64,000 nt of DNA from Antedon bifida. Its lineage: Eukaryota; Echinodermata; Crinoidea; Comatulida; Antedonidae. Location: contig OY727094.1 of NCBI GenBank assembly GCA_963402885.1, positions 498,501 to 562,500 of the forward strand, given 5' to 3'. This document shows positions 1 through 64,000 of this stretch, piece by piece (position 1 is the first letter of the stretch; every line of letters begins with the position of its first letter). Below the pieces are notes generated by a model, which had not been told where the DNA came from, ran no database searches, and saw only the letters and a program-made list of their open reading frames with translations. A program made the translations under genes and the position numbers.

Positions 1-58
1 GCTTCCTGAAGTCCTTTGGAAAGGATGCCTCTCACGTGGAGGAGGAGATGATCTTCCT
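1..58 (-). CDS. Candidate next tail exon of myosin XVIII, cut by the window edge
   Basis: Exon 34 ends on 2 nt (AG) in front of a good donor, so the gene continues. At 60-59 an AG preceded by a pyrimidine-rich stretch could be the acceptor. The sequence then reads A|GGA AGA TCA... in the required phase and stays open to the edge: GRSSPPPRERHPFQRTSGS. Its Ser/Pro/Arg composition fits the tail. An intron of about 11.5 kb would be needed, and another AG nearby gives other frames. Confidence 0.45.
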
Positions 59-503
59 CTTTTGGATGAGTTGGAAAATAACATCCAGCACAGAGGAGAT
101 CATCTTGATCTTTGCAAATAGATGAATATAAAGCTAGTTAAACCCCATATCATGCAATGTTGCCCTTCTTTTTTACTTGGCTTATTTTGCATTTATAATG
201 CTAATGTTTTAAAATATCTTAATAAATGGCACCATTTCTTTAGTTATGTCAATTCTCCACACCAACAGCGAGTCATCATTGCCAATAACAGACTAGTAAT
301 GATTTAGTAATGAAAATGTCATTACTAAAGCCATATTGCTTCCAACAATGACAAAATTGATAAAACATTACAGTGTACAAATAGGTAAACACAATAAGTA
401 TTGTCTGGTAATTCAAAATAGAAAAACTGAAACTAAATGCACACTTAAAAACTTTATCTATTTTAGTTAGTTTAGTTAATTTAGTATTTTTATTTATCTT
501 TTT

Positions 504-653
504 AAGCCTTGTCTACACTATCAAATTTATGTGACTAAAAAATGTGATGTGCCCATATATGTACATGATGATGCCATATCACTACCGTATTTGGGCATAT
601 CACTACCAATGGGAACATCACACGTCAAAATAGACAGTGTAGACAGAGCTTTG
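504..653. mobile_element. Common TIR element (MITE family A), copy 1
   Basis: Ends TAAGCCTTGTCTACACTATC and the complement of AAAGCTCTGTCTACACTGTC. The interior has CATATCACTACC and a CCATATATG core. Family consensus end: AAAGCTCTGTCTACACTATC, usually flanked by TA. Confidence 0.75.
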
Positions 654-2999
654 GAACATTTTCACAGAATCTAAGTAAAACATCATTCTCTAATAAAGAG
701 TTATCTCATATTGAATCCAAGTTCATTTTTCGTTAATTTCATTTTAATAGATTAAGACATAAATGTGTTGTAAGTACATTAAAATTACTCAAAGAGATCA
801 GCTTCTGCTCCTAATAGTCAATTGTCTTTTTCATCATTAATTATTCGTCATTTAACCGCTGACGTGTTTTGTAAGAAGCAGAGTATAATTTTAATATCTT
901 TCACAGAAACTCTAAAATTTATAATTTTTATTCTGAAATGGTATGATAATTAACTGATAAAATAGAATTCCCAAATTTCATGTGAATGATGGAATAATAT
1001 TACTGATTTCATGGTAATGTGAATATTGTTTATTAGGTGTAGAAAATAGAAATCACATTAACTTAGAGCAAAATAATTGATAATCATCCTATACCTACTT
1101 GAAGGAAAATATAATCCAAAATATCATCGTAATGAGACAACATTCCATTGAAACATAGAAACTGCATAACAATGAGCTTTAAATACAGTGTGTAATTAAT
1201 AGGAAGTTGAAATACAAATTTAATATGTACTTTGAGGCATGAATGTGGGCGAAACCTAGCGCAAATCAATTAAGATTTTAAATATTTTGCCACCGCTTAA
1301 CGACAAATCTCGTTGGCGCTTTAAAATAACTGTGTTAATTAGTCCCTGTAGAATTGAATATCAGAACACCGTTTCATTTGATACCTATGTTGATGATGAT
1401 ATAATGTATTTTCAATCGTGTGCAAATCGCGGAAATGTTTTTAAGGAGCTTTGCAAACTTGCGCAGTATCTATCTGGTTTGCTTCAATAATAAATTCAAA
1501 GAAACTTTATAAATATATTAATTGCATTAATTGCATTATACAATACAAATGTAATACTGATTAATGTATTACTCTTTGAAACATAAAATATATATGTATA
1601 AATTTGGTTCAAATTTACAGAAAATTTGGCAGCCATCAAATATATAACATTGTTAAATTAAACGGTTTTTTCTTTAGTTTCTATAAATTGACAATTTTGC
1701 CAGAGGGGAAGTATGTTTCTGGAGGTAATATAATAATGTTATTTAATAAAAATACAAACTGACATTTTATAAACTATCAATCTAAAGCGAGAAGAGCAAA
1801 ATATTTTCATTATTTAGATAAATTGCTTTTCTACGTAGAGCTAACAGGATGCTACAAATTACACACACATTTTAATATTTTCTAGTATTTACTTTAAATT
1901 ATTCATAAAATTTTGTTTTGTTATGTTTTTGGACAATTAGCTGTTTCCTGTTTGTGATAGTCGTTCAAATATTTCATTTATTTACATGAACTATGAGACA
2001 CTTTAATAAAATATGTCTGGTTTTGATAAAGTTGAATGTATCCATATAAAATGGTTTCAATCTATGCTACATTATAAATATTTATTATAATGTCATAAAC
2101 ACATTATGCATGTAGAACATAAATTCTAAACCGCCCAGTGATATACTGAAATTTAATTAATTTATTTGAAACGAAAAGATGAGGAAATCTGTGGGAATGA
2201 GAAAAAGTTCGCACCCGGACCTCCTGCTTTATAGATACGTTTTCATTGTGCAATTGGGACTGGACCGTTTTAGAGGTGTTTACCACCTGTTGGTCCTATC
2301 CTTCACTAAGGTGTGTTTTGTCTATTTTTTGCATTAAACATCTCCATTGGAAACGCTTATTTTAAGATTACAGTCTGGGAAATAACACAAACTGTAGGAA
2401 ATATGTCTAAATTTGACATAAATATACAAGGCCATTGTTTAATAAGAAAATGAAACAAATTATGCTAAAGACTTATTTTTTACTATGTAAATGAAATAAA
2501 AAATGAAATTCAAGGATTACAAAGAGAATTGAACCTGAGATGGTGCTGTTCATGGCTATTTGATATTTTATAACAATCACATTTGATATTGTGTAAAACA
2601 TATCAAAATATGAAATTAAAATTGTCCTGTCATATTATGCTAAAAAGTGTTGTTTAAGAGTATGTATCTGTCCATGGTTAAATATATTAAAAACATATTG
2701 AGGTCTACATTTGCTGTGCTAGACTCTCTCTCTCTGTATTACTGTAATGTGTGGATTAGTTAGGAAGCATTAAGAAGATAAACATTAGTTATAAAAACAA
2801 CATTAATGTTGCAGAACATTATGTGTCCATACAATGTGTTGTACATTAGTTAATAAGTTGCTATGTATTGATGATTTTTAATGATATTGCAATATATTTT
2901 GATTTATTTTGTTATAGTATTATATGCATTTTTAATGTTTATACAAATTTTATCCTAAATGTTTTTTATACAGTCAGTGCAATAGGAGACCTACTAGAT

Positions 3000-3128
3000 A
3001 GTGATTAAGTTCGCTTTTTAGGAATCCTGTCTCTGCCTGGTTTTGTGTGATGTTTTCTTGTTCTTTGTCCACGTTTTTTTATATTTTATTTTTATGGGGA
3101 CAAAATAAATGAAATGAAAAATGAAATA
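3000..3128 (+). repeat. Retroposon-like 3' end, tail (AATGA)n
   Basis: TGTTTTCTTGTTCTTTGTCC ... GGGGACAAAATAAATGAAAT then GAAAAATGAAAT. T-rich body and AAATAAATG tail as in the other ends. Confidence 0.4.
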
Positions 3129-4390
3129 AGTTCAACCGAAGTATATATACATCAACAGCAATACACATATTACCATTGTAATTAATACTTTGATTAGATT
3201 GTTTATAATATTCAAAATGATACTTAGAATTTAGCTTAGATTATTATATATAAAATGAAGGGTATTGCATATCCAAGTCATTCGTTTGAAGTATTACATG
3301 TCAAGGTGAACCTGATCAACGATTACTCATTCTAGCTAATCACATTCTCTTATTAGAATTATTAACTAAAATTAAATACAACAATTTAAATTAATCTTTA
3401 AATCTATATCACCTTCATTGATATGTTAATCTATGGAATTAATGATTAGGATTTATATATAATCCATTAATATTAATCCCAAGAGTTAGTCCCTTAATCT
3501 CAAGTAATTGTGTAAAGTTAATTTAATATGTCGATAACTATAATAACAATCGTCAAATTTCTCTTTACAAATATGCGGGATAGTCATTTTCTACTATTCC
3601 CTTGGTTCTTGTATTAAGATCAAGGTAATTAAAGACATATTTCATGATCAAAGTTGATAGAAGTCAAGCCCATGGACTTGAATCATATTCATGCTTCTTA
3701 TTTGAAACAACTTTGTCTCAGATGATAAATTAAGAAACAATTGAAGTATGCACTGCACGTAGGCACTGTATAAATTCAGGATAGTGTTTGGGGCGGGAGG
3801 TGCACGCTCTCCCTTTTGACACCTACAATGAAATCATGAATTACTTTTCTGATATATATTGCTAGACGCGATTATGAGATCATATTCCGAATATGAGCAC
3901 TGTTTCTATAATTTGACAGTATGATTTATATATATTAATGTGCTAAATAACACTCGCCTGATAAAAAAAATGATGGATCTTGCCCCTGTATGTGGTCAGT
4001 GCAATGCAATAACAACAATGTAGATTATTAGTTATTAGCTGTACTGTATCTACTCTACAACTACTGATAGCAGTATGGCTAACTATTACGACTACTCTCA
4101 CAAATAAAACTATTCTACACTATCATCCTTACGACTATTACAACCTCATTCAGTTTTTTTTCATTCCAAGGTTTAGCAAATAAAAACTAATTTTCACTAA
4201 AAGCTCAATAATTTGCAAATATCTGTATCGGTAATGGCTGGAATTAGCTGACGCAAAAGCCAAGTAAAGCGCTTCCCCCACCACGACTGCTCATAAACAG
4301 ACTTGTTTGTCACTGCTTCTGATAAACGAGGTTTCGTCATCAGAAATCATGTTGTTTTATGAACTTGAATGAACTCAGATGCTTTCAATA

Positions 4391-4625
4391 CTTTGTCTAT
4401 AATAGATATTCCGACAATAATAATGTTGCTATTGTTATTATGTATCAAACACTTTCTATATGAACTCAAATGCTTTGTCTATAATAGATATCCCGACAAT
4501 AATAATGTTGCTATTGTTATTATGTATCAAACACTTTCTATATGAACTCAGATGCTTTGTCTATAATAGATATCCCGACAATAATAACAAATGTTTTTAT
4601 TGTTATCAAATACTTTCTATATGTT
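4391..4625. repeat. 82-bp tandem repeat, about 2.8 copies
   Basis: CTTTGTCTATAATAGATAT recurs at 4391, 4473 and 4555. Units include CCGACAATAATAATGTTGCT and CAAACACTTTCTATATGAAC. Confidence 0.85.
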
Positions 4626-5814
4626 ACAGAAATATTAATAATCACATCATAACAATCATAACAGCTCATATTAGTAATAGATCATTTGCGTGGAGCCGGC
4701 CATATCAAAACCTATACGCCAGCACGCAACTGAATCTTACCAGGTGTAGGAATCGTATCAGATTTCGATGAGAGTATTTTTAGGGAATTTTCTCTACCAA
4801 GAAAGCAGTCTTGTATTTCTATATTATATCACATTCACAAACAGGCAAACTAATAAACAAACAATAAACAAAGACAATACTTTAAAAAAAAATGGCAAAA
4901 AACAATAAAAAAAAGAAAGTTTATGTAAAATATTAGGCACCCATCACCACAACTAGCAAAATGCATTAATACTATGCTGAAAAAAAAAACAACATAGTAA
5001 AATGTATAGATTGGTAGTGAATTGAATGATGATGTGACTTGTTGCATGTTGAAAAGATGCTATAAACGAGTCACAAGAAGTAAATAACAAACAATTTCAC
5101 CAAACAAAACACATAGTATTAGCCACAAGCATAGATTTAGTGATTTTTATTTCCTTTTTTTAGTAAACAATCTACCTTTAATATCCATCAGTTCTTGATT
5201 TTCTGAATAGAAAAGATTAAGAGAAAAAGAAGAGTGTTAGTACAGAAGAAAAGCGCCAAGACCGTCACCGTCACTGATAAACATTTGGTTACTTAACATT
5301 GTTACTCATAAAGCATAATAATAAGCAAGAAAAAACCCCTAAGGTTGGCGTTGTCCTTGACTGGCATGTTAGAATGGCCGCAGAGTAATATTTGAAATAA
5401 GAAAAAAAAATTAGTTAATCAATCTTTTTCTACATTTTATTCTGAACAAAATGTATAGCTAAATAAATTTACTTGGAGAAAAACTAGTTGTGAAAAAAGA
5501 AACCATAGAAAAAAAAAACCTCAATAAAAATAAAAAAAGCAGAAAATTATTTTATCCAATATGTAACTGTTTTCTGAAATATAATGTATCATGTCTACAG
5601 TTTTGGCAACACCGCATTCCAAAAATCGATAATTCAGATATTCAAATTTTCTTCCCTTAGGCTGAAACAATTCACTTGTTAAGATATTTCTAAGTTTACT
5701 ACCTGTAATTGACAAGTACTATCTTTGATTTAGCAATAATGTTTATAGTCAAATACATTTAATGTTCTGAGTTTTCTAGCTGAACTTTCAAATGTTATCA
5801 TCCTTGAAGCCTTC

Positions 5815-6060
5815 CTGGATACCTACTGTCACCCTTGGACACCTACTGTTGCCCTTGGATACCTACTGTTGCCCTTGGATACCTACAGTTGCTCTTGGAT
5901 ACCTACTGTTGCCCTTGGATACCTACTGTTTCCCATATATACCTACTGTTGCCCTTGGATACCTACTGTTGCCCTTGGATATCTACTGTTGCTCTTGGAT
6001 ACCTACTGTATCTCTCCCTGTCCTTAGATACTAACTGTCACCTTGGATACCTATAGTCGC
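5815..6060. repeat. 20-bp minisatellite, about 12 copies
   Basis: Unit ACCTACTGTTGCCCTTGGAT, best preserved at 5841-6010 and decayed to 6120. Two overlapping plus-strand ORFs here are artefacts of the repeat. Confidence 0.9.
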
Positions 6061-6762
6061 CATTGGGTACCTAATACCTTCTTAGATACCTCCCTGTCCT
6101 TAGCTATTACCTTGCTGGATACCTAATGTCTACTTATTGACAAACACTGCTACACAATACAAACTATTAGGACCTGTATAAGTTAATTTTTGTACAGACA
6201 GAAACTATTTTATATTATTATTAATATTTAATTTCATCTACTAAAAGCCTCGAGGAAGTTTTCATAATGTAGAAATAAAATATTAAACCATTCATATTCA
6301 AAAAAGCAATCCTTTATAGATCATATAAAATGTTAATTTAATACATACAATGAACAAAAAGGATGAAAAGCTTAGATAGTATAGCAATACTGTGGTTAGT
6401 AAGTTTGGCTTGCCTGTAGCTAAGTTCTGATTAGTGTGAATTAGACAATGTCAGAAGATGCAAATACACTTGAATGTGAATTGCACAAAGTGTATACATA
6501 CTTATGTATTGACTTGCACACTCAAAACACACTCAGTATGTCAAAGATTGACAGAATTGGCACATTATAAGGACCTACTAGAAAATCTACAATATTAGGA
6601 TTTATAAACAACTTTATAATAGGAACAAAGAATAGCAATAATATGTATTTATTATGTCATCTTGTATTTTAAATTTTTTTTTTGTAAAGGGACTTAAAAA
6701 TATTTCTCATATGTAACACGAGTTGATTTGAAATTACCAAATGAAAAACATATATACTGTAC

Positions 6763-6856
6763 TAGAAAAAATCAAAATCAAATAAGTTAAAACTGCCTCA
6801 ATATAAATTTATTAAAACGACAAGATTTAACTTGTTTGATTTTGATTTTTTCTTCT
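6763..6856. repeat. Long hairpin, ~28-bp arms
   Basis: AGAAAAAATCAAAATCAAAT then AAGTTAAA pairs with TTTAACTTGTTTGATTTTGA then TTTTTTCT across a loop of about 35 bases. Confidence 0.75.
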
Positions 6857-8430
6857 ACCCTGTTATTATTAATTATTATACTGTACTGGAGTTACCAGAG
6901 CTTACTCTTTTTTTTAATTCTATAATTAAAATAAATGTTTATAAAATGTTTTTCTTTTTTTGAATGTGTTTAATTAGGAAGCAAGTACATTCAACAATAA
7001 ATTATAGAATAACAGATCGAATAATTAAGTCATGAACGAACATGAAATGTCCCTGACAATGACATCAAATGTATTCTCATACCTGTCCTCATTATGAATT
7101 AAATTTATTGTTGTTCATCTTCAACTAGGATAGAATTTCATAATTTCTTTCAATTGTGTCAGAAAACCAATATCATAGCCACCTATGAAGTCCAGATTAT
7201 ATTCCCAATGAAACAAAATAATATTAATGCATAAATATCATATTTCTTCTTGTCCTTGTAACACACATATCAAGGATTTTGTGATATAAAAACACTATTA
7301 AATTATTTTTTTTCATTCGATATCAAACTAATATCGATTGCTGCCAAATAAGTGTATCATATTTTATTTGAGTTACATTTTGAATTCTGAATGGTTTGGT
7401 TTGAAAGTTGAAAACTTTTATTGGAAATACAAGGTAAAGTTACACAAAAAATGAACTGTCGCTGTAACAAATAACGAATCTTTCAATTCCACTCTCCTCA
7501 AATGAGACTTAGTTTATAAGCACGATAAATTATTAAATAGTTTATCCATCCTGTAATTGGCAAGTTACTTGCTGTTGAATGCGTATGAAAAAAAAAAAAA
7601 AATTTTTGGGAAGAGTACTCTACATCTCAACTTCAGGCAGTAGTATATGAATGTTGCCATTCTACTTTCTGGGATGTAGCTTTATAGAAAAGTCAAAAAT
7701 TGTTAAAGCTTTTAAATTGTCGTTTATGATTGTTCAACCCACTTGCGTTGCTCTTACATCCTTGTGTTGTGTCCTAATGGCAACAAAGCTTAACGGTGGG
7801 TGAGAAAATATAAAACAATATTTTCAGGTATCTATTTTTTTTCTTGGGTGGGTGCTACGTTGATTAGGCTAGGGGGTGGGAGGCTTTAAAGGCCCAGCAC
7901 ATTGTCTCACTTTGTCTCTATGGATATCTTCACCAAGGCTAGTTATCCACACACAAACACGTATTTTACATGAAATAACCAAATTGATTTATCTAATGTT
8001 CTTGGGCTGATATCCAGATAATTGAAACAACGGAAATATTCCTAATGGTTACATCTGATTTAACATTTAATCCAAAATATGTAACAAACACAATAAGACA
8101 TTTTTCAACAGCATTCGTATGAACATAATAAAATGGTTTAAATGTTAAAGGTAAAATCGATGAACAGATATTCTATAAAAGTGAAAGTACCATGTTGAAT
8201 TAATATACATTTCTTTTCTATTTTTTATTTGTTGTAAATCAGCGTGAATTATTTTAACAAATTGAATTTAATAAAAACTACAACTTGGTCTTGTCTGTTT
8301 CAAAATGGCAGATGTTAGAAGTAAACTAAAATACCTCTAAAGCAAAAAAAAAAAACATGATTGAGAGATTACATCACTAATACTTTGGCCCTGTCTGCCT
8401 AAGATGGATGTTGGGAGGAAATCTAGGGAG

Positions 8431-8735
8431 GAGGGGTTCAAAAACAAGGATGACAAAAGATATGATTGAGAGATGAGATCACAAATAATCTAACTTTGGC
8501 TGATCAAAAACAGAAGAAATTTAGGAAGAAGGAGGTTCAAAAACAAGTATGACAAAAGATATGATTGAGAGATGAGATCACAAATAATCTAACTTTGGCT
8601 GATCAAAAACAGAAGAAATTTAGGAAGAAGGAGGTTCAAAAACAAGTATGACAAAAGATATGACTGAGAGATGAGATCACAAATAATTTAACTCTGGCTG
8701 ATCAAAAACAGATGTTGGGATGAAATCTAGAGAGG
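8431..8735. repeat. ~99-bp tandem repeat, three copies
   Basis: GAGGTTCAAAAACAAGTATG recurs at 8431 (as GAGGGG...), 8532 and 8631. Units contain GATATGATTGAGAGATGAGA and TTTGGCTGATCAAAAACAGA. Confidence 0.85.
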
Positions 8736-11542
8736 AGGACAAAAGACAGTGTTGACAAAGACGCTAATACTATAACTCTGGCTTCTCCAGATTATTAAAA
8801 ACACAGATGTTTGCGGTGGAAATCACGGACGGTTTTTACATAATACCGGATCATAAAGACAGCAGAAAGTCTTGCAAAAACAACATATTGATTATAACAT
8901 AAAAAATATGGCAATTATTTATCATGGTAATGAGAATAAATTACCTAGTGTGTCTATTGCTGTAAAAACATCAAAATATAGCAAAGCATCGTTGTAAAAA
9001 TTGATTTTTTGTCTGTGTGTGACTCGGCATTAAAATACACTTTAGCGGTTAGTTCACTTTGGTATTTAAAATTTCAGAGAATCTATAATATTGGAATGTT
9101 ATTTAATTCAGAGAATTGTATGTCCATATTTGGTCTTAACCAATGAAGTACATTAAACGATTAAAATACAGTACATCTCTGATATTGTTAAATATGTTTA
9201 AAAATTGGCACAAAACCACCCTAAATAGCACTCGTATGGGACATAACATTAAGAATTTAAATTATTTATTTCATTTGATAAAATATGTCATTGAAAACTT
9301 TTGAATAAGAGATAATATTTATTTACTATTAGTAAACTTAAATTTGATTTCAACAATATTTTATGAAAATGCTGAAGCTCATTATAAATACAAGAAATTC
9401 ATAGACCATCTCAACATATGAATACTCATTCTCATCCTGCCTTCAAAGATGCAAATATATTATATTTTTTCTAGGTAGATTTAAAACCTGAATCCCACAG
9501 GGCTTATTAGTATTCTCCAGATAATAATTCTTATTCATTATTTCCATTCTATTACATGTTATTGTGTGAATAAAATATATGAATAAATTATTACATAATT
9601 CCCACAGCACTGATTCTGTACTGTACTGTATAATAATCTTGTATTGCGCCGGTTTCCATCAAAAGGATCGGTGCCTATGGCGCATCGACACAACAATGAA
9701 ATGAAAGAAATAATCATGGTATCAAAAAATCAGAGGTAATGTTACAATTCTTGATTTAAAAGAGTTCAATGAAATTGAAGATTTAACATGTTTCGAAAGT
9801 TGTATAACATACAAATATGGTAATTACTTGTCTAATATAGACAGTCTTTATCCCCCACTAAAATTAACAACCATGTCTTTCTAAAATAAAACAATGACTA
9901 TTTTTATTTTTTTGCAACCCAACAGATAATTTTTTTTTTCATTTATGAACTATTTAGCACTATTAAACTATTTAAATATTCTCACTGGGAAGTTGTATAA
10001 TATACAAACATGATAATTATGTTCTTGTCAAGTATAGACAATACTGTAATAGTTATTTTCATCAAATAAATTGCATGTTGTCTGTAAAAAAAATGTGTAT
10101 CAATTTTTTAGATTATTTAAATACAAATGATTGATTCATTGTTCTTACACAAACTGTAAAATATATATTTCCCATTTTTAAGTGATTATTTTGTCGTATA
10201 TCCGTAATAATTGGTAGTCTAGTCTGATTTGAGTACATGATTAATGTAAATGACAACATATTAAGGAGGCTTCGCAACATTAGGAGCACGATAACAAAAA
10301 CAGATTCGTCACACATTTTGAAACTTCTGTCTGGTTTCATAGAATTTGACCAGAATCATCCATAACAATGACAAAAGCAAAAAATGTTTTCTAATATTCT
10401 AAAATGGTTTTATATTACGCTTTTCAAATGTAAAAATTGATGAATTAAAAGTAACGTAGTGTGTGATGGGTAAACAATAAACGTTGTCAATTAAAGTCGC
10501 GTCCAAAAACGTGGCATGAAAACTTGTTGACTGATCTTGAGATAAAGAAGTTGAATAAAGTGGTGAATATTATCAGAAATGAGATTTAACTAATGTAGAA
10601 TAGACAGAATTATTCAAAACGGGCCTTAATAACAGCGTCATCAATTCATTACTATCTTATGATTGGTAATAACAACCGCATTAATATAAAAACACATTAA
10701 AACATTTGTAGCAAATGTATAAATTCTAATTTGCATTCATCGCTTTAAGCTAAGCAGTTGAATCGTGGGTAACTAGAACGAGATCGATTAATTTTACTTT
10801 CAAACTGGTGACTACAATGTACAAATGCACTTTTCTTAATGACGTCTTCTTCCTTCCTTAAATCGTATTCTGGTAAAACACTACATGTGAAGGATTGTGA
10901 GAAATAGGTTGTAAGCGTGCTTCTGACACATGCTTGTGCATAATTCATTCTTTAGTACTCAATATATTGAATTGCTGTAAATCTCCTGGTAAAAATACCA
11001 GGATAAATAAAATATGACTTTTAATAATGATGAATTACAATGTAAAGTTTGTAAAATCAATGTTTACTTTAATTTTCAACAAGCTACATCATCATCATCA
11101 TCAAAAAAACAAAAAAAAAAATGCAAAAAAAACCCCCAAAAAAACAAAAACAAACAAAAAACAACCTCAAAAAACCACACACTCTCTATGCCAAAATGAA
11201 AATTCTATTTTTAAAAATTTGTCTAAATATTAAAAAAATTTATTTTAAAGTGCAGTTTGTTACCATGATGTTCTATTTATTTGTTTCATAATTATTGAGA
11301 TGATTATACAATACAAAAATACAATAAAACTTCATAATTATACCAAAACTCTGGGGAAATTCATTTGGTTGTGGTAGTACAATTATATTACTAATAACAA
11401 TAGTTATTAACTTTATTTAGACAACAATGATGATAGTTTAAGTTATATAACAAAAATTTGGAAAATGATAATGATGAAGTGTGATAATGATAAAGACAAC
11501 ATAAACAGACAGTGAAGAAGAAGATTTTAATAAAATGATTAC

Positions 11543-11707
11543 CTTGAAAATGAGTCTTCTGAACCAGAATGTTCCGAGTAAGACGCCCTCAACCCACCAC
11601 CATGTCGGTAATCTAAACTACTTCCGCTGCTAAGTCTGTTTCGAGATGAAGTTGAGTACGTCCGGCTGTACCGCCTCAGAAACGAATCATCATCGCTTCC
11701 TTCATCA
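11543..11707 (-). CDS. Myosin XVIII exon 34 (non-helical tail)
   Basis: 1 nt, 54 codons, 2 nt; acceptor gttacAG and donor [30 protein letters not shown] then [10 protein letters not shown] ... [12 protein letters not shown] Ser/Arg-rich, acidic tail, probably disordered and phosphorylated, like the C-terminal tail of MYO18A. It lies 7.3 kb from exon 33, but the phase matches (AG + T gives Ser). Confidence 0.85.
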
Positions 11708-14700
11708 CTGTAACAAAAGTTTAAAATTAATGATAAAAAGAAAACATATAGTTATAGTAGTACAGCCAACTCTTCCAAGTATGTCTGGTTTTCCGAAAAG
11801 TCTGGTATTCGAAATGTGTTTTTATCAAGGAATTTGGGACCTTTAGGTCCCCAAGAAAAGTCTGGTATTGGGAGAGTTAACTGTATTAAACTTTAGAAAT
11901 GGGAAAAGTGATTTTTAACAACTTATATGGAAAAAATACCAATTTAAAAATTTTAATTAAATACAATAACATGGAAACCAAACATTTCTTTATACGTCTA
12001 AAAATTGACGGAAATTGAAAATATCACAACTTACAAAAAGGTTATATTTTACGAATTTCTTGCATACTACTCTAAAATTTAAATCAATTATCAATTTAAA
12101 TTCTTAAATCTACGTTGTAAAATATAATTTAATCATCGAACAATTTATGGTTTTACTTAACTTTTGATTGCAAAATGAATAAAACAATTACTTAACAATT
12201 ACTTAATGCCGATACATAAAAAATGTAATCAAAATTTATGGATATATTATTGAATAACAGCTTATGAGAATGTATATGAATCAAATACTAAAGCAAATCC
12301 CAATGGTATTGAAACAATTACATAGAAGACATACAATCGCAGGATACAATTTGGATTCTTATATATCCGTCAATTGTATAATTTCAAGTTTGAGAATCTA
12401 TACCTTGAGAATGACAAGATTGAACCAGATACTTTGGGATTGAAAGCAAATTTTTAAACCACGTATTCAAATCATTTCATTCAAATATCGCTAGTGTGCA
12501 AAAAAATGTTTAAAAAATTACAGAAATTGATATTTGAAGAGTAAAAACAAAGCAGGCTAAATTTAAAGAAATATATGCTGCCCTGAAACTTTAACTCAAA
12601 GGAATGTAAAGGAAAACAATGTTGATGAAGTGTGTTGTACTGCATGTAATTTTCATTAAAAAACAAAACAAAATTGTACTGTGTATTTTGCCATTTCTAA
12701 ACAAAGTTAAATGTATAGTTTACACAAAATACTTGTATTTCTTTGTTTTGTTAGCTATTATAATTATATTACTATTTGGACACACCTTTATTACGAAGGA
12801 GTGCCTGTGACAAAAAAATGTGCCCATATATGGACACGATTATGTTGAGCATTATCACTACCATATTTGAGCATATCACTACCATATTTGAGCATATCAC
12901 TACCATATTTGAGCATATCACTACCATATTTGAGCATATCACTACCATATTTGAGCATATCACTACCATATTTGAGCATATCACTACCATATTTGAGCAT
13001 ATCACTACCATATTTGAGCATATCACTACCATATTTGAGCATATCACTACCATATTACTATTTAGACACACCTTTACAACAAAGGAGTGCCAATAAAATG
13101 AAGAATGAAAGTATTTATTTTTATTTCATCGTTTTTGTTTTTATTTATTATTTTATGTAGTAAATTGTATTAGTTTAAATGTATGTGTATTGTTTCTGGG
13201 GTCTTTCTCGAGACAAGAAACTTGATTTCTTCTAGAGAAGACCCTAAATGATGGCTTATTACTATGTTTTTCATTTATGTACACACCTATATATTATACT
13301 GTATAATGCCATTGTTGAACAAATAAATGTTTTTTGAACTGAACTGAACAGATGGCAATTAAATATTGTTATTATCTATTATTCCCACAATGCCTACTAG
13401 TACTACCACCACTGTGAGAAAATGACATGTTTCTATTGTAGTGTTATAAACAATATATAACAATATATAACAATATATAACAATATATAACAATATATAA
13501 CAATATATTGTTTGAAGGTTTGCATGGCGAAATCGAATGTTGATATAAAGTTTGCAGTACACCACACACTGAAAAGTTCAACAGTTCTTTTCAGTAACTA
13601 ATACACGTGGTGTACCGCAAACTTTATATCAATATATAACAATAAAAACAACCTTGACAAAAATACTGTTTTTGTTATTTATAGCCTGGCTTTATAAATT
13701 GATAAATTAATAAATATGGGTTGATATGATTAAATATACCTATAAAATATACATAAATGTTTAATATCCTTATAAAATATACATAAATGTTTAATAAATG
13801 CTGATGAATATACTTATAAACTGAACGAATCAATTTGATTCAATAAAAGATGTAGTCAATCCAAATTATATTGAATATATTAAAAGTAATGACATAAGCT
13901 TTGAAACGCCGTACTTAATTAATGAAACTAAACAGAAGCCAGCGACTATGAAATGTTGAAACCAAAAGCTTCTCCTTCTTGTTAACTTATACAAATTAAT
14001 CAGGTGAAATTGTGTGAGTAAATGATAATTAATAGATTGATTTACTTCAGCGCTACAAGGATAGTGTTGGTCCATTTGGGGTTTGTAACGATCAGTAATT
14101 TATGCCGGTGTAATCTTTTGGGATTTAGTCTATGAGTGAATTTGGTCTGGGTAATAGTAGAAGTTAACCACAGCTATGCCAATACACACAAGTCATAGGC
14201 AATCAATATAAATAAAATTGCTTGAAATATCAATGTTATATTAAGGAATTATTACTACTGGTACAATCCTGGTGTAGCAATTGGAGCTACAAATGGATAA
14301 ATTATCTCAATATTTATTTTAAAAATAATTTTGATATTGAAAATGTGTGTAGTTGGTCGCTTTTATAGATGCTTTAATTGTAGAACGTTTTTTTTTTTTT
14401 TTTGGTTTTTTTTTTGTCTCTTTCTGTGCTCTGTTCTGGGTTGAACAACTAGCATAGGTGTTTAGCACCTGTTGGGTCTTTTCTTGCCTTTTATATTTGT
14501 TTTGTCTTCTTTGTATTGTATATGACAGAAAACTGAATAAATAAAATAAATGGTACCGTAAAAATGCTCATCTTGATATAATCTGGGATTGAACTATGGT
14601 ACAGTTCTATTTACTTTCATGTTTAGTTTAGTGTATAGTCCAACTATACTCAAATGAACTATACTCAAATGAAGATGTTTGCGATATATAGTATTTATTT

Positions 14701-17700
14701 TCATATTTATATATTTGGACTTATTATTTTTGTTCTCTTTGTTATGACTATGGATGTGAATTTCCGAATTAAAAGATGAATTATACCAAATCACCACCCC
14801 CATACTCACGACTAACATTCATTCGTCAAACCCCGCATCCTTATTATGACATGCCTTCTAAAATCTATGCATACATTACCATTACCATCATTTACCTATC
14901 ACCTCGAAAATCAAGAAAATCATTTTACCTATCAAATCTACTACACAAAACAATATTTACATGCCTAAAAATAGTAGAAATGTGACGTACATGGATGTCA
15001 CCAAAAAAAAAAAAATTTTTTACATACATTGCCATCTGGTGGATATGGACAAAATTAAAATCTATAAATAGAGATGACTAAGAGGTTTTACTGGTTTAAA
15101 TAAAAGTAGTTTACTATTCAGTTAAAAAAAATGAAGCCCAAATATAAAATGTATGTATAACAGCTTTATCCAGCTATCATTCTTGTATACCGTACAAGAG
15201 TGATTTTTATTAAGCTCTGTCCACACTAATATGGTGGTGATATGCCCAAACATGGTAGTGATATGACATCATCATGCCCATATATGGGCACATCACATTT
15301 TGTTGCATAAAGTTTGATAGTGTAGACAAAGCCTTAGTTTGTATTTATCTGTTTTTGTATCTCAGAGCAAACATGATTTCTATGTATATGCTAAAATGCA
15401 AATGACAATAAATGGAAGTAATTTTCCACTAATGAATGAATGTAAATTCTAACTCATTTTAATATTCTAACTCATCCAAAGCAAATAGTAAACCAGGATT
15501 CACTCTAAAAACAGTAGCTATAAATGAATGACTTTATATTTACATTACATATTTTATTGGAATCCATAAAGAAGAAATCAGACAAATATCTATGATTGCG
15601 TGCAGAGAAAAGATAAAATAATCTAAAAGTAGGACACAGAAAAATAGAGAAGCTCAGGATTTACCATAATAATTAATTACTTACACAGCACTAAGTAAAC
15701 CCAACAACTTTTTTGCTTGTTTTACATTTCAATTAATTTAATTGAAGAATATATTATGTTCAAATACCAGCCAGAATTAAACAAGGTAAACTAATAAATA
15801 AAAATAACACATCTTGTGAATTTCAATCTTTTTCTTCAACATGGAGTCATTCTGGTTTTACTGTATTTAATATAAAGTTCAATTTCATACATATTAATTT
15901 TTAATGATGTATGTTTTTGTAATCAATCGTTATTAAATATGCTGTGTGGTTTTATAAGCACTTTGGTGTTGAACTCAAAATGGAGCTGTAACTTGGTCAT
16001 GAACTGTACTTCCCATCAAATCCTGTGCCGGTTTCAGCCCAGACTTAGGCTATGTTCAGACCCATGGCGTTAGACCGTTTTAGCGTACAACGTTACTAAC
16101 AAGGTCACATTACAAACGGCAGAGAAAAAAATGAGGTGTTCAGACCCATAGCGTACGATTATCGTTACAACGGAAGTGCGTCATTCAGGTTGGTTCTAGT
16201 TGCATATTCATGTGCTCTTACCCACGTGTTTAGGCCTAGATCTCAGCCCTACAATTATGACAAAACTTGCCGTAAATAAAACATACCTCAGCATTTATTT
16301 AAGAAAAATATAGTAAAGCCAAATTTCTCTTTCTATTGTTTTATTTTGTAGTAAAAAACATTTTTCCCAAGCTCTGGCGTTACGAAAATAAAGCAGGCCT
16401 CCTAATGATGAAGATGGAGATTGTGTTAACCACATGGGTGGAAAAAATTGATTGTGATTACCAGTCAGTTAAAAAAAACCCCTTAACTTGCTAATAAACC
16501 CCTAAACTTGTCCAGTCTAGTCTGCCTTGTGTATATGAATGAGTGACTTGATGTCCCACCACGCTAGTTTTTAGCTTGAATGAAATGCGTGAATGGCTCT
16601 CAGCTTGGCCTAGGCCTAAAAGGGGACGGGATCGTAGTCACTATGTTTAAATACAAGGTGAATTTATTTATGTCATTTGTTAGAAAATATAATGGTAATC
16701 AATTGATACATGTAGTTTGTAGCTTAGTTTTTTTTAACAGTTGTATTTTTAGCCTAGTTAGGCCTTATTTATTCTGGCCTTTTTGTTGTTGAAATCCATC
16801 TCTCACACGACGATACAAGATGTCAGCCTAGGTCAAACCTTGTTTCGCGTCATAACAGGAAACGTTCTGATTGGATACAACGTTGACTTACAGTAGCGTC
16901 GTACGCTAAAACGGTACTATCAACCGTTTTCCACTACAACGCTACAACCGTTGTACAACGCGTTGTACGCTAATCCCCAACTGTTCAGACACACATTCTT
17001 TTAGCGTCGTACGCTAAAACGGTCTAACGCCATGGGTCTGAACAGGGCCTTAGTGCAAATAACTCACAACTCTTTCTACTCAAATGAGACTACAACCTTT
17101 ATGTGACAAAAAAAAAAATGTGATGTGCCCATATGAACATGATTTCATATCACTACCATATATGGACACTTTTTTTTGTCAAACTAGTTTAATAGTGTAA
17201 ACAGAGCTTTAGTTTATAAGCATGATAAATTATAGTTTATCCATGTTAAGAAAATATTGACAGAATATGTCAGTTTAGTACTACAAGACCTGGCGCGTTG
17301 TTAGACAAACATTACTGATGTGTATTTAGTATTATACCAATGATGCTATAAATAACTAACACTAACTAACACTAACTAACCATATTCAGTTAGATTTAGA
17401 TTTAGAACTACAAGACCTGATGCGTTGTTAGACAAACATTACTGATGTGTATTTAGTATGATACCAATGATGCTATAAATAACTAACACTAACACTAACT
17501 AACCATATTCAGTTAGATTTAGATTTAGTACTACAAGACCTGGTGCGTTGTTAGACAAACATTACTGATGTGTATTTAGTATGATACCAATGATGCTATA
17601 AATAACTAACACTAACTAACACTAACTAACCAATTCAGATTCAAATGTATTTATGATATGTAGACATTCATCTAATGTATGTTATTCTGAAATATTGGTT

Positions 17701-20700
17701 GAAACATTCACTTGTTTTAAGGGCTTTTGGTGGAATTTCAATGAAAATATTATTCAAATGTATATTTACTCAATCAATTTAATATATTTACACAATTATA
17801 GCTTAATACAATATGGATCATGTACAGTTTAAAAATGTGGCTTTAGGTGGTAAAGGGAGATACATGCAGACATGGCTAAACTACATGATGCTAGGCACTG
17901 CACGAATAATACTCACGCATTATATTTATTTAAGGGCTTGGAAATCGTTTACAGAATTTAAATAAACTTGCGATCATAGATGTCTACATACACATAACAT
18001 TTAATGTTTGTAGACATGGTTTAACTACATGACAAAACAGTACAATGATTGATAATGTATGACCGGGAAAGAGTGAGCTCATTTTCCCTGGTATTAACAA
18101 AATAATAATTAATCTGAATATATGTGTTGTAACAGCGAGTTGTGCATAGTTGCTTGATCTTGGAAGTGAATGTTGTAATCAATACAACATGAATGAATGG
18201 CTAATGGATGGATCCACACAGCTCTCCTGACACATCTCATTCAATCAATTTAAATGTGTCGTCAAGGAAAACAGTCCACAGTTTTAAAGCTTATAGCTAA
18301 ATGACGCATTAAGATGATGATGCCACGTTTGATGGTAAAAACAATAGCTGCGTAAAGGCTAGATAATCATGGTAGATTCAAATGCCATCTTCCTCTAACA
18401 GGTAGAATTACTTTAATTACGGAAATACTCAATCTAGTCACATGATGAAGCAGGTAAACACTATCTGGTGACAGATTTTCAATTTACAAATTTTAAAACA
18501 AAATGTGGCAACAGTTGTAGATATTGAAAAAATAATTTGAAGAGAGTTTATCCATCCTGTACTATTGGCAACTTGCTCGCTGTTTGGATGTGGATAAAAA
18601 AATTATTATTTAGCCCAAAACAAACTATAATTTGAAGAAAAAACTGTTTTAACCGACACCACGACTGTCAGATTGTGTGTTAAATCTAACTTATTTTGTC
18701 TTTTTATAAATGAAATCATTATTTTTATATTTTTTATTTTTGCAGAAGTGCATAACTTTATTAAAACTACAAAATTGTTAGATGAACATCAGCACATGCT
18801 TAATAATTATTGCTTAGACCATTCAGTGGTCCTCTGAGATTAGTTTTGTCAAAGTTTGTCTACAAGTTCTACTGTTTCATAATCATTCAATGCTGTTTCA
18901 ATATACTAAAATACTCCTAATATCTACAAAGCTTTTTTGACAACATCAATTGACAGTTTTTCCTGTAATCACAACAACTACTGTACATTATCACTCACCT
19001 ATCTAATTCACTATCACTTCCTATATCATCTTCTAACGCACTTTGTAAATCTTTTATTCGTTTAAAAGCCAACTTCAGATCTGATTGTAATCGTTCATTT
19101 GTTTCTTCTAAATTCTGTACATCAACCTCCTATAAGTGAAAAAAAAAAGAGTGTTTATTTATGTATCCTAAAAGTCTCAAAGTCTTAGTTAGTTTAAAGA
19201 ATGTTTCAAACAAAATATTTTGGCTTGGCAAAAGAGTTTCTTTTTCTGGGAGAAGGTACATTTTTTTTCACCGTTAGATTGTTTTTCCAATTATCAAACC
19301 CCCAAAAACCATAATTACAAAGACAGGTAAACTTACAAACTCGTGTTTCTTTTTGGTGGCATCAACCTCCTTTCGTTGTATTTCTGAGTATTGCTCTCTA
19401 AGTTCCCTTAGCTCTTTCTGTAGTCGTTTCATAGCATCTTGATTTCTTTGATCTTTATGTGTCTTCTGTTCCTTCTCCGATGTTACCAGCTCAAGATTTT
19501 CTTTCAATCTTTCCATTTGGGCCTGATATAATAAAAACACATTTTTATTATATCATAAAGCAACCTTATGGGAATGTATAGATTATTATGAAGAATTATA
19601 GAAAAATAACTATGAATGGTGTTCAATGTAAGTTTAATGGATCAGATACAAAATGCAAATCGTTGCGTTGTGAATTCTACGTTTATGTCCTCATTTGTAC
19701 TTGTCATAAAAATTGAAGAAGCAACATTAAAATGTTGAAACATTTAATCTTAAACGAATGCAATCCATGTTGATTTCAGAATACACATCATTACTTTGGT
19801 TATAACATTATTTTGGTAATAACATTAATGTTCACGTCAAAAGGCCTGTAGCAGTATGTTTCCTTTCTTTAAACATCCTGAATGATACATAAAATCCGCA
19901 AGAAATTTTTTTTTTCAAGCACGTAACTTTTGTTTTAAGAGCTCTATTTCCAATATTTCATATGCAATATTTCATATATCAATATACATTAAATTCAATA
20001 TTACATTAATGTGAATAGATTTCAGGGATTTCAGTAATATATTTATTTTCCATGGCTTTGAATGAATGAATAAACTGAACATGGAAGGGCATGGTAGAAT
20101 GATTTAATAGAAGATATCTGCTTTAACAACATTCACCGTGAATCAGGTATAGTGTTTAGACAAGCTTTCGTAAACAGTGATATTCTACGGACAATAGAGC
20201 ATAAAACATGGCATGGATATTAAAAGATAGAATCTTAATTAAGCAGGACTGTACACAGCGTGACCATGGCAATTAAATTTATTTATGATTTTAAATTCAA
20301 TAATTTATTTATAACAACATTTTTTAATGAATTGGTAAAATCCAGGTATTGAAAATGTATGTGAGGTAACAACATGTTGGTATTATGTAAATTTTAATTA
20401 TCATGAAGATTATGCTTATTATAAGTTAATGTATTATCATGTCTATTATTACCATCATTGGTTTTACTGGTATGTAAACTACCATATTGTGAATTCAATT
20501 ATAACTTTTTTTTAAAGCATAATTTTTCTGAGAAATAAATACAATAAGATTTTAGAAAAGGTTGATATTATTATTTCAATCTGGTCACATGAAAACATAC
20601 AGTATAAGATGTTTTAAAGATGTATTGTCCCTTTGTCAAATTCCGAAAAAATAAAAAATAAAAGATTTTGAAAAAAAGTGGGTCATTTTGAAGTATCATA

Positions 20701-23700
20701 ATAGTTATTAACTTTCACCAAAAATTAGTCGAAAAAAAAATCATTTAACTGAAATACAGACGTTTTTTGGTTCAAAAAATAACTTTGACTTCCAGTCAAA
20801 GTTTTCAATCAAAACATACCTCATAATGCAACACGCTTATTTGGCTACTCTGTATGCATACTCATAAAACTTCCTCGCGATCTGTGTGAAAACACCTTCT
20901 CAACCGTGAAGAGTTGTAAACAATCCTAATTAGCATCATGCATAATGTATACTCGTGGTTTGAAATCTTTGTTTACTTTCGCTCGCGACGATTTTCCAGA
21001 CGAAATGTAATTAATTAATTTAGCTTTTAATTACGTAAAATTGTTGTTTTTGACTCAAATTTTCGACTTAAAGTGAATAACTTTATTATTACTTTGATAT
21101 GGCCAATTTAAATTTAGAATATTTTGACCTTCATTTTTTTGTGTTTCAAGGGACAATACATCTTTAAGCCCATACACTTTTTTAACCAATTACTAAAAAA
21201 AAAAACAACTTCCAAAAATAATTTTATTTCTTTTATCAATGTTTTTACTTCTTTTTTTAGGTTTCTTGTCTGTTCATGGTAATATATTTATTGATTGTAA
21301 ACATTTCATTCAATCTGGCCCCATTTTGTGACTTTTTTAGATGTTTTTTATTAGGGCTGTAGCCACCAGTATGGTTGGTAAAGTTTCAACCTGACCACTT
21401 TTTGACAGAGGCCTTTGACAACCCAGTCGCTTGAACAGAGATTGTTCCTTTTTCCTGTGAAAACCGCACCACTTTATTTCTTGTGGCTACATCGCTGTTT
21501 TATTGAAATAAACAGTGCAATAATTAAGTTTTTGTGATTTGTTAATTCTGTTGCAAGATGATAAGATACCTTTAAAATCAAAATCTGGGATATTTATAGT
21601 CGATAAGTGTTCAGTATGAATAAAGTTGAAATTTTATAATAATAAATATTATTTGTTTCATTTAGAAAGACAAGAACTCTAAACATAGAAACCATATGTA
21701 ATGGGTATACAGTATATTGAGAAGATCTAAAAATAGGTTGCTCTAACCTAGATATTTATTTTATTTACTTAGTCACAAATCCATGCTGTGGTGATTGTAC
21801 CCTGCTTAAAAATGGAATAACCCTTGGCTGTTGGCTGAATAAAAATGGTTTTGTAATACAGTTGATATATACCTAGTAATCATGCACATACAGTGTGTGT
21901 ACTTACATAGACACATTCAACATGGAAATGCAATTAAGAATGGTGTAATTCGAATGATATATTGCATGTTTTATGTACTATAATCGGTAAGCTTACAATA
22001 TTAAGCCACGGGCAGATTCTAAGCAAGACTTGCTTTTTTTAAAGACATTTATTAGAATTGAATTATTCATTTGAAGGCATAGTATTATTTATAAATAACC
22101 TCCCCCACCAATTCCAAGCCAAATTAACTATACTAAACCATAAAGATATTAATATCTCTATGCACTAAACTTATTAGCTCTGTCTACACTATCAAATTAG
22201 TTTGATAAAAAAAAGGGTGATGTGAAGAGAAGTGCTAAAATATGGTAGTGATATGACATCATCATGTCCATATATGGGCACATTTTTTTAAACATAAAGT
22301 TTAATAGTGTAGAAAGAGCTTAAGCCAATTGATATACTATGCAGAGCTTAACCCAATATATTATGCATACGAAAGAGAGTGAATATATTGTTGAATTAAT
22401 GGAAATACTTGAAATCTTACATCATTTCTCTGCCTTGTACTGTGTTCCAAATCCAGCTTAGCTTCCAGGTCTCGTATCCTAGCCTCCAACCTCGTTACCA
22501 GGTTCTTCTCTACCATCGTCTGCCCCATATATTCCACTTTATTACTAAGTTCAATAACCTAAACAGGTGATAAATCAAAGTGAGTAATGCAATAAGTAAC
22601 TTAAGATAAAACTGTAAATTGACTTTTAACTTAAGTAAATCATTGTTACATGTACATTGATGTGACTGATTTATAATAATACAAGTGTCTATGACCGCAG
22701 TGTAAACACACCACTATAGCTTGGTGTGGTCCTACAAGCTGCTTGTCTGATTATAATTAATAAATTTATGTTGGTAAAGCACTGCTTCCTCAGACTTTAG
22801 CAATCAGTGCAAACTTAGTGGTATGAAACAGGGGCGGATCCAGCATTATAGAATAGTGGGAGGGAGGCGCTAAATATTTCATAAATGATAAAATCGATCC
22901 GTCGGGTTGCACAATAATAAAAATAGTCATTATTTTATTTACAAAACGACATGGCTGTTAAATTTTAGGGGTAGCTAAAGCCTGTTTAGCCCCTGCCTAA
23001 ATCTGCCTCTGTGAACACCAGGTTAATCACCTGAGAACTATTGTATTATTTAAAGTTAGTAACTTCTAACATTTTCCTTTTTTTCTTTATCAGTGTCGCG
23101 ACAACTTGTAATAAAGCAATTCCTTTGGCATCCATACGTTAATTACAGGGCATACATTGATATTGAAATTAACTTATTAATATCCCAAGAGTCTATGTAG
23201 AATCATGAATGTTGAGACAATCTACAATCAAGATAAATTTAGAATCTAGAGGGAAGACAATTTAGGGTTTATATTTCCTACATCCATCTCATACACAGGT
23301 TGAATACTGGATAGTAGGAACTAAGTTTGTACAGCAAGGCAATTTAGACTCCTGGGTGGCAGGACAATATTGTATTACAAACTTAAATATAATTGCTTTA
23401 AAGCATTAATGCTCAAATATTTCCTTTAAAATAAAAACTAGCATTTTGATAATATCAAAAATCCTGTGCCATTAGATTCCTGCTATTGTCATTAAAATCA
23501 TATTCCCTTAAGTCCCTACTTTGAAACTATTTATAATCATGGCGTAGGAACAATATGATTATATTAACACGTTCTTGGTGCGTTGTCAAGATAAAAATAG
23601 CTGGAACAAACTTTCTGTGACATTCAATAAATGAGTCCATCCGGCACTACACCTGCATCTAGTTGGCTACATATCACAGATATAACATTTATTAATTCAC

Positions 23701-26700
23701 ATAGGAAATTACAATTCTCATCCTATTTTTTACGACAGACACATATTTGGATGTCAACACCAAGTGTATTTATTTGTATGGGTGCTCTAGATATGAAAGG
23801 TCTTCATTTTTTTAACTTCTACACTTACTGTAAATCATGCTCATAATGTGTCTACTGACCTACTTATGTGATATAACTGCACCTATGTCACACTTATTTA
23901 TTGTTTATAAATTTATTCATAATTTAAATTTCATTAATTCTATAGCATGATGACAGTAATTAAAGTGGCGTCTTTAATATTATTGGATATAGTTTGGTAA
24001 TTATTGAAATATACATACAGGGATTCATTACTTGAAAAAACAGAAAAAGAATTATTTAAATTTAAAGATGTATTGTCCCCCAAAAACATGAAAAATGAAG
24101 ATTAATAAAATAACACTTTGAATAGGCCATTTTGTAGTTTTAACAAACTTAATAATTTCCATAGAAAAAAACTAAAAAAAAAATATCTTTACTTATAAAA
24201 TGACAAAATAAACGGTTAAATTCAACCAATTTGACTATTTTTTGCTCTAAATTACAGTTTTTTTAAGTAAATACATTTTTTTTCGATCCAATTTTTGGTC
24301 AAAGTGGATAACTATTAGGTGACATTAAAATGGCCTATTAAAAAAAAATGTTTAAGAATTATTTTTTAGGGAGACAATACATCTTTAAGTAGAGTACACT
24401 ACGTAAAGTAATTGATATTTACTGCAGAACATGTTAATAACTGACAAAAAGTTTCATTTTGCTGGATAATTAATAATAGTAATAATGGAATGAGGAAAAG
24501 ATTAAGGTCAAGGTGAGGTCAAGGGCAAACTGTAAATCTTATAAAACAGCTTGCAAAAAACATTTTGTGAGAAGCGTGTACGTAATTAAAAAGTAATCTG
24601 TCACCTGTACGCCACTTGCAACAAACATTAACTACTGTATGTTCTTAGTCATGCTTGAGACACAGTTCCATTTGATGGATAATCACAGAAGAACATTATT
24701 TGGGTGGATGCAATAAAATGGGGGGGGGGGGGGGGACACAAAATGTTAATCCAATAGAAACAATATTTTTGTGTAGTCGAAAACACTTTATAAACAGTAG
24801 TTTGGGTGATATAGAGAGTTCCATAACAGAGGGGGACAAAGATTTTACTAGCCAATGAAAACAATCATTGTTGTGTAGTAGAAAATATTTTTTAAACAGT
24901 AGTTTGGGTGATATAGAGAGTGCCATAACAGAGGGGGACAAATATTTTACTAGCCAATGAAAACAATCATTGTTGTGTACATTGTTGTGTAGTCAAAATA
25001 TTTGTTAACATTAGTTTGGGTGATATAGAGGGTGCCATAACAGAGGGGACAAAGGTGTCCATCCACGGGTATTTGGACAATGATTTTGTTTGTTTGTGTT
25101 TACCTTCTCCTCTAGCTGTTGCTTCTGCTCTGTTAAATCTGAAATCTGCTGCAAATTTTCTGATATTTTAGCATGATCGTTTGATGCCTGAAATGAATCA
25201 TAAATTAATATTTATTTTATTAATAAAAAAAAGTCAAGTTTAACTGCATGTATATCCTCTTATTTTCATTTGATTTCTTGTATGTATTCTAAGTTGCAGT
25301 CACTCACATAAAACTTAGCAATATAAAGCTCTGTCTACACTATCAAACTTTATGTGATGTGGGTATATTACTACCATATTTGGGCACATCACACTTTTCT
25401 CGTCAAACTAGTTTGATAGTGTAGACAGAGCTTTATACACAATAAACATAAAATAGAAACTAATCCAATACCTGGAATACGAAGGATTTATGTTTCTTAA
25501 GAAGTTCATTAAAATCTTCATCTTGGTCATCAATTCTTGACTGCAACTCATTGTTCTCACGATTTAAACGAGATACTTTCTCTTCAGACTAAAAATAAAC
25601 ACAATTAATCAAAACACTTAAATCATAAATCATTAGGTATATTAGACTTGTCGCTAACAACTTGCTGAAACTCAAAGATCTACTCGTAACTGCTCGGATA
25701 GGGACAGCGAGTAGTTTAAGGAGCTAGCTCTCATCAAAAGACCAATAGGTGTATGCGACTGGTCATTTTCGAGCTGCTGAAACAGCTTGCAAAAGATTTA
25801 CTAGTAACTGCTCGGATAGGGACATTGAGGAATTCAAGGAGTTAGATCTTCTTAAAACAGACCCGTAAAAGTTTAAATATAACACTTTTTCATGTATAAA
25901 GGTAAAACTGTCCTGTCTGAAATTTCTATTACCATATATAGCAAATAGATTTTCTATATTACAATCTCTAAAAGGTAAATTATATATTGAAATAATGAAT
26001 TACATAATTTACAATAATCTATTATTTATTCTAATAATTCAACTTGCAGAATTAACATTTGAATTAATCACACTAATAATTCTTGCTAAATGTTCTTGCT
26101 CAAAGCTAATGTGTCTAGTAGCAACAATTATTAAATAAAATGATCATGTATATGTTATTGCCCCGAGCTATTCATTTCGAGTCAGCATCTAAAATCGAGA
26201 CTTACTTCAGATTTAGCCCGTAAGGCATCGTCAAGTTGGGACTGAATATCGGCAAGTTCCGTCTCAATACTTTGACGAGCTTTCACAGCTGATATGACAG
26301 TGTATTGCGTGTCTTCCAGCTAAAATGAAACATTCATGTTTTAAGTCAACTGCAGGTCACAGGATTAATTGATATTAACATACAATAAGTCATAAAAGTA
26401 ACTTAAGTAATAATGCATGATGCTAAAAGCTAGTCTAAGGAATTAAAATATTGTTTGAAGGTTAGCGTGGCGAAATCAATATTTCCCTTATATTCCCAGT
26501 TTCCTGGACTTTCTACATTCTCACTCCTGAGGACGATCGAAAGGTCGGGAAACTTCTTTCTCTTTTCAGAACTATATACATGTGGTGTACCACAAACTTT
26601 GTAAAAGGAATTTGTTTGTTTTACCATTTAATATTACTACAAGCATATGCTATCATTGCATTTAAAAAAAAAATAATTGTGCTCAATAGGCTAATTTTTA

Positions 26701-29700
26701 CTATTTACATATTTATTTAAGTTTTCTTCATATAGAGTATTTATTGTATTTGTTTTCTCTTTCATACCTTTTAGTGGCAACTTTCGTTGCTGTTGGTTTT
26801 GATGAAATAAAATAAAATAAAAGGCCTCACATTTAATGATTTGATGGCTGTTCTGTATATCAGAATTTCAGGAGGACTGCTACATGAATATTATAACAAA
26901 GGTTAATAAGAAACAACAAATAAAAATACCTCATTCTTAAGTTGTTTGATCTTAGCACTAGTACTAGCTGACGTCTGTTGTTTGTCTAACACCGTCTGAG
27001 CATCACTTAACAATGCTTTAGTCTTCTTAAGATCCTTACGCAGTCGACGCTCAACATCCTTGTCCCCTTGAGACGACTTGTCACGTAATTCTGTCAGTTT
27101 TTGTTCTAGGTCTCGTTTATCTCGAATGGCTTTCTGCCGTTCAGAATATTCCTCTTCAATTTGAACCTCCAGTTGTTTTAACTAGAATAATAATAAAAAC
27201 AATGATGAGAAATACTGTGGTAATTACCATTGGTACCACTGTGTACCATCATTACCCATGCTGTTACCATAGGCACCTACATTACCATGAACCATTATCA
27301 TCATGACATCATCAAGAATAGACATCTATACCAACTTTGCTAGTCTTATCCATCGACAAGCCCTTTTATAGGCGCCACAGTACAAGCTTTAATACAGGAT
27401 CCTCAATAATGGTCTTTAAAATGTCTTAATTATATTATATGTATTGTTATTGAAATCAATAAATGTTCTTGAAATGAAATCTATTAGGCGTTACAGTACC
27501 ATCCAGAAACATCTACTATAGCTACATCATCACAACAAGCTCCTCTAACTACTACCTATCAAACTTACCTTGTTCTGGCAACTTGCCCTCATACTTTCAA
27601 CTTCTTCATCTTTTGCTTCAAGTTCTTTCTGATTGGACATTTTCATTTTTTCATTCTGCATTTCCAGTCTTAATTTGGCCTGAAAATAGAGAATAAAATA
27701 AAAGATAATTTAGAAGTCATATAAAACAAACTCAACCACCATAAATCCTAAATCATCAGACAGATCCGCTGGAAATGAGGGTTTAAACTTCTCATCATCA
27801 AACTAAACTGACGACAACAAACCTGTAACATGTCCTTTCTTAATTCTCCGCCTTTCTTTACGTCTTTCATTTTATAATTACAACCTTTTCTCGTAAAATC
27901 TCAAAGTTGTTTATATTATTACAGGTAAATGCCTCCCATTGTTTACATAAGCTTTTATATATCTTAGCATTGAAATACATAATCTTTTCCTTCCTGTATT
28001 CAAAGCGGATGGAATGACCGTGACAATTGCCAATGGAAGATTATAAACAAATTCTAAACCTCAACAACTCTGAAGATAAACAAATAAAGTTTGAAATATT
28101 GAATCATAATTGCTTTCCTCACTGTTTTTCAGACTACACTTTATATCCTGTATAAAACTTTTAAGCGTTGTTTACACTATCAAACTTTATGTGACAACAA
28201 ATGTGATGTGCCCAAATATGAATATGATGATGTCATATCACTACCATATTTGGACCCTTCTTTTGTCAAACTAGTTTGATAGTGTAGACAGAGCTTTAGC
28301 TTGCTTGCTGAATGAATACCATAAATTCCTGTTGATACTAGTGTCAAAATATTGAATCCTATCCTATGCAGTATGTAACGCTTTCATATTAAATGTATGT
28401 ATGTAAAATAGGCCTTAATAAATGCTTGTCTATTTATATTAAGAACAGAAACATGAAATAGAACATGTTTAATAATAACATGTTGAAATAATAATTAAAT
28501 AATCAATTGTAATTATATTAATAATATAAAAATGTAAGTAAACTTAAAGTGAAAAACAAATCCAGTGAATTTTAATAGAAGCTTAAACTAGGCTTGGTGT
28601 TGGAAACCATGTCAGATACGTGGCTAGAATCCTAGGGACACTAACACATGTGACTTGATTCATTGCTTACAGGCACAGACATGCTCAGTTCATTATTTTG
28701 TATCTGTCCTACGGGCCTTCTACAATCTTCTCAGCTGTCAGAAACACTTTTCGTGTCTTTATAACAATGGGTTCATTTTTAGAAAAAAATAAATTAAAAA
28801 AATGTATGTAAACTAAAAATCTACTTGTAGCTTCGATTCTAGTTACCTTAACATTTTCATTTTATGTAAAAAAATCAATAAATCTATTAATGTTCTTTGC
28901 CTGATTTGTTTATATACTATACTAGTACTATACTATAACGACGATAAGAATTTAATAATAGTTTTTTCTTTGAAAATAACAATTTCTAATCATATACTGT
29001 TTTTATAGGTATAATAAAAAATATAGTCTATAGTCACAGAGTTGTGATAAATATTAATGACTTTATTTTGGTAGATTTTCCCTAATAAATCTTGTTTAAA
29101 ATTTAATTTTTCTTGATTTCCAATAGCGTGCATTCGTTTAGGATCACATTACTACTATGATTAATATAAGTGAAGTACGAGTTGAATCTAGTTGACAATG
29201 TTTCATGTGGGCAGTAGTATTTTGAATTAGACCAAGGATAAAGTCATTTGTCATCTGTTTTTACATCCTCAATTTACGTTTTCATATTAATACACAAATC
29301 CACCATGACTAATTTTATTTTTGGAGGACAATTTAGGCAGAAAGATTAATCTTATTTACATTAACTTTTATTATACTGTATCTAGACCAATTCTATAATA
29401 AAGTGTGCGTATCACATGTGACCCAACAATGTCACATGTGACAGTGTATTTACCCTTTAAGAATAATTGCTATGAAACGCACTGTTCATATGTATGCATA
29501 TCTGCACTAGACACAGTTCTAAGACTCCATAATTATCAGTTGATTATTAAGAATTGGGATAAAAATTATAATAATATAAAGACTTTGGTAATAGCCGAGA
29601 TAAATGAGACTTCATAAACTATAGAACTAACCAGATTTAAAAAAATAGCAATGTGAAAATATGTGACAAGATTGCTTACTGGACTTAGTAGACTAGAAAT

Positions 29701-32700
29701 ATGCTGGATCTAAGATCAACATAGTTTTTGACTAATAAGCTCAATGCATTCAGGTCAGTTTAGCATAAAATGTACTTTGGTCGGTTGGATCACATCTGAG
29801 AGCCTCAAAATGCATAAATAAATGTATCAAATGCGAAGGCAGTATATTTTGAGGTTACTGTTAGCATAGACATATCAAAGTATTTAATGATCTATGCTGT
29901 TAATATTATCTATATATTTATTCTTTTCCAACCAACAGGAGGAAGCCCAAACAAACAATACACATTGAATAATACACAAATTATACTAAATGAATAATAA
30001 TATTATTACAAACATACGGTAAGTAACAAAACATTGTAAACATTTTTAATTATTAAAATAAAAAACACCTTGGCAGCATCACTCAATATTGTCATTATAA
30101 TTATTATCTTAAATTATGGTTGTGTTGTGGAAATTATTATTATGGGATGTACCTGTTGTAGCATTTGAATCTCGCCAGCTTGTTCGTCAAGCTCCTCTTC
30201 TTGATCTTGAACTTTGGCCTCAAGGTCACGCCTCGCTTTCTTCAACACCAGGACGTCCTTTTCATCTTTACTTCCGTGACTTGATGCATCGTTTAATTCT
30301 GATTGTAGATTTTCCATCAATGTTTCTTTAATGGATACCTCTGATTTCACATCCTTTAATAATTAAAACAAACATACACTTTTCACTATTTAACAATGCA
30401 TCATTGTTATACATTTTATGTCTATTTATAAATGTTAAGCCCTGTCTACACTATCAAACTAGTTTGGAAAAAAAAAATTGTGATGTACTAAAATATGGTA
30501 GTGATATGATTAAATATGGTAGTGATATGACATCATCATGTCCATATATGGGCACATCAGATTTGTTAGTGTAGACAGAGCTTTAGAAATGTATACAGGT
30601 ATTATAATTTTATAGATAATTGTGACGACTATGTTATTGTAAATTGGGAATTTCTAAGATTTTTGTATTTGAGATTTTAAACCTGTGTTTTTAAAGATTA
30701 TCCCCTCATTTTTAAAAAATATTACATTTATAAAGATCACATTTCTTTAGGGGTGAAAAACTACAGATTTCTACGAAGAAGATTCACAATACAGTATGGA
30801 GTTAATAAATTATTTGGCAAGTGAGGTTAATCATTCTCTTATATCATCCAGTAAGCAATCCCAACGGCATAGGATAAAATATAAGCTGCACTAAGTGATG
30901 CATTTTTCAGGCAAAGAAACTTTAATGTACAAATCATGTCGCATCGCAGCTTGAACTTGGCATTAGCAAATGGCTAACTTGGGACATTATAAATTTATTC
31001 CTTAAATTCCCCTGCAGCAAATAGTAAAACAACATGGTTGTTCACGTTACTACACATTATAATTAGTAGAGAAGAATTAATTCATACGTTGTGGAATCTG
31101 TACCAAGTAATGCAGCTCTAATATTCGCAATGTTATATAAATCAGTAATTCCAATAAAAGTTTATATCGTGATATAAACGTGGATCTCGAGTACACCAGC
31201 AGTGAACTGATACTAAGTATCTGTCAATGATGGCCATGTGCCCTCAGAAGATGATGGCTACAAGAACAGTTACAGTAACCAACTATACAATTCTGGCTGC
31301 CAATTTGCCAAATATAAATAAATAAAACAATGAAAAAAACACAACTTGAATCAACTTAGTGTTACATTCAAGAACCACATACTGTGACAATAAATGTTTA
31401 CAAAAATGAAAGTGGGCCGGATTTGTACGTGACATTTTCTTGTCATTGTTCTTTTTTTAAACCTTATTATTATTCAATTTTATTTTCATAAGATACATCA
31501 TTATGTAATAACATGAGAGTTTTTATTACGTTTCATTGTTGTTATAGACTATGTTGCTATCTTTTCTGCAATTGAAGGAAATAAATGTATATTTTGATTT
31601 GATTTGATCTATATGCATTATCAACAAATGTATTTCATTTAAATTGTATTGAAGAATTCAAGGTCTTGGAATGTAATCCTCAAAGCTTCTTGCTAACTAA
31701 CCTCAAGTTCCTGCTTAACATGATAATTTTCTGATTGTAAAATATCTCTTTCACGCTGCAATCTTTCTCGTTGAGTTTTTTCTTTTTGTGCATCTGCATG
31801 TACTTTGTGCAGTTCATTATCAAACCTAGTATTAACACAAGGGTGAATTTAATGAATGAAATAAATATAACAGAAATTGACAGCAAATATATTAGCCATT
31901 TACAGTTTCATTAAAAAAGATAACTGGCTTGTACTGCAGCTTTTTTTGCAATATATCATTAAAGAAGGTAGTTGTATGTGTAAAACATCTTAACCACCAA
32001 GCTACAACCTCACTCACGCAATTCAGTGGCGTAATGCAGAGGCTTGAGACCCCTGGTTTAGGCAATCTAAGTGACCCTCCAAGTTCCAACGCTGGAGGCC
32101 TCAGGCGTTTTTTTAGCCTTTTCGGCATATTTTTTTTTCCTCTGGGCACTGCTCATTCTCCCCCTATAAGCCCCGGGGCCCCCTGGGTTTAGCCAGTGAG
32201 CGCTCATAGCCGTTATGCCACTCACTCAATTCAACTCTGACCTTTGGTCTGAACAACCACTGAGCTACTGAATGAAACACCTACTTTCTTTGTTTTTTCT
32301 CCAGTTCATTGTTTCTTGCTTGCTGACTCTCCAAGTGAAGATGTAAGTCTTGTGCTTCTCGTACTTGCTTCTGATTCTTCTTCTTTAGTGTTTGCACCTG
32401 TTTCTTCCAATCATCAATGTCACCGTTTGCTTCTATTAACTATAAAACAGACGTCAACTTAATCAACTTTAAAGCCAAAAGTGAATTCACTATCCAGGGC
32501 TCTCACCAGCAGGAGTACTGGTAATTCCTTTTGTTTTTGTGGTTTTTAGTTTTCATTCTGGAAAATACTGTACTAGACTTAGCCTACTCAAGACAAACAT
32601 ATACAGCAGATGCTCTACATAGACGAAGTTAGCTAGTCTTTTGGAGATAAATTGTTTTCATCATGAGATAAAAGACATTTGACAGGATTTGAACCAGGAC

Positions 32701-35700
32701 CCTGGGAATGACTCCACTATCAGGAGCGTGGTTAGTACAATTTGCTCATAAGAAGATAACATAGTTAGCTAGCAACATTAATTTACCTGTTTTTCAAGTG
32801 ATTTTTTAATGGAATGTTGTTTTTCTGATTCTTCTTCAAGTTCATGTTGTAATCGTTTTTTCATCATCTCCATTTCTCGTCTTAATCTCTCATACTTCTG
32901 TTTGTAAATTGAATCTGCGTAAAAGAGAATTAGTTTTCAAGTTCTTGATTGTACTTACTTATTTGTTATCATATATCGTATCAGATCATTTATTTTTGCC
33001 ATTAGAAATTACAGTGCATAAAGCTATAAAAACAGTACAAAAGTAAATAAATTAGGTAGGATTATCTAAATGTAAAAAAATAACAGTCAAGAGTTTTTTT
33101 ACGTACAAATGTTATTGTTTTAGAAATAAACGATGGAATGTTTAAGTGTACAAATATTCCAAATTTCAAACAAATGGTAAAAGAAAAATATTCATAATTT
33201 AGTATTATAATAAAATCATTTGCTGTAAAAATTGTACTGACAAATATAAATAATGATTAAACTGATAATGATGTCATACCTTCTTCTTCTTCGTCACTGT
33301 CATAATCTGGATCAATATAAGACGTCCTGACAACCATTCTTGCCTCCATTACTTCCATCTCCATTTTCTCCATCTTGCGTTGTAAATTGGAATGTGTCGT
33401 CTGTAACCAATCAATCCAAACCAATCAATCAAACGTTTATTTTTCTTATCTCAATAATAGTAATAATAATAAAAAAAAAACAGTTCATGTAAAGCAAAAT
33501 GGGGCAAAATCCTAGAAAGCACAAGCTTGAGAAGGGCTACCAAGAAATAGAATGCACTTAAATATCATTAAATAAATTAATCACAAATTAAATCATTAGT
33601 CCTGTCTTCTGGAAATCTATTTTGTTTTAAGAAAGCATTTTGAAGATTTTAAATATTTGGGGATTCCAAAATTTAAGATAAATTCTCTCATTTTTTAGAG
33701 AGTACTTTATTATGTCTTACCTTGAGTTCTTTAAGTTCCTTGTCAAGTCTAAGTCGCTCTGCTGTTTCAGCTTCTAACATCTCTGTGGCGTGGTTAGCTG
33801 TTTCGTGTTCTTCTGTTAAATCTGCTGATATTTCAGCCATCTGTATGAAATATAAATTGTGTGTTCATGTTAAACTTTACTTTAAGAAATCAACACAGAG
33901 TAATTTTCTTCTCTGAGACCAATTACACAAATATCAACTTTTTTTCCAAATAAAAACTAAACAATAATCTGGTTTACCTTTGACTCCATTTTCTCAAAAT
34001 TTTCTTTGAAGATATTGCGTTCCTTTTCCATCCTTTCATACTTTGTTTTCAATTGGTCCAATTCAATCTGTAAAAATTGTAAAAAAAATATTTTAAAAAT
34101 GACCAGAAAACATAGATATTGAAACAACTTAAAAGAATCAAAGTTGAGTTGTTTGGTACTTAGTTCTTACATCTTTCATCTTAAGTTCTTCTTCAGTACG
34201 GTGTATATCCAAAAGTGGTAGAACTTTAGTGTAAAGACGCCACCATGGCCATGCTTGCACTTTGACAAACTTTCTTACATTGCGTTGAACACAAGTTATT
34301 GCCAATCGCTGAATCTACAAAAACAATTGGAAACATTATTTACATTAACAACTATTAAAATGTATAATTTCTGATTAGTCATGAAGTCTTGAATTTAAGA
34401 TGTTATATTATTATTTATTGATTGAGTCTCACATACAACAAGAAAAAAAATAAAAACAAACAAAAGACCCAAATGGAAATACATTTTTTTTCTTAAACTT
34501 TCTTGGGTTATCCTCAGTTCATTCAGTTAATATTGTGATCTTGTACCTTTTCTTTTTAAACATTTTTTGTCTGTAAAATTGAATGAACTGAAATTAAATG
34601 AAATTAAATGAAAGAATGGAGAGGTTAACACAGGTGAATACACACCTCTAAAACTCTGTATTTTTTAAACTTTATATATAAATGAGTATACATAAATAGG
34701 AAAATTTATTGATTTTTACAGTTATTTTAATCATTTTGAAATGTAGTAAAATATGTTGTTTTCGCCTAAAAGTATAAAGATATTGACGATATGTAAAACA
34801 GGGTTGCTTCAGTTTTTAAACCTGTACAAACATGTTTTACAAAAAATCGAATGTAACAACGAATAAAAATCAAAAGTATTGAAATCACATGCGTCATTAA
34901 CTAGGATTACAAATGGTTACCTGAAGGCATTGGATTTTTATCTTTTTAAAAAATTCAGTAGTCTTGTCTAATTTATATTATGTTTCAATGAATCAAGAAA
35001 ACATAGTTGTACTGATTACAAATGTACAATGTGTATGCTGGCCGCAAGACATAAAACACAAATTATATAATATATACCTTTAAATGTTTGAGTTTTCTTC
35101 TGGCTAAAACACCTTTGCAACGTGCTTGAAATTCAGTCACTATGTCACTCACTTTATCATCTCTCTGCTCCTCAAGGCGAGACAGAGATCCAGGGCGGAA
35201 AAAAATCTGAAAGAAGAAGTTATGGAATACTAATGAAAGAGATTCAGGATGGAAACAAACTTAAGCATAAAGAAGAAGAGATGAAATAAAAAGCAAAACA
35301 AAGAATATGAAAGAAGAAGTGACGGAATACTAATGAAAGAGATTCAGGATGGAAAAACCATAAAGAAGAAGAGATGAGATACAAAGAAAACAGAATCTGA
35401 TGAACAAGTGATGGAATAGTATTGCAAGATGGAAAAAAAGAAGAAGGAATGAAATACAAAGCAAAACAAAGAATCTAAAAGAAGTAGTGATAGATTAATA
35501 ATGCAAGGGGTACAAGATGAAACACATAGCAAAACAAAGATAGAAGAAAAAATGAATCTTTTTCATGTAAATACAGTAGTCATTAATTACCTTAATCTCA
35601 CTTCGATATCGTTTGGTTGCACAAATAGGACTTTTTGAGAATTGCTCCATTTAATAAGATCAATTGGATGGAAATCCATCAGTTGAAATAGAATAAATTG

Positions 35701-38700
35701 TGTTGTACCAAGACAGCATCACACCAATAAATGCTAAATAGACCTCATTTGATATTTGGGGTACAACCCCACTTGAAGTTAGTAGGCCTAAAGGAGGTGA
35801 TATGTGTTTAGAGCCGAGTAATATAAACAAATTACTATGGTTACTACTAAACACACAGATATCAGCTTAAAATTCCAGAAATTCTTACGGGCAAAACCTA
35901 GCTAGGTACATCACAAAGGAGAATCCAATAAAATCGTTCTACAGTAGGCTAGATGACATAAAATCCAGAAATATTCACTATAAACTCTCAGTACCAGATA
36001 TAAACAAACAATTTACTCATAGAACATAAGACATTCTTCTGAAGGCAAAATAAACCTAGGGCATCAGTTCAAATATACATGAGTAAATCCAGAAATATTC
36101 ACTATAAACTCTCTGTACCAGATATAAACCAAAACTTTTCTTCTAGACCATGGACAATTCTTCTAAATGCAAAATAAACCTCAGTCAGTTCAAATATATA
36201 TGAATAAATCCAAAATGCAAATATCATAAAACAAACAGATCTATAGGACTATGTAGAATAAGTACAACAATGTTGTGTGGTAGACAATTATGGTATAATG
36301 GCAACCTGTACTATGCAATCTGTTGCAGGCATTACAGAACACAAAACAATATGATTGATAATGGTGTAATTAAATCATACATCTATGCTAACTCAATTTA
36401 AGTACAGCAGCACCTATTGATACCTATTGATAATTAGTCAATTATCTACTAATAAATTAGAATAATTAACTACTAAGATTGAATGTATCAACTTTAAGAA
36501 AGGATTAACAATAAAGACTCCAAATATAGTAAGGTAGATGTATTCATTTGCTATACATTGGTTTGTCTAAAGATGCTGTGTACTAGTTCTTGTTAATTAG
36601 CTTTATTTTACCACAAATCTAACAAAAGGTGTGCATGATGTAAACTATAATTCAAATGGAGAAATAGGTTAGGTGTAAGAAAGATAATCCAAATATAATC
36701 GATTTAAAAGCTAGAAATCCAGAAATATTGCCAAATTCTCAGTAACAAATGTAAGCAAAAAAATGATAATTAGCCTAGTAGAACCTAGGGCATAAAGCCA
36801 AATGAAGTAAAAGGGGAAACAACTCCTAATCAATGAATACTGACTTGTTAAAGTATGTACATATTAAAACATGTAAAAGCCTGTGAATATAATATCTTAC
36901 AATAATCCTACCAACATAACACAAATCATGTACAAATCATGTAGGTTTATTTCTTCTCAAATGCTGTCGATGAAATCATTTAAAAAAAATAAAAACAAAA
37001 ACTGAATATTCTCCTAAATTATAAACCTACTACTATAATTGGACAAACCAAACCCTTCTCAGACAGTATACTTAAGTTTTGCTTTCTCTTCCATTGATAT
37101 CCTTAAGTGCTAAGTAACTTGTATTTATATGTTGTAACAATTGTTCCTATTGATCTTGTTGAAGAGCTAAGTGTTTACTTTAACAATTACTTTTTCCAGG
37201 GTTTATGCTAATTTATTGATTCTGTAGTTACTTAGTTGATAGTGCTTAACATTTAAGTTTTCCTCTTGGAAAGCCTATTTATACTCAATTTTATTTTGTT
37301 AATGTTCTAAAATTTTACAACATGAAAATAACATTACTAAACTAGAAAAAACCAAACAATATACTATATACATAAAATTGTTTTACAGTCTCTTTGGAGA
37401 TTCTAAAATCTAATAAAATATCAATATTAAACTCCAACAAAGTTCTTGCGCATTACTTAAAAAACTTAAATAATTCTAGACAAACCTAATAAATGGTATC
37501 CACACTTCAAAGCAACCTGTTTGTACTACATTCCTTGTCTTGGTTAGAATAAGAACATGGACAACATTGAAGAAAGGACTCTACTAAAGAGAGACTTCTC
37601 AAAGTACTACTAAGTACAGTAGCAATACCAGAAGCACACTATTAAGTAACTTGAGCTAGTAACTTAAGCCAGGGAGGTACTATTAAATTCAGGTTTATAC
37701 TATGCATGTTAAATTACCAAATAATTACCTCCTCCTTGACTTAGATATTTTACTCAATGATAAACATGTGCAACAGTTTATACTATATTTCTTTGAAAAT
37801 CTGATATATTCCTCTTTTAGAAACTTAGATAATGAAATTACAATACTTATTGAATTAAGTGGCTGACTTGAATAATTACCAATTTTGATAATTTGGTGTT
37901 GAATACACAAATAAAATAAAACAAAGAATGTGGTATATAAATTACCAATATAATATTACTACTAAAGTATAACTTCAATGGTAATGAGGAACCAGCATGA
38001 GAGACTGTGAAAGACCTAGAGAGAAATGGCATGAAAAATTACCCCTAAAGCTCTGTCTACACTATCAAACTTTATGTTACCAAAAATGATACACATGATG
38101 ATGTCATATCACTACCATATTTGGGCACATCACACTTTTTTTGTCAAACTAGTTTGATAGAGTAGATAGAGCTTAAGCAATTGCGATATAACCTGGCTAA
38201 AAACAGCACAACATAAACAGTTATGGAGTGAACCTGGAGAGGCCCTCACCTTTCACTTATTATGTTTGTTTTGGTAGAACATTGGGTTACAGAATGTGTT
38301 CTAAATGTAAATCGATTAGATTGATACTCGTTCAGTACAATTAAGTATATTTTATAGAGGGAGCAATACATTGAGAAATTGCCTCTGTGGTAAAATAAAA
38401 GTATGCATAGATATCCACTAGGATGTCTGCATTGCATAATCCTATTATATTAAAATGCAGTTGCCAAGGACATTACCAAGAATGCGTCAATTTTAACGAT
38501 TATAAACTTTAATATCAGAAAGTGCGGATTATAAAATTGTGCTGTGATTAACATCAAGGATGCAGAAGCAAGGGTTAATGACCTTTAAACTATTAAACAC
38601 TGAAAGGTTAATGAACTGTGAAATGCCAGGGTAAAGTCATGTGATCTAATAAGAACTACAAATTGCAGTTTGAATTACAAGTTCAATTACTAATGGGTAT

Positions 38701-41700
38701 GAAGGTCAGTCCAGAGGTCAACTGCTTTAAGCCAATAGGGTAACACTATCCTCCATTTGTCATTGTGGTCATTTTACTGATATGTGTACACATCTAACTA
38801 TACTACAGTCAACTCACCAGGCCAAGTATGTCTGGTTTTCCCCGGAAAGTCTGGTATTCGGAATGTATTTTTAATGGTAACAAGAAATTTGGAACCTTTT
38901 GGGAGAGTTTCTGGTTTTCAGAGAGTCCGGTATTGGGAGAGTTGACTGTATAAGAATTGCATAAAATATACAATAAACTGTTTTTAATACCAGTTTTGTA
39001 AACTAATTTAATATAAATTACCTGGCTAAGACCAATACGAAAGTTAGTAGCATCAACATCCAAGCATTGTAGTAAATCACCTACAGCCTATAAAGAAAAA
39101 GAAATTCAATTCAACATTAAATAACACATTGCATCAAAAGTCAATATTTACCAACATGTATTGTACTAATAAACGAAAGGTGGGGATATGACATCAAGAA
39201 ATATCTGTGAACTTCAAAGAACTTCAGAGAAGGAGGAATGGAAAATAATTGAGGAGTGTTACACTAAGCAGTGGATGACACATGACTTTTCAGTATTCAT
39301 AAAGTAAAACAATGTCACTTAGTATTGACAAGAAGCTCAAGAACAAGCTATAACTACATTTTTACTGAGTGTCAACGAAAAGTGGTCCACCAAATCAATC
39401 GCTCACCTTCTTTTCATCCAATATCGGTTCTGTCTTCTCGTTGCTGGTATCCAAAATATCAAACTTTCTGCGGAATTCTGGAAACATCATGCATTCTGGG
39501 AAGCCTGAAAAACAAAAAAATTATTTTGAATAACTGAAATTTGAAAATAAAATCTATTGATGTTATAACACACAGACTTTTGGAGGGAACTGTTGAATTT
39601 TTCAATTGCGAACCGACCCTACGACCACACCCGGTTACAGGGACCAGAGACACTGACCCTACGACCACACCCAGTTACAGGGACCAGAAACAGTAACAAA
39701 TTACACAAAAACACCTCATTATGATAATAAAATTATCAATGGGTGCAAAAAAACACAAATATTATCAGTTTTAAAAATATTATACTGGACTGTTACCTTG
39801 TCTGTAGAGTCTTGTAGCTTCCAGTACCTCAAGACCTTTTAACTGAGCCACTAGTAATGGGATGTCTAAGGGTAGATCAGTAATCGCTGCACTGGAAGAC
39901 TTATTACTTCTGGTCTCAACTAACCCTGCATCAGGCTTAGGTAGGATACACTGAACAAAATGCTGCTTGGTTCGTCTGATGCTGTCTAACAAGCCGTCCT
40001 ACAATAATAAGAAAATAAATATGTACCTTTTTCTTTCTACAGAAGGAACTACAGACAAAGGGTTAGGTTCAGGACAAAAGAAAGTGTTTGCGCAGGGGAA
40101 TTAAAAGTGACGTGAAGGTAAATATTGCAACAAAAGACTTCACTCTATTTAGAAATGGAAATTCACTCTATTTAGAAATGGCAGTATATCATAACAACAT
40201 AATATAACCAAATAAAACTGTCAATTATGTCCTAACCATGCTATATCTGTAAATACTGTGTAGATTAAGGTAGTTTTTTTTTTCTCTCTCTGGGTCATGG
40301 TGAGACAAGTTTTTTACTTCTAATCATGACCCCAATGATGGCATTCCTTTCTCTTATTTACCTCTTCTTGTGTTTGTATTGTATTACTGTTTCTTATTGT
40401 TTATTATTCTTGTATTATTTGTCTTACCATTATTGAATAAATGTTATATTGAATTGAATTGAGATAAATTATGCTTACCGTTTGAAATTTAACTTGCAAA
40501 CACACAGATTTTCTTTTTATAGCAGCGGTACCACTTGTCCAAGCCCGTCGTATACTTGAGGCACGGCGTAGGGACGAAGCACCTTCTATGCCTGCAACAG
40601 AACCCATCATAGTTGCAGGAAGTGATCCAGACATGCTTATAAACAGGCTACTGATGTTACTCCTATGAAATGAAATTTTAAAAAATATGTATTTATTTAC
40701 AATTGTGATATTTTATTTAGACAGCCTTATAAGATTAACATAGAGCATGAATAGATTTTCACATAAACATGAATTTCAATCTAACTTTCAAATTGTTGTT
40801 GTTTGGCCATAAGAAGTCCTTTTAAAGCTCTGTCTACACTATCAAACTAGTTTGGAAAAAAGTGTGATATGCCCAAATATGGTAGTAATAAGGCATCATG
40901 ATGTCCATATATGGGCACATCACATTTTGTTGTCACATAAAATTTGATAACAATGATAACAAACAAATACATTGCTATCTTACTTTTGTGAATCTTGTAG
41001 AAGTGAGATAGCCATCTTGACTGATGCATTTTCTTTGTTATACTTGATCCAGTTCCTAATGTTGTACTGTACTGAGATGCTTCCAAGTAGATGATTCAGT
41101 ACAAATGTGTTCTTCTCAGCTCCACTACAAAACAGTCCATCCACTGTCAAACAGAAATACAACCAATCACTTTTAATTTTCATTATTCTTGAATTACAAA
41201 TTGGTTTCTACAAGTTGCTCTTAATGATAAAGTCTTTTATTTGTGCTGGATCATTCATTCATTCATCTTTTATTTCGGAAAAAAAAGTAATTCTCCATAG
41301 CTCAAGAACAAATTAGTGTCTACATTATTATAAACAGATTTTTTTATTCACCACAAAACTAATGTTTGTTTTGTTGAAAAGTTGTCTTTAGTGTAGGAAA
41401 ACAAAACCTTTTCAAAAAAATATCTTTGGAAGGAAATTAATTTAATTATGTTTGTTTGATTAATAATATTTATCCTAAATGAGAAAATTTGTATAGGTCC
41501 TCCATGAACAAGATCTTTTTTTTTTCATTCCTCTTCCTGCTAATGGATAAAGCATGATTTGTAAATGTAAACAAACTTACATTTTTTGGATTCCTCATTG
41601 TAATTCAACTCAACAACATCCATAAATGAACTATCTGAAGCACTCGGAAACATGGACTCCTCATCCAGTAACCATAGCAACCCCTTTGGAAGACCTCCAT

Positions 41701-44700
41701 CTTGACCAGATGTACGAATCTAACAATAGGAGACAAATTTTAAATTTTTAGGAAGGAATATTATTATTAAAAGTTTCAAGATGTTTTAAAACATACTCTT
41801 TCTTGTGTAAAATAGCTTTGTAACTGCAATTAGATGTTGCACATACAGCACATAATTTTAATTTATTGTATTAAATATTTTGAGTATTGTGTACATCTTA
41901 AGTAGAGACTTACTGATTGCTGTCTGTCTATCATTTCAACCATTGCAGCTGGAGTTGACTCTTTCTCATCAAATCCCAAGTCAATGTTTTCCTGAAAACA
42001 AATCAACATTAAGAATTAAGAATGAAAAGAAAAAGGAACTCTAATGCAACACAAACTGATACTGATATTTGCATCGATAGTATGTGTTTTATTAATAAAT
42101 ACCATAAATCTTCTAATAGTAACCCACACTCTATAAGCCAATCTATAATAATAACCCACTACTCTAATAGTAACCCCCCTTCTAACCCACCCTAAAAAAC
42201 AATCAAAGAATAATAACCCTAGGTTACAATTAGAAGATTTATGGTAGTTTAAAGTATAGTGTTGTTGATCACTGGGAAGAAGTCTCAAGCTGGCTACACT
42301 ATCAAACTTTGTGAGCCAAAATATATGGACATGATGATGTCCATATATCACTACCATATTTAAGCATATCACTACCATATTTGGGCACATCATTTTTTGG
42401 AGCTTTACTTAATTGAGTTTCAAGTTACCTGTGCATATCTGTCATGTTGAGAAGTGAATGTTGATTCATGAAACAAAAGCTGCAAACGCTCTTGCGCATA
42501 GTTGCTAAACAAATCCTGCAGGTTGGCACCTTCATTGCGACCCACTGATGTAGGGTTCTGGAACCCACATGAGTCCAACACAAGTATAGAAGCTACTGTA
42601 CGGTATGTAGTTGATAATTTCCTGCAAAAATGAAAAACTAGGTTGTTGAGGTTTGTAAACTCAGTGAATTTAATAATAGTCAGATAGTTAAAATGACAGC
42701 CTCAAATTTAGTGTAGACTAACTCAAGTTTTTACAAAAAATAACCAAAAACCTTTAGTTAAGTTAGTGTTATGTTAAGCTCTGTCTACACTATCAAACTT
42801 TTTGTGAAAAAAAATGTGATATATATATTATATATGGACATGATGACGGCATATCAGTACCATATTTGGGCACATCACACTTTTTTTGTCAAAGTAGTTT
42901 GATAGTGTAGACAGAGATTTAGGCTTCCCTGACATTTGTTGCATTTCTATGATATTTTGTGTACTAAAGAATGTATTTAACAAATTCTTGCTCTTTTTAT
43001 TTGATACTCACTTGTTAATCATGGACACAAGAGCATTGACACATTCCTGATAAAGACCAACCGCCATTCCTTGAAGAGCTTCTATTGCTGAAGAATTACT
43101 GCCATCACCAGATGGTGACTCCCTGCCTTCTGTGATATTCCTAGCCAATGGACTTCTTGTTGGGGTTCCTCCTATTCTGGGGTTAAAACAAGCTCTTGCT
43201 AACTCCTCCAGTGACGATCCGAGGATACTAGCAGCTTTTTGGGCTTCAACGGGCCTAGCAAACTGTGAACGTACACTCCCTGCTCCTAAAGGTTAAAGGT
43301 TAACAATGTTACTATAATGTTATTTTAATTTATTAGTATTGCAACACTTAATGCAAACACAAGTTATTTGAGAGAATTCAAAACACTGTTTTTGTTTTAT
43401 ATATATTGACTAATTGCCAAGGATAAAAATAAGCAAATTCATTCACTATCCTCCTTAAAGGTGGCAATCCTGTTCACAAGACAAACATTAAACTCAAGAT
43501 GCTCTACATAAACAAAAGTCTTTTGGAGTGGAGTTAAATTGAGGAATTGAGTGAGGAAGTATATCCCAATGTGCCTGCATGAACAAAACAAATTAACATG
43601 ACCTAGTAACCAGTTCCAAAGTGCCACAAATCAAACCTCTATATTACTTTGTAAATCATCTGTGATTACCTTTCATTGCCCCTGCAGCCCCCAGGTGTAT
43701 AATAGCAGCCACAACACTCCACAATGCTCTACACTCCTCTGATGTAAAGCCCAGAACTTGACAAGCATTCTGTATCTTGTTCCACCCATTCAAAGCAAGC
43801 TGCTTATCCTCAAACTAAATAAATAAATATAAACAGACAATGTCATTTTTGGGAAGTATTTTTGAAATAAGAATTAGCTAAATAATTCCATTAACTGCTT
43901 TATCAATACGGTTCGACTAAAAATGGAATACATTTAATTTTTACTGAATTAGTTTTTTACCTTTTCAATGCTGAAACACAAATATTTACATGAAAACACA
44001 CATAACAAACTACTGATTGAACCAGTATGTTCAATTTACTAAACAAATACCAATTATAAATTGTTTTCAATATATGCTAATTAAACTGAAATATGTTTTG
44101 AATGCTAATCTGATCAGATCAGTGTAAATCTCAACCGTGCCATTTGAATAGACATTTATTATTTAGAGTCTAATATATTCTATTTCCATCAAAACAATAT
44201 GAATTATAGATAAACTGAATATATAAGTGAATCTGATGGAAAATATGAAACGAGACAGTACTTTGTGAAAGTACTACTGCCTTACAAGATAGAGATAAGC
44301 AAGTCTTTTGACACTGATCATAAGTCTATACAAAAATAGTTATAAATTGTGAATAATACATTTAGAACCAGAATAAAGGGGACACCTTTGGGACACAAAC
44401 AAAGTGTGCTCTTAATAGGACTGTCGTCTGAATAGGAGTGTACCAAAGGTTTTACTATATTTTATCTTACTCACCTTGCAATTCATGAAGTAGTTCTGGT
44501 CAGAAACTTGACCAAGATGAAGTTCTTTTCTGTGTAAAAAAACAGAACAAAACAATAAAATTCATCTATTTATGGTGTGACTGCAGAAACATTAATAGGA
44601 ACTTGGAATCCCTACAGAAACTCCATTTTTACTTGTGATTTAAATGTGATGTGTCCATATATGGACATGATGATGTGATAACACTACCATATTCGGGCAT

Positions 44701-47700
44701 ATCACTACCATATTTGGGCACATCACACTTTTTTTGTCAAACCAGTTTAATAGTGTAGACAAAGCATAGTATATTACAAATGTTGTGAGGTGTTTTCCCA
44801 AATGAATAATGAACAACTATAAAAGATTAAGCTGACTATATTACTTCAAGACTGTGTCTGCTCCTGCCAACAATTGATAGAATATATTAAATGTTGGTTC
44901 ATCTTCTGGTCGTCTCACTACACGGTATTTCTCTAACATCAAGATCTACAGAAACAATTACAACATGTTGTATTCAGATATTTTATTCTCAAAAGATATG
45001 GAAATACAATTGTTTAAATGTCATACACATCCAAACAGTGAAGTGAGTTTACAACTCTGACACTAATTCAGGACTTAAGCCAGGACCTTAGGTTTGAAAG
45101 GCAAGCATGTTAACCACCAACATTAACTACAACAATTTCAGTGACAAGTATTTAAGAGTGCTTGTCACCAAAAATCAGACATATTCGTAATTTAGTGGCA
45201 AGGGTCAACATTTCGAATTGGCTCATATTTTGCACATTGGTAGACCTTGATGTAAGTAAACCTGATGTGTAGTTTGTTTGGTAAAATATCGCTTAGTTTT
45301 CGAGAAAATCGAAAAATAACGATTTTCGGCCAATTTTGTTAATTTTTGGTGTATAATTTACATTAAGTTTAACAGCCTCTGGAAGCCAAACGTAGCTACC
45401 TAGCGTTTAAATATTTTACACTTATGTTAACTAGCATCTTGACAATAATTAAGTAAAGTTTCAAAAAATTTGATGAAATTCTAAGATTTTTACTAATTAA
45501 TTACTAATTAGCATATATAAAACTCTTAAAAAGTAGGGTAAAAACAAACGCGTTTTTTTTCATGTGCGACGAATTTTTTTTTAATAAAAAAATCATCAAT
45601 CTAAAGTTTAGATACTAATATTTATGAATCAAGTAAAAAAAATTTGGGGAAACTTATTTGCGCTCCGCGCCAGAGCCACAAATTTGTAAGAAATTCAAAG
45701 ATTTTATCTGTCGGCAAGATCAATCGGATGTACCTATTGTTCTCTATTTACATATTTAAGGTAAATTTTACTATGAGAAACAAACTTTAAAGGTAAACTG
45801 AAAGGTCCTGAATAATTTGGATTTACGTTTTAATATAAACACAAACTAAAAATAAATTTCTAGTAAAATTTAAACGACTAACCCATGATGAAATTAAGCA
45901 ATTACTATCTGAGCTCAACATTATAACTCGCTTAGCTTCATCAAGCCTGTTATGTTTTCCACAAGGTGAATTTATTCTCGCGAATTGAACATTTTTTGCA
46001 TGCGCAGTTTATTTTTATCAACAACGTGTTCCATTGGGCGTGCGCGTATACGCGAAAATGTTTGATTTGCGCGAATAATTTCGCCTAGTGGAAAACAGGC
46101 TTTACAACATAATTTTCTTATCTTCTCATATAGGGAGTTTTCGCACGAGCACGTTAACGCTATTTTCCAAGCTCCGCCCACTTTGTAAACAACTTGATCT
46201 GTGCGTGCGCAAGCATTACGAAAAACTTTAGTTACGTGCGTCGAGAACCTTATTTCTGAAAAATAGCGTCAATGAAAAACGTTAACCAAAACATGATTAA
46301 ACATGCCTGGCTAGGCTTAGTCTCTAAACCCAAGGTATTCCGTGATTTGTTTTAATACTTGTGGCGTATGTTGCGTGCGCTACACATGTGTTGCGTTCTA
46401 CACTTCCCGTCGAAGCGCGAAATCAAAACGAGCAAGTACATTAACGCAAATGTTCGCTGAACTCTGTTGTTATGCAAATGAGTAGAATGGTGACAACCGT
46501 TAACGTTCATGTGCTCGTGCGAAATTTCCTAATAATTCGTGGCCTAAACAATAAATTATTGTTTTACCATTGTTTCACCCCTTCGCTTTATTAAAAATTT
46601 ACAGAACGCGACTTAAAATACTAACAATTTAGACAACAGAATCATCCCACATATTAAATTGTTATTTTAAAGAATTCTCACAGACACAGTTTTACCTTCG
46701 CTGCTACCTTAATCAATCGAGCAACTGCACGTGGAAACCAGCTTTCCCAGCAAATCAATGTATGGCTTCTTGCGCTTTATGGTTATATCTGTGGTATCAA
46801 GTTCAAGAGAAGTACACATTTCTTGCAACATTGACAAAGAGAATTTGGAGAGCTTTTCTTGAGCTTTCAGTTCACAAATATTATGCCTTTCAAACATTAT
46901 TGGATGCTGCAAGCCTATTGTGTCCAGTACGGTTTGCGACAAAATTTGAATTTCTCTTTCTTTTTCCGTTTTTGAATCGTCTCCATTTTCTTGGACTTCG
47001 TCACCATCTTCATTACTATCGTAATCATCATCTTCGTCATCATCATCATCATCATGAACGGCTGCATCTGTCCTCCTTTTTTTAGCTAAGCGTGAGAAAA
47101 AACTTGCAATCTGCTGTGCTGTTAAAAATTCACTCTTGCTAAATAGATCCGATCTCATCTCTCGTGAGACATCACATGGATCAGCTTTCTGTCCTGTCTG
47201 CTCTCCAACGTCAAAAACATCAATAAGGTAGGTTTTCTGTGGAACAGAAAATCGGGTTTTTTTTGCAGAGGACTTTAACGCCCAGCCCATTTGCAGGTCG
47301 GGGCCAATGTCAAACCGTGGCAAATCGTTGGTTCTTGTTGGTTCTGGATTTTTAGAAGTACCCTCTTCTAGTTGTGTTGCGTATAATTTCATTGCCCTGT
47401 CATATAGTGTTTCATGTTCTAGTGCGTTCTTGTGATTTTCATAATCTAAGTGTTTCTCTAGGGAAGAGTATCTCTGATATGACCTAATGCAACCTTGTTC
47501 GCGACAAAAGAACAGTTTGCTGGGGGTGCCAGGACTTTCTTCACTTTCTATTTGTTCGTCGTCATTTATATCAGCTTGTTCTTCATGAGATGTCTTGGCT
47601 TGTATTCTTGCTTTTACTGTAATAAATGATACTTGATTTTGATCAGACGTTGTATCCTTGTTATGAATTAAATTGGGTAGTTTCGAGGGCACACAGAATT

Positions 47701-50700
47701 TACTCAAAAGTAGATTTTGTCCTGCACCAATACCATACGCCATCCACACCTTCATGGACCTGTTTCCGTACTCTATGTTGTTGATGTGACTCACGCCTTT
47801 CCATTTCCCTGCTGCACAAATAGTACCAGTAGGTAAAGCACAAACTATGACTTTCACTCCAGGAATGCCTCCAAAGGACTCAATTGCTGCCTTCATCTGC
47901 TCTGGATTTTCAATATCTTTTCCTGAATTAAGATATTTATTCATGTGATTTTTGATATGGGCTGCCTTGCGGTCACATGCGCCCTTCCCCCCTTGAGGGT
48001 CCGAAAAATCAATACGTCGGATTTTGATCTTCGTTTCTTTCGCTATCTTTGGTAACGAGAGTAATGTTAGGGCAGAGTGGTAGCATCCTGCATTATCTTG
48101 ACGCAGATACACAGAGTGTATATCGGGTGCAATAGATGGCAGCTGCCTCAACACATCGTCGATGATTGCCACAACAGTAGTACTATCCTGACTGCAAGAT
48201 TTAAAAATATGCACAAACGTAAGCATCTGTACCTCTCTATCTTTATTCTTTTTCGTCAAGACCGTTATGTGCCACGGAAGTCCACGCTTTCCAAACCAGT
48301 CTCTTTGGCTTTCGCGGTATTTACGTGGTACAAACTTCATCGCCCAGTCTAAAACAATTAGGGCACAACCAGGATTCAAATCTCCTAAAATATTATGTCG
48401 TGCAGCGTCTTGGTTAATGGATCTTAAGATATGCGCCTTCCACGTCTCGATGTCTTGGACTGACCGTGTAATTACGTACTCCATGTCATCTTTTTCTTCA
48501 GAAGAGCAGCGCACTTCGTTTAAAGCTTCAAGAATTTCAGACAAAGCTTCTGGAAATATACGACATCTGTCACATCTTGCATTGTGGTCATGATCACAGA
48601 CAGTGGTAATATTTGTCTTCGCAAGAACTAAGAGCATACGCCCTACAATGATCGGCAACTTCAGAATGGTTAGAAATGTGAATCTGCAATAATATATAAA
48701 AGGAATTGTATAAAAAATGTAATTAGTCTTGAATGTTTCTTACATGCTTTACTGAGCAACATACAACGCGCTACTTTGCCTTTTTTATTATATTGTTTTT
48801 CTATTTATACTGTAGCAGTTATCAAGATATTTAAACAAGATTGTTATTACCTTATAGTCACCTTTTAGGTAGCGCTTGGCATCTTTAAGTTTTTGGTTTG
48901 TTTGTTTGGCCCAAGTCAAACCCATTTCATAGCAATCTCCCAGCTTATCAACGATGTTCTCCAGGTCATCGAAGGCTTTTCCACCATTGGCAGAGATATA
49001 ATCAAGGCCCTGTAAGGATTTGCGTACAGAAGCAGAACAAACACTGAGAACTCTACGCAATGTACTGCGGCTCATAGGTTGAAAATTCTTCTCTTGACAG
49101 TAACTCTCGTATTGAAGAATACATTGTTCTGGGATAAGATTACGCACAACATTTGGGATTTTTATAACTCTGTCTGTAGAAAGTTTTAGAGTTTTTTCTC
49201 CAAATGGCAAGTCTTGTATAACTTGAGAACTTGTTATAAAGGTAACAAAGTGGTCAATTTTCCCTGGCTGTACGCATACTCTAGTGTTCTTTAGAGGTTG
49301 AATTACAGAACCTCTACCATGTAACAATAAATGGTGTTTGGCCACGTTAAAACGGTATCTAGTCAAGTTAGGTATCCATTTCTGCAGTTCCTTGAAGGTA
49401 ACCTTATCAACCATGATCGATAAAATCTGACGTCTTGTACTCCAGTGGTTAGTATGAAGATAGCATTCTGATAGAGCATCTAATAGAGAAGAATCGGTTC
49501 TTTCGTCAGCTTCTGTGGTTTTATCACTTGATAAGCCTTCAAGTAGAGTAGTCGACTGACCAGGTGCGATTTCTTCCAGGCACATAGAGACAACTTGACG
49601 AGCCTTGCGCATGTGGAAACGTTTAGTACGGTCTGAAACTTGCTCCAGCGGTGCAGATAAAGGATATCTAATTGGACTGACGTCCCTTGAATTGAGAAAT
49701 GCATTTAATTTTTCTCTTGGTGTAGATTGAATTGATTCATCTTCTGAGGTAGCTGAAGCAAAAGTTGGATCGCAAAATTGATATAGGCTCATTTGAGTAT
49801 CCATAACATCACACGCCGGTGTTTGACAAGTTGGAGTGGCTAATGGCATGTAAAACTAATCCTTATTACTTTCCTGAAAATAAGAATAATATTGGTAAAA
49901 AATTACTACTGACTTTGATTCAATTATTGACGCACTGATTCGTGATATATATAAAATTATGATGACAATGGCAGGGAATGCAGAAAATATTCCTCCTACC
50001 ACCAACATACGAAAAAAAATGAACAAAGTAACATGAAACACATTATTTACTTAATCTTTCCGCCAATAAATGCGTATTCATAAATGTCATACTGTACGGT
50101 ATTTTTTAACTTACAGTTGTTAGTGCGCTCATCTGATCGACGAGACTAGGGTTATTTGTTTCAGTGTTCGAGGTTACAGGTAACAATGACTTCAGCATCT
50201 TACGGCAAGTTGAACAGATACCTGATAAAAAGAGTAAAAACATTTACTTACAGGGTTTTGTTTAACAGTTTAAATTACATTAAATATATAAAAATAAAAA
50301 AATTAAATTATATTTACCTGAACCAACTTGCAGGAAAGTTCCTGTTTTCTTTAATATTAGTTGCGAATCTTCTTTGCTAATACCCCTATCGCACTTGGGT
50401 CCCTTTCCTTTGCTTTGGATGTGATTAGAGAGATCAGGCGGCACTCTACATCTGTTGTTATTTCCTCGAGACCAACCTAAGCCAAGTTCCGATCGATGCA
50501 AGGGACAAACAGTCCAACTATGTATATCAGCGGGCAAGGTAAACATGGCTGCTCGACTAAGAATTAGGTCTACCTCACTATCGATGCCCGTAAACCTAAA
50601 CATGTGTCTGTGTGCAGCGATTTCCTTCTGGCATGCTTGTAAAGGTAGGACTTCAGTGCTCTGTTTGCGGTCTTTTCTATCGAATCCACAAGCTCCGTCA

Positions 50701-53700
50701 ACAACCGATTTAAAAGAACATGAAATCTCCATCTTGTTTGAACTTAAAGCCATCAGACAATAAGTATATATAAAAATTATTTTCAACACGTCTTTACATT
50801 GTAAGACATAAACTAAAATGGATAACAAATCATTTCCGTTGTCAACGCCAATGAAGATATCGTTGTCTATCGAATATATGCAGTAAAGTGTTTTGTCTAC
50901 TGTGGTTAATGTTTTGAAACATTCTCGTTGAGTAAGTTCGACCAGGTTCGACAAACAGGAAAACGATAACAAGTTAAAACAAATGTGTTTTTCAGTTTTA
51001 TCCTATAAACTATGAGAGGATGGAATAATTTATAATAATGTGGTTTGACAAAGAATAAGCGAGTGATTTTTAGTTACTTGCTTAATTTTGTATATTGATT
51101 AGTAATTGAAATTTTACCAGAAACGTATTTTTAGTTTGTGTTTAAATTGCAACTTAATTCAAAATTATTCCAGGAACTTTCAGTTTATCTTTCAATTTTG
51201 TTTCGCGTAATAAAAGTTTAGCTCAAAGCGACTTAGATTGCTAAATAGATAACAATAGGTACATCTGATTGATCTTGCCGACAGATAAAATCTTTGAATT
51301 TCTTACAACTTTGTGGCTCTGGCGCGGAGCGCAAAATAGTTTCCCCAAATTTGTTTTACTTGATTCATAAATATTAGTATCTAAACTTTAGATTGATGAT
51401 TTTTTTATTTTAAAAAAATTCGTCGCACATGAAAAAAAACGCGTTTGTTTTTAACCTACTTTTTAAGAGTTTTATATATGCTAATTAGTAATTAATTAGT
51501 AAAAATCTTAAAATTTCATTAAATTTTTTGAAACTTTACTAAATTATTGTCAAGATGCTAGTTAACGTAAGTGTAAAATATTAAAACGCTAGGTTGCTAC
51601 ATTTGGCTTCCAGAGGCTGTTAAACTTAATGTAAATTATACACCAAAAATTAACAAAATTGGCCGAAAATCGTTATTTTTCGATTTTCTCGAAAACTAAG
51701 CGATATTTTACCAAACAAACTACACATCAGGTTTACTTACATCAAGGTCTACCAATGTGCAAAATATGAGACAATTCGAAATTTTGACCCTTGCCACCTA
51801 ATGTTTGATTTTTAGTGACTGGCTCTCTTAAACAATAGTACCTAGGTTTATTTATTTGAGCAAATAAATTTTAAAAAATTGTAGCATTTTAAAAATAATA
51901 ATTGTAAAAGTACCTGAACTGAACCAGCTGCAATTTGACCAGAGTAGTCATAATCCAACGAGGTCACTTGGGCAAAACGTGTAGCGTTTGAATTCTGAAT
52001 AGTTCTGGCATTTCCAAATGCCTCCAATAATGTTGAAACAGCTTGCATTTTATCAGCTAACAAATAACAAAAAACAGTAAGTGATTGAAGAAATGGTTCA
52101 TAGAAACCAAAATTAACAGAATGGTAAAAGAGATTTTGGAACCTTTTGGACCTCAATCAAGGTTTGGTTTTAGGAGAATTTTAGGTTTTTAAAGTCTGGT
52201 ATTGGGAATGTTGACTGTACTCTACAAGTACGATTTTGGGGGAACAAGGACGAAAAGGGGAGGATCTTTCCATGTGTTATTGCTTTTGCAATAATTTAAT
52301 TTGCACAATTTTTTTTAATTTTTATTGTTGATATATTAAGATATTTATTGATATGCTATATTGTCCAGCAGGTTGACACATATGCTATGTTCTGCTTAGT
52401 AAGAGGATTCACAGGCTCTTGTCATAGGGATTTAGTTCCCTTTTGTGTTTCCTGCCACTTACTTTGTAGTTGTTTGTTTGATAGACAATAAAGAATAAAA
52501 GACAAGGTCTTAATTTATAGTAATACCTGTTACTACATTATTAACCGTTCCAGCAGCATTAGCCAGGTAGCCTATGACATGTTTAGCATTTGTAGATTTC
52601 CCGCTGCCACTTTGCCCCATGAAAATAATGGACTGGTCCATTCGTGATGTAAGCATGTTCTTGTAGGCCGTCTGAGCAGTTGCGTAAATGTGTGGGGGCA
52701 TGTCCTCTGGTTTGCACCCCTTAAACATCTGAAGAACCTATAGTAAGGCAACAAAAAGTGGTTATATTTTTTTTCAATATATATTTAACAATTCATTCTT
52801 CAAATATTAAATGACTTTGAAACGGATACAATTAACGTGATTTGATTTGAACATTGAATTGCTGTTTCTCATCATTTTATCTTACTTATATAAAAATACT
52901 TACAAAATGTTATTACTATTACTATTACAAACAACTGACATAACTGACACAATTTTTACTGGATATTATTTCACGAAAACAGTAAGATTAAAGTGCAAAG
53001 GGAATCATGTGTTTTAATTAATTAGGTAACTTTACTAATAAATTTAAACAAATGTTAATCAAATAGATGAATATAAAGAAAAGTATTAGTTAGGTTGAGT
53101 CAAAGTATTTAAACTAAAGCTCTGTCCACACTATCAAACTTTATGTGACAAAAAATATGATGTGCTCATATATGGATATGACGATGTCATATCACTACCA
53201 TATTTGGGCATATCACTACCATATTTGGGCATATCACTACTATATTTGAGCATATCACTACCATATTTGGGCACACACTAGACAGAGCTTTATTCATTCA
53301 CTACACATACTGTTTGACAGTTAATTACATACTTGACTTTAGAACCGTTTCTTTTAATGACTTATAGAATGGAATCTTTAAGAGAGTTGATAACGTTGTC
53401 TCATGGGGAATCATACAGTTTTAAACAAATGAGGCTTAACTTCACAAGCAAGTAATGACTAGTATTGAGTATCTGTCTCCCGATCTGTCTCTATAGCTTT
53501 GAATTAAAATTACTTTAATATTTCATTAATAGAGTGCGCTGATAATTGTAGTGCTTTAGTTAGATAAAAAATGATACAACAGAAGACAGATATAAATCCA
53601 AATGCATCTATATCAACCTTGAACAACAAATAACTAATCATCGTCTGACGAAGATCTGATGGTATCAGATCGAAACGTAACAGTACTGTTGGCTTACTTT

Positions 53701-55116
53701 TTACAATTAATTTATCCTTATTTATTGTATATAATTACTAATTAGTAAATGTTTAGTGGTTTGATATTAAATTTAATAATGATTTTGAAAATTGTGTGTA
53801 TGTGAAAAAAAATATGAATTTTTTTTTTTAATTATGAAAACGTTTATTGAATTAAACACTACTTACACCAAGTACTCTCTGTACAAAAAGAAAATCAATT
53901 TTAGAAATATAATTGAAAAACTATTAAGAATCATTACAGGTAAGATTTCACCTGCACAATTGTCTGCAAAATCATCTACTAAAGAGGGGAGGAGATTCTG
54001 TAAATTGTAACTAAAAGTCATAAGATATGAAATCTAGTCCAATCTCATGATGGCATATATCGTATATGGTGGCCATATTGCGCTGTGACAGTGGCCATTA
54101 TTTCTGCATCACAACAATTTCTGATGCAAACAACATAAACTTTTGTTATGCTCAATATCTCTTTCTTTTTTATTTATTTTGTTGTTTTATATTTTCATAA
54201 ATAATAATATTTTCATGTATTATACATACTGTGTATGTATTGTCAGGGGGGGGGGGGGGCCTCATGAGACAAGCTTTTGCTTCTAGTGCGGGCACCAGTT
54301 ATTATTGTTATAACTGAATAAAATGTGTAGGAACGGAATGAATATTAATCAACTTTTACCATATGGTCTTACCTTATCAGAATAGATAGGCAGTGAATGC
54401 ATTGGATTGATAACTAGTAGATTCCTACCACTAAATGTATGTATAAGGTTGCTAGCATAGCGTTGACGTAATGTATGTAACACGCCAGACTCGTTGAGAT
54501 ATGGAAGCTGTCCAAGACCCTCAGCTCGATCATATTGAGGAGGATTAGCCTACAACAAAAATAAATTAAGAATCAAGAAATTTATTAATAATAATAAAAA
54601 TAAACACAATTTGTGTTATTAGAATAAGGTTCAAGTCTGTAGCCAGCATTTTTACAGGGGGTTCTTTTTTCATCAAAAAGGGGAAAGTGCAAGCGCAAGC
54701 AACTGAAGAAAGATAAATTCAGGAATAGTCTAGTAGATGAAAGTAATAAGTTTACTGGCTAGCTATCGGTTTTTATTCTAGGATTCTATTTACTATTAGT
54801 ATTACTTTCGCTGATGGTCTGTTTGAAAAGGGCACTTCAGTAAAAAGGACGGGGTTCTTTCAAACTTACAAAACCCCCTTAGCTACGGCCTTTTATTTAT
54901 AATGTGTAGATAATAATATAAGATTACCTTCTCAACATCATCATCATCAACTTCAATGACATCACCACTGTGTTCTAACTTAATCTTGACACGCCCTTCT
55001 ATAATGCCATCTGAAGGTAGTAACTTGGCTGCACTGAAACCACCCCGATGTAGAAGCCACACCTTCTCTGCATCTATCACAGCTTTCTCAGATGCCAACT
55101 GATCATCAGATTTGGC
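11543..55116 (-). CDS. MYO18A-like: Unconventional myosin XVIII heavy chain, 34 supported exons
   Basis: Actin-associated myosin of class XVIII; in known animals these act in Golgi/cytoskeleton organisation and co-assemble with myosin II, with little ATPase activity. The 34 exons below are bounded by GT-AG introns, keep phase throughout and join into about 1641 codons. Domains in model residues: SH3-like segment 20-63, motor about 64-850, P-loop GQSGSGKS 163-170, switch I NSNATRF 214-220, switch II DSCGFQ 448-453, IQ/lever 849-896, coiled coil about 900-1587, Ser/Arg tail to 1641. Residue order and exon content follow vertebrate MYO18A closely, as recalled and not aligned by program. No N-terminal PDZ domain is visible, so this matches the shorter isoform type unless more exons lie beyond 64000. 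A 6.7-kb transposon sits in intron 4. Both ends of the coding region are uncertain; see the two candidate exons. Confidence 0.95.
11756..11886. mobile_element. Pogo/Tigger-like MITE (family B), copy 1
   Basis: TACAGCCAACTCTTCCAAGT at the left and the complement of TACAGTTAACTCTCCCAATA at the right, with TA edges. Inside, TCTGGTTTTCCGAAAAGTCT and AAAAGTCTGGTATT. The CAGT-x-x-A-C-x-C-T-C ends resemble pogo/Tigger termini. Confidence 0.7.
12766..13093. repeat. Family A remnant expanded to a 21-bp minisatellite
   Basis: The interior of family A (TGCCCATATATGGACACG, CATATCACTACCATATTTG) is followed by about ten tandem 21-bp units CATATCACTACCATATTTGA(G), 12853-13055. Both sides carry a near-identical 38-bp direct repeat (TATTACTATTTGGACACACC... 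at 12766 and at 13056), so the block looks bounded by its own duplication and not by the family TIRs. ORFs here on both strands are repeat artefacts. Confidence 0.85.
13175..13350 (+). repeat. Retroposon 3' end with 5-bp repeat tail
   Basis: CTCGAGACAAGAAACTTGAT ... TGATGGCTTA ... AACAAATAAATGTTTTTTGA then (TGAAC)n. Shares the GAGACAAG...CTTCT block with 40270-40463 and 54160-54340. Looks like a 5'-truncated non-LTR retroposon of the kind that ends in a short simple repeat (as L2/CR1 do). Confidence 0.6.
13450..13632. repeat. 10-bp tandem repeat beside a small inverted-repeat element (family D)
   Basis: Six units CAATATATAA at 13450-13507, then TTTGAAGGTTTGCATGGCGA ... with inner arms GATATAAAGTTTGCAGTACA and TGTACCGCAAACTTTATATC. 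A second family member is at 26452-26606. Confidence 0.75.
14385..14550 (+). repeat. T-rich retroposon-like 3' end
   Basis: Long T runs, TCTGTTCTGGGTTGAACAAC, TGTTTTGTCTTCTTTGTATT, then GAATAAATAAAATAAATGG. The tail resembles the other ends. Confidence 0.4.
15211..15337. mobile_element. MITE family A, copy
   Basis: TAAGCTCTGTCCACACTA at the left, GTGTAGACAAAGCCTTAG at the right; interior GGTAGTGATATGACATCATC. Confidence 0.85.
16045..17053. mobile_element. 1-kb TIR element with subterminal repeats
   Basis: Ends: AGGCTATGTTCAGACCCATG at the left and the complement AAGGCCCTGTTCAGACCCATG at the right, then GGCGTTAGACCGTTTTAGCG in both (about 37 bp). A second outward repeat GTTCAGACCCATAGCGTACG lies at about 16138. 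Near the right end are many CGTACGCTAAAACGGT / AACCGTTGTACAACG palindromes. No transposase ORF, so non-autonomous. Confidence 0.8.
17094..17212. mobile_element. MITE family A, copy truncated at the left
   Basis: Begins inside the TIR (CTTTATGTGACAAAAAAA) and ends TAGTGTAAACAGAGCTTTAG. It adjoins the 1-kb TIR element at 16045-17053. Confidence 0.75.
17276..17630. repeat. ~125-bp tandem repeat, three copies
   Basis: ACTACAAGACCTG starts at 17280, 17407 and 17530. Each unit ends in a nested CTAACACTAACTAAC microrepeat that varies in length. Confidence 0.85.
18999..19129 (-). CDS. Myosin XVIII exon 33 (end of coiled coil)
   Basis: 43 codons plus 2 nt: [20 protein letters not shown] then [20 protein letters not shown]. 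The block [12 protein letters not shown] is the highly conserved C-terminal end of the rod. An acidic Ser-rich segment begins the tail. Confidence 0.96.
19337..19522 (-). CDS. Myosin XVIII exon 32 (coiled coil)
   Basis: 62 codons, phase 0 to 0: [20 protein letters not shown] ... [20 protein letters not shown] and [10 protein letters not shown]; matches LASRLKENMEKLTEERDQ and KRLQRQLRD ... KKHELE. Confidence 0.96.
20613..21167. mobile_element. 555-bp TIR element (family C), copy 1
   Basis: Ends TTAAAGATGTATTGTCCCTT and the complement of TTAAAGATGTATTGTCCCTT. Inner arms also pair weakly (TTCACC/ACTTAAAGTGAATAACTT). TTAA at both edges. No coding capacity. Confidence 0.8.
22174..22323. mobile_element. 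MITE family A, copy
   Basis: TTAGCTCTGTCTACACTATC at the left, TAGTGTAGAAAGAGCTTAA at the right. Lies 98 bp downstream of exon 31 in gene direction. Confidence 0.85.
22421..22558 (-). CDS. Myosin XVIII exon 31 (coiled coil)
   Basis: 46 codons, phase 0 to 0. [20 protein letters not shown] then [16 protein letters not shown]; matches [25 protein letters not shown]. Confidence 0.96.
22829..23012. mobile_element. hAT-like non-autonomous element
   Basis: CAGGGGCGGATCCAGC at the left and the complement CAGAGGCAGATTTAGGCAG at the right, the well-known hAT MITE end type. No clear 8-bp target duplication was found. Confidence 0.65.
24061..24388. mobile_element. 328-bp TIR element (family C), copy 2
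   Basis: TTTAAAGATGTATTGTCCCC at the left, complement TTAAAGATGTATTGTCTCCC at the right, with inner arms TAGGCCATTTTG / AAAATGGCCTA. Shorter relative of 20613-21167. Confidence 0.8.
24719..24735. repeat. Poly-G run of about 16
   Basis: An uninterrupted G tract on the plus strand next to the 102-bp tandem repeat; C-rich in the myosin pre-mRNA. Confidence 0.85.
24751..25058. repeat. ~102-bp tandem repeat, three copies
   Basis: CCAATGAAAACAATCATTGT-type starts at 24751, 24852 and 24954. Units carry AGTTTGGGTGATATAGAGAG and GCCATAACAGAGGGGGACAA. It ends 45 bp from the donor of exon 30. Confidence 0.88.
25104..25187 (-). CDS. Myosin XVIII exon 30 (coiled coil)
   Basis: 28 codons, phase 0 to 0, exactly four heptads: [20 protein letters not shown] then QKQQLEEK. 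Confidence 0.92.
25324..25436. mobile_element. MITE family A, short copy
   Basis: TAAAGCTCTGTCTACACTAT at the left, ATAGTGTAGACAGAGCTTTA at the right: intact ends with a short interior. Lies between exons 29 and 30, only 36 bp from the donor of exon 29. Confidence 0.9.
25472..25588 (-). CDS. Myosin XVIII exon 29 (coiled coil)
   Basis: 39 codons, phase 0 to 0: [20 protein letters not shown] then [15 protein letters not shown]; matches NRLEEDQEDMNELMKKHKA. Confidence 0.94.
26206..26319 (-). CDS. Myosin XVIII exon 28 (coiled coil)
   Basis: 38 codons, phase 0 to 0: [20 protein letters not shown] then [18 protein letters not shown]; matches LEESEFTCAAAVKARKAME. Confidence 0.95.
26452..26606. repeat. 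Small interspersed element (family D), second copy
   Basis: TTGTTTGAAGGTTAGCGTGG at the left and CATGTGGTGTACCACAAACT at the right, both shared with 13505-13632. The middle differs (GACGATCGAAAGGTCGGGAA). It lies between exons 27 and 28. Confidence 0.7.
26930..27181 (-). CDS. Myosin XVIII exon 27 (coiled coil)
   Basis: 84 codons, phase 0 to 0, exactly twelve heptads. [20 protein letters not shown] ... [18 protein letters not shown]; matches the LKQMEVQLEEEYED and RLRKDLKRTKALLADAQ blocks of MYO18A. Confidence 0.97.
27569..27679 (-). CDS. Myosin XVIII exon 26 (coiled coil)
   Basis: 37 codons, phase 0 to 0: [20 protein letters not shown] then [17 protein letters not shown]; matches the AKLRLEMEMERMRQ ... 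RDEEVEEARQSCQKK block. Confidence 0.95.
28161..28298. mobile_element. MITE family A, copy
   Basis: TTAAGCGTTGTTTACACTAT at the left, ATAGTGTAGACAGAGCTTTA at the right; interior CATATCACTACCATATTTGG. Confidence 0.85.
30153..30353 (-). CDS. Myosin XVIII exon 25 (coiled coil)
   Basis: 67 codons, phase 0 to 0. The most conserved rod block: [20 protein letters not shown] then EIQML, almost identical to MYO18A ([20 protein letters not shown]). Confidence 0.97.
30435..30586. mobile_element. MITE family A, copy with doubled interior
   Basis: TTAAGCCCTGTCTACACTAT at the left, TAGTGTAGACAGAGCTTTAG at the right. The interior block AATATGGTAGTGATATGA occurs twice, the start of the 21-bp expansion in the opposite orientation. 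Confidence 0.85.
31440..31609 (+). repeat. Retroposon-like 3' end, tail (TTGAT)n
   Basis: GAAGGAAATAAATGTATATT then TTGATTTGATTTGATC. Same tail design as the other retroposon ends (AATAAATGT followed by a 5-bp repeat), though the body is not clearly related. Confidence 0.45.
31702..31825 (-). CDS. Myosin XVIII exon 24 (coiled coil)
   Basis: 1 nt plus 41 codons. [20 protein letters not shown] then [12 protein letters not shown]; matches FDSELxxAHEEAQREKLQRE of MYO18A. Confidence 0.95.
32025..32220. mobile_element. hAT-like non-autonomous element
   Basis: CAGTGGCGTAATG at the left, complement GAGTGGCATAACG at the right. Flanks ACGCAATT and ACTCAATT differ at one base, consistent with an 8-bp duplication. 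GC-rich inside (CCCCGGGGCCCCCTGGG). The two ORFs crossing it are chance. Confidence 0.7.
32285..32439 (-). CDS. Myosin XVIII exon 23 (coiled coil)
   Basis: 51 codons plus 2 nt. [20 protein letters not shown] matches the L-H-L-E-x-Q-Q-x-R-N-x-E-L-E-K-K-Q block of MYO18A. Confidence 0.95.
32787..32914 (-). CDS. Myosin XVIII exon 22 (coiled coil)
   Basis: 2 nt plus 42 codons: [20 protein letters not shown] then [10 protein letters not shown]. Corresponds to the W-R-L-K-Y-E-R segment of MYO18A. Confidence 0.93.
33280..33400 (-). CDS. Myosin XVIII exon 21 (coiled coil)
   Basis: 40 codons plus 1 nt. [13 protein letters not shown] is nearly the MYO18A block [13 protein letters not shown]. An acidic stretch ([11 protein letters not shown]) interrupts the coil, as the DDDD insert does in MYO18A. 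Confidence 0.95.
33721..33840 (-). CDS. Myosin XVIII exon 20 (coiled coil)
   Basis: 40 codons, phase 0 to 0. [20 protein letters not shown] then [20 protein letters not shown]; the block L-x-A-E-T-A-E-R-L-R is conserved in class XVIII and class II rods. Confidence 0.95.
33978..34067 (-). CDS. Myosin XVIII exon 19 (coiled coil)
   Basis: 30 codons, phase 0 to 0. [20 protein letters not shown]; heptad pattern with charged flanks. Confidence 0.9.
34171..34314 (-). CDS. Myosin XVIII exon 18 (IQ/lever arm)
   Basis: 48 codons, phase 0 to 0. Starts [16 protein letters not shown], an IQ-type light-chain site, then [16 protein letters not shown], the Trp-rich hinge into the coiled coil (WPWWKLF in MYO18A). 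Confidence 0.97.
35078..35206 (-). CDS. Myosin XVIII exon 17 (end of motor)
   Basis: 43 codons, phase 0 to 0. [20 protein letters not shown] is the end-of-motor motif (F-F-R-x-G-x-L-x-x-L-E), then a basic helix [10 protein letters not shown] 3.8-kb intron with only repeats precedes it. Confidence 0.96.
35207..35545. repeat. Degenerate ~100-bp purine-rich tandem repeat at the exon 17 acceptor
   Basis: AATCTGAAAGAAGAAGT...GGAATACTAATGAAAGAGATTC recurs about three to four times. On the gene strand it is a long pyrimidine-rich stretch that runs right up to the exon 17 acceptor, so copies of the acceptor-like TTCTTTCAG context are repeated upstream of the real one. Confidence 0.75.
35962..36205. 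repeat. ~122-bp duplication
   Basis: AATCCAGAAATATTCACTAT at 35962 and 36085, then AAACTCTC(A/T)GTACCAGATA and TTCTTCT(G/A)AA(G/T)GCAAAATAA in both. Confidence 0.8.
38046..38175. mobile_element. MITE family A, copy
   Basis: TAAAGCTCTGTCTACACTAT at the left, TTTGATAGAGTAGATAGAGC at the right. Confidence 0.85.
38806..38951. mobile_element. Pogo/Tigger-like MITE (family B), copy 2
   Basis: TACAGTCAACTCACCAGGCC at the left, complement TACAGTCAACTCTCCCAATA at the right; interior alignable with 11756-11886 (AAGTATGTCTGGTTTTCC). Confidence 0.75.
39022..39087 (-). CDS. Myosin XVIII exon 16
   Basis: 22 codons, phase 0 to 0: [20 protein letters not shown] then SQ. Matches the ...LLxCLDLExxxxxxGLSR segment of MYO18A just before the FFR motif. 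Confidence 0.94.
39407..39504 (-). CDS. Myosin XVIII exon 15 (converter)
   Basis: 2 nt plus 32 codons. [20 protein letters not shown] matches the converter pattern F-x-E-F-x-x-R-F-x-x-L. Confidence 0.94.
39797..39998 (-). CDS. Myosin XVIII exon 14
   Basis: 67 codons plus 1 nt. [19 protein letters not shown] is the H-F-V-x-C-x-x-P segment. [19 protein letters not shown] is the converter-proximal helix with R-x-Y-R-x-G. Confidence 0.96.
40270..40463 (+). repeat. Retroposon 3' end with 5-bp repeat tail
   Basis: GGTGAGACAAGTTTTTTACT ... ATGATGGCATTCC ... TTGAATAAATGTTATATTGA then (ATTGA)n. Same family as 13175-13350. It ends 16 bp from the donor of exon 13. Confidence 0.6.
40479..40662 (-). CDS. 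Myosin XVIII exon 13 (loop 2 region)
   Basis: 1 nt plus 61 codons. [20 protein letters not shown] then [20 protein letters not shown]. The basic Ser/Arg loop (RRASSIRR) lies where loop 2 contacts actin, and the MYO18A counterpart has LRRATSMRKT. Confidence 0.96.
40823..40951. mobile_element. MITE family A, copy truncated at the right
   Basis: TAAAGCTCTGTCTACACTAT at the left. The right TIR stops after AAAATTTGATA. The right edge is 33 bp from the donor of exon 12. Confidence 0.75.
40984..41143 (-). CDS. Myosin XVIII exon 12
   Basis: 2 nt, 52 codons, 2 nt. Includes [20 protein letters not shown] and ends LLQDSQK, as in the V-x-Y-N-x-x-x-W/L block and the LLQDSQKK sequence of MYO18A. Confidence 0.95.
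41581..41719 (-). CDS. Myosin XVIII exon 11
   Basis: 46 codons plus 1 nt. [20 protein letters not shown] matches the G-L-L-x-L-L-D-E-E segment of myosin motors. Confidence 0.95.
41914..41991 (-). CDS. Myosin XVIII exon 10
   Basis: 26 codons, phase 0 to 0: [20 protein letters not shown] then IDRQQS. Corresponds to the post-relay segment IELAFDD... of MYO18A. Confidence 0.92.
42100..42249. mobile_element. ~150-bp inverted-repeat element
   Basis: Ends TACCATAAATCTTCTAATAG and the complement TACCATAAATCTTCTAATTG; interior repeats of AATAGTAACCC. Adjoins the MITE at 42287. Confidence 0.7.
42287..42408. mobile_element. MITE family A, diverged copy
   Basis: CAAGCTGGCTACACTATCAA at the left; interior with CATATCACTACCATATTTGG; right end decayed to GGAGCTTTA. 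Lies 21 bp from the donor of exon 9. Confidence 0.7.
42429..42621 (-). CDS. Myosin XVIII exon 9 (switch II and relay)
   Basis: 1 nt plus 64 codons. Contains [12 protein letters not shown], the switch II region. Conventional myosins have D-I-x-G-F-E here, and the catalytic Glu is replaced by Gln. Then [20 protein letters not shown], the conserved relay helix. Confidence 0.97.
42775..42921. mobile_element. MITE family A, copy
   Basis: TTAAGCTCTGTCTACACTAT at the left, ATAGTGTAGACAGAGATTTA at the right. Confidence 0.85.
43012..43285 (-). CDS. Myosin XVIII exon 8 (includes loop 1-like insert)
   Basis: 2 nt, 90 codons, 2 nt; the largest exon. Starts [20 protein letters not shown]. It has a Gly/Ser/Pro/Arg-rich insert ([13 protein letters not shown] ... 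[11 protein letters not shown]) before the helix [20 protein letters not shown]. Vertebrate MYO18A has a poorly conserved insert at the same place. Confidence 0.93.
43670..43814 (-). CDS. Myosin XVIII exon 7
   Basis: 48 codons plus 1 nt. [20 protein letters not shown] then [20 protein letters not shown] and LGAAGAMK, the conserved helix of the upper 50K domain ending in HLG. Confidence 0.95.
44475..44529 (-). CDS. Myosin XVIII exon 6
   Basis: 1 nt plus 18 codons ([18 protein letters not shown]). The shortest supported exon. ELHL after the hydrophobic helix is typical of MYO18A. Confidence 0.92.
44645..44768. mobile_element. MITE family A, copy truncated at the left
   Basis: Starts AATGTGATGTGTCCATATAT, has two CATATCACTACCATAT-type units, and ends AATAGTGTAGACAAAGCA. 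Lies between exons 5 and 6. Confidence 0.75.
44845..44945 (-). CDS. Myosin XVIII exon 5
   Basis: 33 codons plus 2 nt. Reads [20 protein letters not shown] then [10 protein letters not shown], the upper-50K segment that follows switch I. It joins in frame to exon 4 across the 6968-bp intron that holds the transposon. Confidence 0.95.
45156..45872 (+). repeat. Left terminal inverted repeat of the 6.7-kb transposon
   Basis: Reads inward GAGTGCTTGTCACC, then GGCAAGGGTCAACATTTCG. It has a shared block around 45655-45760 containing GCGCTCCGCGCCAGAGCCAC. The match to the right arm is close but imperfect and weakens after about 45870. Confidence 0.85.
45943..46102. mobile_element. 160-bp inverted-repeat element nested in the transposon
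   Basis: The ends are imperfect inverted repeats: AAGCCTGTTATGTTTTCCAC on the left and the complement of AAGCCTGTTTTCCACTAGGC on the right, continuing to ATTCTCGCG/ATTCGCG. The interior is richer in CpG (CGTGCGCGTATACGCG) than its surroundings. No coding capacity: a MITE. Confidence 0.7.
46131..46531. mobile_element. ~400-bp inverted-repeat element nested in the transposon
   Basis: Left end TAGGGAGTTTTCGCACGAGC, right end complement TAGGAAATTTCGCACGAGCAC; both go on with CAC...AACG. TA flanks it on both sides. No coding capacity. It lies 29 bp from the 160-bp element, between the left TIR and the 649-codon ORF. Confidence 0.7.
46709..48658 (-). CDS. Transposon-encoded putative transposase-like protein (649-codon ORF)
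   Basis: Visible parts in residues of the 649-codon frame: a Cys/His cluster [12 protein letters not shown] 21-32; [13 protein letters not shown] about 102-114; [13 protein letters not shown] about 185-197; [20 protein letters not shown] about 213-232; a C2H2 finger C385-C390-H403-H409 (C-x4-C-x12-H-x5-H); the block [20 protein letters not shown] then TGQKADP at 468-494; [19 protein letters not shown] about 511-529; and an Asp/Glu run at 536-553. The Asp residues D104, D188 and D217/D220 sit in hydrophobic-strand contexts like an RNase H-type DDE/D core, which is inference. The frame begins at a phase-0 point directly after AG; the first in-frame ATG is at 48637. I recall the DNAGCYHS and QKxYLxxxF blocks from uncharacterised invertebrate proteins. 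Confidence 0.6.
   Translation of the reverse strand: MPIIVGRMLLVLAKTNITTVCDHDHNARCDRCRIFPEALSEILEALNEVRCSSEEKDDMEYVITRSVQDIETWKAHILRSINQDAARHNILGDLNPGCALIVLDWAMKFVPRKYRESQRDWFGKRGLPWHITVLTKKNKDREVQMLTFVHIFKSCSQDSTTVVAIIDDVLRQLPSIAPDIHSVYLRQDNAGCYHSALTLLSLPKIAKETKIKIRRIDFSDPQGGKGACDRKAAHIKNHMNKYLNSGKDIENPEQMKAAIESFGGIPGVKVIVCALPTGTICAAGKWKGVSHINNIEYGNRSMKVWMAYGIGAGQNLLLSKFCVPSKLPNLIHNKDTTSDQNQVSFITVKARIQAKTSHEEQADINDDEQIESEESPGTPSKLFFCREQGCIRSYQRYSSLEKHLDYENHKNALEHETLYDRAMKLYATQLEEGTSKNPEPTRTNDLPRFDIGPDLQMGWALKSSAKKTRFSVPQKTYLIDVFDVGEQTGQKADPCDVSREMRSDLFSKSEFLTAQQIASFFSRLAKKRRTDAAVHDDDDDDEDDDYDSNEDGDEVQENGDDSKTEKEREIQILSQTVLDTIGLQHPIMFERHNICELKAQEKLSKFSLSMLQEMCTSLELDTTDITIKRKKPYIDLLGKLVSTCSCSID
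48851..49855 (-). CDS. Transposon gene, third coding block (353-codon ORF)
   Basis: ATG at 49849. Codons run to a donor TATAAG|GTAATA at 48851 (333 codons from the ATG); without splicing the frame stops at 48788. The content is mostly helical and basic: [56 protein letters not shown]. No domain was recognised. The first AG upstream (49875-49874) would put a TAG in frame six codons later. A second AG at 49857-49856 gives an open phase-0 join (start 49855). Either that site is used, or this ORF starts its own transcript. Confidence 0.6.
50115..50221 (-). CDS. Transposon gene, second exon
   Basis: Acceptor tttatcAG at 50223-50222 and donor ACT|GTAAGT after 50115. With the leftover G of the first exon it reads [15 protein letters not shown] ... 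DQMSALTT, 35 codons, phase 0 at the end. The C-x-x-C continues the Cys/His module across the splice, which supports the join. Too short to be seen as an ORF by length alone. Confidence 0.6.
50318..50753 (-). CDS. Transposon gene, 5' exon (Cys/His-rich N-terminus)
   Basis: ATG at 50753-50751 opens 145 codons plus 1 nt, ending at donor TCAG|GTAAAT. It starts [18 protein letters not shown]. It carries spaced Cys/His residues ([49 protein letters not shown]) that look like a zinc-binding, probably DNA-binding module. The frame also stays open upstream to 50972, but that part has no such pattern. I recall similar uncharacterised proteins in cnidarian and other invertebrate genomes, without being able to name the family. 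Confidence 0.65.
51109..51827 (-). repeat. Right terminal inverted repeat of the 6.7-kb transposon
   Basis: Reverse complement of the left arm: reading inward from 51827, GAGAGCCAGTCACTAAAAAT, then GGCAAGGGTCAAAATTTCG. The right arm lacks several bases that the left has near 45185-45195 (ATTCGT). Divergence between arms means the insertion is not brand new. Confidence 0.85.
51914..52056 (-). CDS. Myosin XVIII exon 4 (switch I)
   Basis: 2 nt plus 47 codons; its first CT completes a GCT with the G of exon 3. Contains [19 protein letters not shown]; switch I is NSNATRF, where conventional myosins have N-x-N-S-S-R-F. The transposon-bearing intron follows directly. Confidence 0.96.
52125..52222. 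mobile_element. Pogo/Tigger-like MITE (family B), truncated
   Basis: Only the right part remains: TTTGGAACCTTTTGGACC ... AAAGTCTGGTATTGGGAATG then TTGACTGTA. Lies in the intron before exon 4. Confidence 0.6.
52527..52737 (-). CDS. Myosin XVIII exon 3 (P-loop)
   Basis: 70 codons plus 1 nt. Carries [14 protein letters not shown] and the P-loop GQSGSGKS, where conventional myosins have GESGAGKT. The Lys and Ser that contact the phosphates are kept and the Glu is replaced by Gln. Confidence 0.97.
53115..53292. mobile_element. MITE family A, copy with four 21-bp units
   Basis: TAAAGCTCTGTCCACACTAT at the left, ACTAGACAGAGCTTTAT at the right. The interior has four tandem CATATCACTACCATATTTGG units, an intermediate between normal copies (one or two) and the 12853-13055 array (about ten). 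Confidence 0.85.
54160..54340 (+). repeat. Retroposon 3' end containing a poly-G run
   Basis: (G)n at about 54246-54259, then CCTCATGAGACAAGCTTTTG and AACTGAATAAAATGTGTAGG, GGAATGAAT. Related to 40270-40463 by the GAGACAAG...CTTCT block. Confidence 0.5.
54373..54549 (-). CDS. Myosin XVIII exon 2 (motor start)
   Basis: 59 codons, phase 0 to 0. Contains [15 protein letters not shown], the conserved start of myosin motors (L-N-E-x-x-V-L-x-x-L-x-x-R), followed by [16 protein letters not shown]. Confidence 0.95.
54631..54894. mobile_element. ~265-bp imperfect TIR element
   Basis: Left TCAAGTCTGTAGCCAGC ... GGGGGTTCT; right complement AAGGCCGTAGCTAAGGGGG. Its end is about 32 bp from the donor of exon 1 of the supported set. 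Confidence 0.55.
54928..55116 (-). CDS. Myosin XVIII exon 1 of the supported set (SH3-like N-terminus)
   Basis: 63 codons, phase 0 to 0, acceptor ttttacAG and donor GAAG|GTAATC. Begins [13 protein letters not shown], then [15 protein letters not shown] and [11 protein letters not shown], the pattern that precedes the motor in class XVIII myosins. It has a splice acceptor at its 5' side, so at least one exon lies upstream. Confidence 0.93.
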
Positions 55117-58100
55117 CTGTAAAACAAAAAGTTAGATTAGAATCAAATCAAACGTTTATTTCTTTCAAATCAAATAAAATTGAACACATTGTTTCTAATT
55201 TTCTTAGTTTTGTGAAATTAAAACAGAGTGAAAATCAAAGTAATGTACAGTATGTCTTAAAATTGGTTATCAAAACATTAAAGAGGCAAAGACCCCTTAC
55301 CACACGAACAAATCATTAAACTATGAATCAAATTAAAATTAATTAGCAATTAAATTTGCTAAATTCATCAACAGCGAATGTGATTATTCACCTTCTTTGT
55401 ACAGTACATAATATTATCAATATACATTAATGCAGTATGAATAGATTTATGAATTTAAAATTGGTAGAACAATAAGACAGTACAATATGGTGATAACAAT
55501 GATGACACCAACAATGATGGCAACAATGATGCTAATGATGTTTATGACAATAATGATGACATTGACAACACAGATGTTGATGACAATTGATAACAATTTT
55601 AACCAATGATGATAACTCTGATTTCTTGGAGCCAGATGTATTCAGTCTGTAGTCATCTGATAGCTAATATTGATTACATACACTGACTGACTCATCTCAT
55701 TATGTTTAATTGTACTCAAGTCACATCACACAACATCAATACTATACTGTACATTAACACACATGATGCCACCAACATTAAAATGGTGGATGTCTTAATG
55801 CAAGTTATAAACAATTTTTCCATTCAATGGATGAATGGATTCGAACAGTAATAGTAATAGTGTGGACACATCTCATGTCATAAAGTCAAATTATTATTAC
55901 ACTGAGCCACATTATAATTAATGTTCTACTTCAGTAAAACAATGTCATTATTCATTGTCATTTATATTGCTTTTAAAAAAAAAGGGTAAACAAAGTACAA
56001 AACAATCTAAATATTGCAACAGCTAATTATTGTATTAATTGTACAATAACAACTAACATTACATTTTTTTTTTTTTTTCATTTCATTTATTTCAATATCG
56101 TCATCGCAGTCAAAGCTGAATTACAAAGATATTTACATATTCTCATTCTTCTTCACCCTCATGTACTTTGTACAGTACAACATTCAGAATACATTACTTG
56201 TCTTGGATGTATTTTTTAAACAATATAAATTACATCACATATAAAAATGAATGCAATAAAAACAATAATTCAAATTATTAAAATCCTGTGACATACAGTT
56301 GTGCACATTAGAAAGTTAAAACATGGTGCCTGGTAGTTACAACATCCATTAGATAAAATGTCATACTATACATATCTAGAGTTTTAATTACTAATACTAA
56401 TACTACCAAAGTATACTCCACTAATTAATTAACACTCCTAAGGCAACAACAAATACGAAATAAAGTACATACTTTAGTAAATATAAGCTTAGTCCGAAAG
56501 GTGATCATGTTGGATACTCAACTTCTCTTTACTAGTGTTCCTAACTATATAACGGTGGTATGTTTTAATGCATAGTTAATTAGTATGCTATGTATGCTGC
56601 TGCACCTGTCCATAGAGCTCAAAAGGCTTTATAACTTGTCATATTTCTATGATAGACAACTAGGTAAACATCCTAGGGTTACGGCTGGCAGTTGATGCAA
56701 AGGCTTGGCCAATTAGCAGTGATTACAATCAACGTTTACATACCAGCCTGATGAATTTAGAATTGTGTTTACACCTCGGACATCAAAGGACTGACCAATA
56801 AAAGTAAGTACTTTGTACTACTTGGTGACCTATTGGCCATCATGAAATCATGTTGGAGTTGAGAAAATTTTACGATAGCAATTAACATACTATGAAGTAT
56901 GAGATGCATGAAAAAAGGAACATTTGTTATACTGCCACAGAAAGTATTAACAGTTCATTCAACAACTAAATAAACATTTTTATAGTCTGTATTTTCAGTG
57001 CAGGATCCAGGAAAAAGTAGGGTTTTGTCAGGCTGAATATTCTGTCAATTAATTAAGAATTGATTCATTTAATAAATATAATGCCAGAACCAGGAAACTT
57101 GTAGACAAAAAAAGAGTATACAATTTATAACAGCAAATTCAACTTCTTGGAAAACATGTTAAGCCTACAAAAATCAATAAATCATGGTAACATAGTGCCT
57201 GGTCTTACACCTCTTATACAGTGTAAATAAAACTCAAATATGTAACTGTATACATTTAACGAGTCCCTGAAGTCAACAGTGTATCACCTACAAAGTCTAT
57301 ACAATAGTGTTTGGGTTTCTGGCAAGGAACTGTAGGAGCTGTACCATTCAGTGAAAAACAAAATCTTCAGGAAACATCAGGGGGGATTGACATAAATAAA
57401 AGAACATTACATTACTGAGGCACACAGATTACAAAAAAACCAGAAGTGGTGTCTACAGTCTACTGTATAAGTACTTTACTTACTTCGATAAACCAACATA
57501 GACCTTTTTATCTTTGATTTGAGGAGAAAACTTAAGTTCTCGAAAAGTATTAAAAATCCTCCTAGACAGTAGAATTGCACACGAGCTGTGTCCCATGTAC
57601 AAACCAACTTTACAGTATATGCCATCGATTAAACATTCTAGAAGTAACTACGATTTACCGAATTTTGCCCATACGTAAATTTATATAGATACCAAATAAA
57701 ACTCATAGAAATTAGGTAGCCTTTTGCCATTTTTCTCCTGACTGTAGTGTAAAGCAAATGTCCATGCTAGACTATGTTTAAGGTTCAAGTATACTTGCCC
57801 ATGGTAAACTGTCAATCTCCTTCACAATGCTACACTTATTATAAGATTCCATTTAAACTGTTGATATCCTTTCACACCAATTATTCCACAGTATATAGAG
57901 GTAAAGTATAACAGTATTCACACACTCATTAAATCCTGGCAAACTGGAACCATTTTAAGTATAAACTCCTTAGAATCGTGAATACTGTTGTCATTTACTG
58001 TGTGTTAGCAGCTTAGGTAAGATTTAACAAATGAACTATTTAATATGAATGTGTTGAAGAATCTTTCCCGACATAAGGATCTATTGTTTTCATTGCTTTG

Positions 58101-59219
58101 ATTGTGATTTTAGATTAAAAACCATCAAAACACAGAATTTAACGGTTGAATGAATGATGAATAAATGAGGGAGAAGAAAAGACAACATAGGAATAACCAG
58201 GTCATTGTTTCTTGGCTTGAGTACAGAACTAGCTTGAGACTGCATAGAACGATTGGTGTGAGGTCGATTGGTGTGTGAGGTCGATTGGTGTGTGAGGTCG
58301 ATTGGTGTGTGAGGTTGATTAGTGTGTGAGGTTGATTAGTGTGTGAGGTTGATTAGTGTGTGTGAGGTCGATTGGTATGTGAGGTCGATTGGTGTGCGAG
58401 GTCGATTGGTGTGCGAGGTCGATTGGTGTGTGATGTCGATTGGTGTGTGAGGTCGATTGGTGTGTGAGGTCGATTGGTGTGTGAGGTCGATTGGTGTGTG
58501 ATGTTGATTGGTGTGCGAGGTCGATTGGTGTGTGATGTCGGGTGTTGGTGGTGGTAAGGAAGGGGTCAGGAAAGGAATGTTGATCTCTACACCTACATCT
58601 TTCTATTACATTTTTAGTCCAAGCTTTACCTTACAAAGAAATACTAAAAGTATTGAACTGACGTTGACCTAGTGACCTAAATCTCACCGGGTTCACGCAT
58701 CCTGCTACTGTACCACCCACAGTAACTTTTTCTAAAACCAAATAGATTTCCTAATCCTGGCTTTACAGTACTTTGTAAGACTGACTGTATAGCTATGCAT
58801 AGAGAAAAAAATAATATTGTTTAAATATCAATCATCATCAGCATATGTCTGCAAAGACTGTAAAATTAATATTGTATTAAAGTCAGTGTACTATGAAGTA
58901 GAATAGATTTTGGTTTTTTTAATCTTTAAGTTTTCTTAAGTTTTACTGTTTCTTTAGGTTTTAAACTGAATCACTACTGAGTAGTAGCAAGTACAACAAA
59001 GTGCAAAAGGTCATACTGTAGCATTACACTGTAGCATGATGAATGTGCAGAATCATGTCCTGAATCATGTACACCCATAACATAGTTTTGAAAGAAATTG
59101 TCCAATACTTCCCTTTGCCTGAGTAAATACAACAGCATAGCCATGATGAATGTACATTTCGATTTATTTTAATATTGAGAGCCTTTGGAACACAAGTCAC
59201 AGCAGAAAGTGGAACCTAC
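55117..59219. other. Upstream intron (if the 59220 exon is real) or 5' flank
   Basis: No exon recognised. Contains a GATGA/ACAATGATG simple-repeat zone (55490-55620), a T run with an AT-rich stretch (56064-56100) and the 17-bp minisatellite at 58251-58541. Confidence 0.5.
58251..58541. repeat. 17-bp minisatellite, about 17 copies
   Basis: Unit GAGGTCGATTGGTGTGT with variants (GTTGATTAGTGTGT, ATGTCGATTGGTGTGT, GTGCGAGG). Variants are clustered, so local duplications can be read from the order. Confidence 0.9.
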
Positions 59220-59294
59220 CAAGTATCGATTTGCTTGTTTACTTGTCTTTTTAGAAAAGAACAAGAATATTTCCTTCTCTGATAAATCCTCCAT
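59220..59294 (-). CDS. Candidate first coding exon of the myosin XVIII gene
   Basis: An ATG at 59294-59292 opens 25 codons (MEDLSEKEIF ... SKQANRYL) that end at a donor TTG|GTAGGT in phase 0. The next supported exon (55116) also starts in phase 0, so the join reads NRYL-AKSDDQ with no frame problem. It would be a short non-PDZ start. Support is only the phase match, the donor and a plausible composition; no homologue is recalled for these residues. The frame stays open upstream of the ATG, so this could be a chance ORF. Confidence 0.4.
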
Positions 59295-62200
59295 AATTGT
59301 TGGCAAATATAAATGTAGCGTACAGGTACTATAATCCACGTGTCTATGTAAATATTCAAATTTTACAGGTCTGACATTTAGTAGGTCACCGGTAGGTCTC
59401 ACTCTAGTGTCAGTGATTCTTTTAAAGCAGCATCAATAATAGAAAAAGATTTTGATTTTAACAGGAAATACCACAAAAACACAAATATAATATTATCATC
59501 AGTCAGCAATAGGCTTGTGAAACCATCCAGAAACCACTAAATAAACTACTGTATATCTTCCAAAATATCTACTGGATATTTTCTGTGTGGATCACTGTAC
59601 ACCCATCAAATTAAAACACAATGTTCACAGTACTGTAGAACTTCAACGCCGGTGCTGAACTTATCGACAATCTTGTTAACAATTTTTGAGTGAATCAGAT
59701 GAATAAAATACTAAACTATTAGCCTAAATGACCTCAGTTTTTAGTAAAATGACTCACAAACAATTGTGATTGGACAACTTTAACTAGTTCTCTCTGATCT
59801 CACAAGTTTTTTTGGTTTATTTTTTCTGCTTGGTTGAACCTCAAGGTAAAGTTTAACCTTAGGATTATTTAAGTCTATGCTTTTATTATTCTTGTACTGG
59901 TGGTGTAGACAATTAGGATAAAAGTATGGTAAATATGTGGTATTGTTTATGAAATAGAATAACATCTTTTTTTTATTCACACTTCATTTGATACTGTACA
60001 CAGCACAAAGTCAATCTAAAACACTTAAATAAACAGCACATGTCAAATGAATAGGGAATCAATTTTATGAATTATATTGAATAGATTTGATAATCCTTTG
60101 CAGAGGTCCTAACTAAACTATACATCCAAAAATAGAGGGCGTTGTCTAAAACAAGCTCGGCCATCAGCATTATACCATTATTTTATAGTAAAACATAATA
60201 TAATATGCACTTTCCCAGATTTTTCCAGAGCTGGAAAATTGAAAGTGGGGGATAAAGGTTAAGAAATTCCAAACTTAGAAAAAAAGGTCACTTCCTGTTT
60301 AAAAAAATGGCAAAACATCACATATTTATAATAGAAATAATTAGAAGCAAGTAAATCAAATGTCATTACCTACAAAATAATATTGATTTCATTCTAATAT
60401 AGGATTAAAATGTGTTGATCTGTTTGCTATTCACCTGCAAGGACTATACATAGTATAATACATTTTATGCATGATTGCCTTTTAAGTTTCATTCAGGCAT
60501 GGAGGTATACCTCCATGATTCAGGTGTGTAAAAGTGTACCTGGACACACGCTATACCTGTAATTAAGTAAACCATTGAAATAATTAGCCAAGCAATTATC
60601 TAATAATGAGATAAAATTCTCAATGTACTCCTTGAGAAACAGTCCTCTTTTTATTTACCAGTATTAGGGTTGACAATAGTGGTTTTACAAGGTATATACT
60701 GTAGAGTAGTATCAGTAATAAAAAGAATATCAGTACAACGCCCTCTAAATTTAGGCAGATACAGTACGCAATTCTTCTTTTCAAAAAAATTCAAATGACA
60801 TTGGATTTAATTTAATTTAAAGTGTTCCTTAAGTTGTTAAGTACCCTACTTAAATGATTACTTAATTGAATTACTGTGTATTGAATAATTATCCTTCAAA
60901 ATGTCCACTGTATTCAAATGCAAACGCATTTATTCTAAAATGTTCTCAATTCGAGTTTTATCCTCAAAAAGTTGTTTAGAAATTGAAATGCAATTACAGT
61001 TTCATTCAGCCAATATTTAAAACAACTGTATATGCATACACACACTGTCCATATGTTGTTATTTAAGTACCTTGATCGGAAATAAAATAGTTAATAGCAG
61101 AGGAAATTGTACAATTATTAAAAGGAAATCCCTACTAAGTACTGGTGTACAGTGGTATGAAAGTATGATTCCAAGAACAGACTTCAGCACTCTATGGTAT
61201 AGGTTAACCAAGTACATGTAAACATACAGTAGATATAATCAGGAAAGGGCTGATCAATTAAGTGATACAGCAAGTTTCTGTTTCTTATGGTGAATAATAA
61301 AAGTAAGAAGCTATCAAAATCAATGAACGAATAGCAACAGATCCGTTCATATTATGAATTAAAATACCGACAAACATGCAATAATTAGAGGTAGAGACAT
61401 CCTGCATATCAACCTGCATGAATACCTCTAAACAATTCAATAATACACCTACAATAGACAATGCATACCAACACAATTATTATACTATCGGTAGATTAAA
61501 GGAAATTACAAAATAAGCATCATCGCATTTAATTAATAACAAACCATAGTAGTCTAGATTTCTACAGCTGTTATGGTATCATAATTGTAAATCTGCATTA
61601 CACACAAACTACAGGTTCCATAAAGCTGTACACTTACGTTTTATTAGATTATTTGAAAGCATATTTACTGCAACTGTATCATAAACATTGTTAATATTAA
61701 TGTTATTAATTTTGCCAGATGAACTGCTGGCATGGATTGTAGTACTGTTTTGGTCGAGCTGGGTTGAGGGGAGCATGATGCATTGCACATATTGTTAATG
61801 CAATACTGTACTCTTAATTTTGTTGCACTAACCATGTTTGTACTTATATCTTTGGAAGTAGAGTGCTGTCCTTTTTGGTATGTTCATCTCAAAACATTTT
61901 ACATCCTGTACTTCAAAACAAAGTACAGGGTAGACTGATCTCTGATTTGACGTCTGTACCTTTTACCTCCATGCCAGGTGACCAACTTAACTAACACTTA
62001 CAGCAATAATTATGTACAGAATATAAAGCTACTGTACCAATAGCAATGGTAATGGACATTATATTAAGAAACTATTAATATAATGTATGTCTGTTTAATA
62101 ATTCATGAGAACCAAGTTCATACATACATACAGAGAAGTTGGTAATACAATTATAAATTACTGTTTTAATATTCATCATGAGTCATGAACTCATCTTAGT

Positions 62201-64000
62201 ACAGCAGTTGAATTATTAAACACATGTTAATGAGGGGTGTGGAGCAGAATATTGAATTTATCTGAGTGATGTATGGAGAGTGTCTTAAAATCCTGTCTGA
62301 CACAGCAGTTCAGCAGTTGGTAAACTCATGAAAACCATGGTAGCCATGTGCGTACAACTGAACTGTAGAGATCTATGACCCAGGCTCACTGCATTAGAGC
62401 AGGTCTACTGTACATAGGTCTCAGTAGGTCTGTCTGAAATGATTTGAGGATACTGTAAAAGTTGGCAAACATTGTCCTGTGCAGTTTAAATATCATACAT
62501 ACAGTCAATCCTTATACAGTACTGTATGTTGGGATGGGAGGGAGAAGGGTTTTTTTTTTTTTTGGGGTTGGGGGTTTCACTGTCATGGAAAGGGACATCG
62601 GTTCATTATCTATTCTACAAATTCTAAATAAAGCAAATTATTATTTAATGCTTAAAGTACAATAGGTCATATTTGACATTAAATGAGACCTGGCCTAATT
62701 TTGAATACTGTAGCTCAGGGTTGGCATTTATCAATATTTGCTTATATTTTTGCTTAAGGTGAAATATTTAAGAAGTGCTTAAGCAAATAGCTTAAGCTTA
62801 TTTATTAAACCGTCTTAGCAATGTCTTAGCATAAAAATTGTCTTAGGCAAATATTACTTGGCGCATGCGCAAAATTAAACTCTAGAGGGCAGCAAATTAT
62901 GTCTTAAGACGAAAAATTCTTGCTTACGCATGCGTATTAGCTTTTTTCTCTTAGCGATGGCGGCGCTATAACATTTTATCTCAGTATTTTCACTCCCAAC
63001 AAGAGAGGGCGCATTCTGGCTACTATTGTTTTTATTACTTGAAATAGAGAAAGAGCACAACAGTCGGAAATACATACGAAAATCATTCGCTCTAAACTTA
63101 AATCAAATCAACATTTATTTATTTTTATCAATGACAGCGATCATTGGCAGCCGATACAGTTTTCTAAAAGTTAGTCAATTGGATCGTACCTATCCCGAAA
63201 ATATTAGTTTTGCTCGTCCAATTTCTAGGCCATCTTTATGAAGATCGATATCATTATTGTAGCGTCCGTAGTACAGGGGAAAACGCACTAGCGTTGCCTT
63301 TCCGAATGTTCAATGTTCCGGCCTAGCGCGCTCGCGTTGTCAAAAAAGAATGTTTCTGTTGCAGAAATGAGATAAGACGAAATTTTTCATCTTTAGGCAG
63401 GGTGTTGTTCGTCTTAGATTTAAGACAAAATTAAGCAAATTTTTTTGCTTAGATATATTGATAAATCTGACTAAGGCAAAATCAAGGATTTAAGGCAAAG
63501 TTGAGACGATTTTTTTGCTAAGCAAGTTTGATAAATCCGGCCCCAGTTTACTAAAGTCCCCTAATATTCTTTCACGACTCCCTTGCTGATGTGGTGGTAG
63601 TTCTGTCAATAAAACATACTGACACTGACAGTAACATAATAATCTCCCAATATTTCTTTATTGTTTGACACCTTTTTATTTGTTAATGTCACACGCAACC
63701 TATTGATACTTTGCTTTAGTTTGTTTAGACGTTATTGTTACATCAGCATTATTTCATTACTTTTAATTCAGATATTCTATTCAAGTTTACAAATATTCAC
63801 TCACACAATACAATAAAGTTCACCAAAATATCTTTACGGTCAACAGCGATTCTATTCAGACAAGGAAGCTATAATGTACAATACTGTATCATACAGTCTA
63901 ATGTACTGCATTCATTTATTTTTTTAGGCTTGTGGATAACATAAATACTGTAGATATTTTTTATTTTCTTCCTCTCAATCTAGATTGATTTTAGTTCAAA
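59295..64000. other. Upstream flank, no gene recognised
   Basis: About 4.7 kb of AT-rich sequence with an 830-bp TIR element (62716-63546). I saw no PDZ exon, no further myosin exon and no promoter motif that I would defend. Confidence 0.5.
62716..63546. mobile_element. ~830-bp TIR element upstream of the gene
   Basis: Left GGGTTGGCATTTATCAATAT then TTGCTTA; right complement GGGGCCGGATTTATCAAACT then TGCTTAG. Inner arms repeat TTAAGCAAAT/TTTGCTTAG motifs many times. The middle has CpG-rich unique sequence (62930-63330). No transposase. Confidence 0.65.

Follow-up and report, generated by a model that had tools for sequence, protein, structure and literature searches.

A DNA transposon with long inverted arms occupies a myosin intron

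The window, a stretch of 64,000 nucleotides from the Antedon bifida genome (C7:498501-562500), contains a DNA transposon of 6672 bp at positions 45156-51827. Its left terminal inverted repeat (45156-45907, plus strand) starts with GAGTGCTTGTCACC and was delimited by arm alignments and at least 40 scored matches in the same genome, while the right one (51071-51827, minus strand), delimited by arm alignments and a reading of the end itself, finishes in ...GGCTCTC. Each side of the element is thus an inverted arm of about 750 bp. Read inward, the left end begins GAGTGC and the right end GAGAGC, the longer inward sequences being GAGTGCTTGTCACC and GAGAGCCAGTCACT, respectively. Alignment of 45192-45907 with 51071-51801 gave 91.8% identity over 732 columns, and an ungapped core (45190-45760 and 51232-51802) matches at 96% over 571 nt; across a small gap, the arms extend to the very ends of the element. 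As a control, we shuffled the 9-kb region 50 times with dinucleotide composition preserved. The top inverted match among the shuffles scored 45 bits over 24 nt, against 1003 bits in the real region, and the arms are therefore far beyond chance expectation. Immediately outside the element, TTAA can be read directly from the sequence on the left (45152-45155) and on the right (51828-51831), neither site being assigned a strand.

The element sits between two exons of a host gene on the minus strand, one upstream of the insertion (51914-52056) and one downstream (44845-44945). The two exons join in phase, and their joined translation matches Pfam Myosin_head with an E-value of 4e-21 as well as solved myosins. 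Of the 6968-bp host intron, the element together with one TTAA copy makes up all but 292 bp, and the transposase gene described below runs in the same direction as the host gene. An earlier note on this DNA had proposed a transposon at 45156-51827 with TTAA against both ends, long inverted arms, and an insertion into a myosin intron whose flanking exons join in frame. Each of these points was borne out, the coordinates to the exact base. The note also proposed, as a putative reading, that the host is a working gene of myosin class XVIII.

The element belongs to a recently active family

We searched the genome from which the window comes (315.6 Mb in 27 contigs) with the core of the left arm, and obtained at least 40 scored matches from 101 candidates. 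Twenty-nine copies were inspected, namely 28 fetched loci and the window copy, and 26 of them could be aligned end to end; we left out L011 and L014, of which the left end alone lies within the fetched stretch, and L036, which has a shortened arm. The aligned copies share a mean pairwise identity of 99.4% (range 98.7-100%), and L009 and L012 are identical across the whole aligned element. The window copy is 98.9-99.5% identical to the other 25. The 25-bp flanks vary between copies. Terminal inverted repeats with fixed ends thus recur in many genomic copies; the earlier note had suggested an arm search to count them.

These copies also bear on whether a local segmental inversion could mimic a transposon here. 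The arms are long, near-identical and inverted, as such an event would leave them. Yet the genome holds 89 ends with identical boundaries and differing flanks, together with empty-site relatives (see below), and these copies elsewhere refute a local inversion, to which we assign next to no probability. The element is a copy of a terminal-inverted-repeat DNA transposon family that was active recently, since its copies are near-identical and some carry an unbroken transposase gene.

TTAA is the duplicated target site

We next counted element ends over the whole genome, using a search pattern that covered both kinds of end and tolerated two mismatches. This pattern set no constraint on the four bases ahead of the end, apart from a charge of one mismatch for a leading G. 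It found 89 matches, against one for a reversed control pattern. TTAA precedes 85 of the 89 ends, while its background frequency is 1.2% of window positions. One copy, L026, has TCAA on both sides and accounts for two of the exceptions; the remaining two ends are preceded by CTTT and GAAA. The earlier note had asked whether all copies are flanked by TTAA, and nearly all of the ends found are.

Two copies, L015 and L025, sit within another repeat, uninterrupted relatives of which are available for comparison. When the two flanks of L015 are joined, they can be aligned across the junction with three empty relatives (79-81% identity), which read TTAA, TTAA and TTAG at the site. For L025, the relatives read TTAG (98%), TAAA (95%) and GTAG (76%), and are thus without TTAA at the site. 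These comparisons come from nine junction-spanning alignments, three for L015 and four for L025 (GTAG appears twice, as one place under two identifiers); we did not count the alignment of L028, in which the element end matches itself, or that of L029, which has a gap where the flanks meet. Since two of the three empty relatives of the L015 site carry a single TTAA, TTAA is a duplicated target and lies outside the element proper. The direct proof of this duplication comes from L015.

The predicted four-exon transposase gene is broken in the window copy

Open frames and splice borders give a model of one spliced gene with four exons on the minus strand. Exon 1 (50318-50753), with a proposed start codon at 50751-50753, is 436 nt long in 23 of the 26 aligned copies, its length being altered in L026, L028 and L030, and has a GT donor in all 26. 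Exon 2 (50115-50221; 107 nt) shows AG/GT borders and an open frame in 26 of 26 copies, and contains a CxxC motif recognised by eye. Exon 3 (48851-49873), placed by alignment of the copies, has an in-frame stop near its start in the window copy. Exon 4 (46709-48683) carries the proposed D-D-D region, a C2H2 finger and an Asp-rich tract, as judged from the copy alignment, a match to ZNF410 and, for the triad, inspection by eye; in the window copy its frame is shifted. Every splice border of the window copy is GT/AG. Three of the 26 copies (L033-L035) have a non-AG border ahead of exon 4, produced by an internal deletion.

In 10 of the 26 aligned copies, the spliced frame is unbroken and encodes 1185-1187 aa. 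In the window copy, on the other hand, codon 187 is a stop and the coding length is not divisible by three, and this copy is for these reasons unable to make the whole transposase. It is structurally complete with a broken transposase gene, so that the earlier description of a complete-looking transposon holds for its structure and fails for its gene. Likewise, the gene is multi-exon as proposed, but the zinc-finger and Asp-rich parts belong to one spliced protein rather than to separate proteins. Among the ten open copies, variant codons comprise 19 synonymous and 18 non-synonymous changes. The resulting rate ratio of 0.26 points to selection on the protein, although the numbers are small and intactness was the condition for entering the comparison.

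Defective copies have most likely moved in trans

Two groups of copies share a lesion. L033, L034 and L035 have a common internal deletion and are 99.98-100% identical, and L016 and L017 have a common frame-shifting lesion and are 99.99% identical. We compared their 400-bp flanks and found no match among L033-L035 or between L016 and L017. Given the same lesion at unrelated sites, the defective siblings have most likely moved, presumably by means of the transposase of intact copies. Gene conversion between copies could also be the source of the common lesions. The window copy could likewise still be mobilised in trans, because its ends match those of other copies.

A scheme for this movement can be proposed. 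The spliced transposase, about 1186 aa long and with a putative RNase H-like DDD active site, would use its zinc-binding parts to bind the long inverted arms and would excise the element, which would then be inserted at a TTAA; the duplication of TTAA is the observed part of this scheme. A family that combines near-identical copies and open genes with clean ends and empty-site relatives offers a practical way to obtain a functional transposase for its superfamily. With ten open-gene copies and fixed TTAA ends, the mechanism becomes directly testable for a kind of TTAA transposon that has received little study. Beyond a testable transposase, the locus represents ordinary genome biology.

Motifs of the transposase and comparison with known proteins

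By eye, the protein shows an N-terminal Cys/His cluster, a C2H2 finger and an Asp-rich tract. We also picked out by eye D635, D719 and D760 as candidates for a catalytic triad. They are separated by 83 and 40 residues, and their spacing and setting suggest a putative RNase H-like D-D-D triad, the RNase H fold around it being likewise putative. The ten intact copies differ too little to reveal which residues are conserved.

The earlier note had called for a profile search against known DDE transposases, and no transposase family was matched in Pfam, NCBIfam or PHROGs. With the whole 1185-aa protein of L009, Pfam returned no family up to an E-value of 10. The protein pieces of the window copy gave sub-threshold rows alone and no DDE family, the rows being Pro-NT_NN, RNA_pol_Rpc4, PBP1_TM and TFIIF_beta, all below curated cut-offs with E-values of at least 0.15. 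A separate 98-aa frame at 45972-46268 gave weak Pfam rows, likewise below the cut-offs, to RIFIN (E 0.011) and Transposase_22 (E 0.088). NCBIfam and PHROGs yielded nothing convincing (best E 0.033). Among PDB sequences, the best match was the C2H2 finger of ZNF410 (E 0.0037), followed by pICln (E 0.037), the match to which covers the part that holds the acidic tract, and the rest had E-values of at least 1.3. A PDB search with the catalytic core alone gave unrelated proteins at E 0.3 and 0.53.

Superfamily placement

Sola elements encode DDD transposases and produce 4-bp target duplications, and Sola3 targets TTAA. The superfamily and its group Sola3 were reportedly described by Bao et al. in 2009. 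The element resembles this Sola3 pattern in the 4-bp TTAA duplication seen here and, putatively, in the DDD triad picked out by eye. We therefore regard Sola, group Sola3, as the most likely superfamily, a placement made from these general features of the group only and one that we hold to be slightly better than an even bet. In the literature we searched, we found no statement of the Sola3 target site. One table in PMC5704228 lists AT for moth Sola elements, with the group unnamed, and PMC12314368 records Sola-3 annotated in an Acropora coral genome.

The element could alternatively represent a divergent Kolobok lineage. According to PMC9587614, Kolobok elements duplicate TTAA and have 5'-RR...YY-3' ends, and the animals in which they are reported include cnidarians and molluscs. 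The present element shares the TTAA duplication, and its GA...TC ends, starting with two purines and finishing with two pyrimidines, fit these rules. PMC6004289 gives a THAP domain as usual in Kolobok, along with an H2CH zinc finger; the whole protein of L009, however, has no THAP match in Pfam up to an E-value of 10. The full-length Xenopus Kolobok elements in PMC6004289 start with AG, whereas the present element starts with GA. Two further differences depend on the by-eye triad: the last of its three candidate residues is D instead of E, and the stretch from residue 719 to residue 760 lacks a C/DxxH motif, which occurs four times in the protein, at residues 83, 318, 553 and 1039. We thus consider a Kolobok origin quite unlikely.

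A piggyBac element would also have a TTAA target, and the TTAA duplication is the one feature that the two have in common. The present termini read GAG, in contrast to the CCC given for piggyBac in a table of PMC5704228, and a Pfam search with the whole protein gave no match at all. The end bases and the absent match to a piggyBac DDE domain led us to reject this assignment as highly improbable.

The last reading is an undescribed, TTAA-specific DDE/D superfamily of the DDD type. It would have very long inverted repeats (about 750 bp per arm) and a zinc-binding transposase of roughly 1186 aa, encoded in four exons and carrying a Cys/His domain at its N terminus and a C2H2 finger at its C terminus, and its intact and defective copies would still be moving in this genome. 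In its favour, nothing convincing besides the zinc finger was found in Pfam, NCBIfam, PHROGs or PDB sequences, and no viral or prokaryotic relative emerged from scans that reach close relatives only. On the other hand, the collections searched include no eukaryotic transposon library, which is where a relative would be expected, and TTAA with the putative DDD triad already fits a known group. We know of no Sola model in the profile libraries used, so the missing transposase-family match is weak evidence of novelty. We judge this reading unlikely. The undescribed lineage raised in the earlier note is accordingly not established, given the resemblance to Sola3 in TTAA and the putative DDD triad and family libraries in which we know of no Sola model.

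We have high confidence in the combined reading of a recently active cut-and-paste family, the window copy of which is broken and perhaps mobile in trans, with Sola3 as its most likely superfamily. The element represents a new family of a known kind, and we do not file it as a Sola3 member.

Matches outside the family and older fragments

Phage records gave no convincing match, nor did Rfam, and no relative was detected in viral contigs (protein search) or prokaryotic genomes with scans that reach close relatives only. Absence from the viral and prokaryotic collections is as expected for an animal transposon. Four viral contigs (L038-L041) that matched a short motif were dismissed as relatives, having no tblastn match below E 0.30.

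A pattern search returned 39 matches, 37 of which are the family's own sequence, against one for the control. The two outlying matches are L037 (on C16) and C9:8307062. L037 aligned by tblastn over 50 residues at 30% identity (E 0.002, for a locus selected by the pattern), but the frame concerned is short and lies next to a zinc-finger ORF of the host, and we read it as a chance match.

Older, decayed copies of the element are present in the same genome as fragments of roughly 64-93% identity. A much older fragment at C8:19458335-19458751 retains 39% identity across 133 residues and contains four stops. Such decayed fragments imply that the lineage was resident in this genome at an earlier time too.

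Element ends and other repeats

Five left ends of the TTAA-inserting transposon lie on one common strand within a span of about 30 kb on another contig of the same genome (G000 C12:20791323-20820719). In the end-pattern search, every one of the five was directly preceded by TTAA and carried one or two mismatches, and the same search of this stretch matched no right end of the element. The cluster possibly represents a local amplification of decayed element copies.

Within the element itself, two internal inverted repeats (window 45953-46097, 43 nt at 84%; 46129-46534, 34 nt at 79%) lie close to the inner boundary of the left arm, beyond the 3' end of the transposase gene. At L037, an outlying pattern match read as chance, there is a 404-aa open frame (L037:1073-2287) in which a count by eye gives six C2H2 zinc fingers; it resembles a host transcription factor.

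The window also holds many copies of a small repeat whose inverted ends read AAGCTCTGTCTACACTATCAAACTTT... (44641-44760, 42848-42912, 38105-38166, 25361-25426, 30444-30564 and 53153-53248, plus others). A 21-bp unit from its interior, CATATCACTACCATATTTGGG, has grown into one tandem array of 10 copies at 12845-13056 and another of 4.5 copies at 53188-53280; it looks as though the small repeat were a MITE from which a minisatellite arose. Other tandem arrays occur at 58256-58540 (17-bp unit, 16.6 copies), 5816-6009 (20-bp unit, 9.7 copies) and 17274-17638 (123-bp unit, 2.9 copies).
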